From: Candidatus Kryptoniota bacterium
GTDB lineage: Bacteria; Bacteroidota; Ignavibacteria; Kryptoniales; JAKASW01
Reading direction: 5' to 3'
Assembly: GCA_024641705.1 (NCBI GenBank)
Contig: JAHECO010000003.1
Coordinates: 1-64,000, forward strand
DNA: 64,000 bases
The notes under the pieces are model-generated. The model ran no database searches and had not been told where the DNA came from. It saw only the letters and a program-made list of their open reading frames with translations. The translations under genes and the position numbers were made by a program. Numbering within the stretch: the first letter of the stretch is position 1; every line of letters begins with the position of its first letter. This document shows, piece by piece, positions 1 through 64,000 of the stretch.

Positions 1-150
1 TTCTCTTCGTTGTTTTCAGGGTACATGGTGCATAACTCCTTTCTTTTTTCGTTTCAAAATTATCCTAAAGGATTATGCGCCTTACCCTCTTTAATTTCCA
101 CAAACTAATTTACACTGCCACTTAGGCTAGCGGAAGCAACTGGTGCAAAA

Positions 151-633
151 GTGAATCCAGTGATTACCACAGGCATAGACTACACTCTCACGAAACTATT
201 TGCACTGTCGATCCTGTGGAGAGCATCGGTATCGAGTCTACGTGAATTCCAGGAAGTGAGTTTGGGACCCCACGAGGAGACTTTGAGACTAATGCTTCTG
301 AACCGCCAGCCCGGCAGATCGTACGACTATGGCTGTCTCTTGGTATCAATAGCCATCAACGAGGGGAAAACGGCGGACGGTTTGATTGAACCACCCATCC
401 GTAGGAAGGTAGCCGGTTTTATACACTACAGATTTGTCTTTGGAGGATTGATGTGGGTTTTCGTTGTATCCGGGAGGGCCAGTCAATTCCCATTCAAAGA
501 GCACTTTTTGCAGGAGGATGGTACGCTGACTATTCACAAGAAGATGTTCGATCAGATTTCTTTTCTCATGGATTCTTACTCAGAACTCCCAAAGCAGGGG
601 AAGCTTACGGATAACTCTGGAGAATCAGATTAG
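151..633 (+). CDS. Hypothetical protein, possibly the C-terminal part of a larger protein
   Basis: The reading frame begins with GTG and encodes 160 residues. The frame stays open upstream only to a stop near 106, and no good ribosome binding site precedes the GTG. The sequence (an LSILWRASVSS stretch near residues 20-30, then LGPHEETLRLMLL) reads like the C-terminal half of proteins whose N-terminus usually carries a cysteine-rich metal-binding part; that is a recollection of the family, not something shown here. If right, the 5' end has been lost and this is a remnant. No signal peptide. I cannot assign a function. Confidence 0.45.
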   Translation: MNPVITTGIDYTLTKLFALSILWRASVSSLREFQEVSLGPHEETLRLMLLNRQPGRSYDYGCLLVSIAINEGKTADGLIEPPIRRKVAGFIHYRFVFGGLMWVFVVSGRASQFPFKEHFLQEDGTLTIHKKMFDQISFLMDSYSELPKQGKLTDNSGESD

Positions 634-749
634 AACCTTCACTTTGCCGGGCCCACTATCGCAAAACATCAGGGGCAAGGCTTTCTCCTGTTACTATAGG
701 AGGAGTTACATTGATAAACGGACCGAAAGACGGTTAGGAAATCTGCGCG

Positions 750-1538
750 ATGTTTCTTTCTTACTTTGACGAATCCGGCGACGACGGCTATCCCGTCTAT
801 TCATCCGAGTTATTCGTACTCACAAGCGTCTACCTTCATTACACCAAGTGGAAGGAAAGCCACACGGCCTTTCACTCGTTCCGACAGGAATTCAAAGAAC
901 GCTGGGGTTTGCCCGTCAAGGTTGAATTCCATACCAACGAGTTCATCACCGATAAGGACCCATATCATGGCAGGTACACACCCGCGGAAAGGCGGTCTAT
1001 GCTATTTGAGTATTGCCATTTTGTTTTAACGCTCAACGTCAAGATTATATCCGTGGTAATAGATAAGAAGAGAATTCAAAGACCAAAGTACGATGTTCTC
1101 AAAAAGGCTTTGACATATAACATACAACGAATTGAAAACGACTTGAAGCTTCCAGAATATGATGGACGTTTTCTGATTATCGCAGACGAGGGCAGAATCA
1201 AGAAGATGCGGGAGACCGCGCGAGCAATACAACGCATTAATTACATCACGTCCCAAATCAACGGGGCGCCTTACCGAAAAGAGATTGAGAGGCTCATTGA
1301 AGACCCTTTGCCCAAATCGTCTTCCGAGTCGTATTTCATTCAGGTTGCGGATATGGTATCGTTCTTGGTAAGCCTGTTTACAAAGAAAAATCTTTCAAAC
1401 CCAATGCTTCCGTGGGGAAATCGGGTGAAGACCGTTTTGTCGCCTGGTGGCGAGATTGAGCTGCTAGATATTTTGAAGCCTCGTTTCAACCTACGTGCTA
1501 GCCCCAATCCTTACGGCATCGTGTATTATCCCAAATAA
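750..1538 (+). CDS. DUF3800 domain protein
   Basis: A 262-residue protein with the hallmark DUF3800 opening, an aromatic-rich start followed by FDESGDDG at residues 6-13, and later acidic positions (IIADEG near 143-148 and a C-terminal ADMVSFLV segment near 194-201). DUF3800 proteins are predicted RNase H-fold nucleases often found near mobile or defence genes; the biochemical role is mostly unproven. It stands alone and is followed immediately by a strong intrinsic terminator, so it is a single-gene unit. Cytoplasmic: no signal peptide or membrane segment. Confidence 0.88.
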   Translation: MFLSYFDESGDDGYPVYSSELFVLTSVYLHYTKWKESHTAFHSFRQEFKERWGLPVKVEFHTNEFITDKDPYHGRYTPAERRSMLFEYCHFVLTLNVKIISVVIDKKRIQRPKYDVLKKALTYNIQRIENDLKLPEYDGRFLIIADEGRIKKMRETARAIQRINYITSQINGAPYRKEIERLIEDPLPKSSSESYFIQVADMVSFLVSLFTKKNLSNPMLPWGNRVKTVLSPGGEIELLDILKPRFNLRASPNPYGIVYYPK

Positions 1539-1541
1539 CAG

Positions 1542-1572
1542 AAAAGCCGCCGGGCGCGACCCGGCGGCTTTT
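1542..1572 (+). terminator. Intrinsic terminator after the DUF3800 gene
   Basis: A perfect 13-bp stem (AAAAGCCGCCGGG against CCCGGCGGCTTTT) with a 5-base loop, ending in four T. It begins 3 bases after the stop codon. Confidence 0.9.
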
Positions 1573-1751
1573 AAATTCACCACCAGCTACGACCCATTCG
1601 GGTTTTCACTGGTTCAGTGACAATATAACCCCACAGATTACCGAGAGCAAGTCCGGCAGGACAGGGACGTCGAATTACGCGGTTTTCTTGCATTTCTAGC
1701 TGTGCGGGCATAATATCGAGTTATGAGATCTGGATCTGTTAGGAGGAAATC

Positions 1752-2459
1752 GTGAAGACACTGGGACTTATCGGCGGTACGGGATGGGTATCCACCGTCG
1801 AGTATTACAGAATCATAAACCGGCAAATCAATGAGCGGTTGGGCGGACTTAGCTCCGCTAAGATGCTGCTCTATTCGGTTAACCAGCAGGAATTCAGGCC
1901 GGCGACAGATCCCGCGGAGCTCCCCGCGTTCGCCGATTACCTGACCGTCATCGCGAAGCGGCTGGAGACCGCCGGCGCCGAATGCCTGCTGCTCTGCGCG
2001 AACACTCCGCACATAGCAGCAGACATTGTGCAGAAGAACATCGGCATCCCGCTGATCCATATTGCCGAGGTCACGGCGAAAGCTATTCAGAAGCAAAACA
2101 TGAAGACGATCGGTCTCCTCGGAACGAAGATGACGATGGAACGGAATTTCTACAAAGACAGGCTGGCTAAGTTCGGGATCGCCACACTGGTCCCGGAAGA
2201 GAGTGAGCGCGAATATATACACAGAACTATTATGACTGAGCTGGAGAAAGCGATACTGAAGGACGAGACGCGGAAGAAGTATTTGGAGATAATCGACAGC
2301 CTTGCAAGGCAAGGGGCCGAAGGGATAATACTCGGCTGCACGGAGATCCCGCTTCTCATCAAACAATCCGACTGCAGCGTGCCTGTTTTCGATACGACGA
2401 CACTTCACGCGATGGCCGCAGCGGAGTTCGCGCTGTCGGATGAGGCGTTGCAGGGATAG
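1752..2459 (+). CDS. Aspartate/glutamate racemase family protein
   Basis: This 235-residue protein belongs to the cofactor-independent Asp/Glu racemase family. It shows the N-terminal GLIGGTGWVSTVEYY (residues 5-19), the first catalytic cysteine in LLLCANTPH (near residue 80) and the second in ILGCTEIPLL (near residue 198). These enzymes interconvert L- and D-aspartate or related amino acids by two-cysteine acid-base chemistry. Length matches bacterial aspartate racemases. The GTG start is fixed by AGGAGG at 1741-1746. The exact substrate cannot be read from sequence; D-aspartate for peptidoglycan crossbridges is one option. Confidence 0.88.
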   Translation: MKTLGLIGGTGWVSTVEYYRIINRQINERLGGLSSAKMLLYSVNQQEFRPATDPAELPAFADYLTVIAKRLETAGAECLLLCANTPHIAADIVQKNIGIPLIHIAEVTAKAIQKQNMKTIGLLGTKMTMERNFYKDRLAKFGIATLVPEESEREYIHRTIMTELEKAILKDETRKKYLEIIDSLARQGAEGIILGCTEIPLLIKQSDCSVPVFDTTTLHAMAAAEFALSDEALQG

Positions 2460-2560
2460 AAATTTTCCGTCGCAATTGTATCCGCTCTGCGGCGGCGTCA
2501 CCGACCGACAGGTTTGAATTCAGAAGCTGCGACGGATATTTTGGTTTTGTCAGGGAAGCT

Positions 2561-3139
2561 ATGTGCGGATATGATCCTAGAAAGCATTACCGGAGATCGA
2601 TCCGGCTGAAGGGGTACGACTACTCCAGCCCAGGGTCATATTTCGTGACGATGTGCGTGCAGGATTGGGTATGGATGTTTGGGGATGTCGTGGACGGTGA
2701 AATGTCGCTGTCTCCATATGGCAAGATCGCAGCAAGATGCTGGGAGGACATTCCGCGTCATTTTAAAAATGCTCTGTTAGATGAATATGTCATCATGCCA
2801 AATCATGTGCATGGCATTATTATTCTGCGATATCGAGATGAAGAAGAATCTCAAGTCGGGGTTCAACCTGTTGAACCCCGACTGAACAATCTCACAACTC
2901 AAATTGAAGCTCAAAATCGATTTCAGCATATAATTCCGGGCTCGATTTGTTCGATCATAAGATCGTACAAGGCTGCGGTTACAAAGATATGTCGAGAATC
3001 CGGTCTTGCAGATTTCAGATGGCAACGCAACTACTACGAGCACATCGTCATGAACTACGAGGCACTTAATGCGATTCGCGCTTACATTCGCAACAATCCC
3101 GCGAAGTGGTCAATAGATCACGATCCGAATAGACTATGA
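2561..3139 (+). CDS. REP-associated tyrosine transposase (RAYT, Y1 HUH family)
   Basis: 192 residues of the Y1_Tnp/RAYT family: YSSPGSYFVTMCVQ near the N-terminus, the HUH metal-binding pair H82/H84 in MPNHVHGIII, and the candidate catalytic tyrosine at 158 or 159 in NYYEHIV. These single-domain enzymes nick single-stranded DNA and are linked to dispersal of short palindromic REP sequences. The region between the HUH motif and the tyrosine carries an in-frame palindrome (listed separately). No flanking insertion-sequence ends are visible, which is usual for domesticated RAYTs. Confidence 0.9.
   Translation: MCGYDPRKHYRRSIRLKGYDYSSPGSYFVTMCVQDWVWMFGDVVDGEMSLSPYGKIAARCWEDIPRHFKNALLDEYVIMPNHVHGIIILRYRDEEESQVGVQPVEPRLNNLTTQIEAQNRFQHIIPGSICSIIRSYKAAVTKICRESGLADFRWQRNYYEHIVMNYEALNAIRAYIRNNPAKWSIDHDPNRL
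2854..2883. repeat. Perfect palindrome inside the RAYT gene
   Basis: Arms AGTCGGGGTTCAA and TTGAACCCCGACT flank a 4-base loop, in frame within the transposase gene. They encode the variable QVGVQPVEPRLN stretch. The shape is that of a REP unit embedded in the coding sequence. Confidence 0.85.
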
Positions 3140-3150
3140 CCAAATGATCC

Positions 3151-3378
3151 TCATGTCTCCCGATCGCCATTCCCTTCGGTCTTTTTCACTATCTGGTCGA
3201 ACTTCTCGTCGATGTGCTGATTGAACCACGCGTCGATGATCGACCTCTTGAAGCGCCACTCCTTGCCGAGCTTCGCCGCGGGGATCCGCTTCTCCTGCGC
3301 CCACGTGTAAATTGTCTGCGGCCTCACCTTCAGATAAGCTGCGACCTCTTCCAGTGTCATTATCTCGTCGTCGGGCAT
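3151..3378 (-). CDS. Excisionase-family helix-turn-helix protein
   Basis: A 75-residue protein that is almost entirely one MerR/Xis-type winged helix: MTLEEVAAYLKVRPQTIYTW (residues 7-26), then the wing KLGKEWRFKRSIIDAWF (37-53). This arrangement is typical of the excisionase DNA-binding domain family, small proteins that bind DNA as architectural or regulatory factors. The start codon lies 2 bases after the stop of the upstream membrane protein gene, so the two are probably one operon. No integrase is nearby, so a phage excision role is not supported. Confidence 0.85.
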   Translation of the reverse strand: MPDDEIMTLEEVAAYLKVRPQTIYTWAQEKRIPAAKLGKEWRFKRSIIDAWFNQHIDEKFDQIVKKTEGNGDRET

Positions 3379-3379
3379 G

Positions 3380-4144
3380 TCACTTCACCGGCTTCGTGGT
3401 ATCGGGGAAGATTAGCGGATGCACATCGGGAGCAGGGCGTTTAGGTGCGTTGTCGGAAGAGTTCGAAAGCTGTTGTATGGAGTAGATCACTGCGGTATAG
3501 AAATTCCCCTTGTACTTCTTGAACATCGCATATGCCTCCGTCTTCTCGGCCAGGAACGGCTGCAGGTTCCAGGCGAGCTGGATCCCGACAAACGCCAGTA
3601 TCACCACCCAGAACCTGAACACCACGACGCCGGTTCTCGGATAGATGTTCTTCTCTTCGCACGAATACTTCAACGCGTCGAGAACCATCTTCATCCCGAA
3701 TATCCCCGAGACGGCGAAGATCGCAATGTGGAGAAGCTGGAGGAAATAGTAGTTCCCTCCGGTCAGGACGAAGAGTATCACTATCGGCGTGAACGAAACC
3801 ATGATCGCCCCCGTGAGCACATAGCCGGAGAGCACGATGACCGCCATGTGCGACAGCTTCATCTTCGAACCGAGTATGAGTTGTAGGATGAAGAATGCCG
3901 GGAAGCAGATCAGCAGCGAGAGGAGAAAGAGGACTGGCACCTTGACACCGGCGGTGACGGCTTGCAGCGGTCCGCTGTAGAATCCCATTACCACGCCGTA
4001 AACGAACGTCAAGGCTATGAAGGCCGCCGTCAACCGCCATATCCGGCGCCACTGGTTCGTCTCGTGAAAGATCCTGTCGAAGAATTCGTCTTTGTTCTGC
4101 AGACCCGGCAGGAGATCTGCCAGACCGGATTTCCCGTCAGCCAT
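3380..4144 (-). CDS. Multi-pass membrane protein, Yip1-like
   Basis: About 254 residues with a hydrophilic N-terminus (LADLLPGLQNKDEFFDRIF) followed by about six hydrophobic segments between residues 35 and 205 and a proline-rich soluble tail. Similar bacterial proteins are often labelled Yip1-like or, misleadingly, actin-binding WH2. Two ATG codons compete; the second (4144) is favoured because AAGGAG lies 8 bases before it and only 2 before the first (4150). It is the first gene of a probable two-gene operon with the excisionase-like gene. Function unknown. Confidence 0.8.
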   Translation of the reverse strand: MADGKSGLADLLPGLQNKDEFFDRIFHETNQWRRIWRLTAAFIALTFVYGVVMGFYSGPLQAVTAGVKVPVLFLLSLLICFPAFFILQLILGSKMKLSHMAVIVLSGYVLTGAIMVSFTPIVILFVLTGGNYYFLQLLHIAIFAVSGIFGMKMVLDALKYSCEEKNIYPRTGVVVFRFWVVILAFVGIQLAWNLQPFLAEKTEAYAMFKKYKGNFYTAVIYSIQQLSNSSDNAPKRPAPDVHPLIFPDTTKPVK

Positions 4145-4335
4145 TGTCATGACTCCTTTTCTGAATGATCCTCAAGATTCAGTGATCGAATGTACGGGTA
4201 TTTTATTGTATTGTCAAGGATGTTATTGTTTGTTATCGTTTCTTGGCCTTGGCTGCTCAAGGCTTCGCGTAATCGGCCTTTCTGGGTCGGATCTGACACC
4301 GGCGACCTTTGAAAGAGACACATGCGGAGAGTAAC

Positions 4336-4356
4336 TTAGCCGGGCAAGGCGGGCTG
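4336..4356 (+). promoter_or_regulatory. Leader motif shared with position 10727
   Basis: A 21-base segment starting TTAGCCGGG and ending CGGGCTG lies 50 bases before the start of the gene at 4407. A copy with 18 of 21 identical bases lies 77 bases before the start at 10825. Both leaders then carry a TCAGGAGG ribosome binding site. Role unknown; it may be an operator, an RNA leader element or a dispersed repeat. Confidence 0.35.
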
Positions 4357-4406
4357 CCTTGGAGAGTGAATCTTCCCGTAACCTCGACAATGAATCAGGA
4401 GGCTGA

Positions 4407-5003
4407 ATGCGATACGACGACGAGCGGGCACTAATGCCCTATCTTCTCTCCTCTGAAAGTCTCATCTGGACAGGTAGGCCGCCGACCGGACTCATCTTCA
4501 GAAAGCCGGACGCCTTTCTCATTCCGTTCAGCCTGGCATGGGGCGGCTTCGCCTTTTTCTGGGAGTACTCCGTCTACAGGGCGGGAGCGCCGCTCTTCTT
4601 CCTCCTCTTCGGTGGGTTCTTCGTGTTGATCGGGCTTCAGCTGATCTTCGGAAGATTTATCTACGACATGCTTCAGCGGAGAAAGACGGTGTATGCGCTG
4701 ACCGGCGAACGAATACTCATCCTCACCGGCAAGACTCTCAACGCCTGGAGCCTGAGAGGTCTTCCGCAGGCGACACTCACATTGTCCTCCGACCGCCGCG
4801 GGACAGTTTCTTTCGGCGGAATTACAGTTCCGGGGATGCCGGGAATCCGCAGATCCCGCGTCGCCCAGAGTGCCTCCCTCCCGGTATTCGAGAAGATCGA
4901 GAACGCCTCGGACGTATACAACATGGTACAATCAGCGACAGCCCGGATGGCCGACCCTGCTCCGGACGACGCCGAACGTGACAAAAGACGTGGAGTCTTC
5001 TGA
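4407..5003 (+). CDS. Membrane protein with a PH-like domain
   Basis: 198 residues. Two hydrophobic segments (about residues 35-52 and 58-78) are followed by a soluble part beginning RRKTVYALTGERILILTGKTL, the usual transition into the beta-rich bacterial PH-like fold. The ATG is preceded by CAGGAGG at 4397-4403. Such proteins sit in the inner membrane with the PH-like part in the cytoplasm. Function unknown. Confidence 0.75.
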   Translation: MRYDDERALMPYLLSSESLIWTGRPPTGLIFRKPDAFLIPFSLAWGGFAFFWEYSVYRAGAPLFFLLFGGFFVLIGLQLIFGRFIYDMLQRRKTVYALTGERILILTGKTLNAWSLRGLPQATLTLSSDRRGTVSFGGITVPGMPGIRRSRVAQSASLPVFEKIENASDVYNMVQSATARMADPAPDDAERDKRRGVF

Positions 5004-5032
5004 ATCACCGCCATAAGAAACACAGGCTTTCA

Positions 5033-5578
5033 ATGAAATTGGTGGAAACTAAGCGAATCATTCCTGCACTCTCTCTTCTTCTCGTGACTATGCTTTCCTG
5101 CGACAGCAACCCCGTGCGTCCCGTCGAGTACGGAGAGGGGGACGATTACGAGATTTACCGGACGGTCCTGAGCAGAGACTTCGATTCCGTGGATGTCCTG
5201 ATATTGTTGTACGATTCGACCGTGACTACCGTCATCACTCCGGACACCAGCCGCCTGAATTATTTCAGGCAGTGCCTTCCCGAATTATCCGATGAAATGC
5301 TTGCGGATTTCATCTCAACGAACAGCCCGGCAGCACAGCTCGATTACATAGAGGGCCTGAAACATCTCGTGTTGAGCCGCGATTTCGGCGAAGGATCTGC
5401 AGAGCATGCGGTTCGTGTGAGCCTATCCGGCGTCGGTTATGATAGCTCGAAAACCCGGGCGATTGTCGAGGTGGGCGAATTGTGGGCACCGTTAGCGGGT
5501 TCCGGGGCGCTTATTCTCTTGTCAAAAGAAAATGGTAAATGGAAGATAAAGAACGGTTGTATGACCTGGATTTCGTGA
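5033..5578 (+). CDS. Putative lipoprotein
   Basis: 181 residues with a lipoprotein signal: KRIIPALSLLLVTMLSC, lipobox cysteine near residue 23, followed by an acidic linker. The mature part is about 155 residues with no family I recognise; it ends in an NGKWKIKNGCMTW strand that resembles the last strand of SnoaL/DUF4878-type lipoproteins. It follows the membrane protein gene by 29 bases and could be cotranscribed with it. Confidence 0.75.
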   Translation: MKLVETKRIIPALSLLLVTMLSCDSNPVRPVEYGEGDDYEIYRTVLSRDFDSVDVLILLYDSTVTTVITPDTSRLNYFRQCLPELSDEMLADFISTNSPAAQLDYIEGLKHLVLSRDFGEGSAEHAVRVSLSGVGYDSSKTRAIVEVGELWAPLAGSGALILLSKENGKWKIKNGCMTWIS

Positions 5579-5780
5579 GAGAACCTGCAGGCCGGCCTTC
5601 CATCGTGGCTCAGCAACACCCTGAAGATGCTCACCGCCTTTGGCTTCAGACCAGGTTTGCAGTTCCGATATCAGGCGGATAAATTTTCTGACAACGTGCG
5701 TGGTCCACGGTCGCGGCAGGTCACGGTACGCGCCGCAGGCTCTCCGCGAACGGTGCAATTAAACCACATAGGAGGAAGCG

Positions 5781-7631
5781 ATGAGGAAACTCCGTTCGGG
5801 ATCTATGGTGTATGCCCTTGCCGCGGCAGTCTTGATGACGTTCGGCTCGGGATATGTCCGGGCTCAGGACAGCAGGGAGGCATCGCAGGGATGGAAACAT
5901 CTCAAGTATGCCATCTTCTTTACTTCATTTGACGTACAGCGGCTTCTATCCGACCCCGCCCAGTTCAAAAAGACAATGGACTATTTCGGCCCGGTGAAGC
6001 CCGACAAGGTCTACCTCGACGGAGTCGGGCGGGACGGGAAGGTTGATGTCCCCCTCCTTAAAGAGATCTCGGCGAGATTTCGCGCGATGGGAATAACGCC
6101 GGAGGGCGCAATGGTGCCGACCTCGCTGCACGGGGGCCCGTCGGTCTACAACAACCCCGAAGACCTTGCTCAGCTGAAGGAACGAATGCAGGGACTTGCG
6201 CAGGTATTCGACAGAATAATCCTCGACGACTGGCTCTTCACGAACGGCACCGGCCCGCAAAGTGTGGCCGACCGTGGAAACATGACGTGGGCCGAGTACC
6301 GCACGAAACTTCTCCTTGAGCAATCGAAGAAATACATCATCGATCCTGCTAAAGAAGTGAACCCAAAGGTCCAGGTTATCATTAAGTTTCCCAACTGGTA
6401 CGAGGGGTTCGCCGAGAACGGCTACGACGTATATAACGAGGTGCACCAGTTCGACAAGATGGCCATCGGCATCGAGACCCGTGTCCCGGAGACTCAACAC
6501 CAGCACATACCGATTTACACGGGATATTTCCTTCAGAAATGGGAATCGAGCGTGGATCCCTCGAAGTGGGTCGGCTCCTGGCTCGACAACTACGGTATGC
6601 CCGGCGAGTCTAACGATTACAACGCCCAGGTCTGGCAGGCGGTCTTTGCGCGCACTCCCGAGATTATTCTGTGGTGTGCCGGTCAGCTCTGGCCGACCAA
6701 CCCCTCGAGCGATGTTTACCCTGACTTCGTCAAAAAGCTGCCGGAGTTCGACCGCGTTGCCGGCATGCTGAAGGGCGAATCGCGCGGGGTTCCCATTTAC
6801 ATCCCCTTCAGCTCGACAGGCGAATACAACCTGTCGGGGTACCTGGGTATGGCAGGAATCCCGCTCGACCCGGTAGCGACCTTCCCGAAGGAAAGTCAGA
6901 ACGCGATCTTCTGTCTCAACTCACTCAAGGACCCGAACCTCGCTGATGAAATGCTGGGCAGGCTGAAAGACGGGAAGGATGTCTTCATGACCTTCGGGTT
7001 GTGGAAGGAGCTCGCAGAGAAAGGGACAGAGTTCAAGAACGTGCTGAGACTTCTCCCGTACAGCGGCCAGGTGAGCTCGTCGACCTTCGGCCTGCTCCAT
7101 GGCTTCCGCGAGTCGACGGTCAAGGCCGAAAGGGCGTTCACATTCCCGGGCGTCGAGGCGACGACCTGGCCCGAGACACGCGACGTGACTCTCTCGCGCG
7201 AAGATTACGATTTCTCCGTTCTAATGAGAGTACCGTACCTGAACGGGACCATCTACATTCTCAATATGCCGAGCTATAGCTATGATCTGCTCGAGCTTCC
7301 GACGGAGGTGCTTGATGCGATCCGACAGCCCTTCGCGAAAGAGCTGGGCGTTCAGCTCGACGGGCCAGGCCACGTTGGCATGTATCTCTTCGGAGACAAA
7401 AAATATGTCCTCTACAACATGAGCGGCAAAATTGCCCCTGTGTCGCTCAAGTTTGACGGGAAGATCGAGACAGAAGGGTGGAAAGAGCTTGTTCGAGGCG
7501 AGCAGGCCAAGGCAAGCGTGGATACAACGTTTGCCCGGTTTCCGGGCTTTCCGCGATTCCGGGGACCGGTCACGAGCAATGTGTCTCTTACACTTCAGCC
7601 TTATGAAGTAACGATCGTTCAGGCCCCCTGA
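5781..7631 (+). CDS. Large secreted protein, glycosidase-like TIM-barrel fold suspected
   Basis: 616 residues with a clear signal peptide (MVYALAAAVLMTFGSGYVRAQD, cleavage after about residue 28). The mature N-terminal half has alternating strand/helix segments with acidic ends (FDRIILDDWLF near 138-148, VQVIIKFPNWYEGF near 197-210, EIILWCAGQLWP near 294-305), which suggests a (beta/alpha)8 barrel of glycoside-hydrolase type; the C-terminal part looks beta-rich. I cannot name a family. AGGAGG at 5770 fixes the start. An intrinsic terminator follows, so it is a single-gene unit. Carbohydrate processing outside the cell is a guess in keeping with the other secreted hydrolases nearby. Confidence 0.75.
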   Translation: MRKLRSGSMVYALAAAVLMTFGSGYVRAQDSREASQGWKHLKYAIFFTSFDVQRLLSDPAQFKKTMDYFGPVKPDKVYLDGVGRDGKVDVPLLKEISARFRAMGITPEGAMVPTSLHGGPSVYNNPEDLAQLKERMQGLAQVFDRIILDDWLFTNGTGPQSVADRGNMTWAEYRTKLLLEQSKKYIIDPAKEVNPKVQVIIKFPNWYEGFAENGYDVYNEVHQFDKMAIGIETRVPETQHQHIPIYTGYFLQKWESSVDPSKWVGSWLDNYGMPGESNDYNAQVWQAVFARTPEIILWCAGQLWPTNPSSDVYPDFVKKLPEFDRVAGMLKGESRGVPIYIPFSSTGEYNLSGYLGMAGIPLDPVATFPKESQNAIFCLNSLKDPNLADEMLGRLKDGKDVFMTFGLWKELAEKGTEFKNVLRLLPYSGQVSSSTFGLLHGFRESTVKAERAFTFPGVEATTWPETRDVTLSREDYDFSVLMRVPYLNGTIYILNMPSYSYDLLELPTEVLDAIRQPFAKELGVQLDGPGHVGMYLFGDKKYVLYNMSGKIAPVSLKFDGKIETEGWKELVRGEQAKASVDTTFARFPGFPRFRGPVTSNVSLTLQPYEVTIVQAP

Positions 7632-7656
7632 CCATAGACATCTGAGAATGTTCTTC

Positions 7657-7684
7657 GGGCGATCCGGCAGGGTCGTCCTTTTTT
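7657..7684 (+). terminator. Intrinsic terminator
   Basis: A stem GGGCGA/TCGTCC (one G-T pair) is followed by six T, 26 bases after the stop of the secreted protein gene. Confidence 0.75.
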
Positions 7685-7794
7685 ATGTGCAGCGCACCGG
7701 TTCGGCACGGGCGGGGACTGACGCAGTCCACCGACGGGCTTGTTGTGAAGGTGATACTCGGCCGCAGGTTCGGAGGTTGAACCCCTTCTTTCCG

Positions 7795-9762
7795 TTAATG
7801 GATACCTGAAACCTGCAGGTCGCTTGGGAATTCGACCGCGAACGCCAGCTCGAGCTCCCGTTTCTCGTGAGGTTTCAAGTTGAGATTCCACGTAATAATT
7901 CCCTCATCGTCGGGCTTGAACTCGGCCTTGTTCGGAGCCAGCTGGGTCACCTCGACTCTCTCGTCCTTCGACACCGGTATCTGATCTTTTATTTCGATAC
8001 TCACCGGCAAGCTCTTGTTGTTCTCGACGGTTATGCTGAAACGGCGGGTGATTTTTGTCTTCTTTGTCAGCAGACCCGTCGATTCGGTAAATTCTTTGAC
8101 GAGTTTCCTTTCGACTTTTACGGCCGCGTCGGTCCCCAGATACGTATCGAAGTCCTCGTCGGGAAAGACCGTTTCTATAGGGGAAGTTGCAACGAAAGAA
8201 TTATCGAGGAAAACATTCGCCTCACCTTTCAGGAAAGGATAGCTGGTTGTGTCTTTCACGCTTGCGGTCAGGTACACGTCTTCCGATAGTTTCGGAACGC
8301 ATGCGTACGAGAGCGTTGCCGGAAGAGTGCACATAGCGATGGTGACCTTGTGCGGATCGTTATCGCTCGGTATTTTTGCCGGTGCCTCAATAACGAAGGT
8401 CGCTGAACTTATTTGTTCCTCCACTCTTGCGGTCGACATGGCGAGAGCCTGCGTTTCAGCCTTCGCCAGCGAGCTAGCCTGCGCGGTCACCACGACGGCA
8501 CTTGTGCGCACGGAAGCAGCGCCGAGCATGAAATCTGCACGCACGCCTGATGATGAATTGACTTCAAAACTTGACGACATGGCGGGGCGATAGCCGACAT
8601 ACATCGCTCTGGCCTGGTAAGTTCCCGCCGGAACCTGTGAGATAACATAGTCGCCGTTCAAATCCGTCGCGGAGCCGTACCCAGTCCCGGCCAGGGTGAC
8701 ATTAGCACCCACCAGCGCCTCGCCGGTTCCCCTGTCGACCACGCGCCCGCGCACGGTGTTACCGATGCCGGGTTCCCTTACTATCTCTGCGGCTATGGAA
8801 GGGAGACCTCCCGCTGCGCGGTCGCTTTGTTCGTACTGCATGCCCCGGTAGGGAGCGCGGGACAACGTCTGGGGCGGCCCGACTTCCCATGGCCGCAGCT
8901 CAGGCGGGGCGCCTACTTCGGCGGGTCGGGCTGTCGACAGTGTGAGCGCGACATCCTTCCAGTCCTCGCCTGTCGTCTGTCTAACCATCGCGGAGTATGT
9001 GAGGTCGATCTTCTTCTCGCCGGCAGTGGCGCGCACCTCGTATTGTGGAACCCACGATGCCCCGCCGAGGAGATAAGACAGGTTCAGTTCCGACGTGGTT
9101 GCCTTCCCTGCGGAGAGTGTAACCACCACGCGTTTCTCAGATCTTCTCGGGTATCCCTGCGTTTGACGGATTTGAGATTGAATAGTACCTATCCTCAGGC
9201 GGATTTCCCTGAGCTTTGCGTCGGTATCGAGAGTCTTGTCGTTTATCGCACTCATGTTCTTATCGAGGAATGAAAGCATCTTTCCCCAATCTTCATACGA
9301 GTTCTTCGTAGTCCCGCCCTGTGCGCTTCTTGCGTAGTAAATTCTCAGCGAATCGATGAACGACATCTCCGAGCGCAGGACCTCCAGCCGCTTAGAGACG
9401 GACTTCTCTTCATCCACTAGTGCCGACAGCTTGCTCTGAAGGTCGGCAGCTCGCCCGGAGGGTATCGTGTCGATAAACACGGTCTTTATCCGGACGTCCA
9501 ATATCTTTACGTCCGACTCCGCCTCTCCCGAGACACGCAGCGACCGATCGATGAAAGCTGCCGGCAGTCCTCCCAGCTCAATAGTGTTTATGCCGGGAGA
9601 CAGCCCGACCTCGGCCGTCCGGGTGATCAGCGCCCTGTCGGAGTAGACGGTCACGGCGGTGACTTTAGGCTGTACCGGCTGACCGGCCGCGGACAACCGA
9701 AATGATGCGGTTACCAAGACGGCAACTGCGAATACCAACTTGTTTGCTCTGTGCATTCCCAT
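7795..9762 (-). CDS. Mucoidy-inhibitor MuiA family protein with carboxypeptidase-like insert
   Basis: 655 residues. A signal peptide (residues 1-27) is followed by a DUF4140 domain (about 33-133, starting VTAVTVYSDRALITRTAEV), a coiled coil (about 105-200), and a DUF4139 domain that runs to the C-terminus (from about 205, LNLSYLLGGASWVPQYEVRA). The DUF4139 part is interrupted at about 334-412 by a carboxypeptidase regulatory-like beta-sandwich (GRVVDRGTGEALVGANVTL ... VPAGTYQARAMYVGY). The family is periplasmic or surface-exposed; function is poorly known. AAGGAGAGG precedes the ATG. A single gene on the minus strand. Confidence 0.88.
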   Translation of the reverse strand: MGMHRANKLVFAVAVLVTASFRLSAAGQPVQPKVTAVTVYSDRALITRTAEVGLSPGINTIELGGLPAAFIDRSLRVSGEAESDVKILDVRIKTVFIDTIPSGRAADLQSKLSALVDEEKSVSKRLEVLRSEMSFIDSLRIYYARSAQGGTTKNSYEDWGKMLSFLDKNMSAINDKTLDTDAKLREIRLRIGTIQSQIRQTQGYPRRSEKRVVVTLSAGKATTSELNLSYLLGGASWVPQYEVRATAGEKKIDLTYSAMVRQTTGEDWKDVALTLSTARPAEVGAPPELRPWEVGPPQTLSRAPYRGMQYEQSDRAAGGLPSIAAEIVREPGIGNTVRGRVVDRGTGEALVGANVTLAGTGYGSATDLNGDYVISQVPAGTYQARAMYVGYRPAMSSSFEVNSSSGVRADFMLGAASVRTSAVVVTAQASSLAKAETQALAMSTARVEEQISSATFVIEAPAKIPSDNDPHKVTIAMCTLPATLSYACVPKLSEDVYLTASVKDTTSYPFLKGEANVFLDNSFVATSPIETVFPDEDFDTYLGTDAAVKVERKLVKEFTESTGLLTKKTKITRRFSITVENNKSLPVSIEIKDQIPVSKDERVEVTQLAPNKAEFKPDDEGIITWNLNLKPHEKRELELAFAVEFPSDLQVSGIH

Positions 9763-9945
9763 TTCAGCCTCTCCTTGATTATCCTGATATCCTTGTCGAG
9801 AATATAGGTAATGGGAAAGACTAACGAAAGAATAATGTCCTGATCAAAGTCAAAACTGAGACACCGCCAACCCAAGCGCCCTCGTTGCATTACAGGGCGG
9901 TTCTTCGTAGAATTCATGCGCATTCCACGACAGGAGGAGTTCTTA

Positions 9946-10533
9946 GTGAGTGAGGCAGCAGCACCGGTAAGCCAATCCCTTGAACAACCACGGATAAAGA
10001 TGCGCAACCTCGTGTGGGCGCTTCTGGCAATTGCCGCCACCATCGTCGTCATCGCGCTGCGCGACTTCAGGCTTATCAACTTCGTCCACGTTCTGGCCGG
10101 ACTTTTGTGGACAGGCACCGATCTCTTCATTGGGTTTATCCTGGGTCCGATCATGCGCAGACTCGATCTGCAGTCGCGCCGGAATGTCATACTCAGACTC
10201 ATGCCGAAAATGATATTTTACATGCCGACGTTGGCGATCATCACGCCGACCGCCGGGTTCTACCTCGCCTCGATGATGGGATACCTGAATGCAGGTTTCC
10301 CTCAGTACTGGTGGATGATTACGGTTTACTTCATTCTTGCCGCATTGACGCTCCAGGGACTCGGCATATTGCTTCCCACGAACCTCAGGGTTTATTTTGA
10401 AATGCGAAAGGAGAATCCTGACGGACAAAAGATACAGCGGCCGATGAAGAGTTACCTTAGAACCGTGGCAATACAGGGAGCGATGCAGATAGCCATTATC
10501 TTCGTAATGTCCCATCTGGCTACCGGCATATGA
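9946..10533 (+). CDS. Integral membrane protein, CopD/DUF2269-like
   Basis: 195 residues from the GTG at 9946. AGGAGGAG at 9932-9939 sits 6 bases upstream, which favours this start over an ATG at 9916 that lacks a ribosome site. Five hydrophobic segments are visible; the second holds INFVHVLAGLLWTGTDLFIG, the histidine-bearing pattern seen in CopD and DUF2269 membrane proteins. Its role is unproven: such proteins have been tied to copper or small-molecule handling, but no metal gene is nearby. Confidence 0.78.
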   Translation: MSEAAAPVSQSLEQPRIKMRNLVWALLAIAATIVVIALRDFRLINFVHVLAGLLWTGTDLFIGFILGPIMRRLDLQSRRNVILRLMPKMIFYMPTLAIITPTAGFYLASMMGYLNAGFPQYWWMITVYFILAALTLQGLGILLPTNLRVYFEMRKENPDGQKIQRPMKSYLRTVAIQGAMQIAIIFVMSHLATGI

Positions 10534-10726
10534 TTGCTGGCTCAGGATCTGTGCATCTTGCCCCCCAAGCTTCTCTCTTCCACGAAGACCGGAGTCCGGT
10601 GTTTCCTTGAAAACGGACGCGGTGATCCGGTTTGTTCAGATCTATATCTATGTTTGTGCTATTCTTTCTTCCGTGTTACCGTGTTCCGTTCTCCTTTGAT
10701 TGCATTTCACTGACGATGCTCATAAT

Positions 10727-10800
10727 TTAGCCGGGTAAAACGGGCTGTGAGGATAATTGCCGATAAGAAGGGTGAGACTTACGGTTAGGGATTCAGCCCG
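10727..10800 (+). promoter_or_regulatory. Structured leader of the 53-residue membrane protein gene
   Basis: The segment begins with the 21-base motif shared with 4336. Its end, CGGGCTG at 10741-10747, can pair with CAGCCCG at 10794-10800, closing a 46-base loop just before the ribosome binding site. The rest of the 290-base gap before it (10534-10726) shows nothing I can name. Confidence 0.35.
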
Positions 10801-10824
10801 CGAAAAATCTCAGGAGGATAAACC

Positions 10825-10986
10825 GTGGAAAAGATTAAGATCGAGAACTCAAGCTTCGGCGCGATCTGGGTAATAGGGTGGCTGTTTACAATCGGTTTCT
10901 TGAAGCTCATGTTTTGGCAGGGCGTGCTTGCAATAATTCTCTGGCCGTACTACATCGGTTCGGCGCTGAGCGGATTGCTGAAGTAG
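10825..10986 (+). CDS. Small two-helix membrane protein
   Basis: 53 residues from GTG, with TCAGGAGG 6 bases upstream. Sequence elements are a short charged start (EKIKIENSSFG), then two hydrophobic stretches, AIWVIGWLFTIGFLKLMFW and GVLAIILWPYYIG. Short proteins of just this pattern (a SSFG.IW segment, then WKGVLA.I.WPYY) recur in many bacteria without known function. The strong ribosome site and the conserved-looking leader support real expression. Confidence 0.72.
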   Translation: MEKIKIENSSFGAIWVIGWLFTIGFLKLMFWQGVLAIILWPYYIGSALSGLLK

Positions 10987-11064
10987 CGGTGCCCACCGGT
11001 TCGCTTCCCGCACCCGGTCCGCGTCATCATTGATCGGGGATTCGGGAAGCATGTAGGTTCGGAC

Positions 11065-11505
11065 ATGAGAACCAGCGCCGTCATTGCCGTATTGATCGGC
11101 TTAGTTTCGTTAGTCATTGCCCAGGAAGGTCCGGCAACGGGCGATATTGTCGTACGGATAACCAACCTGAGGAATGATATCGGCAACGCCGCGGTGGCAC
11201 TTTACAATTCACCCGATGGCTTCCCCGGAGATTCCACGAAGGTCTACAGGGCCGACATTGGAGAAATAAGCCGGGGGGAATCGCGGGTGATGTTCCGCGA
11301 TGTACCTTACGCTTCATATGCTATTGCGGTATTGCACGACGAAAACCGGAACGGAAAAATGGAGAAGGGGTTATTCGGCATACCGAAGGAGGGTTACGGT
11401 TTCTCCAACGATGCCAGTGGGTTCATGGGACCACCGGACTTCGACGACGCGAAATTCCGCCTCGGGAGCGATTCGATAACCATCACAATCAACGTGAAAT
11501 ATTGA
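11065..11505 (+). CDS. DUF2141 family secreted protein
   Basis: 146 residues with a signal peptide (about residues 1-20). The mature protein shows the DUF2141 pattern: IVVRITNLRNDIGNAAVALYN, then MFRDVPYASYAIAVLHDENRNGKMEKGLFGIPKEGYGFS, and a beta-strand end. The HDENRNGKM part resembles a calcium-binding loop. These are small extracytoplasmic beta proteins of unknown role common in Bacteroidota and Proteobacteria. It lies 16 bases before the next reading frame and may be cotranscribed with it. Confidence 0.85.
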   Translation: MRTSAVIAVLIGLVSLVIAQEGPATGDIVVRITNLRNDIGNAAVALYNSPDGFPGDSTKVYRADIGEISRGESRVMFRDVPYASYAIAVLHDENRNGKMEKGLFGIPKEGYGFSNDASGFMGPPDFDDAKFRLGSDSITITINVKY

Positions 11506-11521
11506 GCCTGGAATCGAGTTC

Positions 11522-12833
11522 ATGCGTCGGTTGATAAAGCAGGAGTTCTTTCTTTTCCTTTTGTTGCTCTTCTCGGGCTGTTCCGTGTTCACCCGAAGCA
11601 CGCTGAAGAAGGTTGAGATGATAGTGAAAGCGGACGGCGCCCCCGCCGGCTCGCGGATCTATCTTGCAGGCGACGGGGACGAGTTCGGCAACTGGAAGGC
11701 CGACGGTGTTCCGCTTGTAAGGCAGCCTGATGGCTCGTGGGCCGGAACCGTGATGCTGTCGGCTGGGAAGGGGTACTACTTCAAAGTAACGCGCGGACAC
11801 TGGTGGACCGAGGCGATCGACGAGAGAGGTCCGCAAGGGGGAGCTTACGAGTTCATCCGGGCGAGCAACGATACGACCGTAAAACTCGAGTTCTCCAAGT
11901 GGATGGATATCGACGGCGGGGTGACGAAACTATCCGCCGAGGATATTCTGGCGTATGCCGGACTCGGTATCCAGTACGGCTGGCGTTATCATCCGGGAGA
12001 CGATTCAGCGTGGTCAACGGAGGATTGCGTTGACTCCTCGTGGGAGATCGTCAACAGCCGGCTTGACAAGGACAATCTTCCCGTAGAAGGATGGAGAGGG
12101 ATCGGCTGGTTTAGATTGCATCTCGATGTCCGTCTTTCTGTCGAGGCGGATCGCGCTCACCAACAAAGATCTTGAGTTCCAGCTCGATCAGGTCAGAAGC
12201 CTCTCGGAGAAAACGCTTTCTCAGGAGAGGGAGGCTCACGAAGCCGAGATGCAGCGCCGGTTGCTGACCGCCGACAACGAGCGGAAGACAAGGGAGCTCG
12301 AGGATGCCCGCGCGCTTCAGCTCTCTATGCTCCCGGCTAACGTACCGTCGCTTCCCAACCTCGATATTGCCGTGAGCATGGAAACTGCCACGGAAGTGGG
12401 CGGCGATTATTATGATTTCTTCGTCATGCTCACGATGTGTCTTGCTCTTATCAGAATCAAAGATGGTACGCTCGAATACGCCTCGGCAGGAATGCCGCCG
12501 CTGCTATTGTACCGTAAAGAGAGCGGGAAGATCGAGCAGATGGTCCTCAAGGCTATGCCGCTTGGCGCGTTCATCGATTTCCCGTACGTCAGGACCGATA
12601 CCAGCGTCTCACCTGGAGACATCGTCCTTCTCGCAAGTGACGGCCTGATCGAGCTGTTTAATGACGAGAGGGAACCCTTCGGCATCGACAGGCTGGTCGA
12701 ATCGCTCAAGGAATCGGCGGATGAACCCGCAGACGAAATCATCTGGCATATTTTGGAGAACGGGAAGGCATGGCGCGGCAACGCTCCGTTGTACGATGAC
12801 CTGACCATAATGGCGATGAAGATCAGGGGATGA
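11522..12833 (+). pseudogene. SpoIIE/PP2C phosphatase gene broken by two deletions
   Basis: The first part (11522-12126) encodes a lipoprotein signal (LLLLFSGC), a starch-binding-like fold (IYLAGDGDEFGNWKADGV ... FKVTRGHWWTEA) and the start of a sensor domain (GWRYHPGDD ... GWRGIGWFRLHLDV). Near 12126 the frame changes. The second frame (12126-12833) begins at the region that normally follows a seven-helix membrane part (FLSRRIALTNKDLEFQ), then a coiled coil and a SpoIIE phosphatase domain. Inside that domain the sequence jumps from VGGDYYDFF to LTMCLALIRIKDGTLEYASAG, omitting the roughly 60 residues that hold the GD-x-x-GHG metal-binding motif. Rest of sensor, membrane part and one metal site are therefore missing. 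The remaining protein is unlikely to be active. Confidence 0.8.
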
Positions 12834-13159
12834 TCTAAGGGGTCGGTCTTCGATGATGTAGAATCTCTTTATTAAGTCCCGTTAGGGACGATATGTTTAT
12901 AAAATCGTCCGGGATTTCCGGATCCGTGTCCCGACCCGAAACCCATCCATAGATTGCATCTCATGCCCGGGATGCTGAGATTAACCAGTTCACAGTCTTT
13001 ATCGCGGAAATGGACAGGTGAGTGACGTACGAAAGGGTTGCCCTGTTTCCCGAACATAATCATAACCCTTATTTGTCGGGGCGGTCTTCAAATTGAATTC
13101 CGGCGGTGGACCAACAGAGTGCATCGTTTCAAGTGAAAAAGGTTATATAAGAGGTTGAC
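12834..13159. repeat. Intergenic repeat-like region with a short palindrome
   Basis: No gene is convincing in these 326 bases. A GTCCCGTTAGGGAC palindrome at 12876-12889 starts a sequence of the type seen dispersed in related genomes (inferred from memory). A short open frame on the minus strand (12872-13063) lacks any coding signal. Confidence 0.4.
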
Positions 13160-14326
13160 ATGGAGAACCTGACGAGGAGGCAACTAATCAAAGTAGGTGG
13201 GGCCGCAGTTGCGGGTCTTGCTATTGGCCCCAAAGTTCTTCCAAAGACGAAATTTTTCTCGAACCGGAGGGAGCACGATAAGGCAAAGATTCCTTTGATA
13301 CACATTACTGATCTTTACCATCCTCCGCAAGACCCGGATGACCTCCTGGATCTTGCAACGGTCATGGCCCTGGAGGAGTTTGATTTGAAGGGGGTTGCTC
13401 TGGACATAACCCGTAAGTTTCTTGTCACCGCACCTGCAGGATTCGACATCCCTCGCGATCCGGGTTTCGTGCCTGTCACGCAGCTCTCCTATCTGACAGG
13501 ACGCGCCGTTCCTGTTGCCATGGGACCAGACGAACCTCTCAAGAATCCAAGAGACACTGCGGCAGACCGCCCACGGCGGGAAGACGCGGCAATCTCGATG
13601 GTGCTGGAAATTCTGGAGAACAGTGCTCAGCAGGTCGTGATCTCTTCCGTCGGTTCCGCACGCATACTGGCCGCCGCATACAACCGCAATCCCGATCTGC
13701 TTCGCGAGAAAACTGCCTATGTTGTTCTCAATGCCGGCTCTACCGGCGGCCCGAAGCAGGAATGGAACGTGGGCCTTGATCCCGCAGCTTACATCGGCCT
13801 TTGGAGATCAGGTTTGCCGATCCGTTGGTATCCCCCTGCAACTGAAAGCGGCGCATTCGACGCGGCCAACGAGCGGGGGACATACTGGAAAGTCTCTCAT
13901 GCAGAGCTATTCAAAGATCTTCCGGACTTGATGCGGGCCTGGATTACTTTCACCTTCACCGGCAACTGGCGCGGCGACATAATTCGAGCCCTCTCGGAAT
14001 TGGGCGATGGATCCGTGTGGCAGGATCTTCTGAAAGGGGAACGAAACATGTGGTCCACAGCATCTCTCGTCATGGCAGCCGGGCGCGTGCTTGCTCGTAC
14101 TCCAGCAGGCTGGCGCTTTGTTCCCGAGTCGGAAGCAGCAACTTATGAGCTCTGGCCCTGGCGGCTCGACCGTATCGAAGCGGGCGTGAACGATGAGGGA
14201 CTGGTTCGTTGGAAGCAGGTGACAGGTCAAGGCAACGCGATGTTGTTCGGGCGTCGCGGCGGAGCAGCATACGGATCTGCCATGGCTGAAGCATTTAATG
14301 CCCTTTTGAAGAAGGTCGCGGTGTGA
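13160..14326 (+). CDS. Tat-exported nucleoside-hydrolase-like protein
   Basis: 388 residues. The N-terminus is a twin-arginine-type signal, LTRRQLIKVGGAAVAGLAIG, so the protein is probably exported folded. The mature part starts IPLIHITDLYHPPQDPDDLLDLATV; DPDD takes the place of the calcium-binding DxDxxxDD cluster of inosine-uridine nucleoside hydrolases, and VVISSVGSARILA and YVVLNAGSTGG match later strands of that fold. Similar secreted members are of unknown substrate; the altered metal motif means hydrolase activity is not assured. A single gene convergent with the decarboxylase gene, 26 bases apart. Confidence 0.75.
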   Translation: MENLTRRQLIKVGGAAVAGLAIGPKVLPKTKFFSNRREHDKAKIPLIHITDLYHPPQDPDDLLDLATVMALEEFDLKGVALDITRKFLVTAPAGFDIPRDPGFVPVTQLSYLTGRAVPVAMGPDEPLKNPRDTAADRPRREDAAISMVLEILENSAQQVVISSVGSARILAAAYNRNPDLLREKTAYVVLNAGSTGGPKQEWNVGLDPAAYIGLWRSGLPIRWYPPATESGAFDAANERGTYWKVSHAELFKDLPDLMRAWITFTFTGNWRGDIIRALSELGDGSVWQDLLKGERNMWSTASLVMAAGRVLARTPAGWRFVPESEAATYELWPWRLDRIEAGVNDEGLVRWKQVTGQGNAMLFGRRGGAAYGSAMAEAFNALLKKVAV

Positions 14327-14352
14327 TATTCTGACCGATAACCCCCGTACCC

Positions 14353-15822
14353 TTAATCCGGAATCTCGTCTCCTATCCTGGCAGACTCGCTCACAAGGAT
14401 TTCAAAATCCGTTTTTCGACTCCTGTGATTGGTATTGGCCACACGTATCGCATATCTGCCGTTGAGTATCGTGGATGACGGTGAGGCGATTCCCTTTTCC
14501 TGGAGAGTCATAACGATCTCTTTGTTGAGCCTGTTAAGTTGTTCAGCTGACAACCCGTCTCTCCTGTATCGGAAGCAGACCACATTCATGCTTACAGGAG
14601 CCAGGAGTTCGAGGTTTTCCTCTTTCGCGATCAGTTCACCCAGATAAAACGCCTGCGCGATATTCTGATGGATGGCCGCCGCATATTTTTGAACCCCGTG
14701 TTCCTTCAGCGACATCCACACTTTGAGCGCCTTGAACCCCCGCGAAAGTTCCAGTCCGTAATTCCCCATCGGATCCGGGCCGGCAGCAAGACCCCTTTCG
14801 TGGTTCAGCAGGTAGTTTGCTTCCACCGCAAACGCTTTTCTGTGCGCGCCGGCGTCCTTGATCAGGACGCAGCCGACTTCGAACGGCATGTACATCCATT
14901 TATGAAGGTCGAAGGCGACACTGTCGGCCTCTTCGATTGCCTTCAGCTCGCGCGCAAATTCGGGGACGAGTTTCGCCAGCGCACCGAAAGCTCCATCGAT
15001 GTGGAACCACAGATTGTGCTTCCTTGAGACGGAAAGTAAATCATCCAGTGGATCTATTGCCCCCGTGTTTACGGTGCCTGCATTTCCGACGATACAGAAG
15101 GGCGTATTGCCCGCGGCGATATCGGATTCTATTGCGGCGACAAGTTCATTCAGATCGATCCGGTAATTCTCGTCCACCCCGATCTTTCTCACCGCGCCAG
15201 ATCCTATGCCCATTACTTCCGCCGCTTTCTCGATGCAGCTATGAGTTTCGGTCGAACAGTAGAGGGTCATTCTCCCCTTCGCCGCAGTGATGCCGAGTTC
15301 GCGGATATCGATCTCTGTCTGATGATTCCTTGCGACCATGAGCGCGGTGATATTCGCCATAGAGCCCCCGCTGACGAGTATCCCTGAAGAAGTCTTCGGA
15401 TATCCCATCATCTCCTTGCACCAGTCGAGCACCTGGGCTTCGACGTACATCGCGGAGTGTTCGCCGATAGCTGTATTCGGGTTCATGGTTGCCGCGAGCA
15501 TCTCGGCAAGGGCTCCGAACGGCGTGCCCGTTCCCTGCACCCACGCCCAGAACCGCGGATGTATGTTTCCGCTCGGGTAGGGGAAGATGTGTTTCTTGAA
15601 TTCGTCGTATATCTCCGCGATGTCCTGAGGTGTTTGAGGAATATTCCCTTTCAGGAATTCTTTCGTCTCGACCGGGATTTCTCTCCACGACGGTTCGCGG
15701 CGGATATTCCGCAGATGATCCATCATGTCGTCGATCATGCGATGGCCGAGGTTTCGGATCTCTTCCCAGTCGGTCGGGTCGAGAGTGACCTCGTCGTGAG
15801 CAGTTTCTTCCAATTTTCCCAT
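14353..15822 (-). CDS. Group II PLP-dependent amino-acid decarboxylase
   Basis: 489 residues of the pyridoxal-dependent decarboxylase family (glutamate/aromatic amino-acid/tyrosine decarboxylase fold). PLP lysine is K308 in VAFDLHKWMYMPFEVG; the HIDGAFGA motif (near 276-283) holds the aspartate that pairs with the pyridine nitrogen; HPRFWAWVQGTGTP near residue 88 is the substrate-side segment of the aromatic-decarboxylase group. It would convert an L-amino acid to its amine and carbon dioxide in the cytoplasm. The substrate cannot be fixed from sequence. Confidence 0.9.
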   Translation of the reverse strand: MGKLEETAHDEVTLDPTDWEEIRNLGHRMIDDMMDHLRNIRREPSWREIPVETKEFLKGNIPQTPQDIAEIYDEFKKHIFPYPSGNIHPRFWAWVQGTGTPFGALAEMLAATMNPNTAIGEHSAMYVEAQVLDWCKEMMGYPKTSSGILVSGGSMANITALMVARNHQTEIDIRELGITAAKGRMTLYCSTETHSCIEKAAEVMGIGSGAVRKIGVDENYRIDLNELVAAIESDIAAGNTPFCIVGNAGTVNTGAIDPLDDLLSVSRKHNLWFHIDGAFGALAKLVPEFARELKAIEEADSVAFDLHKWMYMPFEVGCVLIKDAGAHRKAFAVEANYLLNHERGLAAGPDPMGNYGLELSRGFKALKVWMSLKEHGVQKYAAAIHQNIAQAFYLGELIAKEENLELLAPVSMNVVCFRYRRDGLSAEQLNRLNKEIVMTLQEKGIASPSSTILNGRYAIRVANTNHRSRKTDFEILVSESARIGDEIPD

Positions 15823-15959
15823 GAGATGTTTCTATACCTTTATGATAATATTGTGCAGTCTCAAGTTATTGAGAATTGGCATGAGGGGAAACTTGGGATT
15901 TCCGCGGGCACGCTTGAGAACGTGAGATTGCGGTGCGATGCTCGAAAAGCGGGAGATGT

Positions 15960-16214
15960 CTACCTGTGCCTTATCTTCAATCCCAGGATTGCAAGAGTCA
16001 GTCCCAGCGTCACGCCGTTCGCAAGTATGATGGGCAGCGAATTGAGTCTTATCCCGTAAACCAGCCATAGAAAAATCCCCGTACAGAGCATCAGGTACAT
16101 CCTGAGACTGATATCCCTCGTCGAACGGGTCTTCCAAACCTTCAGAAACTGCGGAACGAAAGCGGTCGTGGTAAGCACGGCGGCGATGAAGCCTATTGTC
16201 TCGGTCAATTGCAT
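15960..16214 (-). CDS. SemiSWEET sugar transporter
   Basis: 84 residues from the ATG at 16214, preceded by GAGGAAGA. This is the normal length of a SemiSWEET; a longer frame to 16307 adds a poor arginine-rich extension. Three membrane helices fit the triple-helix bundle; TTAFVPQFLKVWKTRSTRDISLRMYLM contains the conserved proline of helix 1 and the PQ-loop-like segment. SemiSWEETs form dimers that allow passive sugar movement across the membrane. It is 138 bases downstream of the decarboxylase start, on the same strand, but the two are in the order transporter then decarboxylase and may share a promoter. Confidence 0.9.
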   Translation of the reverse strand: MQLTETIGFIAAVLTTTAFVPQFLKVWKTRSTRDISLRMYLMLCTGIFLWLVYGIRLNSLPIILANGVTLGLTLAILGLKIRHR

Positions 16215-16458
16215 TCTTCCTCTTTGCGGAATGAGAATAAGAAAAGATCGGATGGAGTTCAACCGCCCCGGCCGGGTGGACGCGGGGCTCGAAAAATTCG
16301 GCCTCAAGTATTAGATTTACCTGACTGATACGGTATCACAGGTTCCGCTATCGCTGAAATCGAAATCGACACGCCTTCGTGGACAGAAGAAACAGGCGGT
16401 GGTCTGATGCACTGCCTCCGAATCTTCCTTCATTGACTAAGAAATAGGAGAAGCACGA

Positions 16459-17388
16459 ATGGGACTCTCGCGAAACATCCTTCTGTGGGCTTCTGAAAAT
16501 CCCTACTTACTGAAACATGTCCCGAACTACCGGTTCGTGCGCAGGGCTTTGAAGAGGTTCATGCCTGGCGAGGAGCTGAACGATGCGATCGGCGCGGCCA
16601 GAATCTTCAAGAACGACAGGATCCCGACCGTGTTCACGTTTCTCGGCGAAAGCGTCACGGAGTTGTCGGAAGCCGTCGCCGTTCGGGATCATTATATCGG
16701 CCTCCTCGACAGAATAGCGGCGGAGAAGCTGGACATCGAAGTATCGGTCAAGCTGACCCAGCTCGGCCTCGATCTCTCCGCCGATCACGCGTACGAGAAC
16801 TTCAAGTCGCTGGCCGCGAAGGCGCTCCAGGTGAAGAACATCGTCTGGATCGACATGGAGCGGAGCAACTACGTCGACGCGACGCTGGACCTTTACAAGA
16901 AAGTGAAGAAGGAATTTCCCAATACGGGTGTATGCCTGCAGTCGTACCTCAGGCGCACGAAGAAAGATGTCGAAGACCTGCTGGGCATCTCGCCGATCAT
17001 TCGGCTGGTAAAGGGCGCGTACAACGAACCCTCTGACATAGCGTTCCCCGATAAGGGCGACGTCGACAAGAACTACCTCGAACTTTCGACGATGCTCCTG
17101 AAGGGTATCCGCGACAACGGCGCGAGGACCGCGTTCGGGACGCACGACACCGACCTCCATGCGGAGATTATCAAGGTCGCCGGCGATATGGGGATGGCGA
17201 AGGACAAGGTCGAGATACAGATGTTGTACGGGATAAAGACGGCGGAACAGAAGCGTCTGGCAAATGAGGGATACAACCTGCGCGTCCTTATCAGCTACGG
17301 CAAGGCGTGGTATAAATGGTACGTGCGCCGGCTCGCCGAGCGCCCGGCGAATGTAGGATTTGTAATAAGAAATATCTTTTCAAGTTAG
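16459..17388 (+). CDS. Proline (or hydroxyproline) dehydrogenase, FAD-dependent
   Basis: 309 residues, the length of stand-alone bacterial proline dehydrogenases. It has the TIM-barrel segments DIEVSVKLTQLGLDLS (near 93-108), IVWIDMERSNYVDATLDLY (near 131-149), VCLQSYLRRTKKD (near 156-168), IRLVKGAYNEP (near 177-187), TAFGTHD (near 223-229), QMLYGI, and the terminal YVRRLAERPAN with the two arginines that clamp the carboxylate. It oxidises proline to P5C, passing electrons to quinone through FAD. Animal PRODH2, of the same family, prefers 4-hydroxyproline; the HOGA-like and AGXT genes next door make that substrate plausible here. AGGAG precedes the ATG. Confidence 0.92.
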   Translation: MGLSRNILLWASENPYLLKHVPNYRFVRRALKRFMPGEELNDAIGAARIFKNDRIPTVFTFLGESVTELSEAVAVRDHYIGLLDRIAAEKLDIEVSVKLTQLGLDLSADHAYENFKSLAAKALQVKNIVWIDMERSNYVDATLDLYKKVKKEFPNTGVCLQSYLRRTKKDVEDLLGISPIIRLVKGAYNEPSDIAFPDKGDVDKNYLELSTMLLKGIRDNGARTAFGTHDTDLHAEIIKVAGDMGMAKDKVEIQMLYGIKTAEQKRLANEGYNLRVLISYGKAWYKWYVRRLAERPANVGFVIRNIFSS

Positions 17389-17413
17389 GGACAGATTCGT
17401 TGTTCCCCCATGA

Positions 17414-17556
17414 ATTAGAAACTCTAAACACTAAATCCTAAACTCTAAACGATGCTCAAAATTCAAAACCACGATCTCAAAATCGTTGGTCTAACCGTCT
17501 CGGTTTTTGGTATTTCGAATTTGTTTGGAATTTAGAGTTTCGAGCTTAGGATTTCG
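17414..17556. repeat. AT-rich fold-back repeat between proline dehydrogenase and aldolase genes
   Basis: The left arm holds three spaced CTAAAC/CTAAAT units (AAACTCTAAACACTAAAT ...); the right arm holds GGAATTTAGAGTTTC and CTTAGGATTTCG, which can pair with it. The segment fills the gap between the two genes. Confidence 0.55.
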
Positions 17557-17582
17557 TTTTGTCGATTGAAGGGAAACGCGCC

Positions 17583-18464
17583 ATGATCAAAGGAATTATA
17601 CCACCCGTCACGACTCCGTTCGTCGTCGGTGAGGTGGCTTACGACAAGCTCACATCCAATATCGAGCGCTGGAACCGAACTAGTCTCAGCGGCTACGTAG
17701 TGATGGGTTCCAACGGCGAGAGCGCGTTTCTCACGCGCGATGAAAAGTTGAAGATTGTCGAGACCGCGAAGAAGAACATCTCGGCGGGCAAAATTCTCCT
17801 CGCAGGGACAGGTTCGGACTCGATCAAGGAAACGGTATCGCTTTCCAACGACGCCGCCGACCGCGGCGCGGATTACGCGCTTGTTCTCACGCCTTCGTTC
17901 TATAAAGGAAGCATGAACAGTGCGGCGTTCGTCAGGTTCTTCACGGAAGTTGCCGACAAGATCAAGATCCCGCTTGTAATATATAACGTGCCGAAGTTCA
18001 CGGGAGTGAACATTGAGGCGGATGCCGTCGCGAAACTGGCTCAGCACGGCAACATCGTCGGACTGAAGAACAGCGCTGAGAATGCCGCGCACACGGCGGA
18101 ACTCATAAGTGTCGTCCCCAGAGATTTTTCCGTGCTAGTCGGGACCGCCTCGGTGCTTTACCCCGGTCTTGCGGCGGGTGCTACGGGAGGCATACTCGCC
18201 CTCGCGAACATAGCACCGGACCAATGCGTGGAGATCCAGAGGCTCTTCGAGGCGGGGAAGCACGAAGAGGCATCGGCTCTTCAGAAGAAACTGATACCCG
18301 TCAACAAGGCAGTGACATCGAAGTACGGCGTGCCGGGATTGAAAGCGGCGCTGGACATGCTCGGCTATTTCGGCGGCGAGCCGCGCAGCCCGCTCGCGCC
18401 TATCGGCGAAAAAGAGAGGGAAGACGTGAAGATGATCCTTAAGACCGCCGGGTTGCTCGATTAG
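17583..18464 (+). CDS. DapA-superfamily aldolase, 4-hydroxy-2-oxoglutarate aldolase (HOGA)-like
   Basis: 293 residues from the ATG at 17583 (AAGGG 9 bases upstream; a TTG at 17559 is possible). Class I aldolase fold of the dihydrodipicolinate synthase family: GSNGES near 42-47, catalytic tyrosine in VIYNVP (near 134), Schiff-base lysine K162 in NIVGLKNSA. The C-terminal half (ILALANIAPDQC ... LIPVNKAVTSKYGVPGLKAALDMLGYFGG) matches, as I recall it, mammalian HOGA1 far better than bacterial DapA. HOGA splits 4-hydroxy-2-oxoglutarate to pyruvate and glyoxylate. The neighbouring glyoxylate aminotransferase supports this reading over lysine synthesis. Confidence 0.82.
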   Translation: MIKGIIPPVTTPFVVGEVAYDKLTSNIERWNRTSLSGYVVMGSNGESAFLTRDEKLKIVETAKKNISAGKILLAGTGSDSIKETVSLSNDAADRGADYALVLTPSFYKGSMNSAAFVRFFTEVADKIKIPLVIYNVPKFTGVNIEADAVAKLAQHGNIVGLKNSAENAAHTAELISVVPRDFSVLVGTASVLYPGLAAGATGGILALANIAPDQCVEIQRLFEAGKHEEASALQKKLIPVNKAVTSKYGVPGLKAALDMLGYFGGEPRSPLAPIGEKEREDVKMILKTAGLLD

Positions 18465-18500
18465 TCATGTTGCACAATAAAATGACAACCGATGTACGAA

Positions 18501-18625
18501 GAATCACCCTCCCTTTAATTCCCTCCCATTCCCGAACAGGAAGTTCGGGATCCCGAATTATAATAGGATGTTATAGATCGGGACAAGGGAGGGAAACCTT
18601 AAGGAGTGGAGTGATCGGGTGATTC
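18501..18625. repeat. 125-bp fold-back element
   Basis: Ends are GAATCACCC (18501) and GGGTGATTC (18617-18625). Inside, CCCTCCCTT (18507) pairs with AAGGGAGGG (18585), and CCCGAAC/GTTCGGG makes a central hairpin (18531-18549). No coding potential. It resembles a miniature inverted-repeat element; it lies just upstream of the insertion sequence. A second copy is not present in the window. Confidence 0.5.
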
Positions 18626-18691
18626 GATGAGCTCGAACGTGATTTCTTCTCGGTCTTGAAATATTGACTTCGACGACCCTTCTGGTTGGTT

Positions 18692-20452
18692 GAGGCTGTC
18701 CCAAAAGTAAACGGTAAGATGGAACGGGAGAGGGTTGAGATCGTCAAATGGATAAATGGAGGAAGAAGAGATGCAAGAACAAGCAACGACACTATTTGGC
18801 GAGATAGCGAAGGAAGAGAAAGGCAAGAGGAAGAAAGGGAGACAGGTGTTCAAGCCGTACGAACAGAACCAGATGATGTTATTACCACCGAGCCTTGAGG
18901 AGCTGATACCGGAGAAGCATATGGTGAGAGTAGTGAACAAGACGATAGATGGATTAAGGATAGAGGCACTGGTATCGACATATGAAGGAGGAGGAACAAG
19001 TGCATATCACCCACTAATGATGTTAAAGGTGCTGGTGTACGCATACGTGTCGAAGATATATTCATCGAGAAAGATAGCAAAGGCACTGAGAGAGGATGTG
19101 AATTTTATGTGGCTGTCGGGGATGAACCGGCCAGACTTCAGGACGATTAATGCGTTCCGGTCAGGACGGCTGAAGAGGGTGATAGATGAAGTGTTCGGAA
19201 CGATGACGCTGTTCTTGATTGAACACGGATATGTGGATTTAGAGGAATACTTTGTAGATGGGACGAAGATTAGGGCAGACAACAACAAGCACAAGGTAGT
19301 ATGGAAAAAGAACACAAAGCGATACAAGCAGAAGGTCCAGGAGAAGATAAAGGGATTGTTGAAGGAGATAGAGGAAGTAAACGAGGAGGAGAACAAACGA
19401 TACGGGGACAGAGACCTTGAAGAGATGGGAGAAGGGACTGATTTGACAAGCGAAGACGTGAAGGAACAGATAAAGAAGATAAACGAGATAATCAAGAAGG
19501 TGCCGAAGGACAACAAGAAGGCCACCAAAGCAGTGAGGGAAATCGAGACAAAACTGACTCCGAAGCTTGAGAGATATGAAGAACAGGGAAAGAGATTAGC
19601 TGGGCGGAACAGTTATGCAAAGACGGACACAGATGCGACGGTGTTCCGAATGAAGGACGGACAGTTACTGCCGGCGTACAACCTTATCATAGGTACACAA
19701 AATCAGTTCATACTGAACTTCAGTTTCAACCAGAGGAAAGCGTCGGAGAGCAATGGACTCATAGAACACTTACGACACGGGAAAAGGATTATGGGCCGTC
19801 ACCCATCGGTGGTAGTCGGAGGTAGCGCGTATGGGAGCGAAGAGAACTATGCATTCCTGGAGAAAGAGGAGATTGGAAATTATCTCAAATACAACACGTT
19901 CCATATCGAGAAGAATAGGAAGTTCAGAGACAATCCATATCGGAAGGAGAATTTTCCATACGATCGGGGAACAGACACATATAGATGTCCACAAGACCGG
20001 CCACTGAATTTTAAAGAAACCAGAAAAGTAACGACGGACAACGGATATGAGACTGAGATCAGAATTTACCGGTGTACCGACTGTAGCAACTGCTCTGTCA
20101 GCAATATGTGTAAGCGTGGTGAAGGCAACCGAACGATCCAGATAAATCGGAAATTGGAAGCATATCGTACACAGGCACGAGCCAATCTTGAGTCAGAAAA
20201 AGGGATTGCTCTGCGCAAGGAACGTGGAGTCGATGTCGAGCCTGTTTTTGCGGACATAAAACTAAACCAGAGCTACCAAAGGTTCAGATTAAGAGGTCAA
20301 GAAAAAGTAAATGTAGAGATGGGACTTCTGAGCATTGCCCACAACACAAAGAAGATGGCCTTATGGATCAATTAGGCTAGAAGGCATCACTACTATCCAA
20401 TCCTCCTTCAAGTCGTCTTCCTTGATCCGTACGCCTTGTTTTAGGACAACCA
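18692..20452 (+). mobile_element. IS1182-like insertion sequence
   Basis: One transposase gene lies between imperfect inverted ends: GAGGCTGTCCCAAAAG on the left and, read from the right, GTGGTTGTCCTAAAACAAGG. I see no convincing target duplication. The DNA is AGA-rich and more AT-rich than the metabolic genes around it. It separates the HOGA-like gene from the aminotransferase gene. Confidence 0.8.
18756..20375 (+). CDS. IS1182-family DDE transposase, second catalytic Asp replaced
   Basis: 539 residues. N-terminal DUF772-type part (YHPLMMLKVLVYAYVSKIYSSRKIAKAL, near 87-114), first catalytic aspartate D168 in YFVDGTKIRADNN, a lysine/glutamate-rich coiled coil (about 180-270), a zinc-binding CxxC-type cluster near 443-456 (CTDCSNCSVSNMC), and E495 in RGVDVEPVFADIK. 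The second Asp normally lies in an AD-S/A-x-YGSEENY motif; here the sequence is VVGGSAYGSEENY, with G356 in its place (GGT, one transition from GAT). The frame is otherwise full length. This copy is probably unable to transpose. Confidence 0.9.
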   Translation: MEEEEMQEQATTLFGEIAKEEKGKRKKGRQVFKPYEQNQMMLLPPSLEELIPEKHMVRVVNKTIDGLRIEALVSTYEGGGTSAYHPLMMLKVLVYAYVSKIYSSRKIAKALREDVNFMWLSGMNRPDFRTINAFRSGRLKRVIDEVFGTMTLFLIEHGYVDLEEYFVDGTKIRADNNKHKVVWKKNTKRYKQKVQEKIKGLLKEIEEVNEEENKRYGDRDLEEMGEGTDLTSEDVKEQIKKINEIIKKVPKDNKKATKAVREIETKLTPKLERYEEQGKRLAGRNSYAKTDTDATVFRMKDGQLLPAYNLIIGTQNQFILNFSFNQRKASESNGLIEHLRHGKRIMGRHPSVVVGGSAYGSEENYAFLEKEEIGNYLKYNTFHIEKNRKFRDNPYRKENFPYDRGTDTYRCPQDRPLNFKETRKVTTDNGYETEIRIYRCTDCSNCSVSNMCKRGEGNRTIQINRKLEAYRTQARANLESEKGIALRKERGVDVEPVFADIKLNQSYQRFRLRGQEKVNVEMGLLSIAHNTKKMALWIN

Positions 20453-20510
20453 CATTAAGGTGGGGGTGAGGCCATGAAATGGAAAAGCTGCGCTTTTGTG
20501 GACAAGTGAA

Positions 20511-20948
20511 ATGAGAAGCAAGCTAACGCCGATCGCTCGAGGATTGCGCAGGCGCATGACCGAGGCCGAGCGATGGTTGTGGAAAGCTCTCCGCGGCAAG
20601 CGGCTGGAAGGCTTGAAGTTCAGAAGGCAGCAGCCGATAGATCCTTTCATCGTCGACTTCGTTTGCTTTGAAAAGAAATTGGTCATAGAAGCCGATGGCG
20701 GCCAACACTTCGAAGGTGAACAAAAGGAGAAAGACCTCGACAGAGACCGCTGGCTTCGTGAGCAAGGATTTGAAGTTCTTAGATTCAGTAATTCAGAAAT
20801 AATGACAAGTACTGACGGTGTGATTACGAGAATATTGGAACACACCATTGTATCTCCATCTGTGCCCGGAGACCCCTCTCCCTCGAAGGGAGAGGGTGGT
20901 GGTGTGGCAATGTTTCTCAAACACGTGTTTAGTAGGAGATGCAAATGA
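20511..20948 (+). CDS. DUF559 endonuclease-like protein
   Basis: 145 residues of the DUF559 (Vsr-like, PD-(D/E)XK) family: RRRMTEAERWLWKALRGKRLEGLKFRRQQPIDPFIVDFVC, then LVIEADGGQHFEG with the acidic residue and Q-x-H of the nuclease core, and FEVLRFSNSEI. The ATG at 20511 is preferred to a TTG at 20496. After the nuclease core an extra tail of about 25 residues is encoded across a palindrome (20874-20896). The stop overlaps the ATG of the aminotransferase gene by 4 bases, so translation may be coupled. Cellular role unknown; the gene looks inserted in the catabolic block together with the IS. Confidence 0.88.
   Translation: MRSKLTPIARGLRRRMTEAERWLWKALRGKRLEGLKFRRQQPIDPFIVDFVCFEKKLVIEADGGQHFEGEQKEKDLDRDRWLREQGFEVLRFSNSEIMTSTDGVITRILEHTIVSPSVPGDPSPSKGEGGGVAMFLKHVFSRRCK
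20874..20896. repeat. Palindrome in the 3' end of the DUF559 gene
   Basis: CCCTCTCCCT and AGGGAGAGGG flank a 3-base loop. DUF559 genes in other genomes are, as I recall, often followed by or contain short CCCTC/GAGGG palindromes; here it is inside the coding frame. Confidence 0.7.
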
Positions 20949-22063
20949 AAATTAGTTCTTTCCGTCCCCCCGACAGGATCCTGATGGGTCCCGGCCCCTC
21001 GAACGTTCATCCTAGAGTTCTCGAGGCGATGGCACGCCCGACCATCGGCCACCTCGATCCTGAATTCATCAGGATGATGGACGAACTCAAGACGCTGCTC
21101 AGGGATACTTTCCTTACTAAGAACGACGTAACATTCCCGATCTCAGGCCCCGGCTCGCTCGGCATGGAGACTGCGGTCGTCAACATGGTAGAACCGGGAA
21201 TGAAAGTGGTCGTCTGCGTCAACGGCGCTTTCGGCGGGCGCATAAAGGAAATGATCGGACGACACGGCGGCATACCGCTGGTCGTCGAAGCCCCCTGGGG
21301 CGAGCCGATCGACCCGGCGAAACTCGAAGAGGTCCTCTCGCAGAATAAAGACACAAAGGTTGTCGCCTTCATTCATGCAGAGACCTCGACGGGCGCACGC
21401 TCCGATGTGGCGGCGCTCGCGAAGATCGCCCGGAAGTACGGCTGTCTCACTATTGCCGACACGGTCACCTCCCTCGGCGGCATACCCGTGAGGGTCGACG
21501 AATGGGAGCTCGATGTCGCTTATTCGGGGAGCCAGAAGTGCCTGTCGTGTCCGCCGGGATTGTCGCCGATTACCTTCAGCGAGCGCGCGGTGAACGCGGT
21601 GAAGAACCGAAAAACAAAAGTGCAAAGCTGGTTTATGGATGTGGGGCTCGTGCTCAGTTACTGGAGCGGCGCGAAGCGGACATATCACCATACCGCTCCC
21701 ATCAATGCACTCTACGGCCTTCACGAAGCTCTTCTCCTGGTTCAGGAGGAAGGGCTCGAGAACGCGTGGGCGCGGCATAAGAAGAATGCCGAGCTGTTCC
21801 GGGCCGGGCTCGAAAAGATCGGACTCAAACCGTTCGTTACCGGCGAGGCGAGCCTGCCGGAGCTGGCTATCGTCACGGTTCCAGACGGGGTCGACGAGGC
21901 CGCCGTAAGAAATCACCTCCTGAACAAGTTCAATATCGAGATCGGCGCCGGACTCGGACAGCTTGCCGGAAAAATCTGGAGGATCGGCCTGATGGGCTAT
22001 ACGTCGAATGAGAAGAACGTTAACCTGTGTCTGGAAGCGTTGAAGGATGCTCTGAAAAGGTAA
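20945..22063 (+). CDS. Alanine/serine-glyoxylate aminotransferase (AGXT-like)
   Basis: 372 residues from the ATG at 20945 with AGGAG 7 bases upstream. Class V aminotransferase: ILMGPGPSNVHPRVLEAM (near 10-27) is the substrate-binding start of alanine-glyoxylate transaminases, ISGPGSLGMETAVVN the PLP phosphate region, IADTVTSLGGIPV holds the aspartate under the ring, and the PLP lysine is K198 in AYSGSQKCLSCPPG. YHHTAPINALYGLHEALLL is typical of AGXT. The reaction would convert glyoxylate to glycine with alanine or serine as donor. Next to a HOGA-like aldolase this is a sensible glyoxylate sink. Confidence 0.9.
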   Translation: MKISSFRPPDRILMGPGPSNVHPRVLEAMARPTIGHLDPEFIRMMDELKTLLRDTFLTKNDVTFPISGPGSLGMETAVVNMVEPGMKVVVCVNGAFGGRIKEMIGRHGGIPLVVEAPWGEPIDPAKLEEVLSQNKDTKVVAFIHAETSTGARSDVAALAKIARKYGCLTIADTVTSLGGIPVRVDEWELDVAYSGSQKCLSCPPGLSPITFSERAVNAVKNRKTKVQSWFMDVGLVLSYWSGAKRTYHHTAPINALYGLHEALLLVQEEGLENAWARHKKNAELFRAGLEKIGLKPFVTGEASLPELAIVTVPDGVDEAAVRNHLLNKFNIEIGAGLGQLAGKIWRIGLMGYTSNEKNVNLCLEALKDALKR

Positions 22064-22065
22064 GT

Positions 22066-22206
22066 CAAAATTCAAAAATCAAACCTGCCCTGACGACAGG
22101 TCAGAAACTCAAAGGTCAAAGTCACAGGTCAAAAGTCAAAAATATGGCATGCAGAGTTTTGATTTTTGAGTTGTAGTTTTGACCTTTGACTTTTGACTTT
22201 TGAATT
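22066..22206. repeat. AT-rich fold-back repeat with a CCTGAC/GTCAG core
   Basis: Left arm AAAATTCAAAAATCAAA and GGTCAAAAGTCAAAAA; right arm TTTGACCTTTGACTTTTGAC. In the middle is CCTGCCCTGACGACAGGTCAG (22084-22104 in this direction), which resembles the segment at 56750. It fills the gap between the aminotransferase and P5C dehydrogenase genes. Confidence 0.55.
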
Positions 22207-22246
22207 GTTTCAAGATTCTCCATAAAAAATAAGGAGTACTGTTAAA

Positions 22247-23881
22247 GTGGCCAACGCGAAATTTGAAATTCCGATGCCGCCGAACGAGCCCGTGAAGAAT
22301 TACAACCCCGGCTCGCCGGAGCGCGCGTCTCTGAAGGCAAAACTCGAGGAGATGCAGAGCAAGCAGATCGAGATTCCCCTGATCATCGGGGGCGAAGAGG
22401 TGAAGACCGGAAAGACGGCGAAGTGCGTCCTTCCGCACGATCACAAGACGGTCATTGCGACGTATCACCAGGCCGGTGAAAAGGAAGTCAACATGGCGAT
22501 CCAGGCCGCGCTTGCGGCTCGGACGGCGTGGGCAGCCCTCGACTGGGAAGAAAGGCTCTCGATATTTATGAAAGCGGCGGCCCTTCTCTCCGGCCCGTGG
22601 CGCGACACCCTTAACGCCGCGACCATGCTCGGCCAGAGCAAGAACGCCTTCCAAGCAGAAATAGATTCCGCGGCGGAGCTTACAGACTTCTTTCGCTTCA
22701 ACGCGTACTATGCGATGCAGCTCTTCGAGCAGCAGCCGCCTCACTCTCCGATGGACGTGCGCAACAAGATGGAGTACAGGCCGCTGGAAGGTTTCGTCTT
22801 CGCTGTTTCACCGTTTAACTTCACATCGATTGCCGGCAACCTCCCGACTGCCCCGGCGATGGTGGGCAACGTCGTCCTCGCGAAGCCCGCATCGAGCGCA
22901 GTGTATTCCGCCTATCATATAATGCAGATACTGAAGGAGGCAGGTGTCCCGCCGGGAGTCATCAACTTCGTCCCCGGCCCGGGTGGAGCGGTCGGACGAC
23001 CCGCGATGCTCTCGTCGTATCTCGCCGGAATCCATTTCACCGGAAGTACATCCGTGTTCCAGGATATGTGGAAGACGGTGGGGACCAACATCGCCAACTA
23101 CAAGTCTTATCCGAGGATCGTCGGCGAGACCGGAGGCAAGGACTTCATCTTTGCGGACAAGAGTGCCGATATCGAAGAGCTCGGCGTCGCCATCATCCGC
23201 GGTGCGTTCGAATACCAGGGACAGAAATGTTCCGCCGCCTCGCGTTCGTATATACCCAAATCGCTGTGGGCGGATCTGAAGGACTACATGGTGAAGGAAC
23301 TGAAGACGGTCAAGATGGGCGACCCGCGCGACTTCAGCAATTTCATGAACGCGGTTATAGACAAGGGCGCGTTCACCACGATAACCGAGTACATTGAGTT
23401 CGCAAATAAGTCGAGCGACGCGGAGATCGTCTACGGCGGAAACTACGACGACTCCAAAGGCTATTTCATCGAACCCACCCTTATACTCGCGAAGAACCCG
23501 CACTTCCGCACGATGGAAGAGGAGATATTCGGACCCGTCATGACCATCTACGTGTACGACGACGACAAGTACGAAGAGACGCTCCACCTATGCGACGAGA
23601 CCTCCCCCTATGCGCTGACAGGAGCGGTGTTTGCTCACGACAGGTACGCCGTCGCGACGGCGAACAAGATACTCGTCAACTCGTCCGGCAACTTCTACAT
23701 CAACGACAAGCCGACGGGTGCGGTCGTCGGGCAGCAGCCTTTCGGAGGAGCGCGCGCGAGCGGCACCAACGACAAAGCAGGCAGCTTCCTGAACATGGTT
23801 CGCTGGATGTCGCCCAGGAGCACGAAGGAAAACCTCGTTCCTCCGAAGAACTACCGGTACCCGTTCATGTCGGAGAAGTAA
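22247..23881 (+). CDS. pruA: L-glutamate gamma-semialdehyde (P5C) dehydrogenase
   Basis: 544 residues, GTG start fixed by AAGGAGT at 22231. Aldehyde dehydrogenase fold: NAD-binding AVSPFNFTSIAGNL (near 187-200), catalytic Glu in RIVGETGGKDF, catalytic C328 in YQGQKCSAASR, and the GQQPFGGARASGTNDKAG anchor loop near the C-terminus. Length, the N-terminal NEPVKNYNPGSPER and overall wording follow the ALDH4A1/TIGR01236 branch found in animals and Bacteroidota rather than the PutA-type domain. It oxidises glutamate semialdehyde (or its 4-hydroxy form) to the acid with NAD. It completes the two-step route begun by the dehydrogenase at 16459. Confidence 0.95.
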   Translation: MANAKFEIPMPPNEPVKNYNPGSPERASLKAKLEEMQSKQIEIPLIIGGEEVKTGKTAKCVLPHDHKTVIATYHQAGEKEVNMAIQAALAARTAWAALDWEERLSIFMKAAALLSGPWRDTLNAATMLGQSKNAFQAEIDSAAELTDFFRFNAYYAMQLFEQQPPHSPMDVRNKMEYRPLEGFVFAVSPFNFTSIAGNLPTAPAMVGNVVLAKPASSAVYSAYHIMQILKEAGVPPGVINFVPGPGGAVGRPAMLSSYLAGIHFTGSTSVFQDMWKTVGTNIANYKSYPRIVGETGGKDFIFADKSADIEELGVAIIRGAFEYQGQKCSAASRSYIPKSLWADLKDYMVKELKTVKMGDPRDFSNFMNAVIDKGAFTTITEYIEFANKSSDAEIVYGGNYDDSKGYFIEPTLILAKNPHFRTMEEEIFGPVMTIYVYDDDKYEETLHLCDETSPYALTGAVFAHDRYAVATANKILVNSSGNFYINDKPTGAVVGQQPFGGARASGTNDKAGSFLNMVRWMSPRSTKENLVPPKNYRYPFMSEK

Positions 23882-23907
23882 TTTCTTCCTTTGCTGAAAT
23901 CCGGAAA

Positions 23908-23928
23908 GGGGCGGTTGGTCGCCGCCCC
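23908..23928 (+). terminator. Terminator-like hairpin
   Basis: GGGGCGG/CCGCCCC stem 26 bases after the pruA stop. No T-run follows, so it may slow but not fully stop transcription. Confidence 0.4.
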
Positions 23929-23995
23929 TGGCCGTAAGACAGTATTCCGGAACATGTCTTCGACTCGCTGAAAACCGCCAACCAGGAGTCCGTTA

Positions 23996-26041
23996 ATGAA
24001 ATACACGTATTACCTAATCACAGCGTTTGTTCTTCTTTCGATGTCTGTCGCTCCGCTTGCTGCAGGGCCTCAGCGGAAGGGTGACAATGCCCTCACGGTT
24101 AGGGTATTGAAAACGCCCCCCGTCGGCAGCGGGAACACTTTCTACCGCGGAAACAGGATGTCCTTACTTCCGAGTCCGCTGTACAAACTTCCGATCGGCG
24201 CAATACGACCGGAAGGATGGCTCAGGACTCAACTCGAATATATGGCTGAAGGGTTCACCGGCCATCTCGACGAGATAAGCAAATGGTGCAACATAAAGGT
24301 AAGCGCGTGGGCCAGCAGCAAAGGAGAAGGAGACTACGGGTGGGAAGAGCTTCCTTACTGGCTGAGAGGATACACCGATCTCGGCTACATATTGCACAAC
24401 AGGCGGATCATCGACGAATCAATGAGATGGATCGACTCTACGCTTGCGAGCCAGGACTCCAGTGGTTGGTTCGGGCCCCGCGTCAACCTGACGAACCACG
24501 ACATCTGGCCGAACATGCTGATGCTTTTCGTCATGAGAAGCTATTACGAAGCGACGGGCGACAATCGCGTGCTCCCCTTCATGACGCGCTACTACCGCTG
24601 GATGAGCAGGCAGCCCCTCGCGAATATCCTTCCGGGAAGCTGGCAGAAGTGGCGCGGCGGGGATAACCTGGAACACATAATCTGGCTGTACAACCAGACC
24701 GGAGATAAGTGGCTTCTGGATGTCGCGCGCGTCAACCACGAAAGGACCGCCGATTGGGAAGGCGGCATCCCGACATGGCACGGCGTCAATCTCGCGGAAG
24801 GTTTTCGCGAGCCGGCCGAGTATTACCAGATTACAAATGACCGCCGTTACCTGCAGTCGACGATCGACGACTATGATACGGTCGTGAACACATACGGCCA
24901 GGTTCCCGGCGGACTTTACGGCGCGGATGAAGATTGCCGTCCCGGATACGCTGGCCCCCGGCAGGGAACCGAAACATGCACGATGGTCGAGATGATGCAC
25001 AGCACGGAGATGCTCACTCGCGTCACGGGTAATCCGATCTGGGCGGACCGGTGCGAGACCGTCGCTTTCAATTCACTTCCCGCGTCGATGACTCCCGACC
25101 TGAAAGGGCTCCACTATCTCACTGCCCCGAACCAGGTGCAGCTCGACACCGCAAACAAGGCACCGATGATCGAGAACGAAGGCGACATGTTCTCATACGA
25201 TCCGTGGGATTATCGCTGCTGTCAGCACAACGTGGCATTCGGCTGGCCGTACTTCGCGGAGAATCTCTGGATGGCCACCGGCGGTGGCGGCGTGGCGGCG
25301 GTCCTCTATGCGCCGAGCGTTGTCGACCTCAAAGTGGGAAATGGCACGCCCGTCAGGATAGAAGAGAAGACCGATTATCCATTCAGGGGCACGGTTGAAT
25401 TCAAAATATCTTCAGCATCACCGGCAGAGTTTCCATTGATGCTGCGTGTACCGGGATGGTGCCGTCATGCTCAACTGGAGATCAACGGGAAGGCGATCGA
25501 TCCTGGAGCCGCTCCGCGAACATGGATCATGCTAAGCAGAGAGTGGAAAGACGGCGATGTCGTGAAGCTCGTCCTCCCGATGGAGATATCGGTGAAGGTC
25601 TGGGCGAAGAACAAGAACTCCGTTTCCGTGATGCGGGGTCCGCTGACGTACTCGCTCAAGATCGGCGAGAAATGGGTGAAATACGGAGGAACCGACAAGT
25701 GGCCTGCCTATGAAGTCTTTCCGACCACGAAGTGGAATTACGGGCTCGTCGTCGATCTCAAAGATCCTTCCCGCTCATTCAAAGTTACTGAGAAGGCTGG
25801 GCCGTTAGCCAGGCAGCCGTTTGACCTGAACGGTGCGCCGATTGAATTGGTGGCCGAGGGAAAACTAATTCCGCAGTGGAAAATGGAAAACAATGGAATG
25901 GTCGGAGCACTTCAGGAAAGTCCGGTAGAAACTGACGAGCCGGTTGAGAAGATTACGCTCGTCCCGATGGGATGTGCGAGGTTGCGGATCTCCGCGTTCC
26001 CGGTTATCGGAAACGGACCAGGCGCAAACGTTTGGAAGTAG
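23996..26041 (+). CDS. GH127-family beta-L-arabinofuranosidase, secreted
   Basis: 681 residues with a signal peptide (about 1-23). The body is the (alpha/alpha)6-barrel glycoside hydrolase family formerly DUF1680. The zinc/cysteine site of the family is visible: E326 and C328 in GTETCTMVEM, and C408 C409 in DYRCCQHNVAFGWPYF; E312 in GADEDC is the likely acid/base. A beta-sandwich follows (about 440-680). The founding member, HypBA1 of Bifidobacterium longum, removes beta-1,2-linked L-arabinofuranose from hydroxyproline-linked arabino-oligosaccharides. GH127 relatives can have other substrates, so the specificity is inferred. AGGAG precedes the ATG. Confidence 0.88.
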   Translation: MKYTYYLITAFVLLSMSVAPLAAGPQRKGDNALTVRVLKTPPVGSGNTFYRGNRMSLLPSPLYKLPIGAIRPEGWLRTQLEYMAEGFTGHLDEISKWCNIKVSAWASSKGEGDYGWEELPYWLRGYTDLGYILHNRRIIDESMRWIDSTLASQDSSGWFGPRVNLTNHDIWPNMLMLFVMRSYYEATGDNRVLPFMTRYYRWMSRQPLANILPGSWQKWRGGDNLEHIIWLYNQTGDKWLLDVARVNHERTADWEGGIPTWHGVNLAEGFREPAEYYQITNDRRYLQSTIDDYDTVVNTYGQVPGGLYGADEDCRPGYAGPRQGTETCTMVEMMHSTEMLTRVTGNPIWADRCETVAFNSLPASMTPDLKGLHYLTAPNQVQLDTANKAPMIENEGDMFSYDPWDYRCCQHNVAFGWPYFAENLWMATGGGGVAAVLYAPSVVDLKVGNGTPVRIEEKTDYPFRGTVEFKISSASPAEFPLMLRVPGWCRHAQLEINGKAIDPGAAPRTWIMLSREWKDGDVVKLVLPMEISVKVWAKNKNSVSVMRGPLTYSLKIGEKWVKYGGTDKWPAYEVFPTTKWNYGLVVDLKDPSRSFKVTEKAGPLARQPFDLNGAPIELVAEGKLIPQWKMENNGMVGALQESPVETDEPVEKITLVPMGCARLRISAFPVIGNGPGANVWK

Positions 26042-26302
26042 GGCCGCTGAGGCCAGCCGAACGGTTTCTTCGCAGCGACCGAGTCATCGAGCGAGGACGT
26101 ATTCTATCACCACCGGATCCCTCCGGGGATTGGCGACCCAAGATACGCCCCGCCCGATAAGATCCCTTCAATCAGTCGAAGATTCACGATATCTCAGCGA
26201 TTTTCATTCAATCAAAACCGGTTCAAATTTTCAATTTCCATACACAATTCTTTCGTTCTTTTTGTTAACTTAATTGGAAAAGTTAAATGCGAGGCTGTTT
26301 AA

Positions 26303-27796
26303 ATGTTCACACTCGGTTTTGACGTAGGAAGTTCGTCGATCAAAGCGGCTCTCTTCGACACCGAAAAGGGAATCGCGGTTTCTCAAAGCACATATCCGGA
26401 AACCGAAATGCCCATGATCGCAGTGAAGGCCGGATGGGCGGAACAGGATCCGGGGATGTGGTGGGATGCCGTGAAAAACGCAACCCGTGATATCCTTTCC
26501 AGATCCTCCGTCGACCCGGCGGACATCAGGGCGATCGGGATTTCCTACCAGATGCACGGGCTCGTGGTTGTCGACAAGAACCAGAACGTGCTCAGGCCGT
26601 CGATCATCTGGTGCGACAGCCGGGCAGTCGCGATCGGAGAGAGGGCGTTCGATTCGATAGGCCACGAGAGATGCCTTCAGAGGATGCTGAACTCACCGGG
26701 CAATTTCACTGCGTCGAAGCTTAGATGGATCAAGGAAAGCGAGCCGGAGCTGTTTGCGAAGATCGATAAGTTCATGCTTCCGGGCGATTTCATCGCGATG
26801 AAGATGACGAGCGAATCGCGAACCACGATGTCGGGGCTGTCGGAGGGAATACTCTGGGATTTCGTCGCCAACGCAGTCTCGGACACGGTCCTGTCGCAAT
26901 ACCAGATTGAAAAGAACCTTGTCGCGGATCTCGTTCCGACATTCGGCGATCAGGGAGAACTGGCGTCTTCGGCCGCGAAAGAGCTCGGACTCAAGGCAGG
27001 AACCAGAGTCACATACCGAGCCGGGGACCAGCCGAACAACGCGTTCTCATTGAACGTGCTTGAGCCCGGTCAGGTCGCATCGACTGCAGGCACGTCGGGC
27101 GTCGTCTACGGAATCAGCGACGCGATCAAGTACGATCCCGAAACGCGTGTGAATACGTTTGCGCACGTGAACCATTCAAAAGAGAAGAACCGCTTCGGAA
27201 TTCTCCTGTGCATTAACGGGACCGGGATTTCTTACAGCTGGATCAGGAGGCTCACGGGCAATTCGGTTTCATATTCGGACATGAATACGCTTGCCTCAGA
27301 GGCGCCGGTCGGTTCGAAGGGGCTGCGGTTCCTTAACTTCGGCAACGGCGCCGAGCGCATGCTTGTCAACAGAGATCCCGGCGCCTCGCTGGAGCACCTC
27401 AACTTCAACATCCACGGGAGAGCCGAGACCGTGCGGTCGGTCCTGGAGGGGGTCGCGTTCTCGTTCAAGTACGGGATCGATGTGATGGAAGAGCTCGACA
27501 TGAAGGCTTCGGAGATAAACGCGGGGCATGCGAACATGTTCCTGAGCCCCGTGTTCACGAAGACCCTGGCTACGCTTGCCGGCACGACAATAAACATGTA
27601 CGACACCGACGGCTCGGTGGGGGCTGCGAGAGCGGCGGCGGTCGGAGCGGGCATCTACGAGAGTTTCAAGGAAGCGTTTACCAACCTGAGAAGAATAACA
27701 ACCGTGGAGCCGGACAGGGAGAAAGCGGATACGTATCTAGCGGCTTACTCAGATTGGCTGGACATACTGAATTCAAAACTAAAATCAGAAGGTTAA
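26303..27796 (+). CDS. xylB: Xylulokinase
   Basis: 497 residues of the FGGY sugar kinase family. N-terminal phosphate loop [16 protein letters not shown] (4-19), substrate segment [10 protein letters not shown] with the MHG triplet (near 78-80), catalytic Asp in [11 protein letters not shown] (near 237-243), and adenosine loop [13 protein letters not shown]. It phosphorylates D-xylulose at O5 for the pentose phosphate pathway. The next gene, xylA, starts 4 bases after its stop, so the two form an operon. The 261-base gap before it is AT-rich near 26200-26290 and likely holds the promoter, though I see no clear -35/-10 pair. Confidence 0.95.
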
Positions 27797-27800
27797 GGAA

Positions 27801-29135
27801 ATGGCACTCAAGGTGACAATAGGAGAGAAGGAATTCTTTCCCGGGATAGGAAAAATAAATTTCGAAGGAAAGGAATCGAAGAATCCTCTGGCGTTCAAGT
27901 ACTATGACCCCGAGAAGGTCGTCGCCGGGAAAAAGATGCAGGACCATTTCAGGTTCGCCGTCGCGTACTGGCACTCGTTCGGCGAAAGCGGTGCAGACCC
28001 GTTCGGGCCGAGCACGCGAGAACTTCCCTGGCTGAAGCATTCCGATCCCATCGGACGCGCCAGGGAGAAGCTGGATGCAGCCTTCGAGTTCATCACCAAG
28101 CTTGGAGCCCCGTTCTACTGCTTCCACGACTTTGACGTAGTGCAGGAAGGAGAGAGCGTCGCGGAGTCCGAAAAGAGGCTGGCTGCCGCGGTGGAGTACG
28201 CGAAGGAGAAGCAGAATGCCTCCGGCGTGAAGCTCCTCTGGGGCACGGCCAATCTTTTCTCGAACATCAGGTACATGAACGGGGCCGGCACCAACCCGGA
28301 TTTCTCAGTCGTCGCCTATGCCGGTGCCCAGCTGAAGAATGCCATCGACGCGACGATCGCCCTCGGCGGATCGAACTACGTCTTCTGGGGCGGGCGCGAG
28401 GGATACATGTCGCTCCTCAACACGGACATGAAGCGCGAGCTCGATCATATGGCGACATTCCTCCATATGGCCGCGGAATATGGAAGGAAGCAGGGATTCA
28501 AAGGAACCTACCTTATCGAGCCGAAGCCGATGGAGCCGATGAAGCATCAGTACGATTTCGATGCCGCGACGGTTATCGGTTTCCTGCGTCAGTACGACCT
28601 TACAAAAGATTTCAAGCTGAACATAGAAGTGAACCACGCGACGCTCGCGTCTCACACCTTCCAGCACGAGTTGCAGTTTGCGGCTAATTCCGGCCTGCTC
28701 GGAAGCATCGACGCCAACCGCGGCGACTACCAGAACGGGTGGGACACCGACCAGTTCCCGACCAACATCTACGAGTTGACCGAGGCTCTTCTCGTCATTC
28801 TCGACATGGGCGGTTTCACAACCGGCGGCACGAACTTCGATGCGAAGGTGAGGAGAAACTCCACCGACCTGGAGGATATGTTCATCGCGCACATCACCGG
28901 TATGGACAATTTCGCGAGGGCGCTTCTCACTGCCGACAGAGTCATGAAAGAGACCGACTACCCGAAGTTCCGGAAGCAACGGTACGCGTCGTTCGACTCG
29001 GGAGAAGGCGCCGATTTCGAGAAGGGGAAACTGAAGCTCCAGGACCTGTATGCCTTCGCGCTGAAAAACGGCGAGCCGAAAAAGACCAGCGGCAAGCAGG
29101 AGCTCTTCGAGTCGTTCATCAACCAGGTGCTATAG
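27801..29135 (+). CDS. xylA: Xylose isomerase
   Basis: 444 residues, the length of class II xylose isomerases. Catalytic histidine in FYCFHDFDV (near 107-115), metal ligands in [19 protein letters not shown] (near 234-252) and in [18 protein letters not shown] (near 273-290), and [18 protein letters not shown] (near 302-319). It converts D-xylose to D-xylulose, the substrate of the upstream kinase. AAGGA lies just before the ATG within the short intergenic spacer. Cytoplasmic tetramer in the family. Confidence 0.97.
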
Positions 29136-29144
29136 ATTAATCAA

Positions 29145-29250
29145 ACCACAGAGGCACTGAGACACAGAGGACTAAGTATCTTATCTCTGTGCCTCGCACC
29201 TGCACGACGAAGCGTCGTTTCGGCGCGCAGGCGTGTGTCTCTCGTGTTTA
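29145..29250. repeat. Intergenic repeat of the ACCACAGAG type
   Basis: ACCACAGAGGCACTGAGACACAGAG can fold back on TCTCTGTGCCTC and GTGTGTCTCTCGTG. A second, diverged sequence of this type lies near 37020-37090. The remainder of the gap to 29399 shows no gene. Confidence 0.45.
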
Positions 29251-29399
29251 AGTTCGCATTCGGGTTGTTAACGCTTCTTTTAGAGTCTCCGCATTCAAGA
29301 TTTCCGTTTGACTTTTTTTTGTGTGCCTTGTAGGTTCAAAGGACTCTACAAAGGTTTTTACCGACTGTTCCTCAAGCACCAACATAAAAGGCGACATCC

Positions 29400-31841
29400 A
29401 TGAAAAAGCTCACAACACTCACCGCTCTCTTCCTCGTCTTCACCGGTACATCTTTCGCGCGATCAGTGAATGGCAACGCGGTCCCGACAATACAGGAAAA
29501 GACCGCCGGCATGAAAGAGTACTCCGGTTTCTTCACGTTCTACTGGGACGCGAGGGAGGGAAAAATCTGGCTGCAGATCGATAAGCTCGACAGCGAATTC
29601 CTTTTCGTCAACTCGCTTGCCCACGGCGTTGGCTCCAACGATATCGGCCTCGACCGCGGACAGATCGGCGACGAGAGGGTAGTCGAGTTCGTTCGAAGCG
29701 GCCCGAAGATACTCATGCTCGAGCCGAACTACAATTTCAGGGCTACCCGCGGGGATGAAGCGGCCAGGCGAGCGGTCAGAGAAGCCTTCGCACAGTCCGT
29801 TCTGTGGGGGTTCAAGGTTGGCGCGGAAAGCGGAGATACCGTGCTCGTCGATGCGACAGATTTCTTCCTGCATGACTGGCACCAGGTAGTGCAGACTCTG
29901 CGCGGCGAGAAACAGGGGAACTATACGCTTGACCCCGGCCGCTCGGCGATCTTCATGCCCTGCACAAAGAACTTCCCGGACAATTCCGAGTTCGAGGCGA
30001 TACTCACCTACACCGGCGACAACCCGGGCAATTACGTGATAGAGGTCGTTCCGAGTCCCGATCTCATGACCGTCCACGAACACTATTCATTTGTCAAGCT
30101 TCCCGACGACGGTTATCAGCCGAGGGTCTACGACCCGCGCGCGGGATACTTCCACATACAATACATGGATTTCTCCGCCCCGCTTGGAGATCAGCTTCAC
30201 AAGAGGTTCATCACCCGCCACTGGCTTCAAAAGAAAGATCCCGACGCCCCGCTGAGTGAGCCTGTGAAACCGCTTGTTTACTATGTCGACAACGGTGCGC
30301 CAAAGGATGTCAGAGACGCGCTCATCGAAGGCGCGAGCTGGTGGAACAAGGCGTTCGAAGCCGCGGGATTCAAGAACGCTTTCCAGGTGAAGGTTCTTCC
30401 CGACAGTGTCGATCCTATGGACATAAGGTACAACATCATTCAATGGGTCGACCGTTATACGAGAGGCTGGTCATACGGCGCGTCGATAGTCGACCCCCGC
30501 ACCGGCGAGATCATAAAGGGACAGGTCACGCTGGGCGCGTTAAGGGTCAGGCAGGATTATTTGATAGCGGAGGGACTCCTCGCGCCTTACGCGAAGGGCG
30601 AGAACCTCAAGGAGCTTATACACAATTTTGTCCTCTCGAGAATACGCCAGCTCGCAGCGCATGAGACCGGCCATACACTCGGGCTGGCTCATAATTTCGC
30701 GGCGAGCACCGACAATCGCGCCTCGGTCATGGACTACCCCTATCCGGAAGTGAAGATCGACAAAAACGGCAAGCTCGATCTTTCCGATGCTTATGCCGTC
30801 GGCGTGGGTAAATGGGACATGCAGGCGATCAAGTACGGTTACGAGGAGTTTTCTAAGGGAACTGACGAAGGTGAAGCACTGAACAACATCGTTGAACAAG
30901 GCATAAAGAGCGGGCTTCCGTTCATGTCCGATGAAGCGGCGCGACCTGCCGGCAGCGCCAGTCCGATCGCCCATCTCTGGGACAACGGCACCGACGCCGT
31001 CGATCAGCTCAACCATGTCATGAAGGTCCGGCACATCGCGCTGAAGAATTTCGGCGAAGATAATATCCAGATGGGGAGGCCGCTGGCCCATATAGAAGAT
31101 GTTCTTGTGCCGATATACATGTTCCACAGGTATCAGGTCGTCGCGGCGTCGAAGGTGCTCGGTGGTCTCTATTACACGTACGCGATCAGGGGCGATGGAC
31201 AGATTCCTACGACGATGGTTCCGCCTGCCGAGCAGAGAAGGGCTCTTGGCGCTCTCCTTAACACGATTAAGCCGGACGTCCTTGCGCTGCCGGAGAGCCT
31301 GCTCAAAATCATCCCGCCTCAGCCGGACGGTTACAGGAGGACTAGTGAGGATTTCAAAGGAAAGACCGGTGTGACGTTTGATGCCCTGGCTCCGGCAGAG
31401 AGCGCGGCCGAGCGGACGGTGAGTCTCATCCTGAACCCCGAACGGGCCACGAGGTTGGTGGAGTACAACGCCGAAGACGGCAAGTATCCCGGACTCGACG
31501 AGGTGATCGACGACCTGCTTAACTCAACGTGGAAGGCAAATCCCGGTACAGGATATCTCGCGGCAGTTCAACGGACGGTCGACAACGTGGTCCTCAACAA
31601 TCTCGTGACTCTCGCCGTAAGCCCGGAGGCATCAGAGCAGGTCAGGGCGACAGCGTACTACAAGATCGACGGACTGAAAGGCTGGATCATCGGACAGATG
31701 AAATCCGTGAAAGACCAGAGCCTCAAAGCAGAGTACATGTATGCATTGTCGCAGATAAAACAGTTCCAGGATAATCCGGCGAAGTTCAGGGTGCCGGCGC
31801 CGGTTGTCCTCCCTCCGGGTGATCCGATAGGAGAGTATTAG
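29400..31841 (+). CDS. Secreted zinc-dependent metalloprotease
   Basis: 813 residues with a signal peptide (about 1-20). Domain order: DUF5118-like start (near 35-85), DUF5117 domain (about 85-280), and a metzincin-type catalytic domain with H421, H425 and H431 in AAHETGHTLGLAHNF, and the Met-turn in ASVMDYPYPEV. The family is exported to the periplasm or surface in Bacteroidota; substrates are unknown. It begins 265 bases after xylA with a repeat in between, so it is probably its own unit. Confidence 0.92.
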   Translation: MKKLTTLTALFLVFTGTSFARSVNGNAVPTIQEKTAGMKEYSGFFTFYWDAREGKIWLQIDKLDSEFLFVNSLAHGVGSNDIGLDRGQIGDERVVEFVRSGPKILMLEPNYNFRATRGDEAARRAVREAFAQSVLWGFKVGAESGDTVLVDATDFFLHDWHQVVQTLRGEKQGNYTLDPGRSAIFMPCTKNFPDNSEFEAILTYTGDNPGNYVIEVVPSPDLMTVHEHYSFVKLPDDGYQPRVYDPRAGYFHIQYMDFSAPLGDQLHKRFITRHWLQKKDPDAPLSEPVKPLVYYVDNGAPKDVRDALIEGASWWNKAFEAAGFKNAFQVKVLPDSVDPMDIRYNIIQWVDRYTRGWSYGASIVDPRTGEIIKGQVTLGALRVRQDYLIAEGLLAPYAKGENLKELIHNFVLSRIRQLAAHETGHTLGLAHNFAASTDNRASVMDYPYPEVKIDKNGKLDLSDAYAVGVGKWDMQAIKYGYEEFSKGTDEGEALNNIVEQGIKSGLPFMSDEAARPAGSASPIAHLWDNGTDAVDQLNHVMKVRHIALKNFGEDNIQMGRPLAHIEDVLVPIYMFHRYQVVAASKVLGGLYYTYAIRGDGQIPTTMVPPAEQRRALGALLNTIKPDVLALPESLLKIIPPQPDGYRRTSEDFKGKTGVTFDALAPAESAAERTVSLILNPERATRLVEYNAEDGKYPGLDEVIDDLLNSTWKANPGTGYLAAVQRTVDNVVLNNLVTLAVSPEASEQVRATAYYKIDGLKGWIIGQMKSVKDQSLKAEYMYALSQIKQFQDNPAKFRVPAPVVLPPGDPIGEY

Positions 31842-31933
31842 GAATAGACACAAGAGGCCTGAGGTCAGAGGCTTGAGCAAATCCATCCTGGTTTTATCAG
31901 AATGGGTCCACGCAGATGAGTTGAACTGAGTTT

Positions 31934-32062
31934 GAGGTTGTCCAGAAAGTCTTGTCTGTCATGCTGAACGAAGTGAAGCATCCATTTTTCAGAACGAATA
32001 AGTGGATTCTTCAGTCGCTCCGCTCCTTCAGAATGACATTTTCCTTGTTTTGGGACAACCTC
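31934..32062. mobile_element. 129-bp miniature element (MITE), copy A
   Basis: Ends are GAGGTTGTCC and GGACAACCTC. Its reverse complement matches the element at 63828-63956 with about two differences over 129 bases. It has no coding potential. Its GGTTGTCCCAAAACAAGG end is nearly the same as the right end of the IS at 18692-20452, so an IS1182-type transposase could move it. Confidence 0.85.
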
Positions 32063-32121
32063 AAACGAATCCCATTATCCCCGGGCTTCAGCCCTGCTTT
32101 TCTGACTTTACCTTTCCCCTT

Positions 32122-32151
32122 TTGATGTTCGAACTGAAATTGGATTATATT
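32122..32151 (+). promoter_or_regulatory. Candidate promoter
   Basis: TTGATG, an 18-base spacer and TATATT lie 50 bases before the gene at 32201. The rest of the 31842-32200 gap is the miniature element and unremarkable DNA. Confidence 0.45.
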
Positions 32152-32200
32152 ATCTGGCAATACAAAAGAGCTGGATCTTCTCAGCTTCAGGAGGGGAAGA

Positions 32201-33103
32201 ATGAAATTGCGGCGGGATGGATACGGGGCCTTGGCCAACCTAGAGGGCTTCGCGATAATTCCTAAATTGGTCAGGCTTAGCGAGCGCGCCTGGGAAACGT
32301 ACACGGTTTCAATCATCGGTTATAACGTTGCAAAGGACCAAGAGGCTGCCGATATTCTCGGTTCTATAATCTATCATGGTCAGAATTGCAGTTATTCAAT
32401 TGGGCTATTGACGACATGGGCTGAATCTCTCGAAGCTTTGGCACTTCTCCGGATTCGATTTGAGCAGCTCCTGACTTCTTCGTATTTGGTACACGCCCCA
32501 AGAGAAGACGGACTGGAACGCTTCCGTCGTTCCGTGCATCGTATGGACCTGAACGTCTTGCGGAAGATGAAGAGCGGACACGCACCGATGTATGAATTTT
32601 TAGAAAAGATCCTTGGTGACAAGATAAAGCAAGCCGAGGCAGAAGCGGAGACTTGGGAACGTGGAGCTAATCCCGATTATAAGTCTGGTCAACGTGTGGA
32701 TCAGAACTGGACGAACAAAGATAATTTGACGCTTGCTAAGGAACGTGACAAGCTTGCAAAGGGTAAACATTTCATTAGTGATGTTAGCCTCGAGCATTAC
32801 TATCACGGTTTCTACCGGCATGCTTCGGGTATTGTGCATGTAGACCCGAACCTTTTAACGTCCAACTATGTCACGTCCGCGGGTCCACTGAACTTGCCCG
32901 TTCCCAATCTGTTACAGATATTCATCAACTTAATGTTGTGTGCGCACTTTGACATCGTTCAAGCATTCGAGGTTGCCTCGTACTTCGACGTAGGTGGGAC
33001 AAAAGAGTTTGAGAGACTATTCAGAGAATTCTCGTCAGCCGTGGAAGAATTCTTCGGCCCCGATTTCCTTACAGAATTGTTCAAAGACGAAAAGGATAAT
33101 TGA
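32201..33103 (+). CDS. Hypothetical protein, DUF5677-like
   Basis: 300 residues, mostly helical, with no signal peptide or membrane segment. Histidine and aromatic positions in a pattern such as ESLEALALLRIRFEQLLTSSYLVH (near 75-98) and HYYHGFYRHASGIVHVDPN (near 200-218) recall DUF5677-type proteins, which are related to HEPN-like helical bundles; the assignment is tentative. GAGGGGAAG precedes the ATG. The base composition is more AT-rich than the flanking metabolic genes and a miniature element lies 138 bases upstream, both consistent with accessory DNA. Confidence 0.7.
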   Translation: MKLRRDGYGALANLEGFAIIPKLVRLSERAWETYTVSIIGYNVAKDQEAADILGSIIYHGQNCSYSIGLLTTWAESLEALALLRIRFEQLLTSSYLVHAPREDGLERFRRSVHRMDLNVLRKMKSGHAPMYEFLEKILGDKIKQAEAEAETWERGANPDYKSGQRVDQNWTNKDNLTLAKERDKLAKGKHFISDVSLEHYYHGFYRHASGIVHVDPNLLTSNYVTSAGPLNLPVPNLLQIFINLMLCAHFDIVQAFEVASYFDVGGTKEFERLFREFSSAVEEFFGPDFLTELFKDEKDN

Positions 33104-33174
33104 GCTGACTTGTTGAAGACAGGTAGACAACGGCAATTGCTCTACTTGCTGAGCATGTTGTCAGGAGGCTAAGC

Positions 33175-33597
33175 ATGAGCAAGGGCATATTCACGGACAA
33201 AAACAGGAAGCCGGGTCCAAAAGACATCGAGGTGACAGTCAGCCGGGCGTTGGGAAACTGGAAAGAGTTGAACGAGTTTCTCAGATCGACGCTAAAGCTC
33301 AAAGGCGAATTGAAATTCTACGGAGTCAACTACGGTTGGGCGATCCGCTATTCAAAATCGGGAAAATCCGTAATCGCGCTCTACCCGGCAAAGGATAGTT
33401 TCACCGTGCAGATCATATTGAAGCGGGAACAGGTCAAGGCGGCGCTGACTCATAAACTGTCTCCGGGGACGAAGGATGCCGTCAATCGCGCGCATGAATT
33501 CAACGAAGGGAGATGGGTGTATCTGACCATCGACGACAAGTCCGACCTGGTGGATATCTTGACCCTGGTGAAGGCAAGATTGGAGACGAGAAGCTGA
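33175..33597 (+). CDS. DUF3788 family protein
   Basis: 140 residues. The pattern is that of DUF3788: LGNWKELNEFLRSTLKLKGELKFYGVNYGWAIRYSKSGKSVIALYPAKDSFTVQIIL, ending EGRWVYLTIDDKSDLVDILTLVKAR. Related to the YdhG/DUF1801 type small cytoplasmic proteins; function unknown. The stop TGA overlaps the ATG of the next gene by one base, so the two are translated as a pair. Confidence 0.85.
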   Translation: MSKGIFTDKNRKPGPKDIEVTVSRALGNWKELNEFLRSTLKLKGELKFYGVNYGWAIRYSKSGKSVIALYPAKDSFTVQIILKREQVKAALTHKLSPGTKDAVNRAHEFNEGRWVYLTIDDKSDLVDILTLVKARLETRS

Positions 33598-34280
33598 TGT
33601 CACAAACCGCGGCTGCGGATGGGCGACAAACTGCGCGTGTGAAGGTCATACTTCTCTCGATGCCGTTCTTCGTGCTCCTCTTCACGAGGGGAGGTATAGA
33701 AATCAGCGTTCGACTCCTTCCTCTCCGCTATTCATGGATTCCCGCAATTGCCTTCTATTATCTCTCGATTGGAGCCTGCCTGCTGTATTCGCGTCGAAGG
33801 CTGGGCCTCCATATCGACTACGGCACCCTCTCGCGGCGCTCGTTCCCGAAGTTGAGACTCTTCGTCTTCGGAATAGCGTTTCCGGCGATCATTCCGCTCT
33901 GGGTCTTCGTGAAGAATGTCGGCGTCGTTCCCCCGGAGTTTGTTTTCTACATCGTGCTCTTCTCTCTCATCAACCCGTTCTTCGAAGAGTCTTTCTGGCG
34001 CGGGCTTCTCGATAAGATAGACGCCGGCAGGACGTTCAGGATCTTCTACTCTGCCCTCCTGTTTTCCTTCTCGCATTATTTTCTTTGGGGCGCTTACTGG
34101 CTTCTCCCCCCTCAGAAGTGGATAGCGGCGGTCGTGTCGACGTTCATTATGGGCACGTTATGGATGTGGTTCTATCAGAGGCACCGGAACCTGTTGTACC
34201 CGATCCTGTCGCACGTGCTCGTCGACATCTTCAATCTTTCCGTTGCGATGTTCTTCGGATTGAAGCTGGTCACCGTTTGA
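33597..34280 (+). CDS. CPBP-family intramembrane protease
   Basis: 227 residues from the ATG that overlaps the stop of the DUF3788 gene. About seven membrane helices. The CPBP/ABI motifs are present: EExxxR as FEESFWRGLL (near residue 127), FSHYFLWG with a histidine, and HVLVDIFN near the C-terminus. These are metal-independent or metal-dependent intramembrane glutamic proteases, some of which mature peptides or give self-immunity to bacteriocins. No bacteriocin gene is seen nearby. Confidence 0.88.
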   Translation: MSQTAAADGRQTARVKVILLSMPFFVLLFTRGGIEISVRLLPLRYSWIPAIAFYYLSIGACLLYSRRRLGLHIDYGTLSRRSFPKLRLFVFGIAFPAIIPLWVFVKNVGVVPPEFVFYIVLFSLINPFFEESFWRGLLDKIDAGRTFRIFYSALLFSFSHYFLWGAYWLLPPQKWIAAVVSTFIMGTLWMWFYQRHRNLLYPILSHVLVDIFNLSVAMFFGLKLVTV

Positions 34281-34486
34281 GCGCGGGGGAACCCGGTCAC
34301 CCTCCGGTTGCGGTTGACTTTCTTCGTCGCTAAGGATAGCTTTCGGTGTCGGAGGCTGAGCCATGAATGCTGTTTGCGTGGAAAAAATTTGGCCTTCTCA
34401 CCGGATTTCTCCAAGATATCACGGGCACTTTTCCCAAGCTGCAACGCGGGCGAATAATACCTTCGTTGTGAGAGGAGAGGTCAGTT

Positions 34487-36781
34487 ATGAATAAACCCAT
34501 TTATGAAGAACTGGAGGCACGCCTCGAAGAGCTTGAGAAGAAAGAGGCGCAGCTCCGCGTTCAGGCGGTCTACCTCGAAAGGCTTTTCAACAGCGCTCCC
34601 GAAGGAATCATTTGGCATGACAACGACGATGTAATCGTCAATGTCAACGACGAGTTCACGAGGATGTTCGGCTATTCCAGGGCCGAAGCGATCGGGAAGC
34701 GTATCAACGACCTCGTTGCTCCGAAAGAGTACCGCGAGCACGCGGAGATGTTCTCGGATATGGTCCTGCACGGCCAGAGAATAGAGGGGGACTCCAAGCG
34801 CCGGCGCAAGGACGGCAGCCTGTTCGACGTCTCTATCCTGGGTGCCCCCATCATCCACGACGGGAAGCAAATGGGGGTGTTCGCGATTTACCGCGACATC
34901 TCGGAACGCAAGAAGGCCGAAGAGGAAATCCTGCTTCAGAAAACGTACCTGGAACGGCTCTTCAACAGCGCCCCGGAAGCCATAGTGTGGCACGATAACC
35001 TCGACCGTATAGTGAATGTGAACGACGAGTTCACGAGGATGTTCGGATATACGAGAGAGGAAGCCGTCGGCAGACCGATCAATGACCTGCTCGTGCCCGA
35101 CGAGCTAAGGGAGGAGGGGATCGAGTTTTCGCAAAAAGTGATAAGCGGGGAAAGAATAGAGGCGGATACGAAGCGCAAACGGAAGGACAGAAGCCTCGTC
35201 GACGTCTGGGTAATTGGCTCCCCGATCGCCCGCGGGGGCAAACAAGTTGGCGATTACGCCATCTACCGCGACATAACCGAGCGTAAGAAAGCCGAGGCGG
35301 AGATCCTCGTGCAGAAGACATACCTGGAGAACCTTTTCAACAGCGCCCCGGAGGGGATCGTGTGGCATGACAACGACGACGTGGTCGTCAATGTCAACGA
35401 CGAATTCACGAGGATGTTCGGTTACGCGCGAGACGAGGCGGTCGGAAGGAAAATAAACGATCTTGTCGCCCCCGATGAACTGCGCAACGAAGCAGGAATG
35501 TTCTCGCACATGGTCAACCACGGCGACAGGGTCGCAGCCGATTCGAGGCGAAGACGAAAGGACGGTACCATCTTCGATGTGTCGATACTCGGCGCGCCGA
35601 TCTTCCATGAAGGAAGACAGATTGGGGTCTACGCCATATACAGGGATATTTCCGAGCGCAAGCGAGCCGAGGAAGAAATCCTCCTCCAGAAGACGTACCT
35701 GGAACGGCTCTTCAACAGCGCCCCGGAGGCGATCATACTCCACGACTACGACGACCGCATAATCAACGTCAACGACGAGTTCACGAGAATGTTCGGGTAC
35801 GCACGCGAGGAGACAATCGGGAAAAAGATAAACGATCTGGTGACATCCAGGGAAATGCGCAGGGAGGCGGCGGAAATTTCTGCCAGGATCAGGAAGGGTG
35901 AGTGGGTCGAGATTGAATCGAAACGGAACAGGAAAGACGGATCCTCCATGGATGTCTCGATACTCTGCGCGCCGATCGTCTACAACGACAAGCAGATCGG
36001 CGACTACGCTATCTACCGCGACATAACCGAGAGGAAGAAAGCCGAGGAAGCTCGTATGCGCGCGGAGACGGAAGCGCGGACGGCGAGAGAGATACAGATG
36101 AATTTCCTTCCCGACTCGAACCCTGTCATCCCCGGTTACGCCGTTGCCGGCAAAAGCATTCCGGCGGCGAACGTCGGCGGGGACTACTACGATTTCATTC
36201 GTCTCGACGACCACAGGATCGTGATCGGACTCGGAGATGTCAGCGGCCACGGTCTTCCGTCCGCGCTCGTGATGGCCAACCTGCAGGCGACGATACGCAG
36301 CCAGGCCACATTCGATGCCGACCCCGCCCGGTGCCTTGAAAGAGCGAACAGGCTCCTATTCCACAGCACCGATACACATACATTCGTCTCGCTGTTCTAC
36401 GGCATACTCGACACGCGGAAGCATTTACTGACATACGCCAATGCCGGACAGAACTGGCCTGTCGTTTTTCGCTCGGCAGGGACGCAGCAGCGGCTGATGA
36501 ATCACGGCCTCGTGCTCGGAGTCAGAGAGGACACCACATACGAGATCGAGGAAGTTCCGCTTCGCCCGCTCGACAGGGTGTTGTTCTACAGCGACGGCGT
36601 TTCCGAAGCCATGAATGAGCGGAGGGAGTTGTTCGGGGACGACAGGCTCTTAGAGGCCGTCCTCAGCTGCGGCGCCGTCCCCGAAGCGGCGATTGAGAAG
36701 ATTATCGGGACGGTAAATGCGTACGTCGGCACGGCTCCACAGCACGACGATATGACGGTGATACTGCTGGACAGGGTGTGA
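34487..36781 (+). CDS. Serine phosphatase with four tandem PAS domains (SpoIIE family)
   Basis: 764 residues. A short coiled coil is followed by four PAS units with an exact period of 125 residues (375 bases; unit anchors LFNSAPE at 34581, 34956, 35331 and 35706), each ending YRDI(S/T)ERK(K/R)AE. A PP2C/SpoIIE phosphatase domain fills about residues 540-764, with QMNFLPD, NVGGDYYDF, GDVSGHG and the terminal APQHDDMTVI metal motif, so it should be active. No membrane segment or signal peptide: a cytoplasmic sensor of an unknown signal that dephosphorylates a partner-switch protein. GAGAGGAGAGG precedes the ATG. Confidence 0.93.
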   Translation: MNKPIYEELEARLEELEKKEAQLRVQAVYLERLFNSAPEGIIWHDNDDVIVNVNDEFTRMFGYSRAEAIGKRINDLVAPKEYREHAEMFSDMVLHGQRIEGDSKRRRKDGSLFDVSILGAPIIHDGKQMGVFAIYRDISERKKAEEEILLQKTYLERLFNSAPEAIVWHDNLDRIVNVNDEFTRMFGYTREEAVGRPINDLLVPDELREEGIEFSQKVISGERIEADTKRKRKDRSLVDVWVIGSPIARGGKQVGDYAIYRDITERKKAEAEILVQKTYLENLFNSAPEGIVWHDNDDVVVNVNDEFTRMFGYARDEAVGRKINDLVAPDELRNEAGMFSHMVNHGDRVAADSRRRRKDGTIFDVSILGAPIFHEGRQIGVYAIYRDISERKRAEEEILLQKTYLERLFNSAPEAIILHDYDDRIINVNDEFTRMFGYAREETIGKKINDLVTSREMRREAAEISARIRKGEWVEIESKRNRKDGSSMDVSILCAPIVYNDKQIGDYAIYRDITERKKAEEARMRAETEARTAREIQMNFLPDSNPVIPGYAVAGKSIPAANVGGDYYDFIRLDDHRIVIGLGDVSGHGLPSALVMANLQATIRSQATFDADPARCLERANRLLFHSTDTHTFVSLFYGILDTRKHLLTYANAGQNWPVVFRSAGTQQRLMNHGLVLGVREDTTYEIEEVPLRPLDRVLFYSDGVSEAMNERRELFGDDRLLEAVLSCGAVPEAAIEKIIGTVNAYVGTAPQHDDMTVILLDRV

Positions 36782-36880
36782 GCAGCAGGATTCCCTCGCA
36801 GTCCGAATCATCCGGCAGGCGTGCAGAAGAGCGAACGCCATTCCCGTTACAGGCATCGTTCGAAGCAAGGCACCGTCATT

Positions 36881-36961
36881 CCGAACTCGCCGGTGCTCTA
36901 CCGGTTGTACCCGAATCCGTTCAACCCTGTTGCACAGATCGCCTGCTCGATTCCGAAACGA
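36881..36961 (+). pseudogene. Orphan fragment of a type IX sorting domain
   Basis: One frame reads PNSPVLYRLYPNPFNPVAQ followed by IACSIPKR, the first third of a Por-type C-terminal sorting domain, with no gene body upstream and no rest of the domain downstream. It is a remnant of a lost secreted-protein gene. The rest of the gap 36782-37283 holds only a repeat (next entry) and nothing else I can name. Confidence 0.65.
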
Positions 36962-37019
36962 CGTGGAGGCGGAACCCCCCCGATTGCACTTCGTTCTATC
37001 GGACAGGTCGGCGCGCAGG

Positions 37020-37090
37020 CGCACAGAAGTCATAGAAGTCATAGAATCGATTCCTATGTCCACTGTGTGTCTATGTGGTTCACTAATCCT
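37020..37090. repeat. Intergenic repeat, diverged relative of 29145
   Basis: CACAGAAGTCATAGAAGTCATAG on one side and CACTGTGTGTCTATGTGGTT on the other. Read in reverse it begins AACCACATAGACAC, like AACCACAGAGGCAC at 29144. Two direct AGAAGTCAT units lie inside. Confidence 0.4.
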
Positions 37091-37283
37091 CCCGCGTGAA
37101 ATTCCACGCCTCGGCCCTGCAGATATGGATTGCGCAGGCGAGTCCGTTTCCGTATTTTGTGCTCAGCATGAGCAGCGCTCCGCATATTGTTCGTTGCACC
37201 TGCGAATATTATTTCATGGATGTTTACGGCAGCTGACAAGTTATGAAGAACGGGCGCGCGCAAGCTCGTGTTAAGTAGGATAT

Positions 37284-38051
37284 ATGAAGACTTACATCAT
37301 TATCTCTTTTATCGTTTTGTCGGGGGTATTTTACTCCTGCAGCAAGACGACTTCTCCCACCGGCCCGCAGTTTCCGAATCCGGGGCTGGTACTGTCTCTC
37401 GACGGTTACGGAATTACCCTCGACTCGACGTATTACAAGGTGTGGTCGGACAGCTCATGGGAAGAGTTTTATGCCGATTCAACCATCGACGGGACCACAT
37501 ATTCCGTAATCCTCGATGACGGTGGAAATGAATATTATTACGGACCGAGCGGCTATGCCGGGTTCCGGCTCTACGGCGACACCCTCATCCTGTTTGATTC
37601 GTCGATGGCTTCGCTGCCCGATACCGTGACCGAGGGAACGACTTACACGAGGCAGACTACCTTCACGTATCAAGGATCAAGCAACGTCATTACCGATCAG
37701 GAGACTGTCCTCGACACCTCAACTGTCATGACCTCTTTCGGCATGTTTACCGGTTGCCGGGTGCTTCAATCCGCGGTTTGGATAAACGGAGCATTGCAGT
37801 ACGTGACGGTGTACTGGCTTGCTAAAGGTCCTTCTGATGTCGCGCGGGAATACGACACCGGGTATACGATCCTTATGGCGTATGGTGTAGTCAATGGGCA
37901 GGGTTGGGGTGTGAATACGGGGCGCGCGCTGCCGGGCGCGGCAGATCTTGCCTCGGCCGCCTCGCGTGTGAACCAGCCGTCGTCGGTCGCACGTGCGGTG
38001 TCCGATCTTCATACTCTTGCTGCAAGGATCGGAAAAGGCATACTGAGATGA
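37284..38051 (+). CDS. Putative lipoprotein
   Basis: 255 residues with a lipoprotein signal (IIISFIVLSGVFYSC, cysteine near residue 19) followed by a serine/threonine/proline linker. The mature part is beta-rich with many aspartate and tyrosine residues (GYGITLDSTYYKVW, DDGGNEYYYGPSGYAG) and a helical tail. No known family recognised. Likely anchored to the outer or inner membrane. It stands alone; no terminator is obvious. Confidence 0.78.
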   Translation: MKTYIIISFIVLSGVFYSCSKTTSPTGPQFPNPGLVLSLDGYGITLDSTYYKVWSDSSWEEFYADSTIDGTTYSVILDDGGNEYYYGPSGYAGFRLYGDTLILFDSSMASLPDTVTEGTTYTRQTTFTYQGSSNVITDQETVLDTSTVMTSFGMFTGCRVLQSAVWINGALQYVTVYWLAKGPSDVAREYDTGYTILMAYGVVNGQGWGVNTGRALPGAADLASAASRVNQPSSVARAVSDLHTLAARIGKGILR

Positions 38052-38259
38052 CATCGGTTGCGGAAATCGCCCCCGATGCTTTCCGCGTCTCGATTTCTTT
38101 CGGAAGAGTAGTATTCGGATGGACCGGTTTCACGCGAGAGACGGCGAGCTGCATCTCCTGCACACCAATCATGGGTCTCTCTTTGAGGAAGTTCTCGGAG
38201 GGAGTTAGGCGTTCGTTTTCCGCGGGGGCGCGTCGCGAAAAAATAATCCCATTTTCCAC

Positions 38260-38288
38260 TTGACAACCGCCCAACGGCATGCTATATT
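38260..38288 (+). promoter_or_regulatory. Sigma-70-like promoter of the winged-helix operon
   Basis: TTGACA (38260-38265), a 17-base spacer and TATATT (38283-38288). The palindromic operator begins at the next base, so a bound regulator would cover the transcription start. Confidence 0.75.
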
Positions 38289-38311
38289 ACTTTGTAATTC
38301 AAAGTACTTTA
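38289..38311 (+). promoter_or_regulatory. Operator copy 1
   Basis: ACTTTGTAA, two bases, CAAAGTACTTTA. The ACTTTG/CAAAGT arms are an inverted repeat, followed by a third ACTTTA half. The same 23 bases apart from the two central ones recur at 39251-39273. Likely bound by the winged-helix protein encoded at 38931 (inference). Confidence 0.7.
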
Positions 38312-38325
38312 TGTTAGGAGGAGAA

Positions 38326-38934
38326 ATGGACCAGCAGAATGCGATCGAGGAGATTGCCCTCATAAGGAGGGTCATCGACGAAAGCCGCAGGTTTACGTTG
38401 GACAACGGCAAGTATTATCTGCTATGGGGAGTACTCATCACCGTAGCGATCTTTGCCCAATATGCCCTGATACTGACCAATAATGCGGGAATATCGGAGC
38501 TGTGGCTGTGGGTTGTCACCGTGGGAATCGGATGGCTCATATCGACAGTCTTAGGAATGCGTGAGGCTTCCAGGCATGCCAGCTGGCCGATCGGCGCAAA
38601 GCTTATCGCTCTTATCTGGGTAAGTACCGGCGTCGTCATGACGATAATCGGCTTCGTGGGACCGGTCTCAGGTGGACTGCATAGCTGGGCGATCTGCCCG
38701 GCATTAGCCGCAGTTATGGGGGGGTCCTATACGATCAGCTCCCTCATCTACCGACTGAGGTGGGTTGCGTTTGTCGGCATTGCATGGTGGATTGGGTCTC
38801 TCGTGATGTTTCTCGTAAAAGGGATAAATACCCTCCCCATCTTCGGATCCATGATGATTCTTTTTCAAATCGTGCCCGGCATCGTATTTTACAAATCGTG
38901 GAAAAGAAATTCGGCAATAGCTGACGCAAAATGA
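38326..38934 (+). CDS. Membrane protein cotranscribed with a winged-helix regulator
   Basis: 202 residues from the ATG at 38326, set by TTAGGAGGAG just upstream. The start (MDQQNAIEEIALIRRVIDESR) is a soluble helix; five or six membrane helices follow (about residues 25-185). Its stop overlaps the regulator's ATG by 4 bases (ATGA). The pairing of such a protein with a small winged-helix regulator recurs in Bacteroidota as far as I recall. A role in sensing or in moving a small molecule is possible; nothing in the sequence fixes it. Confidence 0.82.
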   Translation: MDQQNAIEEIALIRRVIDESRRFTLDNGKYYLLWGVLITVAIFAQYALILTNNAGISELWLWVVTVGIGWLISTVLGMREASRHASWPIGAKLIALIWVSTGVVMTIIGFVGPVSGGLHSWAICPALAAVMGGSYTISSLIYRLRWVAFVGIAWWIGSLVMFLVKGINTLPIFGSMMILFQIVPGIVFYKSWKRNSAIADAK

Positions 38935-39227
38935 GCGACTTCGATTATCAGCAAATCGACGATACGCTTCATTCAAGAATAAGACTCGCGGTCGTCGCCG
39001 CCCTCGTCAGCGTAGAGCAGGCCGACTTCAATTTTCTCAGAGATACAGTCAAGACCACCGACGGTAACCTCAGCACGCATCTCAGGAAACTGGAGGAGGT
39101 CGGCTATGTCTCATCGAAGAAACGCTTCGTCGAAAGGAAGCCGCAGACTACTTACAAGATTACCGAGAAAGGGAGACGCGCGCTGGAAGAATATGTCGCT
39201 ACGCTGGAAAAATTCCTGAAGAAATAA
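38931..39227 (+). CDS. Winged-helix transcriptional regulator
   Basis: 98 residues, a single winged-helix DNA-binding domain: SRIRLAVVAALVSVEQADFNFLRDTVKTTDGNLSTHLRKLEEVGYV (near 13-58) holds the helix-turn-helix, and KKRFVERKPQTTYKITEKGRRALEEY the wing. Relatives act as repressors that control their own operon. Two copies of a palindromic operator flank the operon's first two genes (38289 and 39251), which fits autoregulation and control of the downstream TPR and TonB-receptor genes. Confidence 0.92.
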   Translation: MSDFDYQQIDDTLHSRIRLAVVAALVSVEQADFNFLRDTVKTTDGNLSTHLRKLEEVGYVSSKKRFVERKPQTTYKITEKGRRALEEYVATLEKFLKK

Positions 39228-39250
39228 CGGACAAAAATTTTTGTGTTGAG

Positions 39251-39273
39251 ACTTTGTAAAACAAAGTACTTTA
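39251..39273 (+). promoter_or_regulatory. Operator copy 2
   Basis: ACTTTGTAA, AA, CAAAGTACTTTA: identical to the site at 38289 except for the two central bases. It lies between the regulator gene and the TPR gene, 14 bases before the latter's start. Confidence 0.7.
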
Positions 39274-39287
39274 TCATGAAAGGAGAC

Positions 39288-40109
39288 ATGATGGGAAGAA
39301 GATCTTCGATAACCGTATTTCTTGTTGCCGCTTTCCTTGGTTCCGCCGCGTTCGCAAGGGATCCGGCAACTACCGGAAATCCTGTCGCCGATTCACTCGT
39401 GCTTCAGGGAGAAAAACTCGTCGATTCCGGATACTCGATGTGGAAGAAAGGCGACATGCTACACGGCTATGCCCTGCTGCAGCGCGCGGATGTCCTTGCG
39501 CCCGGCGACAGGTACGTCGAGTATTACCTGGCCTATGCGGCCTATCGTCTCATGACTTATGGAATGGCGACGAAACAGGACGAGGTATACGATGAGTTCG
39601 CGGACCGGGCCGAGAAAACAGCCGAACGCCTGGACGTCAGGTACCCGGAGTGGTCGGAGCCCGGAGTCCTTCTCGCTGCCGTGTACGGGATAGAGATTGC
39701 CCACAGCTGGATCAAAGCACCGACGCTCGGTCCGAAGAGCAGCGCCATTGTCGAGAAGGCGCTGTCTGTCGACTCGACCAACCCGAGAGCCTGCATGATA
39801 CTCGGCACCGGCAAGTTTAACACACCGGGGATATTCGGCGGAAGCGTCGGTAAGGCGGTGGAGTATTTCCGGAAATCGGTTGCCCTGTTCGAATCCTCGG
39901 GGATCCGTCAGGGGCAGGATCTCGAACCGTCCTGGGGATACGTTGACGCACTGACGTGGCTAGGCCTCGCCTACGAGAAGCAGGAGCGGTACGCAGACGC
40001 GCTTGCCGCCTACAGAAGGGCACTTGAAGCGGACCCGAACTACGCGAGGGCGAAACACGTGCTCATACCTGAGGTCGAGAGTAAAATCGGCTCATCGAAT
40101 CAAAAGTAA
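39288..40109 (+). CDS. Secreted TPR-repeat protein
   Basis: About 273 residues from the ATG at 39288 (AGGAG 4-8 bases upstream; the next codon is also ATG). A signal peptide (RRSSITVFLVAAFLGSAAFA) precedes a helical body; the clearest tetratricopeptide unit is at the C-terminus (YVDALTWLGLAYEKQERYADALAAYRRALEADPNYARAK). Periplasmic TPR proteins often act as partners of outer-membrane receptors. It ends 13 bases before the TonB-dependent receptor gene, so they form one operon under operator copy 2. Confidence 0.85.
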   Translation: MMGRRSSITVFLVAAFLGSAAFARDPATTGNPVADSLVLQGEKLVDSGYSMWKKGDMLHGYALLQRADVLAPGDRYVEYYLAYAAYRLMTYGMATKQDEVYDEFADRAEKTAERLDVRYPEWSEPGVLLAAVYGIEIAHSWIKAPTLGPKSSAIVEKALSVDSTNPRACMILGTGKFNTPGIFGGSVGKAVEYFRKSVALFESSGIRQGQDLEPSWGYVDALTWLGLAYEKQERYADALAAYRRALEADPNYARAKHVLIPEVESKIGSSNQK

Positions 40110-40122
40110 GGACGGGGTTAAG

Positions 40123-42354
40123 ATGAAATTGACCCGCACTGTCATATTCTTGTCTGCTTTGATTCTGCCCGCTCTGTCGATCGCCCAGACTAAAGAGACC
40201 CATCCGAAACCTGCCATCATCTCCGGCACCGTGAGAGACGACGGCGGCAAGCCGATCCCTTATGCAAATGTGTTCATAGCATCCACAGGTGAGGGACAGG
40301 TAACCGACGATGACGGCTCGTTTTCGTTTAAGTCGCTTGCCTCCGGCAACGTTGAGCTTGTCTCCAGTGCCGTCGGATTCGGCAAATACTCGCACACGAT
40401 CTCCGTTGTTGGTGGAAGGACGTACGATTTCAAGATCGTCCTCAGGGAATCGCAGATCGTGGCGGACAACGTGGACGTGACCGCAAGCTCGTTCTCCAGC
40501 GATCCCGGGAAAGGAATAGCCGTGACCCAGATGGATGTGTACACTACCCCCGGCGGCGCGGCGGATATTTTTCAGTCGCTCAAGACACTTCCCGGCCTGA
40601 CGCAGGTCTCGGAGAGTTCGGAGCTCTACGTTCGCGGCGGCGACCCGTCCGAGACCCTTGTGCTCGTCGATCAGGCTTCGCTGTACAATCCCTACACATT
40701 CGAATCGCCGTACGGCGGACTCTTTTCGAATCTCAACACCGCCGCCATCGGAGGGATGTACTTTTCGAGCGGCGGTTTCTCGGTGAAGTACGGCAACGCC
40801 CTCTCGGGGGTACTCGACCTCAAAACGAAGGGAATCCCTTCGGCTGCATCGATCCAGCTCGGCGCCTCACTTGCCGGAGCTTCTGCCGGGGTTGAGTTCC
40901 CCTCACTCCACGACAAACTCGGCATCCGTTTCTATGCGCGGAAGAATTTCACCGCACCGATATTCTGGTTGAACGGCGGGGCCGATCACTTTTCCGCCGT
41001 GCCTTCATCGCAGGACGCGGACGCCTCCGTCGTGTACAAGTACTCTCAAACCGGCAGCCTCAAGGTTTTCGCAATCGCGTCGTCCGATAACGAAGGAGTC
41101 AACGTCGATCTTCCTGAAGTGAACGCAGTCTTCAGCGGAAAGTCTCGGGCCTACACTGTAAACCTCCGGCATGCCGACATGATCGGCGATAACCTGCTGG
41201 TCGAAACAAGCCTATCCGGTTCCGACTACCGCAACGCGTGGCTCCTCGGCGTACTCGACCTCGGCCGGATCGACAGGACCGGGAAGATCCGGACAGACCT
41301 GCAGGACACACAACCGAACGATCTGAAGGTCTCCTTCGGCGGCGAGATCGAGTACCGACAGGAACGATACACGGGTACGATCCCCAATTACGATTATGAC
41401 CTGAGAGCGGGTGCGTCTTCAAGGATCCTGGATGCGACATTCTCGGCGACTCGATACGGGGCATATGCCGAAATCGAGAAGAAGAATGTGGCGTCGGTGC
41501 CGGGATTGTTCGCCGTCGCGGGCATAAGAGGTGATTACGTCGACATCATAAACACGTCGTGGCTGGATCCGCGAATCACAGCCGGTTATTCACTGAGCTC
41601 CGTCTCGACGCTCCGTTTCAGTGCCGGCCTGTTTCATGAATATCCTGATCCGAGGTTGTACAGCGCAAGCGACGGAAACCCGCATCTGCAACCGATGAGG
41701 GCGACGCATTACGTCCTGAGTTACGACTATGCACCGTGGGAAGGAGCCGAGCTGAGAATTGAGGCTTATGAAAAAGTCTATGCCGATCTCCCCGACTCGA
41801 ACGCGGTCGCTAACTTCGACGACAGCGGTTACGGGTACGCCCGCGGCGTCGACATCATAGCCAAAGGCGATCTTCCCTTCGGCCTCAGCGGCTGGGTCTC
41901 CTACGGCTACATCGACACGAAGCGTAAATGGTACGAGAGCGTCGGCTTTGCCCCGAGCCCGTACGATATAACGCACAACTTCACGCTTATCGCGAAGTAC
42001 AGCATAAGCGATGCGTGGCAGGTAGGAGTCGACTTCAAATATGCGACGGGGATGCCTTACACTCCCGTGCTCCGTTCGGTCTTCGTCCCCGCCCTCGGTG
42101 TGTACGAACCGGTAAACGGCGCATCGTATTCCGCGCGATATCCCGACTACCGCCGACTCGATGTTCGCCTCACACATATCGCGAGATTATTCGACAGATA
42201 TTTTACGGTATTCTATGTGGAAGGACTGAACATTCTGAACGTCCATAACATCTTCAGCTACACGTATTCGGCAGATTATTCGGCAAAGACGGGCGTTGAA
42301 AGCTTCTTTGGAAGGAGAACCATCGTTGTTGGCGTGCTCATTACCCTGGAATAA
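40123..42354 (+). CDS. TonB-dependent outer-membrane receptor
   Basis: 743 residues from the ATG at 40123. A signal peptide (about 1-20) is followed by a carboxypeptidase-like regulatory domain (about 30-115, ISGTVRDDGGKPIPYANVFIAS), a plug domain (about 125-245; GGAADIFQSLKTLPGLTQVSESSELYVRGGDPSETLVLVD) and a beta-barrel ending in an aromatic strand (RTIVVGVLITLE). Such receptors import bulky nutrients across the outer membrane using TonB energy. The barrel is short for a SusC protein and no SusD partner follows, so the substrate may be a siderophore, cofactor or peptide. Regulation is likely through the winged-helix protein upstream. Confidence 0.92.
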   Translation: MKLTRTVIFLSALILPALSIAQTKETHPKPAIISGTVRDDGGKPIPYANVFIASTGEGQVTDDDGSFSFKSLASGNVELVSSAVGFGKYSHTISVVGGRTYDFKIVLRESQIVADNVDVTASSFSSDPGKGIAVTQMDVYTTPGGAADIFQSLKTLPGLTQVSESSELYVRGGDPSETLVLVDQASLYNPYTFESPYGGLFSNLNTAAIGGMYFSSGGFSVKYGNALSGVLDLKTKGIPSAASIQLGASLAGASAGVEFPSLHDKLGIRFYARKNFTAPIFWLNGGADHFSAVPSSQDADASVVYKYSQTGSLKVFAIASSDNEGVNVDLPEVNAVFSGKSRAYTVNLRHADMIGDNLLVETSLSGSDYRNAWLLGVLDLGRIDRTGKIRTDLQDTQPNDLKVSFGGEIEYRQERYTGTIPNYDYDLRAGASSRILDATFSATRYGAYAEIEKKNVASVPGLFAVAGIRGDYVDIINTSWLDPRITAGYSLSSVSTLRFSAGLFHEYPDPRLYSASDGNPHLQPMRATHYVLSYDYAPWEGAELRIEAYEKVYADLPDSNAVANFDDSGYGYARGVDIIAKGDLPFGLSGWVSYGYIDTKRKWYESVGFAPSPYDITHNFTLIAKYSISDAWQVGVDFKYATGMPYTPVLRSVFVPALGVYEPVNGASYSARYPDYRRLDVRLTHIARLFDRYFTVFYVEGLNILNVHNIFSYTYSADYSAKTGVESFFGRRTIVVGVLITLE

Positions 42355-42548
42355 CGTTGAAATGGCTGCGCGCCGGCCTGACATCTGATCGGCTCCGAAA
42401 GTCCCGTAAAATCGATTTACCCTGTTTTCGTTCAAAATCTTCGGGAAGATCGACTCTCCTCTTACAATTCCATGACAATTGACGGCGCTATCGCATGTAG
42501 AATTAATGCGAGAGGATTACTATTTTCACGTCAAAGGGAGCATGAGAT

Positions 42549-42959
42549 ATGAAGGGCAAATTGATTCTTGCCGCATTTGCGGCATTGGCGTTCGCTTCTT
42601 GTGAGGTGAATTCCGGTAGTACCGTGGTAGGGTCCGGCAGCGACACCCAGATAAACGGCGTGAGTTTCACGGTGGATACGCTGTATGTTGACGCGAGTGG
42701 GTCCGGTCAGCTCGTCGCCCGCGGCCTTGTCAAGGATTCGACCGTGTCGTCGATCAGCGTGCCATGGTATGTCGAAGGTCAATTCTATACCGACAGCACT
42801 TATACTACCAAACTCGGCGGCAACGACACGGAGATTAAGGTTCCACTTTCGCAGGGCCAGTCGACATTCTGGACGATATATTTTTACACCTCAACCGTCG
42901 ATGTAAGGCAGTTCCCGAATTTCAGGATCGGCAATCTCAGGGCTATCTACAAGAATTGA
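42549..42959 (+). CDS. Small lipoprotein, paralogue 1
   Basis: 136 residues with a lipobox (LAAFAALAFASC, cysteine near residue 18). The body is beta-rich: GVSFTVDTLYVDASGSGQLVARGLVKDSTVSSISVPWYVEGQFYTD, ending FRIGNLRAIYKN. The overall pattern (a transport-independent beta-sandwich with a W-x-V-E-x-Q-F-Y-x-D strand) recalls FxLYD-type extracellular domains. Its neighbour at 43084 is a clear paralogue. Function unknown. Confidence 0.78.
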   Translation: MKGKLILAAFAALAFASCEVNSGSTVVGSGSDTQINGVSFTVDTLYVDASGSGQLVARGLVKDSTVSSISVPWYVEGQFYTDSTYTTKLGGNDTEIKVPLSQGQSTFWTIYFYTSTVDVRQFPNFRIGNLRAIYKN

Positions 42960-43083
42960 AGAACGTGTCGGCACCAGATACGATTCGCAATTCTTGACGC
43001 GGTCGCGTACTGCCGCGTTACGGCGGACTTGATAAAGAGTCTGCCGGAGGCTAAGATTCATCAGGCCGAAGGGAGGTTGATTG

Positions 43084-43491
43084 ATGAAGGGAATGCTCGT
43101 ATTGTCGGCGGTGTTTTCAATCGTCATGGTATCGTGTGAAGTCACCGTGCACGACGGCGGGATCGATCAATCCGGCGGCGCGGGGATCAGCAACGTCATC
43201 TTCACGGTCGATACGACGTACATGGTCTCGAGCCCGGCGATGCTCGTGGCGCGCGGCATGGCGAGGAACGACGGGTCATCCACCATCACTTCTCCCTGGT
43301 GGGTCGAGTGCCAGTTCTACACGGATTCCACCCTGCTCGTAAAACTGGGTGCGAGCGACTTTCAAATAGGAGTTCCGCTGTCGCCGGGGCAGTCTACCTA
43401 TTGGATGATCAACCTCTACAGCAGCAACGTCGATGTCCGCCGCTTTCCCGATTTCAAGGTGAGCGACTTCAGGGCCCTCTACAAAAACTGA
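43084..43491 (+). CDS. Small lipoprotein, paralogue 2
   Basis: 135 residues from the ATG at 43084 (GGGAGG upstream; a TTG one codon earlier is less likely). Lipobox SIVMVSC near residue 18. It aligns along its whole length with the previous gene (NVIFTVDTTYMVSSPAMLVARGMARNDGSSTITSPWWVECQFYTDSTLLVKLG; same FKVSDFRALYKN end) at roughly half identity. The pair is a tandem duplication. Confidence 0.78.
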   Translation: MKGMLVLSAVFSIVMVSCEVTVHDGGIDQSGGAGISNVIFTVDTTYMVSSPAMLVARGMARNDGSSTITSPWWVECQFYTDSTLLVKLGASDFQIGVPLSPGQSTYWMINLYSSNVDVRRFPDFKVSDFRALYKN

Positions 43492-43596
43492 CGGGGACGG
43501 TGTTCCCCCTCGCGAATCGACGGAACGAAGCGGGCCGCATGTGGCGTTGGGTACGTCGTACGGAATTTCCAATCAGCGCACCGGAGGATCACGAAG

Positions 43597-44070
43597 TTGG
43601 AGATCAAAAGATATTTGACGGAGACTTTCAGGTTTAACGACCGCATGAACAAGGCGGTTCTAGCCAGGATAAAGGAGCTCCCCGACAAGGCTGAGGCGGT
43701 AAGATTCTTCAGTCACCTTATAAACTCACAGTACAAATGGATGGCAAGGATCGTCCGCGATCCGAAGGCTCCGGAGATGGATTGGTGGGAGCCGGCGTAT
43801 CCGCTTGAGGAGCTCGAGGCGCGATGGGACGACAGCCTCCGGCTTTGGATAGATTATCTTGACGAGAGGACCGAGGATGAGATGTACGAAGAGAAACGGT
43901 TCGTGGGTTATGACGGCGGTGAATGGACGGCTCCTCTCAAAGACATCGCGCTCCAGCTGAACTATCATTCGATTCATCACCGCGCGCAGATACAAACCGT
44001 CATACGCAGCCAGGGATTCGAACCCGACTTCGTCGATTATATCGGAACGGTCTACAGAAAACTGAGCTGA
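43597..44070 (+). CDS. DinB-family protein
   Basis: 157 residues. The start is a TTG with GGAGGAT 8 bases upstream. A four-helix bundle of the DinB/YfiT type is visible: FFSHLINSQYKWMARI (first metal-binding region) and LQLNYHSIHHRAQIQTVIR (near 128-146) with the conserved H-x-x-x-H motif. Members bind a divalent metal; many are thiol transferases or have unknown roles. Followed by a nitrobindin-like gene 27 bases on, probably cotranscribed. Confidence 0.88.
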   Translation: MEIKRYLTETFRFNDRMNKAVLARIKELPDKAEAVRFFSHLINSQYKWMARIVRDPKAPEMDWWEPAYPLEELEARWDDSLRLWIDYLDERTEDEMYEEKRFVGYDGGEWTAPLKDIALQLNYHSIHHRAQIQTVIRSQGFEPDFVDYIGTVYRKLS

Positions 44071-44097
44071 CTAAAGCCTAAAAGAGCGGAGAACAGA

Positions 44098-44583
44098 ATG
44101 TTGATATCTATAGCGGACCTTGGCTTCATCATCGGAAAGTGGGAGGGGACGGGACTCGCGGAATACCCGACGATAGCGTCCGTCGATTACGACGAAGGAC
44201 TGGTTTTCACCAGGAACGACAAGGACTCGGTGATCCACTATGAGCAGCGGACCTGGATCAAGTCCTCGGATGAGAACAACGGACAGCCCGTTTTCTGGGA
44301 ATCGGGGTTCATCATAGAAAGGGGCGGGAACCTCTTCGAACTGGTGAGCGCTCAGAAAAGCGGGCGGGTGGAGATACTGAGAGGCAATGCGACCCAAGCC
44401 GACGGCGGAATCAAGATAGACTTCAACAGCGTATCGATCCTGAACGACGTCCGGCTGCTCAAGTCCGGAAGACACTTTCGCTTCCTCGAGAACGTGATCG
44501 ATTACGAGCTGGAGATGAGTACCACCGAGAATCCGGAATACGACCGGCACCTCCGGGCAAGGCTGAAGCGGCCTGGGCTGTAG
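44098..44583 (+). CDS. Nitrobindin-like heme-binding beta-barrel (FABP/DUF1794 family)
   Basis: 161 residues. The GxWxGxGxxxYP signature is present as GKWEGTGLAEYP (near 13-24), followed by YEQRTWIKS and FWESGFIIERGGNLFELVSAQ. The family's proximal heme histidine fits RHLRARLKRPG at the C-terminus. Nitrobindins bind ferric heme and can isomerise peroxynitrite. Cytoplasmic. Probably in an operon with the DinB-family gene. Confidence 0.85.
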   Translation: MLISIADLGFIIGKWEGTGLAEYPTIASVDYDEGLVFTRNDKDSVIHYEQRTWIKSSDENNGQPVFWESGFIIERGGNLFELVSAQKSGRVEILRGNATQADGGIKIDFNSVSILNDVRLLKSGRHFRFLENVIDYELEMSTTENPEYDRHLRARLKRPGL

Positions 44584-44819
44584 GACAATTTTCTGCCGGC
44601 GCACCGAAGCCGGTTGTGTTTGAAGATTGGGGAATCTAAATTATTGCCGTAAAGGGTAGAGATCAGGAATGCAGGGTTGACTACTCTGTAAAGGGTTGAT
44701 TAACAGCGCAGTAAGTCGGAGAACCAGATTGCTGACCAGATAGCGCCGTTGCACGTGTCGCGCGGCATTTCCAGATATAATGTCTTGTTTCGAACAAAAC
44801 ATTCGACGGGAGGTCTGCG

Positions 44820-45463
44820 ATGAAATCCATGTGTGGGGTAATCACGGTAGTTCTGACTATGTTCATGACCGGGTCTACTGCATCTGCGCAGGACCTTGTT
44901 CTCAAAGGAAGATCGGTTCTCGAGATTGATCTGAGGATGTGGGGCGGGTCGAGAGTGTCGAACACCATCGGCTTGTCGGGAATCCAAACGTCCGCGAACA
45001 TCAGTTCGTTTGTCGGAAGTGCCGTGTATTCGTACAGACTTCGCGAAGAGATGGCGGTCACGTTGAGCGTGGGCATGCTGTCCGCCGGGGCAAACGTCGG
45101 CGTGGGCTTGCTCGGCGCGAGCCAGGAGTCGGGGATGATAGTCCCTATCCTGATCGGCGCGAGATACTATGTTCCCTCGCCGGAAACCGGGGCCAGTGTC
45201 CGCCCGTTCCTTTCGCTCGGTGTCGGGACGTATATCGGGTTTGAAGAGAGCGCTCCGTTGGGCTCACGATTGTGCAGCAGGCGCACACCGAGTCTGCGTT
45301 CGGCGGGCGGATCGGAGCCGGTGTGGACTTCTACATCGGAAACCATTTCAAGTTCGTGGTGAACGCCGGCTACAATCTTATGACCGACTTCTCCCTCCCT
45401 GTCACCGGAAGGGACAACTTCAACGGCGGAGATTTCTCACTCGGGGCCGGCATCGCGTTCTGA
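44820..45463 (+). pseudogene. Outer-membrane beta-barrel protein gene with a frameshift
   Basis: The 5' frame encodes a signal peptide (MCGVITVVLTMFMTGSTASAQ) and beta-barrel strands up to GVGTYIGFEESAPLG. Near 45255-45270 the frame is lost; the continuation (TIVQQAHTESAFGGRIGAGVDFYIGNHFKF ... FSLGAGIAF, with terminal phenylalanine) lies in another frame to 45463. Restoring one base would give about 214 residues. It may be a true pseudogene or a sequencing error. A TATAAT lies at 44776; the remainder of the gap from 44584 shows little else. Confidence 0.75.
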
Positions 45464-45469
45464 CAACCG

Positions 45470-45868
45470 GTGAACCCCGCTGTGCCCGGAAAGGAATTGT
45501 ACGCGGAAATTATCGGGCGCTACGTCGAAGCCTACAACCGGCTCGACGTGGACGGCATGCTGCGGGATGCCGATGCAGCGATCGTCTTCGAGAATATCTC
45601 CAACGGAGAGGCTAACATGCGTACCGCGGGGATCGAAGAGCTCAGGAAGCAAGCGGAGGAATCAAAGCGCTACTTCGCCGAAAGGAGACAGGTGATTACC
45701 GGGATCAGGTTCGCCGAAGAGGAGGTGGAGGCCGAAATAGTATTCACCGGGCTCCTCGCCGCAGATTTCCCCGACGGTTTTAAGGCAGGTGACAAGGTCT
45801 GGCTGAGGGGGAAAACAATCTTCCGGTTCAAAGACGACAAGTTAATCGGGATAACGGATATCAGCTGA
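45470..45868 (+). CDS. SnoaL-like / NTF2-fold protein
   Basis: 132 residues from GTG, 6 bases after the beta-barrel frame. The NTF2-like fold is clear: YAEIIGRYVEAYNRLDVDGMLRDADAAIVFENISNGE, then helices and three strands (EVEAEIVFTGLLAADFPDGFKAGDKVWLRGKTIFRFKDDKLIGITD). The family includes small isomerases, cyclases and binding proteins; no specific activity can be assigned. Confidence 0.82.
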   Translation: MNPAVPGKELYAEIIGRYVEAYNRLDVDGMLRDADAAIVFENISNGEANMRTAGIEELRKQAEESKRYFAERRQVITGIRFAEEEVEAEIVFTGLLAADFPDGFKAGDKVWLRGKTIFRFKDDKLIGITDIS

Positions 45869-45940
45869 GAAAAGCGAAGCAGCGAGCGAAGACGGATATT
45901 GACGGGACAGTAAGAGCGGGAACTTAGCGCTCCCTTTCGT

Positions 45941-46921
45941 TTACGTCATCTCCAGCACGCGGCCGAAGATGACGTCGAACGTAAAGCTCTTCGCGCCGAT
46001 GCGGGATTCTATGAACTCGGCAACCTTCTGGAGGCGCGCCGGTATCGACATGATCTTGTCCTGGGCTTTTCTCCCGATGTCGTTCAACTGTGTGAGCAAC
46101 CCGATGTTCCACGAGCTGATGAGCTGCTCCACGATCTTCTGGTAGTCTCTGGGGCCGTATATTCCCGAGCGCCTTACCACGTCGGCGTATTCGTTGAAGT
46201 TCGCCATCGAGATCCCGGGCATATCGATGCTCGGCATTACGCCGGCCGCCGATTCGAGTGCCGCATTCGGATCGCGGGCGATGATCTCCTTGAACACGTT
46301 GAGATAGAACGCGTAGTGCCGCGACTCGTCCTGGGCAATCTTCTGCGTGATGGCGTAGAGCAGCGGTTCGCTGTCGGCGACAAGCTTTCCGGTGTTGAGG
46401 TGTGATACCGCGGTCGCCTTCTCCTGCGCGCTCGTGTAAACGAACACTTTATAGGGATCGCCGCTCCATGCGGGGTAAAAGCCCGACCTGATGTAATCGA
46501 ACTGAAGCCTGTCGAGGACCGAGAAGTTCATGAGGCGCGAATCGCGGATGTAGTCGCGCAGTATATTCCCGTGTCTGTCCTCTTCTGCAGTCCAGAGCCC
46601 GTTCCATTCAGTCCAGTGCGGGCCGTCTCCGAGGTTGAGCGCTATGAGCCTGTGAAAATGCGGGAGCCCCTCCTCGGTGAGGGTGTTCAATGCGATTGCG
46701 ACTCTCGCGTTATCGGAAACGCCTTCAGCGCGCCGGCGAAGCTCGGCAAGTTCTTTTTCGTTATTGGTTTCCTGGTCGGCAGGGAGGAATTCTGAGGGGA
46801 ACCACAGCTCGCGCTTCGATTCATGGCGTGAAATCATCTCGCGCACGGGATTCTCGAGATCGCGCAGGACCTCGTACTTTTCCCGCAGGCACCCGTTTAT
46901 CGGCATAGGCTCTTCTTGCAT
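45941..46921 (-). CDS. Acyl-ACP desaturase (ferritin-like di-iron)
   Basis: 326 residues from the ATG at 46921 (a frame to 47026 adds an unlikely 35-residue start; an ATG at 46906 is also possible). Di-iron ligands are visible: a glutamate in LNTLTEEGLPHFHRL (near 80-94), EEDRH near 111-115, and DESRH near 199-203, spaced as in plant and actinobacterial stearoyl-ACP desaturases. It would put a cis double bond in acyl-ACP with oxygen and reduced ferredoxin. A single gene on the minus strand. Confidence 0.9.
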   Translation of the reverse strand: MQEEPMPINGCLREKYEVLRDLENPVREMISRHESKRELWFPSEFLPADQETNNEKELAELRRRAEGVSDNARVAIALNTLTEEGLPHFHRLIALNLGDGPHWTEWNGLWTAEEDRHGNILRDYIRDSRLMNFSVLDRLQFDYIRSGFYPAWSGDPYKVFVYTSAQEKATAVSHLNTGKLVADSEPLLYAITQKIAQDESRHYAFYLNVFKEIIARDPNAALESAAGVMPSIDMPGISMANFNEYADVVRRSGIYGPRDYQKIVEQLISSWNIGLLTQLNDIGRKAQDKIMSIPARLQKVAEFIESRIGAKSFTFDVIFGRVLEMT

Positions 46922-47108
46922 CTCGTCTCTCTGTTTAGACTTCGGGAAATTCAGCCGTGTGCGTGTGTTACTGCAGCCAGTAGGGCTCAACTGCTTCATA
47001 TTATGACACTGGTGCGCCACATACAAGAAGTGAGGGGTGTTTGTTTTTTAGAGGAGTTGCAGGTAGCTTCAAGAAAGGCTCAAAACGCAAGACACTGCGG
47101 GTTTAACT

Positions 47109-47465
47109 ATGATGAAGATCAATATCGCAGACAAGTTCGGGCTCTTCAGCGATTACTGGAGTCCGAAGATAGTAGGAGAGATAAACGACTCCTACGTCAA
47201 GCTCGTGAAGCTGAAAGGCGAATTCGTATGGCATTCGCACGAGAATGAAGACGAAATGTTTCTCGTCGTGAAGGGGAGACTCCTAATCAAACTCCGGGAC
47301 GGAGATATACGCATCGGCGAGGGGGAGTTCTTCATCGTCCCGAAAGGGGTCGAACACATGCCCGTTGCGGACGACGAAGTGCATGTTCTCCTTCTCGAGC
47401 CTAAGACGACACTTAACACCGGCAACGTGAGGAACGAGAGAACCGTGGAGGCGGAGTGGATATGA
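47109..47465 (+). CDS. Cupin-domain protein
   Basis: 118 residues, a single cupin barrel: VWHSHENEDEMFLVVKGRLLI (near 40-60) is the first cupin motif with two histidines and a glutamate, and GVEHMPVADDEVHVLLLEP (near 79-97) the second. A metal site is therefore likely; the reaction is unknown. Seventy-two bases of its 3' end recur at 48187-48258 beyond the HicBA module. Confidence 0.88.
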   Translation: MMKINIADKFGLFSDYWSPKIVGEINDSYVKLVKLKGEFVWHSHENEDEMFLVVKGRLLIKLRDGDIRIGEGEFFIVPKGVEHMPVADDEVHVLLLEPKTTLNTGNVRNERTVEAEWI

Positions 47466-47614
47466 AACTTCCCTTTGGATGAGTGCCCCTTGGTCCTGGG
47501 CCGTCAATAGTGCACAGGTCTGTCTGCAATCTGGAAACGAACCTTCCGGCGGGGTTGGTTCATGGGGAATGATTTCTTGCTATATTACGGGTAGCCAAAA
47601 AGGAGGAGACCGCC

Positions 47615-47869
47615 TTGAAATCATATATCTTCAAACTAGAGATCGAAGAAGATAAGTTCGAAAACGGTGACAAGGCTTATCATGCTTCTTGTCCTGCGCT
47701 GAAAGGCTGTCATACTTGGGGACACACGTACGAAGAGGCGCTTGCTAACATACAGGAGGCGGTGGAACTATACATTGCGGATTTAAAGGAAGCCCGGGAG
47801 CCGATACCTTCAGACCCGAGTAGCGGTGTTTTGGAGTGGCCCACCCCATCAATTGCAGTTAATGTATGA
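47615..47869 (+). CDS. hicB: HicB-family antitoxin, short form
   Basis: 84 residues from TTG, with AAGGAGGAG at 47600-47608. The HicB partial RNase H-like fold is clear: YHASCPALKGCHTWGHTYEEALANIQEAVELYI. The usual C-terminal DNA-binding helix domain is absent. The stop overlaps the hicA ATG by 4 bases. It should neutralise HicA by direct binding. A TATATT -10-like box lies at 47581. Confidence 0.9.
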   Translation: MKSYIFKLEIEEDKFENGDKAYHASCPALKGCHTWGHTYEEALANIQEAVELYIADLKEAREPIPSDPSSGVLEWPTPSIAVNV

Positions 47870-48105
47870 CATTCGTGCCGCGCGGAATCACAGCTCGTCA
47901 GTTGATCAGGGCGTTACACGATGACGGGTTTGTCTTCAAGCGGACTCGCGGCAGTCACCATGTTTACGGACATCCTGATGGTCGCAGGGTGGTTGTTGCT
48001 TATCACCAATTGAGCGATACATTTCCGATCGGCACTCTCACCGGTATGATCGATGATATCGGATGGACGGAAAGCGACTTGAGACGATTGAAGTTGTTGG
48101 TATAG
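47866..48105 (+). CDS. hicA: HicA-family toxin
   Basis: 79 residues. The double-stranded-RNA-binding-like fold of HicA is clear: RGITARQLIRALHDDGFVFKRTRGSHHVYGHPDGRRVVVAYH, with the catalytic histidine in the GSHH motif (residue 31 or 32), and PIGTLTGMIDDIGWTESDL at the C-terminus. HicA is an mRNA interferase. The gene order here is antitoxin first. The C-terminus is complete. Confidence 0.93.
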   Translation: MTFVPRGITARQLIRALHDDGFVFKRTRGSHHVYGHPDGRRVVVAYHQLSDTFPIGTLTGMIDDIGWTESDLRRLKLLV

Positions 48106-48186
48106 GACGGGGTTGCGCAACCGTTCTTTTCCATGTGAAGCGTGTCCATATGCACCAAGCTTACACTAGAAGACAAAATCTCCCGA

Positions 48187-48258
48187 CTCGAGCCTAAGAC
48201 GACGCTTAACACAGGCAACGTGAGGAACGAGAGGACAGTGGAAGCGGAGTGGATATGA
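48187..48258 (+). pseudogene. 3' fragment of a second cupin gene
   Basis: These 72 bases match the last 72 of the cupin gene at 47394-47465 with five differences, all at third codon positions. They encode the same last 23 residues (LEPKTTLNTG ... VEAEWI) and the stop. No other part of a cupin gene is present. Confidence 0.85.
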
Positions 48259-48937
48259 GGGCCGCAGGCCCATGATGGTTGCGCTTTGGCAGGAGAAGGG
48301 ATGGATTTGTAAAAAATGGGCGGCGTGCAGGGAGAAGATGCAACAGCGAAATATTAAGTTTGCTTTCGTACTATACTTCTCCTGAAACCAGATCAGGGGC
48401 GGCACAGAAAGCGAAGCACAGAATTGCAGTATTCATGCATCATTCGCTGCACTAGAGTGTCCGAACATTGTACTGTGCTCCTTGAAAAGACAGGGGAATT
48501 AGGTCGATTGGTACCGATGCTATTTCCTCTTTTTGGTCCATCGTGCCGGGAAGCACGCCCGCGGATGGCAATCTCATCTGCCATCTGCAAAGAAAGGATG
48601 AGCAATCATGAAATTGCAAATCCGAATAGATCTTGAGATTTCGATCGGGCAGCTGAATAAGCTGATCGACAAGCTCAAGAATCTGTTCCAGTGATGGTCG
48701 CAAGGGGGCGGGCGGCCACAAGTTCGCCCGCTCCGATTTACCTCCTGGGACAGTACAAACTTATTAAAGGACAATGTGGCGTGAACGAATACGTGGTAGC
48801 AAGCAAAAACTCAAATAAGGATCTATTCCGGTATTTTCAATGTTTAGCGACTTTTATAGCCAGTTCGATGACTTTTCTCCTGCACACGATATGTCGCATT
48901 TTCTTTGAATTCAGTCAGATAGAAAGGGAGGAATTCA
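48259..48937. other. Intergenic region, AT-rich
   Basis: No recognisable gene except the 28-residue frame listed next. AAAGGAGGAATTC at its end is the ribosome site of the kinase gene. Confidence 0.5.
48608..48694 (+). CDS. Possible 28-residue peptide
   Basis: A short frame starting MKLQIRIDLEISIGQL with AAAGGA 10 bases upstream. It would form one amphipathic helix (NKLIDKLKNLFQ). Nothing else supports expression. Confidence 0.25.
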   Translation: MKLQIRIDLEISIGQLNKLIDKLKNLFQ

Positions 48938-50670
48938 ATGTATTGTGTCCAATGTGGTACGAGGAATGAGGAACAGTACAAGTTCTGCGTTCACTGCGGC
49001 GCGAAACTGGTACAACCCATTGTTCCAGTTCCAACTGCCATCTCGGGAATCACGAACTGGAAAATTGGCGATAAAATAGAGGGACGTTATGAGATCTACA
49101 ATATAAAGAAAGGCGGGATGGGGGTTGTGTTTCTCTGTTATGACCATGAGGAAAGAATTCCTGTAGCCATCAAGACCCTGCAAGATCAGTTTTCTACAAA
49201 TAAGGATGACATAGACCGATTCACTTGGGAAGCCGAGACATGGGTAAGGCTTGAAAAACATAAGAATATCGTGAGAGCATTTTATGTTAAGAACATTTCA
49301 CAGAGACCCTATATCTTCCTGGAGTTTGTTGCAGGGCATAAGCTGTACGGATCAGACTTGAGTGGATGGATATGGATGAATGGGCTTGATCTAGAGTTGA
49401 CACTCTCATTTGCCATTCAGTTCTGCTTAGGTATGGAGCATGCGGAAAAGAAGTTCAAAGAGATGGGCAGACCTTTTGTCCACAGAGACATCAAGCCGAG
49501 CAACATCATGATTACACAGGATAAGACCGTCAAAGTGACGGACCTTGGCCTGGTGAAGGCATTCGCGGGATTAAAAGGGGACGTGGTCATAGGTAAAAAT
49601 AAAGATGAAGTTACGGGAGCAGAAAGATATGGACTTTCCAAAGTGGGTTCTGTTTGCGGCACTCCGCCGTATATGTCTCCAGAACAATGGTTAAATTCGG
49701 AAAGCGTTGACACTCGGTCTGATATTTATTCATTTGGGTGCGTACTATATGAAATGCTTACGGGTCAGCCTCCGTTTATTTGTACAACTTCTGATGATTT
49801 CATGTCCCAGCATTTAAAGACTAAACCTGGACCACCGAGAAAGCTCGCGTCTGCTGTTCCAAAGAGATTAAGTTTGTTAACAATGAAATGCCTCGAAAAA
49901 GATCCGGCGAAAAGACATCAGGACTTTAGAATTTTGAGAGAGGAACTGTCGGAGATATATTTACGACAGACCGGCAAAAGAACTAAGACTGATGAGAGCC
50001 CACAGGAATTAGAGGAATCCGATTACATCAATAAGGGGTACTCCTTAGATAACCTTGGCAGACCGCGGGAAGCAATAGTTTCCTATGACATGGCGCTCCA
50101 GATAAACCCGATGTCTGCTGTGGCATGGAATGACAAGGGTGTCGCTCTGGGTAATCTTGGTGGGCAAGAAAGAGCGATAGATTGCTACGACAAAGCCTTG
50201 GAGGCAAATCCGAGGTATGCGGAGGCTTGGTACAACAAAGGCAATTCTTTGAATGACATTGGGAGGCACGAAGAGGCAACAGGTTGCTATGACAGCGCGC
50301 TAAAGCTCAATCCAAGATTAATCGACGCATGGAATAACAAAGGCGTTGCCTTGAGTAATCTAGCAGGCGAGTTGATGCGATAATTTGCTACGAAAAGGTG
50401 TTGGAGATAATCCCAACAGATGCTGAAGCATGGTACAACAAAGGTTGCAATTTACAAGACCTTGATAGGCGGGATGAAGCGATAAATTGTTACAACAAAG
50501 CATTAGAGATAAATCCAGGATTTGCACGAGCGTGGTATAGAAAGGGCAGTTGTCTCCACGGACGCCAGGAGCGGATAGATGCTTTAAAGAATTTTATCAA
50601 ATGTGCCTCACCTGAATTTGCTGACGAACTGGAGAGAGCGAAAAAAGCTATTAGCTTATTGGGAGGTTAA
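48938..50670 (+). pseudogene. Zinc-ribbon / Ser-Thr kinase / TPR protein gene with a frameshift
   Basis: The first frame (to 50383) encodes a zinc ribbon (CVQCGTRNEEQYKFCVHCG), a Hanks-type kinase domain (about 42-335; glycine loop KKGGMGVVF, VAIKTL, HRDIKPSN, DLGLVK, APE-like MSPEQW) and TPR units from about 355. Near 50365-50371 the frame changes; VDAIICYEKVLEIIPTDAEAWYNKGCNLQDL continues the TPRs in another frame to 50670. Restored length would be about 577 residues. No slippery run is present, so this is probably mutation (or sequence error). The kinase itself is intact and a truncated protein could still be made. AAAGGAGGA precedes the ATG. Confidence 0.85.
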
Positions 50671-50754
50671 TAGTGACGGGAATATTTCCATTTTGTTGCC
50701 TCACGAGTCTGACAATTGGAGTTTTATTAGAAATGTGTATAGGATGATTGCAGG

Positions 50755-51453
50755 ATGGTCACCTTAAGGGATTCTCTCTTAAAAATACCGCATCGCCAAT
50801 GGGAAGAGATGGACAGAAATTCAGAGCTTGTGAGTTCTCGTTTGATCAACAGGACTTGGTGGAATAACAAATACTATTCGCGTAATTATGAGAATGAGGA
50901 TGGGAGTGAAGGATGCGTTGAACATATTGATGAAGAAGGTCATCGAGAGGTACCATATGAACGCGAATTATTCTGGCCCACCGATGGTAGGTTTGGTCTT
51001 GGTGATAAACCCGTTGCTTATTTCTCAAATGATTTCGGTGTTAATTGTTGCGAGACGATTGAGCAATATCGTCGGAGGGAAATGGCTTGGGAAGATCTGA
51101 AGGTCTATTTAAGCGGTCGCATCGATCCTACCCCTGGCTTGATAGGGTATCCAATTTGTGTGAAGCTGAGCCCAAAGATAAAGATCTTTGACCTCACGGA
51201 TGTATCCTTGCCTTTTTTCGAGTCACTGGCATCTTTGAGTGGATGGTCGTCACGAGAGTCCTTTCTAGAAGAGGTCATTCACTCGAGAGACAAATCGGTT
51301 TATCCCTTAACTCAGGAAATCTCAATGGCAATCTATCGTCGCGGATTTGATGGCATAGCTTATACTTCTGTCCGTGCACCATTTGACGTAAATATGCCAA
51401 GTAGAAACATAGTCGTCTTTAGCAGGAATGTTGTATTAAGGGGGCATTGTTGA
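50755..51453 (+). CDS. RES-domain-like protein (possible NAD-acting toxin)
   Basis: 232 residues, no signal peptide. KPVAYFSNDFGVNCCETIEQYRR (near 83-105) resembles the RES strand-helix with tyrosine and glutamate, and YPLTQEISMAIYRRGFDGIAYTSVRAP (near 183-209) the conserved C-terminal part. RES toxins break down NAD+ and are usually paired with a Xre-type antitoxin. No such antitoxin is adjacent here, so a toxin role is not assured. The AT-rich composition is like the kinase gene upstream. Confidence 0.65.
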   Translation: MVTLRDSLLKIPHRQWEEMDRNSELVSSRLINRTWWNNKYYSRNYENEDGSEGCVEHIDEEGHREVPYERELFWPTDGRFGLGDKPVAYFSNDFGVNCCETIEQYRRREMAWEDLKVYLSGRIDPTPGLIGYPICVKLSPKIKIFDLTDVSLPFFESLASLSGWSSRESFLEEVIHSRDKSVYPLTQEISMAIYRRGFDGIAYTSVRAPFDVNMPSRNIVVFSRNVVLRGHC

Positions 51454-51459
51454 TCAGGC

Positions 51460-51582
51460 TGATGGATTTCCAGACATGCGGCTTATTGCAAGTGACGAGT
51501 GGCGTCCACTGTTTCTTTGTGCTCTTGTCCTGTACCACGGTAGCCCCTAACATCTTCAGAATCTATCCGTCGTCCGATGCAT
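51460..51582 (-). pseudogene. Remnant of a RelE-like toxin gene
   Basis: Directly after the antitoxin stop an ATG starts MHRTTDRF, then a TGA where tryptophan is usual, one more in-frame stop two codons later, and GLP. The first codons fit the RelE-like toxins that follow this antitoxin type; the rest is not alignable. Low certainty. Confidence 0.35.
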
Positions 51583-51784
51583 CTACAATTTCCCGAGTCT
51601 CCCCTCTTTCTTCTCCTCACGTACTTCTTTGACGAGAAAATCCAGCCTGCCGGCTTCAGAGTCTTTCTCAATTTGTCTGTCCCACCTGGCACAATCTCTT
51701 TCGGTGAACCACTGTCTAAGCTCGGCATAACTCGCCCTTGTCGAGAGACTCGATAGCTCTCTCAATTTCCACCACCTTTGACAT
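51583..51784 (-). pseudogene. Frameshifted antitoxin gene of a type II TA pair
   Basis: AGGAGG is followed by an ATG at 51784 and SKVVEIERAIESLDKGE; the frame then shifts and continues YAELRQWFTERDCARWDRQIEKDSEAGRLDFLVKEVREEKKEGRLGKL to the stop at 51583. This two-part reading matches small antitoxins that precede RelE-like toxins. The frameshift lies near 51735. The remaining bases up to 51886 hold nothing else. Confidence 0.65.
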
Positions 51785-51886
51785 CTGCTCCTCCTTTCGG
51801 TTGTCAAAATAACTTGGACCGAGGTCAGTTTCAACGCCGCTGCATCGGCTATGCGGTAATTTGCCGGTGGCATCTTAACTTTCACC

Positions 51887-53026
51887 ATGTTCAACGTCAT
51901 CATCCTCGGCCTGACCTCGTTCTTCACCGACATCGCGAGCGAGATGGTGTACCCGCTCATTCCCTTCTTCCTCACCAGCACGCTCGGTGCAAGCCCGGCG
52001 GTGCTCGGCCTTATAGAAGGTATTGCCGAAAGCGTGGCCAGCATTCTAAAGGTTTTTTCAGGCTATGTATCGGATAAATTCAGGAACAGGAAGGTCCTCG
52101 CGATCACTGGGTATTTCTCCTCCGCCCTGGGCAAGTTTCTCCTCTACGTTGCCAACAGCTGGGGCGTCGTTTTTGCCGGCAGGATTGTCGACAGGCTCGG
52201 CAAGGGAATACGCACCGCGCCGCGTGACGCTCTCATCGCAGACAGCACCGATCCGGCGAAGCGCGGGACGGCTTTCGGACTCCACCGCGCTATGGATACA
52301 ACCGGCGCTGCCATAGGCGTACTCCTGGCGTTCTTCTTTCTCACCAGATATTCCGGCGAGTACTCGAGAGTATTCCTCTGGTCGCTTGTCCCGGCAGCTC
52401 TGGGGATATGTCTGCTTTTCCTGGTCAGGGAAAAGAAGACGGCGATCGCCTCCGTGAAACCGCCGTCGCTGAAATGGAAAGTCCTGCCGCGGAAGCTTCA
52501 GCTTTTCATGATTGTCGCGTTCATCTTCACGCTCGGAAACTCGTCCAACACATTCTTGATTCTTCGCGCCGGGGACATCGGTTTCACTCCCGCCACCGCC
52601 GTTCTCCTTTATCTCGTTTACAATATCGTGTACGGGGCAGTGTCGTATCCTGCCGGCAGGCTGTCTGACCGCATCGGCCGCAAGAGGCTGCTTGTCGCAG
52701 GGTATGTTTTCTACGGGCTCGTGTACCTCGGTTTCGCTTCGGTCTCCGGACCTTCTCACGCCTGGGCTCTCTGGGTGTTGTTCGGCATTTACGGGCTGTA
52801 CAGCGGATTCACCGACGGCATCGAGAAGGCGCTGGTTTCCGACCTGGCCCCTGCCGAAGTCCGGGCTACGGCCATCGGCCTGCATGCTACGGTACTCGGC
52901 ATAGGACTCTTCCCCGCTTCGTTCATAGCCGGGGAGTTGTGGCAGCATCTCGGACCGTCTGCGGCATTCTACTTCGGCGGCGGTATGGGAATCGTTGCCG
53001 CCATCGGGCTGCTTGTCGTTCTATGA
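51887..53026 (+). CDS. Major facilitator superfamily transporter
   Basis: 379 residues with 11-12 membrane helices. Between helices 2 and 3 is GYVSDKFRNRKVLAITGY and, in the second half, GRLSDRIGRKRLLVAGY, the two copies of the MFS G-x-x-x-D-R-x-G-R-R motif. Other conserved spans are LTSFFTDIASEMVYPLIPFFL (helix 1) and DRLGKGIRTAPRDALIADS. These match a drug/nitrate-unrelated MFS group common in anaerobes; substrate unknown. No clear ribosome site precedes the ATG. Confidence 0.88.
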   Translation: MFNVIILGLTSFFTDIASEMVYPLIPFFLTSTLGASPAVLGLIEGIAESVASILKVFSGYVSDKFRNRKVLAITGYFSSALGKFLLYVANSWGVVFAGRIVDRLGKGIRTAPRDALIADSTDPAKRGTAFGLHRAMDTTGAAIGVLLAFFFLTRYSGEYSRVFLWSLVPAALGICLLFLVREKKTAIASVKPPSLKWKVLPRKLQLFMIVAFIFTLGNSSNTFLILRAGDIGFTPATAVLLYLVYNIVYGAVSYPAGRLSDRIGRKRLLVAGYVFYGLVYLGFASVSGPSHAWALWVLFGIYGLYSGFTDGIEKALVSDLAPAEVRATAIGLHATVLGIGLFPASFIAGELWQHLGPSAAFYFGGGMGIVAAIGLLVVL

Positions 53027-53093
53027 GGCATGCACATTTGAGGCTTCCGTAATGTGTTTGCCTCGCACTTCGTGAAAAGAAAGTGAGGCCATC

Positions 53094-53759
53094 ATGTCTG
53101 AAGAAGATATCTTCAACGCGATTCTCTTCACGGCAGCATTGATCGCTACGATAATCATGGTCACCAAGGGACTGACGCGGGACAGGCGGGTGAGGAAAGT
53201 CTGGCGCGACTTTGCGGCAATGAAGGGACTCGATGCCGGCACGGCCAAGAACTCGGGCGACATTCTATACAGCGGGAAGAACAGGGGATTCCCCTTCGTC
53301 CTGGAGAGAGTCACCCAGCGCGGAAAGCAGCTCGGGAACGTACATTTCCTCGGAGAGAAAATCCCCATGCGCGCCGGGGACACTTTTCATACCTACACGC
53401 GCATGAGGCTCTCGATGTCCGGTCTTCCGGCCGGATTGTCTATCAGCAGGGAGACAATAGGCCGTAAGATCGCCACTGCGGTGGGGGCACAGGACATAAG
53501 GACCGGAGACCCCGAAGTGGACGGCAGTTTCGTGATCAAAGGAAAGGATCCCGCCGAAGTGGGTCGTTTCCTGAACTCCGAGAGGTGCAACGCACTGAAA
53601 GTCTATCTGAGAGGCCGGGAAGAGATCGGCCTCAGAAACAACGAGCTCCTTTACGAGCGGAAGAATTCGATCGAGAACATCTCCGAGCTCAGCAGGGTAT
53701 ACATGAGGATGGGAGAATTCGCGGCCGCGTTCGCGCCTGCACCGCCGCCAGAAGATTGA
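53094..53759 (+). CDS. Hypothetical protein with one membrane anchor
   Basis: 221 residues. One N-terminal membrane helix (IFNAILFTAALIATIIMVTKGL) is followed by a soluble domain of mixed strands and helices (KNRGFPFVLERVTQRGKQLGNVHFL; DGSFVIKGKDPAEVGRFLNSE; NNELLYERKNSIENISELSR) and an alanine-proline tail. The shape (a short domain that reads like two-layer alpha/beta with a V-KG-DP turn) recurs in membrane-linked proteins of unknown role. GTGAGG precedes the ATG weakly. Confidence 0.75.
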   Translation: MSEEDIFNAILFTAALIATIIMVTKGLTRDRRVRKVWRDFAAMKGLDAGTAKNSGDILYSGKNRGFPFVLERVTQRGKQLGNVHFLGEKIPMRAGDTFHTYTRMRLSMSGLPAGLSISRETIGRKIATAVGAQDIRTGDPEVDGSFVIKGKDPAEVGRFLNSERCNALKVYLRGREEIGLRNNELLYERKNSIENISELSRVYMRMGEFAAAFAPAPPPED

Positions 53760-53845
53760 CCCGGCCGTCAACTCACCGCAGGTCTCTCCTGAGCGACTTT
53801 GAGATTGAACACGTTTTCACGGGTTAGTAACTTGTCTGTCAGAAA

Positions 53846-54793
53846 ATGAACGATAGAATCTATACGATACTCGGTGCGGGCGGCGTGGTAGCCGATCAGC
53901 TGGCGAAACGACTCGTCTCCGAGGGACGGAGCGTGAGACTAGTTTCGAGAAGCGGCCATTCGGTCGAGGGGGCTTCTTCCGTTGAGGCCGACGTGACTCT
54001 ACCGGATCAAACGATGAATGCCGTCAGAGAAGCGGAGGTCGTCTTTCTCTGCGTCGGCCTGAAGTACGACATCAGAGTATGGAGCGACATTTGGCCGCGC
54101 ATAATGTCGAACACCATCGAGGCTTGCAAGCGGGCCGGTTCGAAGTTGGTATTTTTCGATAATGTTTACTCGTATGGAAAAGTCGAAGGTGTGATGACCG
54201 AGTCGACGCCGTACAACCCCTCGAGCCGGAAAGGGGAGGTGCGCGCGGCGATTGCAACCCGCTTGATGGACGAGGTCAAGGCCGGAAGCCTCCATGCCGT
54301 GATTGCCAGGGCGGCGGATTTCTACGGCCCCTTGGCCGAGAAGGTGGGCATCCCCAACATGCTGGTTTTCAAACGCCTCTCGGAGGGCAAGAAGCCGAAC
54401 CTGCTCGCGAGCGACCGCACGAGACACTCGTACACATTTACGCTCGACATTGCGGGTGCGCTCACGGTTCTCGCGAGAACGGAAAATGCTTTCGACCAGG
54501 TTTGGCACCTCCCGACAGCCGCGGATCCTCCCACAGGGAGAGAGTTCGCCGCCATGGCTTCGAGGGAATTCGGCGTTACGCCGGCATATGCCGTGCTCTC
54601 ACGCTGGATGTTGAAGGCGGCAGGGCTGTTTGACAGGACGATCTACGAAATCGGCGAGATGCTGTACCAGAACGAGTTCGATTACATCTTCGATTCTTCG
54701 AAATTCGAAAAGACATTCGGGATACATCCCGCTCCCTACGCTGATGGAGTGAGACAAACCGCAGAATTCTATAAGAAACCGGAAAGAAAATAA
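53846..54793 (+). CDS. NAD-dependent epimerase/dehydratase (extended SDR)
   Basis: 315 residues. Rossmann start YTILGAGGVVADQLAKRL (near 6-23), DVTLPDQ at the second strand, VVFLCVG, FFDNVYSYG with the catalytic tyrosine pattern altered (the usual YxxxK is not obvious), and HAVIARAADFYGP typical of extended SDR proteins. Substrate not known. It is 11 bases before the next membrane protein gene, so the two are an operon. Confidence 0.85.
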   Translation: MNDRIYTILGAGGVVADQLAKRLVSEGRSVRLVSRSGHSVEGASSVEADVTLPDQTMNAVREAEVVFLCVGLKYDIRVWSDIWPRIMSNTIEACKRAGSKLVFFDNVYSYGKVEGVMTESTPYNPSSRKGEVRAAIATRLMDEVKAGSLHAVIARAADFYGPLAEKVGIPNMLVFKRLSEGKKPNLLASDRTRHSYTFTLDIAGALTVLARTENAFDQVWHLPTAADPPTGREFAAMASREFGVTPAYAVLSRWMLKAAGLFDRTIYEIGEMLYQNEFDYIFDSSKFEKTFGIHPAPYADGVRQTAEFYKKPERK

Positions 54794-54804
54794 GAAGGAA
54801 TCAT

Positions 54805-55389
54805 ATGAACAAAGAGAAGTGGAAGGAATTCCTGTTGACGGCGCTCCTCGCAGCCGTCGGTGCAATAGTCATGGGTCTCATTTTCTTCGGCCACGGAATC
54901 TTCGACAAGAACCGCGTGGGATTTCAGTTCCTCTCGTTCGGGATCGTCGGCGGGTTCCTCTTCGCGAGTTTCAGGTATCTTAAATTGTGGATAGCCGCAA
55001 TTATTTTCGTTGCCCTTCTCGCCCTGGACGAAGCCGTGCTCCATTCGGGGAATTGGGATTTCGTCTGGCAGGATGTCCTGTACTTTGTGGCCGTGTCGGC
55101 TTCGCTTTTCGCGTTTGCCAGATACTACTTCGCTCGCCTCGGAGGGGCGGTGCTGGGCCGTCTTCTCACCCTCAGCGCACTCGTTGCCGCCGCGTACATC
55201 ATCGTCACGATTGCTTTCTACTTCATATTCCTCGGCAACCCAATGATACCTCGGTTCAACCTTTCCCAGATGGTCTATTACGATCTCGCCCAGGGATTCC
55301 TCCTTGGGTCTGGCTTGGGCGCCGGCCTCGAGGTCGCCGATTTCGTAATCAGGAAGACGTCGAAGGGATCCGGATCATCGACCGTTTGA
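54805..55389 (+). CDS. Membrane protein
   Basis: 194 residues with five or six predicted membrane helices (about residues 8-25, 40-52, 57-71, 85-100, 115-145, 160-180). No family recognised. AAGGAATC precedes the ATG. Follows the epimerase gene by 11 bases. Confidence 0.78.
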   Translation: MNKEKWKEFLLTALLAAVGAIVMGLIFFGHGIFDKNRVGFQFLSFGIVGGFLFASFRYLKLWIAAIIFVALLALDEAVLHSGNWDFVWQDVLYFVAVSASLFAFARYYFARLGGAVLGRLLTLSALVAAAYIIVTIAFYFIFLGNPMIPRFNLSQMVYYDLAQGFLLGSGLGAGLEVADFVIRKTSKGSGSSTV

Positions 55390-55591
55390 CTGAATTTTCC
55401 GGGCCCTCCGCATGCGGCGGCGCCGAACGTCCGGTCATCAACCGTGTTTTGCAGTCTCCCGGGGTATCCGGAGGCCCAATTGCTGTGAATTCAGCCGAAA
55501 CGCTCTCCCCTTCTATGGTGAAACAACCGGCTGCTCAAATCGTTATCGTGTGTAGATTCATGATCAGCAGTCATATGAAGGCGCTTTTAAA

Positions 55592-56713
55592 ATGATCGAA
55601 GACGAGTCGGAAAAAGGGGCACGCCGGAAGAAGGACCACATCCTTCGTGAGACAATAGTTAATGACTTCAAAAAAGGAGAGATCGGGGATTCGCTCCGCA
55701 GGGATTTCAAGGAGTTATACCGTTTCTATATCGACCCCGAGACACAGAAGCGCCTTGACACCTATCCGCGGGTGAAGCGTTTCATTTTTGCGTCGTGGTA
55801 TCTCCTCAAGAGCCTCATTCTCAGGCTGAATCCGGCCCGCAGGTTCCTCCTCCTTCTCAGCATAATCTTTTTCTTCTGGGGCAATGCGCAGTGGAACACC
55901 GGCAACTACAGCATAACGATCGACGCGAGCCCGCTGAGCTACATCCTTCTCCTGCTCGTGCTGATGCTCGAGATCAAGGACAAGCTCCTTGCCCACGACG
56001 AGTTGAGGATCGGGCGGACTGTCCAGAAGGCGCTGCTTCCTGAGGAGAACCCGACACTTGCCGGATGGTCGGTGTGGATGTTCACGCGGCCCGCCAATGA
56101 CGTCGGAGGAGACCTCGTCGATTACATAAACCTGGACGAGAAGAGACTCGGACTTGCACTGGGCGATGTCGCCGGCAAAGGACTTGGTGCGGCGCTGCTG
56201 ATGTCGAAACTTCAGTCGACGCTTCGCGCTATCGCTCCCGACCAGAAGTCCCTCTCAGAACTCGGGCAACGCATCAACCTGATCTTCTGTCGCGACAGCC
56301 TGCCGAACAAGTTCGCGACGCTCGTCTACATGGAACTGATGGAGAATTCCGGCAAGATCCGCCTGCTCAACGCGGGTCATCTCCCGCCGCTCGTGCTTCG
56401 CGGAGGAAATGTTGAAGAGCTGCCGCACGGCGCTCCTGCGCTGGGGCTGATAAAGACGTCGAAGTTCGAGGAGCATGAAATTGAGCTTGGTCCGGGCGAT
56501 CTCCTCGTTACCTATTCCGACGGCGTCACGGAAGCACGGAACGAAAGAGATGAGTTCTACGGCGACCAGCGCCTTAAGACGTTGATAGGAAAATCTGTCG
56601 GGATTTCACCGGAAAGGGTCGGTGAAAGAATTCTGGCGGAGGTGGATGCGTTCGTTGGCGAAGCTCCGCGGAGCGATGACCTTTCTATGGTTGTGATCAA
56701 GCGATGGAGCTAG
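55592..56713 (+). CDS. Membrane-anchored SpoIIE/PP2C phosphatase
   Basis: 373 residues. A soluble start (about 1-75), two membrane helices (about 85-105 and 112-130), then the SpoIIE phosphatase domain (about 145-373): VQKALLPEENP, NDVGGDLVDY, GDVAGKGLGAALLMSKLQS (metal-binding motif GD-x-x-GKG), NAGHLPPLVL, YSDGVTEARN and APRSDDLSMVVI. All metal-binding acidic positions are present, unlike the damaged copy at 11522. It would dephosphorylate an anti-anti-sigma-type partner. None is encoded nearby. Confidence 0.9.
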   Translation: MIEDESEKGARRKKDHILRETIVNDFKKGEIGDSLRRDFKELYRFYIDPETQKRLDTYPRVKRFIFASWYLLKSLILRLNPARRFLLLLSIIFFFWGNAQWNTGNYSITIDASPLSYILLLLVLMLEIKDKLLAHDELRIGRTVQKALLPEENPTLAGWSVWMFTRPANDVGGDLVDYINLDEKRLGLALGDVAGKGLGAALLMSKLQSTLRAIAPDQKSLSELGQRINLIFCRDSLPNKFATLVYMELMENSGKIRLLNAGHLPPLVLRGGNVEELPHGAPALGLIKTSKFEEHEIELGPGDLLVTYSDGVTEARNERDEFYGDQRLKTLIGKSVGISPERVGERILAEVDAFVGEAPRSDDLSMVVIKRWS

Positions 56714-56749
56714 GCAAAATCCTTCCGGCGCCTTAATTCAAAATTTACA

Positions 56750-56771
56750 CCTGTCCTGACATAAGGTCAGG
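56750..56771. repeat. Short palindrome of the CCTGAC/GTCAGG kind
   Basis: TCCTGAC/GTCAGGA around ATAAG, preceded by AATTCAAAATTTACA. Similar to the core at 22084. It lies between the phosphatase gene and the convergent aquaporin gene and could serve as a bidirectional stop. Confidence 0.5.
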
Positions 56772-56781
56772 AATTGAGAAT

Positions 56782-57546
56782 TCACAATTCTTTCCTGAAT
56801 ATCCCGTAAACGTCGTGTTCGAAGTGGTATATCTTCGCCACATCGACCTCGAAGCGCTTCATCCAGCCCAACCTGAGCACTGCAAGCCCGATAAGCATTC
56901 CCACCAGCGGCCCTGCGAAGTATATCCACCACCCGGTCCAGACTCCCGATATGACCGAAGGCCCGACACTTCGCGCGGGATTCGTGCTCGTCCCGGAAAT
57001 CGGCGCTTCGAGCCAGACCATCACCGCGTAAAGGAAGGGGAAAAGAAGAGGCGTGTGTTTCCTGAGTTTCCTGTGGCCGAGGAACACGAACAGTCCGACA
57101 ATGAGACAAACTGTGGTTATCGTTTCGCCGAGAAGCGCCTCGGTGTAACCGGAACCCGGTATCGTGTCTCCGAAGCCTACGCTCTTTCCCACCGTTCCCC
57201 ATAAGAGAAGCGGAAGCGAACCGATCACGGCGCCGGCGAACTGTGCCGCGATGTATCCGGCGGTATCGCGCCTCGAGAGCTTCCCCTTGATATAAAAGGC
57301 GAGTGTGACTACGGGATTTATGTGGGCGCCGCTCACCTTCCCGATACGCGAGTAGACTATGGAAGCGCCCGTCGCCCCGAAAAGAAAGCCCGTTATGAGC
57401 CTGCGCAGACCGGGATCGGGAATGAAGTTTGCGATCGGGCTTCCCTTTCCGAAATCCGCTATCACGAACGATAAACCTAACAGGAGAAGTAGAGCGGTGC
57501 CGATCAGCTCGGACAGGTAAACTGCCCACGGAGTTTCTTTAGACAT
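56782..57546 (-). CDS. Aquaporin / MIP channel
   Basis: 254 residues from the ATG at 57546. Six membrane helices and two half-helix loops: SGAHINPVVTLAFY (first NPA box altered to NPV) and GTSTNPARSVGP (second NPA intact). The size and the short loops fit the MIP family. Selectivity cannot be fixed; the altered first box suggests caution in calling it a simple water channel. Single gene on the minus strand. Confidence 0.9.
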   Translation of the reverse strand: MSKETPWAVYLSELIGTALLLLLGLSFVIADFGKGSPIANFIPDPGLRRLITGFLFGATGASIVYSRIGKVSGAHINPVVTLAFYIKGKLSRRDTAGYIAAQFAGAVIGSLPLLLWGTVGKSVGFGDTIPGSGYTEALLGETITTVCLIVGLFVFLGHRKLRKHTPLLFPFLYAVMVWLEAPISGTSTNPARSVGPSVISGVWTGWWIYFAGPLVGMLIGLAVLRLGWMKRFEVDVAKIYHFEHDVYGIFRKEL

Positions 57547-57648
57547 TGCAACCAATTTAAGAAGTCAAATCAAGCGCATCCATATATCGCCGGTATTAAT
57601 TATCCGCAATTCGCCGGAGAGAGTTTGATTTGTCAATCGACGGTCTCG

Positions 57649-57677
57649 TTGGAATTCCCTCTGGTTTGAGTTATAAT
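57649..57677 (+). promoter_or_regulatory. Sigma-70-like promoter for the GH3 gene
   Basis: TTGGAA, a 17-base spacer and TATAAT lie 87 bases before the GH3 start. Confidence 0.65.
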
Positions 57678-57764
57678 TTCACGGACATCGAAGGCGCCGA
57701 TTCCGGCCAATTATTCTCGTGAGTGTCCTCAAGCTTTTCAAGCAACCACCTGAGGGAGTGTGAG

Positions 57765-60416
57765 ATGAAATCTATATTGAGTGTAGCGATCGCGACAGTT
57801 GTGATAGCAGGGATGTTTTCGTCGGATTCCCGAGCACAGAGCAGCGGGGGTGCCAGGCTAACATCCGGACCGGCTTATCTCGATACAAGCCTGACTTTCC
57901 AGGAGCGAGCTGCCAATCTGGTCTCGCTGATGACGCTCGACGAAAAAGTATCGCAGATGCAGAACGACGCGCCAGCAATCCCGAGGCTCGGCATCCCGGC
58001 ATACGACTGGTGGAGCGAGTGCCTGCACGGCGTCGCACGCAACGGCATCGCTACCGTCTTCCCGCAAGCCATCGGCATGGCAGCGACGTGGAATCCGAAA
58101 CTGATCCACGAGGAGGCCGACGTCATCTCGACCGAGGCGCGGGCAAAGTACAACTATGCGATCAGCAAGGGCGAGCACGGCATATACCAGGGACTCACGT
58201 TCTGGTCTCCGAACGTGAACATAGTCCGCGACCCGCGCTGGGGAAGGAACCAGGAAACGTATGGCGAAGATCCGTACCTCACATCGAGGATAGGAGTCGC
58301 GTTCGTCACCGGCCTTCAGGGAAACAACCCAAAGTATTTCAAGGTCATATCGACGCCGAAGCATTTCGCCGTCCATGACGGTCCCGAGCCGCTTCGCCAC
58401 ACTTTCGACGCAGTCGTCAGCAACCGTGACCTTTACGAGACTTACCTCCCCGCGTTCGAGGCATGCGTGCGCCAGGGCGGAGCATTCTCCGTCATGGGAG
58501 CCTACAGTGCACTCGACGGAGTACCGGATTGCGCGAGCACCCTCCTCCTTACCGATATCCTGAGAAACAAGTGGGGATTCAAGGGATACGTGGTCTCGGA
58601 TTGCGGAGCCATCGGAGATATCACTTACGGTCATAAATACGCTCCCGACCTCACCAGTGCCGTCGCGCTTGCCGTCAAAGCAGGATGCGATCTCAGCTGC
58701 GGCGGTGAATATGCCGATCTGAAGGGAGCCGTGGCGAAAGGCCTGATCCCGGAAAAGGAAATCGACAGGTCGGTCGAGCGACTCATGCTCGCGCGTTTCA
58801 AGCTAGGGATGTTCGATCCGGTATCTGCGGTTCCTTATAACAAGATCACGATCGCTCAGAACAACACTCCGGCTCACATGGAGCTCGCCCGGAAAGTCGC
58901 CGACGAAAGCATCGTCCTGCTGAAGAACGCGAAGAATACCCTTCCGCTCAAGAAGAATGTCAAATCGGTTGCGGTCATCGGCGTCTATGCCGACGATATC
59001 GGCGTTCTGCTCGGCAACTACAACGGCCAGCCGTCGGACCCGGTCACGATACTTCAGGGGATCCGGAACAAACTGGGCGACAAGGTAAACGTGAGCTATG
59101 CCGGCGGATACAACCTGCTCGTCGATACGACCTCCATTGTTCCGGTGGACAAAGAGTATCTCAGGCCGGCGGGCGGCAAGCCGGGCCACGGGTTGTACGC
59201 GGAGTACTTCGATAATTTCGACCTGAAGGGGAAACCGGTGCTCACACGCATCGACTCGGTTGCCTTCCAGAGGTGGGGATCGAGTTCTCCCGGCAAGGGC
59301 GTGCCGGTACACAACTTTTCTCTCAGGTGGACCGGAACGATCACGCCGCCTTCAACCGGGAAATACGAGATCGGCATTTCGACTCTCGACCGGGGACGCA
59401 TTTACCTTGACGACACGCTCCTTGTCGACAACTGGAGTCCGTACCAGAAATGGGCGTTCAAGTCGGGAACTGTCAACATGGAAAGGGGGAAAGAATATCC
59501 GATCGAGGTCGATTACGGCGACAGCCTCGATTTCTCTATGCTCCGGTTCGCATGGAGGAAAGTCAACCCGATGCCCGACCCGGAGAAGCTGATCGCAGAT
59601 GCGGTCTCGCTCGTGAAGGAGTCGGATGAAGCAATCGTCATAGCGGGGATTTCGCCGCGGCTCGAAGGCGAGGAACGCAGCATAGACATTCCCGGCTTTC
59701 AGGGAGGGGACCGCACAGATCTGAGAATCCCCGCGAACCAGGAAAGGCTGATCAAGGCGCTGTACGCGACAGGGAAACCTATAGTCTTGGTTCTCACCGG
59801 CGGAAGCGCGCTTGCCGTAGATTGGGAAGAAGAAAATCTCCCCGCTATAGTCGACTCGTGGTACCCGGGTGAGGAGGGCGGCAACGCAGTCGCCGACGTC
59901 CTCTATGGAGATTACAACCCTGCCGGACGACTCCCGGTCACATTCTACAAGTCGGTCAAAGACCTTCCCCCCTTCACGGACTACAACATGAAGGGGAGAA
60001 CATACCGTTATTTCGAAGGGACTCCGCTCTATCCGTTCGGCTTCGGTCTGAGTTACACGTCATTCGAATATTCGGATCTTAAATCGAGCAGCGATGTCGC
60101 GAAGCCAGGCGACACGCTCGTCGTTTCGGTCAGGGTGAAGAACGCGGGAGAGCGCGACGGCGACGAAGTGGTACAGTTGTACGTGAAAGACCTTACTTCC
60201 CAAGTTCCGCAGCCGATCAAATCGCTGAGGGGTTTCGAACGCGTGTTCATTCCCAAGGGAGAGACTAAGACAGTGAAGATTCTTCTTCCGGTGAGGTCGC
60301 TGAGGTATTTCAGTGACAAGGAGAAAGGGTATGTCGTCGAGCCGGGGAGGTACGAGCTGCAGGTAGGTGCTTCGTCGGGCGATATAAGGGTGAAAAGAAC
60401 GATTACCGTGGAATAA
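57765..60416 (+). CDS. GH3 beta-glycosidase with PA14 insert, secreted
   Basis: 883 residues from the ATG at 57765 (GAGGGAGTG upstream; an earlier in-frame start at 57723 lacks a signal peptide at its beginning). Signal peptide (about 1-24); GH3 N-terminal barrel (about 40-340) with nucleophile D279 in YVVSDCGAIGDI; GH3 C-terminal domain (about 385-760) split by a PA14 domain (about 460-590, GLYAEYFDNFDLKG to FAWRKVNP); and an Fn3-like end domain. The ECLHGVARNGIATVFPQAIGMAATWN segment is typical of the beta-xylosidase/beta-glucosidase branch. With xylA/xylB in the window a xylosidase role fits but is not proven. Confidence 0.93.
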   Translation: MKSILSVAIATVVIAGMFSSDSRAQSSGGARLTSGPAYLDTSLTFQERAANLVSLMTLDEKVSQMQNDAPAIPRLGIPAYDWWSECLHGVARNGIATVFPQAIGMAATWNPKLIHEEADVISTEARAKYNYAISKGEHGIYQGLTFWSPNVNIVRDPRWGRNQETYGEDPYLTSRIGVAFVTGLQGNNPKYFKVISTPKHFAVHDGPEPLRHTFDAVVSNRDLYETYLPAFEACVRQGGAFSVMGAYSALDGVPDCASTLLLTDILRNKWGFKGYVVSDCGAIGDITYGHKYAPDLTSAVALAVKAGCDLSCGGEYADLKGAVAKGLIPEKEIDRSVERLMLARFKLGMFDPVSAVPYNKITIAQNNTPAHMELARKVADESIVLLKNAKNTLPLKKNVKSVAVIGVYADDIGVLLGNYNGQPSDPVTILQGIRNKLGDKVNVSYAGGYNLLVDTTSIVPVDKEYLRPAGGKPGHGLYAEYFDNFDLKGKPVLTRIDSVAFQRWGSSSPGKGVPVHNFSLRWTGTITPPSTGKYEIGISTLDRGRIYLDDTLLVDNWSPYQKWAFKSGTVNMERGKEYPIEVDYGDSLDFSMLRFAWRKVNPMPDPEKLIADAVSLVKESDEAIVIAGISPRLEGEERSIDIPGFQGGDRTDLRIPANQERLIKALYATGKPIVLVLTGGSALAVDWEEENLPAIVDSWYPGEEGGNAVADVLYGDYNPAGRLPVTFYKSVKDLPPFTDYNMKGRTYRYFEGTPLYPFGFGLSYTSFEYSDLKSSSDVAKPGDTLVVSVRVKNAGERDGDEVVQLYVKDLTSQVPQPIKSLRGFERVFIPKGETKTVKILLPVRSLRYFSDKEKGYVVEPGRYELQVGASSGDIRVKRTITVE

Positions 60417-60455
60417 GATCTTCTTCCACAGAACTTCATCGGGAGAGATAAGCGG

Positions 60456-60484
60456 GGTGACCGTTGCCGGGGCGGTCACCTTTC
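60456..60484 (+). terminator. Intrinsic terminator after the GH3 gene
   Basis: Stem GGTGACCG/CGGTCACC with a 9-base loop and TTT after it, 40 bases beyond the stop. Confidence 0.7.
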
Positions 60485-61273
60485 CACGGCCTCAGGACTC
60501 GGGAGCGGAGATCTCTCGTAACTTGTGGTGGCCTGTGGGCAACTTCGGGCTTACAACACCCCTGTTCTATTAGTCGGCACTTTTACTGAAATCTTTACTT
60601 GGAACTTCAGTCTGAGGGTGTGAAATTATGTCCGTTGAGCGAGCGTCCTGAGGAGGAAGGGCAGCGTTGCGATTCCCAGTCGCAGCGAAGCGCCTGTTGA
60701 GCGGATTCAGTTTCAGTTGTACCACCGTCGACAATTCCCCCTCATTTTCACTGAGTGTTGGCAAACAGCGAGGACGGAAGGATGCGTACATTTACGGCGG
60801 TATTTTATTTCTTTTTCTTTACGCTCACGGCGTGGGGGCAGACGAAGCCGCGTCCGAGCACCGGAAGTGTCAGACCCACGATCTTCATCAAAGAGACCTT
60901 GCCGCGTGGCACGGCACATCCAGCGGCACAGGTCGATGCCGTTTCGGCCACATGCAACTTGCGGATTCCCGGCAACTTGAATTGACTCCCCTGCCGGGTG
61001 AAATCCGGCAGGCACCCCGGTCTGTCACGGCAACCACCGCGCCGACATCACGGACATGATCGTCACATTTTCTGAACATTCTTCTTGACAATTGGCAGGG
61101 GACGTTTCAAATTATTCGTGATAGATAACCGGATTGAGGATAGGTGGTATGTTTGCGAATCGCATCCATAGCACGATACCGGGTAACGTGAGTCTTCTAT
61201 AAGCAGCTCCACTAAGACGTAGACATTCCTCCCAGTTCATTTTCTGGAACGAAAGAAAAATCAGGAGGGAATC
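60485..61273. other. Long intergenic region
   Basis: Apart from the small frame at 60782 and a TTGACA at 61085 with only weak -10 candidates (around 61108-61115), I see no gene, repeat or RNA here. CAGGAGG at 61262 is the ribosome site of the next gene. Confidence 0.45.
60782..60985 (+). CDS. Short secreted protein or gene remnant
   Basis: 67 residues with a signal peptide (MRTFTAVFYFFFFTLTAWGQ) and a short tail that resembles nothing known. The signal is of the same form as that of the next gene (SSAWGQT). It may be the surviving 5' end of a lost secreted-protein gene. GGAAGG precedes the ATG closely. Confidence 0.35.
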   Translation: MRTFTAVFYFFFFTLTAWGQTKPRPSTGSVRPTIFIKETLPRGTAHPAAQVDAVSATCNLRIPGNLN

Positions 61274-63811
61274 ATGCGGGTTGTTTCTGCATTTGTTTTT
61301 GTTGCAGTTGTTGCTTCGAGTGCGTGGGGACAAACATCGTTTACAGCGACTTATGATCTCAGCGGCGGTGGAAACAACGTAACATCGTTTGACTATAACG
61401 GGACATCCTACCCTGGCATATCCCCGGGTGCTCTAGTCAAGGTCGGTATAACCAGCAGTTCGAGCACAGGTAACTATCGGGGATCCGTCTGGCCCACCGG
61501 GGCAACTTCAGGAAGTGATGTCTTCGCCGGCACTGTCGACCTTGGCTACTACATCGGCTTCACGGTTGACGCGGTCTCTGGTTATAAGTTCACGGTCACA
61601 TCCTTAACGTTTGGAGTTGGACGGAGTTCCACCGGCCCAAGACAATGGCAGTGGCGCGGTAGCGGTGATTCGTACGGTTCTATAATGTCGGACTATACAA
61701 CGGTGAATGCCGGGCTGACCAATTCGAGCGGCGAGCTGACAAACCCTGATGCCAACAGCAGTTGGACTGGAAACGTTCTTGATGTGAGCAGCGGTTATGC
61801 CGACCAGACGGGCACCGTGGGATTCAGGTTGTACGGTTATAATTCGGGGAGCACTAGTGGAACGGGAGGACTTCAAGGGGATATTACCATCTCTGGAACA
61901 TATGAATCATTAGGTGGCACGCCGACAAAACTGGTAACAACAAGTGTAAATGGCGGCGCAAGTCCGTCAGCGGATACACCGTTTGACGTGGTCATTCAAT
62001 CACAGGACAATTCCGACATCGGGCAAAACGTCTCCGCTAACACGGATATCAGCCTAGCACTTCAAACCGGAACCGGATCGCTCGCCGGAACCTTAAGTGG
62101 CACAATAGCAGCCGGGAGCAATATCGTTACGATCTCCGGCGTTACCTACAACACCGCTGAATCCGTCGTCTCTATCACGGCAGCAAGAACAAGCGGTGAT
62201 GCGCTGTCCGCAGGTACAAGTGCGTCGTTCACCGTCCTAAGTGCGGCATCACAGCTTGCATTTGTCGGTGTTCCGACCGCGGGGCAACAGGGCGTGAACC
62301 TCAGTTCATTCACCGTAGAAGCCCGCCGCGGGGATAATTCCGTCGACCAGAATTTTGCCGGGGAAGTTACTGTTGCCAAAGCATCCGGTGGCGGAAATAT
62401 CTCCGGTACGTTGACACAAACGGCTGTTTCAGGTGTGGCAACATTCGACGACATCCAATTCGATGCAGGAGGGGATTACACGATCTCGGCGTCTTCCACG
62501 GGTTTGACGGGCGCATCGAGTGGCACCATTTCCATACTTTCGACAACCCTTCCATTAGTGGAGGATTTTGAATATACCCCGGCAACCACGCTCGTTTCCA
62601 ACGGATGGGTGGCGCACAGCGGCGCGGGGACGAATTCGATTACCGTCAGCTCCGGTGCTCTGACATATCCGGGTTATTCTGAATCCGGCGTAGGGAACAA
62701 AGTCACAGTTGGGAATACGGGCGAGGACGTTAACCGGACATTTGCTGGTACTTCTGCGGGATCTGTTTACGCGTCGTTCATGGTGAACGTCAGTGCCGCG
62801 ACCACCACCGGAGACTACTTCTTCAATCTCGGGCGTGCCGGTACCACGTACTATTATGCTAGGGTCTTCGCAATGGTTGATGGCTCGAACAATCTGGCCT
62901 TTGGAATTGCAAAGAATGTCGTCGCTTCCGCCGCGTACACCGCTTTCGATTACTCTCTCAACACAACCTACCTGCTGACTGTACAGTACACCTTCAATTC
63001 AGGAACGATAACGGACGACCAGGTTGACTTATGGATCAACCCTTCGCTCAGCGGGCCGCCTGCTCCACCTTCTGGCGTCTCCCAAACAGACGCGGGAACT
63101 GATGCATTGAGTCTGGGAATGGTGGCCCTCAGGCAGGGTTCTTCCTCAAGTGCGCCAACCTTGACGCTCGGTGGAATCAAAGTTGGCCAACAGTGGTCTG
63201 ATGTTCCTCTTCCCGTTGCCATGAGCACAATGGCTGCTGCGGTCGAAGGAGGCAAGGTCTGCCTGAATTTCTCGACAGCCACCGAGATCGATGTTGCCGG
63301 CTTCAACATACTCCGTGCAACGTCGAAGACGGGACCTTTCGATCTCGCTTCGAGCTACACGTCCAATGCGGCCCTGAAGGCGACCGGAACAGCCACGAAC
63401 GGCGGATCGTATGCATTCGTGGATTCTAGAGTGTTGTCCGGGAAGACATACTTTTACAGGATCGATGCTGTGAGCACGGCGGGAAGATCCCAGCAGGTCG
63501 GCCGCATCCTTGAGGTCGAGGTCGCCGTCCCGAAAAACTTCGCCGTCTACCAGAACTACCCGAACCCGTTCAATCCATTGACGGCAATCGGCTATCAGCT
63601 TTCAGCGGTCAGCCGGGTTACTCTGACGGTGTATGACTTAATGGGGAGAAGGATCGCTGTTCTGGCCGAGGGCATTCAACCGGCGGGTATTCACAGTGTC
63701 GTATTCGATGCTTCGGACGTTGCGAGCGGAGTCTACATTTACAGGCTCGACGCCGTCTCGCCCGATGGGTACAGGCACGCGGCGGTGAGGAAGATGATTC
63801 TTGTGAAGTGA
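61274..63811 (+). CDS. Large type IX-secreted protein with Ig-like domains and C-terminal sorting signal
   Basis: 845 residues. Signal peptide (1-19, ending SSAWGQ). N-terminal beta domain (20-215), Ig-like/invasin-type repeats (about 216-425; KLVTTSVNGGASPSADTPFDVVIQSQDN, then LAFVGVPTAGQQGVNLSSFTVEARRGD), a beta-sandwich with a DFEYTPATTLVSNGW start (about 433-640), an Fn3-like unit (about 650-745) and the Por-type sorting domain (about 755-845: FAVYQNYPNPFNPLTAIGYQL ... GVYIYRL ... RKMILVK). It should cross the outer membrane by the type IX system and stay on or leave the surface. Substrate or binding partner unknown. CAGGAGG sets the start. Confidence 0.9.
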   Translation: MRVVSAFVFVAVVASSAWGQTSFTATYDLSGGGNNVTSFDYNGTSYPGISPGALVKVGITSSSSTGNYRGSVWPTGATSGSDVFAGTVDLGYYIGFTVDAVSGYKFTVTSLTFGVGRSSTGPRQWQWRGSGDSYGSIMSDYTTVNAGLTNSSGELTNPDANSSWTGNVLDVSSGYADQTGTVGFRLYGYNSGSTSGTGGLQGDITISGTYESLGGTPTKLVTTSVNGGASPSADTPFDVVIQSQDNSDIGQNVSANTDISLALQTGTGSLAGTLSGTIAAGSNIVTISGVTYNTAESVVSITAARTSGDALSAGTSASFTVLSAASQLAFVGVPTAGQQGVNLSSFTVEARRGDNSVDQNFAGEVTVAKASGGGNISGTLTQTAVSGVATFDDIQFDAGGDYTISASSTGLTGASSGTISILSTTLPLVEDFEYTPATTLVSNGWVAHSGAGTNSITVSSGALTYPGYSESGVGNKVTVGNTGEDVNRTFAGTSAGSVYASFMVNVSAATTTGDYFFNLGRAGTTYYYARVFAMVDGSNNLAFGIAKNVVASAAYTAFDYSLNTTYLLTVQYTFNSGTITDDQVDLWINPSLSGPPAPPSGVSQTDAGTDALSLGMVALRQGSSSSAPTLTLGGIKVGQQWSDVPLPVAMSTMAAAVEGGKVCLNFSTATEIDVAGFNILRATSKTGPFDLASSYTSNAALKATGTATNGGSYAFVDSRVLSGKTYFYRIDAVSTAGRSQQVGRILEVEVAVPKNFAVYQNYPNPFNPLTAIGYQLSAVSRVTLTVYDLMGRRIAVLAEGIQPAGIHSVVFDASDVASGVYIYRLDAVSPDGYRHAAVRKMILVK

Positions 63812-63827
63812 GAAAGACTAGTTAACT

Positions 63828-63956
63828 GAGGTTGTCCCAAAACAAGGAAAATGTCATTCTGAAGGAGCGGAGCGACTGAAGAATCCACTTATTCGTTCTG
63901 AAAAATGGATGCTTCACTTCGTTCAGCATGACAGACAAGACTTTCTGGACAGCCTC
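63828..63956. mobile_element. 129-bp miniature element (MITE), copy B
   Basis: Inverse copy of the element at 31934-32062, with ends GAGGTTGTCC and GGACAGCCTC. It is flanked by GTTAACT and AGTTAAC, which extend the inverted ends. It sits 17 bases after the stop of the sorting-domain protein gene. Confidence 0.85.
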
Positions 63957-64000
63957 AGTTAACGGATGACATTTCCTCTTACGATTCTATCGATTATATT

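Follow-up and report, generated by a model that had tools for sequence, protein, structure and literature searches.

Two near-identical 129-bp elements in the window (the whole stretch of 64,000 nucleotides analysed here) are very probably copies of a non-autonomous MITE with IS1182-type ends, moved in trans by an IS1182-family DDE transposase and inserting by stem-loop replacement. The host genome carries about 70 near-identical copies with IS1182-like ends and no target duplication, and at seven sites, in this and other genomes, a hairpin is lost where the element sits. The initial annotation of this DNA had proposed a recently moved MITE with IS1182-type ends; the hairpin replacement and a family sharing the element's core across phyla are additions to it.

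Anatomy and copy number of the element

The two elements lie in inverse orientation, as initially described. The alignment of positions 31934-32062 with the reverse complement of 63828-63956 has one mismatch, which falls inside the terminal repeat (GGACAACC vs GGACAGCC). The features, read from the sequence unless stated otherwise, are as follows.

31934..32062, minus strand (canonical orientation, AACAAGG end first): MITE copy 1, 129 bp
31934..31943, plus strand: terminal inverted repeat of copy 1, GAGGTTGTCC
31957..31983, plus strand: inner arm of copy 1, TGTCATGCTGAACGAAGTGAAGCATCC (sequence and cross-phylum alignment)
32004..32038, minus strand: inner arm of copy 1, TGTCATTCTGAAGGAGCGGAGCGACTGAAGAATCC as read on the minus strand (sequence, core matches and cross-phylum alignment)
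32053..32062, plus strand: terminal inverted repeat of copy 1, GGACAACCTC
63828..63956, plus strand: MITE copy 2, 129 bp, one base different from copy 1

Copy 2 starts 17 bp past a stop codon, and its flanks (gttaact and agttaac) are complementary. The consensus of the element reads GAGGTTGTCCCAAAACAAGG...CTTTCTGGACAGCCTC. Its inner pair is REP-like, and the layout is an inverted pair, TGTCATTCTGA...GAAGAATC, within IS1182-like ends.

The host genome (G000) is a draft of 4.62 Mb in 95 contigs. Searching all of it with the 33-bp inner core gave 65 exact matches, or 71 when up to three mismatches were allowed, and none with the reversed pattern used as a control. In the stretches taken from the genome, the element aligns at 71 separate places. 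The copy number is thus around 70, at unrelated sites and in both orientations; the initial annotation, which suggested counting the copies, knew of two. This count is approximate because about six copies are truncated by contig ends and because two pairs of loci (L006/L054 and L069/L073) have flanks in common within each pair and may represent duplicated DNA. Flanks were readable for 62 copies: 40 are identical to the consensus, 17 are one base off and five are two bases off. This near identity indicates a recent burst and bears out the recent movement proposed initially. The element is therefore short, lacks a transposase gene and occurs in many near-identical dispersed copies, as a MITE does. 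Full-length homologues are nearly absent from the genus relatives.

The same genome contains other REP-like repeats, GTCATTCTGA...GAAGAATCC and GTCATTGCGAG...GCAATCCCC (L114, L137, L141, L144, L150, L156, L162). Their outer arms are constant and the enclosed hairpin varies by copy, as would result from an exchange of inner hairpins. At L174 (1309-2049), a MITE copy read in frame forms the N-terminal part of an ORF with a Y1 transposase domain; hence, the annotated start of this ORF may be extended by MITE sequence.

IS1182-family elements with similar ends

The window also holds an IS1182-family insertion sequence.

18692..20453 (approximate), plus strand: IS1182-family insertion sequence with ends of the MITE kind (end comparison)
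18756..20375, plus strand: IS1182 transposase, open frame of 539 aa (ORF, NCBIfam)
19821..19823, plus strand: transposase codon 356, at the second D of the DDE triad; GGT (Gly) here, Asp in the C91 copy and in three relatives

One end of the MITE, GGTTGTCCCAAAACAAGG, equals the right end of this IS, GGTTGTCCTAAAACAAGG, at 17 of 18 bases, so the end match noted initially stands. This end has AACAAGG inside the repeat; the other, with AAAAG inside the repeat, resembles the left end of the IS. The transposase scores 399 bits against the NCBIfam IS1182 model NF033551 (cut-off 270). Where it reads VVGGSAYGS, a D is present in the C91 enzyme and in three more distant relatives, and this change of the second catalytic aspartate to glycine, with DDE residue roles assigned by alignment alone, suggests that the enzyme is probably inactive, though its frame is whole. 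The initial annotation had judged that this copy seems dead, which agrees with the substitution.

The C91 transposase has an open frame of 536 aa, is 84% identical to the window copy and keeps the second D. A third IS1182-like gene, on C63, is distant. When the MITE was aligned with the IS1182 copies, as the initial annotation had suggested, both close copies (window and C91) proved to have ends of the MITE kind, resembling but not identical to it; the C91 IS agrees with the MITE at 17 of 20 bases at one end. No IS with exactly the ends of the MITE was found in the part of the genome that was read as sequence (roughly 1.4 Mb, about 30%), the rest being covered by protein, DNA and pattern searches only. 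The C91 copy is the foremost candidate for the mobilising enzyme, despite the imperfect match between its ends and those of the MITE. The source of the burst may be this transposase or a close relative that was lost or is unassembled.

In Labilibaculum filiforme, a full-length IS1182 transposase (424.5 bits) lies in an element with the ends GAGGGTGTCC...GGACACCCTC, similar to the local MITEs. In the same species, GAGGGTGTCCAAAATTAAGGACATCCTC stands at one IS1182 end (L332, 1332-1359), with both terminal repeats near back to back within 28 bp, followed by T's. Within about 50 bp past the IS1182 copies of the window (20496-20948) and of L032 (after 3182) there is in each case an ORF that, judged by eye, looks like that of a DUF559 endonuclease-like protein.

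Insertions without target duplication

Target site duplication is usual in MITEs but not universal. Among the 62 copies of the host genome, flank matches of at least 3 bp occurred in two (1.1 expected) and matches of at least 4 bp in none. Copies in other genomes gave the same picture, with no match of at least 3 bp, and hence none of at least 4 bp, in 65. When the two end bases were counted as part of the target, matches of at least 4 bp were found in 3 of 62 copies, within the range of shuffles. The flanks of the own-genome copies retain some complementarity to each other, exceeding all of 400 re-pairings, although the excess is modest (mean of 2.96 vs 2.37).

A single hairpin is gone where the element sits

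To find empty sites, we looked for second locations of each flank pair in the same genome and in relatives. Seven were recovered: four in the host genome, which are paralogous and not strain polymorphisms, one in the relative G092 and two orthologous between Labilibaculum species. At all seven, the position taken by the element in the occupied copy holds a single stem-loop of 19-29 bp. The removed segments measure 19, 24, 19, 22, 19, 29 and 25 bp, with stems of 7, 11, 9, 9, 9, 13 and 9 bp, respectively. Such end-to-end stems (7-13 bp) are found in 0.0005-0.075% of random segments of equal length from the host genome, with one base of slack allowed.

At the four sites of the host genome (L012, L065, L046, L035), the extra segment measures 19 to 24 bp and forms a hairpin over its whole length. 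The element takes its place with junctions no more than one base from the foot of the stem; those at L065 and L012 are one base off. L065 (about 2000-2440) contains two tandem tRNA-like copies beside an intact tRNA-Arg (TCT); the hairpin resembling an anticodon arm is enlarged in one and replaced by the MITE in the other. The fifth site (L270/L293, in G092) also involves tandem paralogs, with one hairpin replaced. G092 is of the same class as the host and shares its sequence stretches with a public MAG labelled Ignavibacteria, where the host probably belongs too. The remaining two, L253 and L255 of Labilibaculum manganireducens, have empty orthologues in L. euxinus and Labilibaculum sp. K2S, where an intrinsic terminator hairpin followed by T's stands in place of the element. 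Besides the two intrinsic terminators, the replaced structures include a tRNA-like anticodon arm and a REP-like hairpin. In sum, the target stem-loop is missing after insertion and no target duplication is present, which together characterise stem-loop-replacing transposition.

No empty site was recovered for either window copy, nor for L231 of Labilibaculum, because the flanks of the latter are not conserved. The genus relatives yielded none: their identity around window copy 1 is about 75%, too low for intergenic DNA to align.

Terminators as probable targets in Marinifilaceae-type genomes

In Marinifilaceae-type genomes, four or more T's among the six bases next to the right end were counted in 26 of 40 copies (control 12%; binomial 7e-15), and four or more A's to the left in 24 of 40 (control 13%; binomial 4e-12), values to be read with the caveat that the copies are not fully independent. 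An A-tract and a T-tract around most of these copies are a setting typical of terminators, and most of them look as if they had replaced intrinsic terminators. The end repeat of the element, together with the kept T-tract, could then serve as a new terminator. For comparison, the signature was seen in 1 of 62 copies in the host genome, where the targets are therefore mostly other hairpins.

A family of elements across phyla

We searched public genome contigs for an IS1182-like end joined to the start of the core and found at least 78 stretches with this pattern. The matches listed include Labilibaculum, Marinifilum, Marinilabilia, Flavobacterium, Prolixibacteraceae, Ignavibacteria, Neomarinimicrobiota and Chloroflexi (including Dehalococcoidales), and many of them are complete elements of 121-145 bp. 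Elements of the same layout thus occur, among these matches, in Bacteroidota, Chloroflexi and Neomarinimicrobiota. Single matches are labelled Chthoniobacterales and Spirochaetes; no second end was recognised there, and the taxon label of a MAG may not hold for each of its contigs. Of 395 genomes sampled from the host's own phylum, 4 contained the exact pattern (own genome counted), so the distribution is patchy. As the search was seeded with the core, it is silent on IS1182-type MITEs that do not have it.

In an alignment of twelve elements, GAGGNTGTCC, TGTCATTCTGA and AGAATC are found in nearly all, and the second arm ends in ATGACA in most. Other terminal repeats, GAGCTTGTGTAAAAA, GACTTCTGAGAAA and CAGGTTGTTGAAAAAG, enclose the core at L079, L100 (G073), L082 (G075) and L085 (G092); they are possibly variant IS1182-type ends. 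Related arms occur singly in the host genome. Several elements of the same family, in Labilibaculum (L207, L214, L244, L255) and in Ignavibacteria (L270, L289), carry differing extra hairpins inside the core arm, TCCCGATAGCTATCGGGA and CCTGCCTGCC...GGCAGGCAGG, which form hairpins within a hairpin. A search for the core motif as text in the literature returned nothing relevant, most subscription journals lying outside it.

These observations allow a broader reading, which we put forward tentatively and regard as somewhat less probable than its negation: a hairpin-for-hairpin MITE family with IS1182-type ends and a conserved inner pair would have spread between phyla, replacing terminators or REP-like hairpins and supplying a substitute. 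Insertion would then cost the host little, since a substitute hairpin is supplied, and the conserved core might have a function of its own, e.g., aiding cruciform extrusion of the element.

Mechanism and alternative explanations

Under the reading that we favour, an IS1182-family DDE transposase would move the MITE in trans, the target hairpin would be cut away at its base, and the element would be joined to the two feet of the removed hairpin, so that no target duplication would arise. The similarity of the ends suggests the action in trans. The enzyme may recognise its target as an extruded hairpin or cruciform; the chemistry of the replacement is likewise a proposal.

An ordinary cut-and-paste MITE, with a target duplication that is short or decayed and hairpins that were lost separately, is improbable. 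The direct repeats commonly made by IS elements and MITEs do fade with age (PMC10969869), yet the copies here are near-identical, hence recent, and their flanks show no excess of direct repeats. Separate losses also fit poorly with the lack of one hairpin at 7 of 7 testable sites, two of them orthologous with closely related species that are empty. Slightly less probable again is a REP/BIME-type repeat moved by a RAYT (Y1 transposase), with incidental IS1182-like ends. The REP-like inner pair, the related single repeats in the genome and its four Y1_Tnp matches would suit such a repeat, but the copies terminate at the IS1182-like repeats and not at the inner pair, and just one Y1 locus of the four has the core in its vicinity, in a full-length copy of the ordinary kind. 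After reading these four loci, we rejected RAYT as the mover for want of an association with them.

We give almost no credence to a conserved structural RNA or another fixed host feature. The initial annotation had named such an RNA, or presence once per lineage at fixed sites devoid of empty-site polymorphism, as outcomes that would speak against it; neither was borne out. The single strand does fold better than shuffles (z of about -4.5), but palindromic MITEs generally do so, and the 64-kb window has no Rfam match at gathering score. The dispersal of some 70 copies over unrelated sites, in either orientation, the existence of empty sites and the near absence of full-length homologues from genus relatives all argue against a fixed feature.

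Relation to known systems

Stem-loop replacement was reported for a single IS of staphylococci and the composite transposon belonging to it (PMC5678879, PMC4923244). The high-copy, gene-less element studied here displays it outside staphylococci, at seven sites spread over distant lineages; our literature search, itself incomplete, found no report of such an element. Since before and after sequences of two terminators are available as orthologues, they offer natural examples for studying structure-directed targeting. The sites show that mobile DNA can take the place of terminators and REP-like hairpins, with the target neither duplicated nor split, and the element may help to explain the TGTCATTCTGA...GAAGAATC repeats in unrelated phyla.

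The element resembles prokaryotic MITEs (PMC10969869) in being short and gene-less, with terminal inverted repeats, high copy number, a partner IS and a stable folded strand. It differs from them in replacing a hairpin without target duplication; the text of that review does not mention IS1182. With REP/BIME elements it shares the REP-like inverted pair at its centre, whereas its ends are those of a DDE-type IS and no association with RAYT was seen. The closest parallels are IS1272 and TnSha1 of staphylococci, which target hairpins including terminators and delete the stem-loop bluntly without duplication (PMC5678879, PMC4923244); IS1272, of the IS1182 family, makes no target duplication (PMC5678879). 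Because the behaviour of the MITE matches theirs, the mechanism itself is already known. They have in common IS1182-family ends and enzyme, hairpin targets including terminators, removal of the stem-loop and lack of duplication. Unlike IS1272 and TnSha1, the MITE is a gene-less element of 129 bp with about 70 copies, in a different phylum, and carries a conserved inner inverted pair.

Follow-up and report, generated by a model that had tools for sequence, protein, structure and literature searches.

Results

Two nearly identical operators lie in one operon of the window

We analysed a 64,000-nucleotide stretch of DNA (the window) that contains an operon for a membrane protein, a small winged-helix regulator, a TPR-repeat protein and a TonB-dependent outer-membrane receptor (Table 1). 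The membrane-protein and regulator genes overlap by 4 nt. No promoter other than the one ahead of them was recognised for the TPR and TonB-receptor genes that follow.

Table 1 Features of the operon, with positions in the window.
Feature	Position	Strand	Remarks
Sigma-70-type promoter	38260–38288	+	TTGACA 38260–38265, 17-nt spacer, TATATT 38283–38288; 11 of 12 matches
Operator 1 (op1)	38289–38312	+	ACTTTGTAATTCAAAGTACTTTAT, 24 bases
Palindrome of op1, ACTTTGTAATTCAAAGT	38289–38305		followed by third half-site ACTTTA, 38306–38311
Membrane protein, 202 aa	38326–38934	+	structure prediction with six long helices, mean pLDDT 88.4
Regulator, 98 aa, winged helix HTH_34 (PF13601)	38931–39227	+	proposed repressor; Pfam 2.8e-31
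T run (U-tract in RNA)	39238–39242	+	last T 9 nt before the C of the op2 CTTT
Operator 2 (op2), proposed roadblock site	39251–39274	+	ACTTTGTAAAACAAAGTACTTTAT, 24 bases
Palindrome of op2, ACTTTGTAAAACAAAGT	39251–39267		followed by third half-site ACTTTA, 39268–39273
TPR-repeat protein, 273 aa	39288–40109	+	gene directly 3′ of op2
TonB-dependent outer-membrane receptor, 743 aa	40123–42354	+	carboxypeptidase-regulatory-like domain and plug

The regulator matched the HTH_34 model (PF13601) with 107.9 bits (gathering cut-off 27), far above its score against PadR (PF03551; 29.6 bits, cut-off 27), and it is the only HTH_34 match in the genome. The nearest PDB chain, 1ub9 (PH1061), represents winged-helix regulators of the same sequence family. 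For the membrane protein, we found no Pfam or NCBIfam match, no PDB match at E ≤0.001 in a structure comparison and nothing convincing in a profile search; seven of its homologues also lacked a Pfam match. The receptor scored only 38.8 bits against the SusC/RagA model TIGR04056, below the cut-off of 368.25. An mfd gene lies on the same contig as the operon.

Two related small lipoprotein-like genes follow the receptor gene (42549–42959 and 43084–43491), and their order is kept in a related contig (L014, at 8088 and 8600). They showed no Pfam match and no exact operator before them. In two genus relatives, G008 and G004 (L014:7377–7908 and L005:2915–3106), the TonB-receptor gene after the TPR gene matches only in part and is apparently largely deleted; the TPR gene and both operators remain in place. 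Judged from these deletions, the receptor may not be the essential load of the operon.

Each of the two operators consists of a 17-bp palindrome and an immediately adjoining third half-site, and the two differ in two central bases only. The preliminary description had reported a 23-base element occurring twice; the two sites and the two central differences were borne out, and the length is 24. It had mentioned neither the third half-sites nor the T run before op2. As it had also stated, the first site begins directly after the −10 box, and the second stands just before the TPR and TonB-receptor genes. Op1 overlies the expected transcription start of the membrane-protein/regulator operon, and the promoter geometry fits the earlier idea that a protein on op1 would block transcription start, the binding itself being inferred. 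Op2 is set off by 23 nt from the regulator stop codon on its 5′ side and by 13 nt from the TPR ATG (39288) on its 3′ side.

The 24-base pattern, allowing up to 3 mismatches, was observed twice in the window and never in 100 shuffles of it. The palindrome alone (ACTTTGN5CAAAGT, up to 2 mismatches) would not have been significant, with 2 occurrences in the window against 1.66 expected. We then carried out the genome scan suggested earlier: in all 4,619,371 bases, the exact ACTTTGN5CAAAGT occurred only at op1 and op2, while the reversed control pattern did not occur at all. Since there is no further exact site in the genome, the control circuit envisaged in the preliminary description holds up overall, but as one operon and not as a scattered regulon, and its second site does not look like a promoter operator (see below). 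Extending the scan for a wider regulon to the degenerate DCTTTGN5CAAAGH over 13 genus genomes, we obtained totals of the same order as the reversed control, and therefore claim no further target genes.

The operators are conserved at related loci

Relatives of the regulator were collected by protein search. Matches were found in 9 of 13 genomes of the genus, 15 of 20 of the order and 227 of 395 of the phylum; for the class, 119 of 391 genomes matched at E 1e-10 or better. Genome contigs gave 22 loci, and neighbourhoods were fetched. The resulting set of 132 loci comprises L003–L012, L018–L032 and L052–L161, less three duplicates (L056, L107 and L137). It excludes contigs of already-counted genus genomes (L013–L017), distant archaeal matches (L033–L034) and pattern hits (L035–L051), and it includes eleven loci of family f27 (L074–L079 and L081–L085) in which neither op1 nor op2 was found. 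These counts are not independent events, because related loci share ancestry.

Scanning for CTTTN7AAAGNNCTTT at a score of at least 11 of 12, we found op1 5′ of the membrane-protein gene in 76 of the 132 loci, op2 3′ of the regulator gene in 38, and both in 33. The absence of the motif upstream of orthologous operons, which would have refuted the shared-operator proposal, was thus not encountered. Eleven loci with a four-half-site op1 were omitted from the op1 frequency table only, and the counts on 36 op2 sites leave out L092 and L136. An ORF of at least 170 aa directly precedes the regulator gene in 118 of the 132 loci. Setting L074–L085 aside, we counted 82 orthologous loci; 49 of them lack op2, so the proposed roadblock is not essential to the membrane-protein/regulator pair. 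A TPR homologue was present in 26 of 36 loci with op2 compared with 2 of the 49 without it, a count limited by flanks of only 1.5 kb at many loci.

Operators of other layouts were also seen. In f15/f17 loci (e.g., L101, L106, L112 and L113), op1 has an additional, fourth half-site on its upstream side (AAAGCACTTT...AAAGTACTTT), and no op2 was found; judging by these letters, the operator seems to have been extended instead of duplicated. Actinobacterial HTH_34 relatives also have ACTTTGN5CAAAGT-like sites upstream, at L030:5166–5223, where there are three in tandem, and at L032:2457–2473. This similarity suggests that the operator may be older than the Bacteroidota module.

A T run stands in fixed register with op2

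At the studied locus, a T run ends 9 nt before the CTTT of op2 and not of op1; its last T is 17 bp from the op2 centre. A T run of 5 to 8 precedes 35 of the 38 op2 sites; the run stops exactly 9 nt short of CTTT in 34 of these and 8 nt short of it in one. Among the exceptions are L136, an op2-like site without a T run, and L060, which has only TTT. Aligning the sites, we find TTTTT at positions −13 to −9 of 35 of 36 op2 sites and only 3 of 76 op1 sites, and AAAAA at none.

This register does not depend on the motif used for the scan. When palindromes with 4-bp arms of any sequence were sought after T runs in the 132 loci, 37 occurred at a gap of 9 nt and 0 to 3 at each other gap from 0 to 25. 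The gap-9 set takes in the diverged operators GTTTA (L025) and GTTAA (L144 and L145). We also checked 20 further loci from other families, picked before their sequence was seen. A gap-9 palindrome followed a T run of at least 4 in 10 of the 20 and of at least 5 in 7, with no more than 2 at any other gap; the threshold of at least 4 was set after the sequences had been seen. By hand count, gap-9 sites (gap-8 in one label) carry 12 family labels in the 132-locus set and 5 more in the 20 further loci, 17 altogether.

Searching 391 genomes for T5, a variable gap and CTTTGN5CAAAG, we found that, among the 150 matches listed, 21 had a regulator gene no more than 40 bp away; the gap was 9 in 20 of these, and the remaining one is the reverse reading of one of these gap-9 sites. 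The gaps of the 112 listed matches that lie more than 2 kb from a regulator gene were spread over 4 to 14.

In L129, L131 and L132, two blocks of T run and operator occur inside the operon, one after the regulator gene and one directly before the TPR gene. Between the blocks lies an extra operon gene of 243–244 aa; that of L129 (2865–3596, oriented as the regulator) encodes an Rce1-like CAAX protease by Pfam. The leader of L080 departs clearly from this register: about 627 nt upstream of the regulator gene, it contains another copy of the GTTT operator, identical to the first, whose T run stands at an 11-nt gap. We also considered the T run as the half-site of a second tandem dimer; its fixed 3′ end and variable 5′ end argue against this.

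Op2 has no recognisable promoter or terminator hairpin

We asked what else a T run before an operator could be. The Bacteroidota −33 element is TTTG. Op2 could be an ordinary promoter operator, the regulator blocking a TPR/TonB promoter of its own in which the T run serves as a −35/−33-like element. A G does follow the T run in 19 of 36 sites, and the TACTTT after the palindrome resembles a −10 element. However, the two would be about 24 nt apart, TACTTT is equally present in op1, where another −10 exists, and the ATG of the next gene comes within about 10 nt in several loci. Known promoter signatures separate the two operators: TTGAC stands upstream of 55 of 76 op1 but 0 of 36 op2 sites, and TAnnnT is near 37 of 76 op1 but only 3 of 36 op2 sites. 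In GTTT-type loci, the promoter is placed differently, with TTTG before and TAnnTTTG after the palindrome; TAnnTTTG follows 7 of 9 op1 and 0 of 7 op2 sites there, and the T-run gap is unchanged. Promoter elements thus shift against the operator between groups, and the T run does not. With TTGAC at 0 of 36 and TAnnTTTG at 0 of 7 sites, we rejected a promoter at op2, and we regard this explanation as unlikely, even if it remains the most tenable of the alternatives. As far as the letters can tell, op2 is an operator inside a transcribed region without a recognisable promoter of its own, as roadblock regulation would require.

The T run might instead be a bent or stiff A-tract, a DNA-structure element that strengthens repressor binding at op2. 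Its centre is about two helical turns from the operator centre, as such an element might be. We consider this quite improbable: an A run would bend DNA similarly, yet the Ts are confined to the coding strand (TTTTT in 35 of 36, AAAAA in 0 of 36), and the T run is absent from op1, where only 3 of 76 sites have it.

Less likely still, the T run could belong to an intrinsic terminator (attenuator), one that would divide the genes with no need of the repressor. The U-tract does lie directly past the regulator stop codon in most op2 loci, as expected from such a terminator. Folding the 40 nt before the T run, we saw no excess stability in 36 loci (mean z 0.20, mean −3.0 kcal/mol), and a hairpin-dependent terminator was rejected on this ground. 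At the studied locus, there is no G+C-rich hairpin directly before the U-tract, and no terminator is listed at 39238. T runs of at least 6 within 80 nt of the regulator stop are found in 32 of 38 op2 loci, but only in 13 of 91 loci without op2, some of which have a diverged gap-9 operator missed by the CTTT scan. Besides, the T-run phase is locked to the operator; where op2 lies 178 or 195 nt past the stop codon (L070 and L071), the T run stayed with the operator and not with the stop codon.

The operator covaries with the regulator

Comparing regulators with their sites, we find that the operator covaries with the DGNL motif in the recognition helix of the regulator, a correspondence read from aligned letters, in which Asp goes with C and other residues mostly with G. 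For this count, loci were read regardless of the first base of the operator. Of the 116 loci whose regulator has Asp in the motif, 84 had CTTTN7AAAG and none had GTTTN7AAAC. Of the 16 with a regulator parsed as non-Asp, 10 had GTTTN7AAAC and one had CTTT; this one (L160) was mis-parsed and has Asp. In addition, Gln at the His position that follows pairs with A at base 5 in 10 of 10 cases. Exceptions to the rule are L195 (Ala with CTTT) and L030 and L032 (Pro/Ala with ACTTTG sites). By this covariation, the neighbouring regulator is linked to the site much more securely than by its position alone. That another protein binds the shared sites, the adjacent winged-helix gene being a coincidence, is scarcely credible: no binding data exist to rule it out, but site and regulator co-occur across families, residue and base covary, and the genome offers no further exact site.

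Discussion

From the sequences we can read the two sites, their restriction to one locus, their conservation, the specificity covariation, the phase of the T run and the lack of a recognisable promoter or hairpin at op2. Our preferred interpretation, in which we have considerable though not full confidence, is that op1 serves autorepression at initiation, and that op2 is a repressor-dependent, hairpin-free roadblock terminator guarding the TPR and TonB-receptor genes. Binding, roadblock, termination, sensor role and signal are all inferred.

The 98-residue winged-helix autorepressor would bind CTTTN7AAAG palindromes together with one more half-site 17 bp further along. At op1, it would cover the transcription start of the membrane-protein/regulator operon; at op2, the bound repressor would halt RNA polymerase that escaped op1. 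The halted polymerase would then have its RNA:DNA hybrid in the U-tract, where weak rU:dA pairing would make it prone to backtrack, to be released or to be removed by Mfd. A small basal amount of the regulator and of its membrane partner would thereby still be made, and the genes beyond op2 would be under a double lock. A signal, probably passing through the six-helix membrane protein, would weaken the repressor, so that both locks open and the whole operon is transcribed. The membrane protein is likely the sensor or controller of the repressor, an inference drawn because it is the constant partner of a regulator without a ligand domain.

The geometry of op2 can be compared with that of a characterised roadblock. 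According to the available part of the report, E. coli RNA polymerase that runs into EcoRI-Q111 halts 14 nt before the 6-bp site of this protein (PMC5499547). This stop is about 17 bp from the site centre, the same distance as between the last T and the op2 centre; as far as that partial source allows the comparison, a halted polymerase would therefore hold an rU:dA hybrid. In E. coli, Mfd removes most roadblocked polymerases, again as described in the accessible parts of the sources (PMC4132739, PMC10310618). In the eukaryotic Pol I terminators (Reb1/Nsi1 and TTF1), the polymerase is stopped by a bound protein while in a tract whose non-template strand is rich in T, 15 bp before the binding site, by the portion of the account at hand (PMC12366685). 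A U-tract at the RNA end of the stopped polymerase, as in a Pol I-type terminator, is what op2 has, with its last T 17 bp from the operator centre. Stop geometry, Mfd and the likeness to Pol I together led us to regard op1 as controlling initiation and op2 as a roadblock terminator that depends on the repressor.

The likeness to Pol I is one of working and not of homology, which we do not claim: our sites belong to a bacterial operon, the blocking protein would be a regulatory repressor, and no hairpin is conserved. In yeast Pol I, the best-studied system of roadblock and T-rich tract, release also required an RNA hairpin, as far as the part of the paper available goes (PMC12366685), whereas none was seen upstream of the T run in our 36 loci.

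Repressor roadblocks are already known from LacI at O3, YtgR, CodY, CcpA and ArsR. The intergenic operator of trpR-trpBA in Chlamydia is also an intra-operon repressor site at which upstream transcripts end in a YtgR-dependent manner; unlike the regulator here, YtgR is encoded elsewhere, an alternative trpBA promoter exists, and the available portion of the article describes no phased U-tract (PMC6504234). LacI at O3 forms a roadblock at the end of its own gene that limits transcription, as given in the accessible section of the source (PMC3711431). Going by that section, LacI cuts its own supply, while in our operon the block would lie downstream of the regulator gene and upstream of the genes under control. 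ArsR roadblocking at a synthetic auxiliary operator lowers sensor background; that arrangement was engineered, whereas this one is natural and has a U-tract in addition. Searching open-licence papers, we found no operator or partner protein for PF13601/HTH_34 regulators, no description of this system under the operator letters or Ignavibacteria regulons, and no conserved hairpin-free U-tract phased with a repressor operator across a phylum. What appears new, within the literature searched, is the phased hairpin-free U-tract at a repressor operator and not the roadblock repressors themselves; binding and termination remain inferences.

Taken more broadly, we lean modestly towards the view that these sites form a natural class of conditional bacterial terminators: a repressor operator with a U-tract fixed 9 nt upstream, without a hairpin, that occurs in many Bacteroidota families and can recur within one operon, ahead of one gene and again ahead of the next. 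Such a class would be a bacterial counterpart of the Pol I roadblock terminator and would let a repressor grade expression from gene to gene of a single transcript. The known examples of roadblock repression are isolated, and most come without a rule at the sequence level. Across 17 family labels, the letters of the operator change but its register with the U-tract does not; this amounts to a testable sequence rule that can be searched with other regulators. The locus also offers a compact part for low-background gene circuits. To a winged-helix family for which no operator had been described, it adds a proposed pair of sensor and repressor whose specificity position can be read from the sequence.
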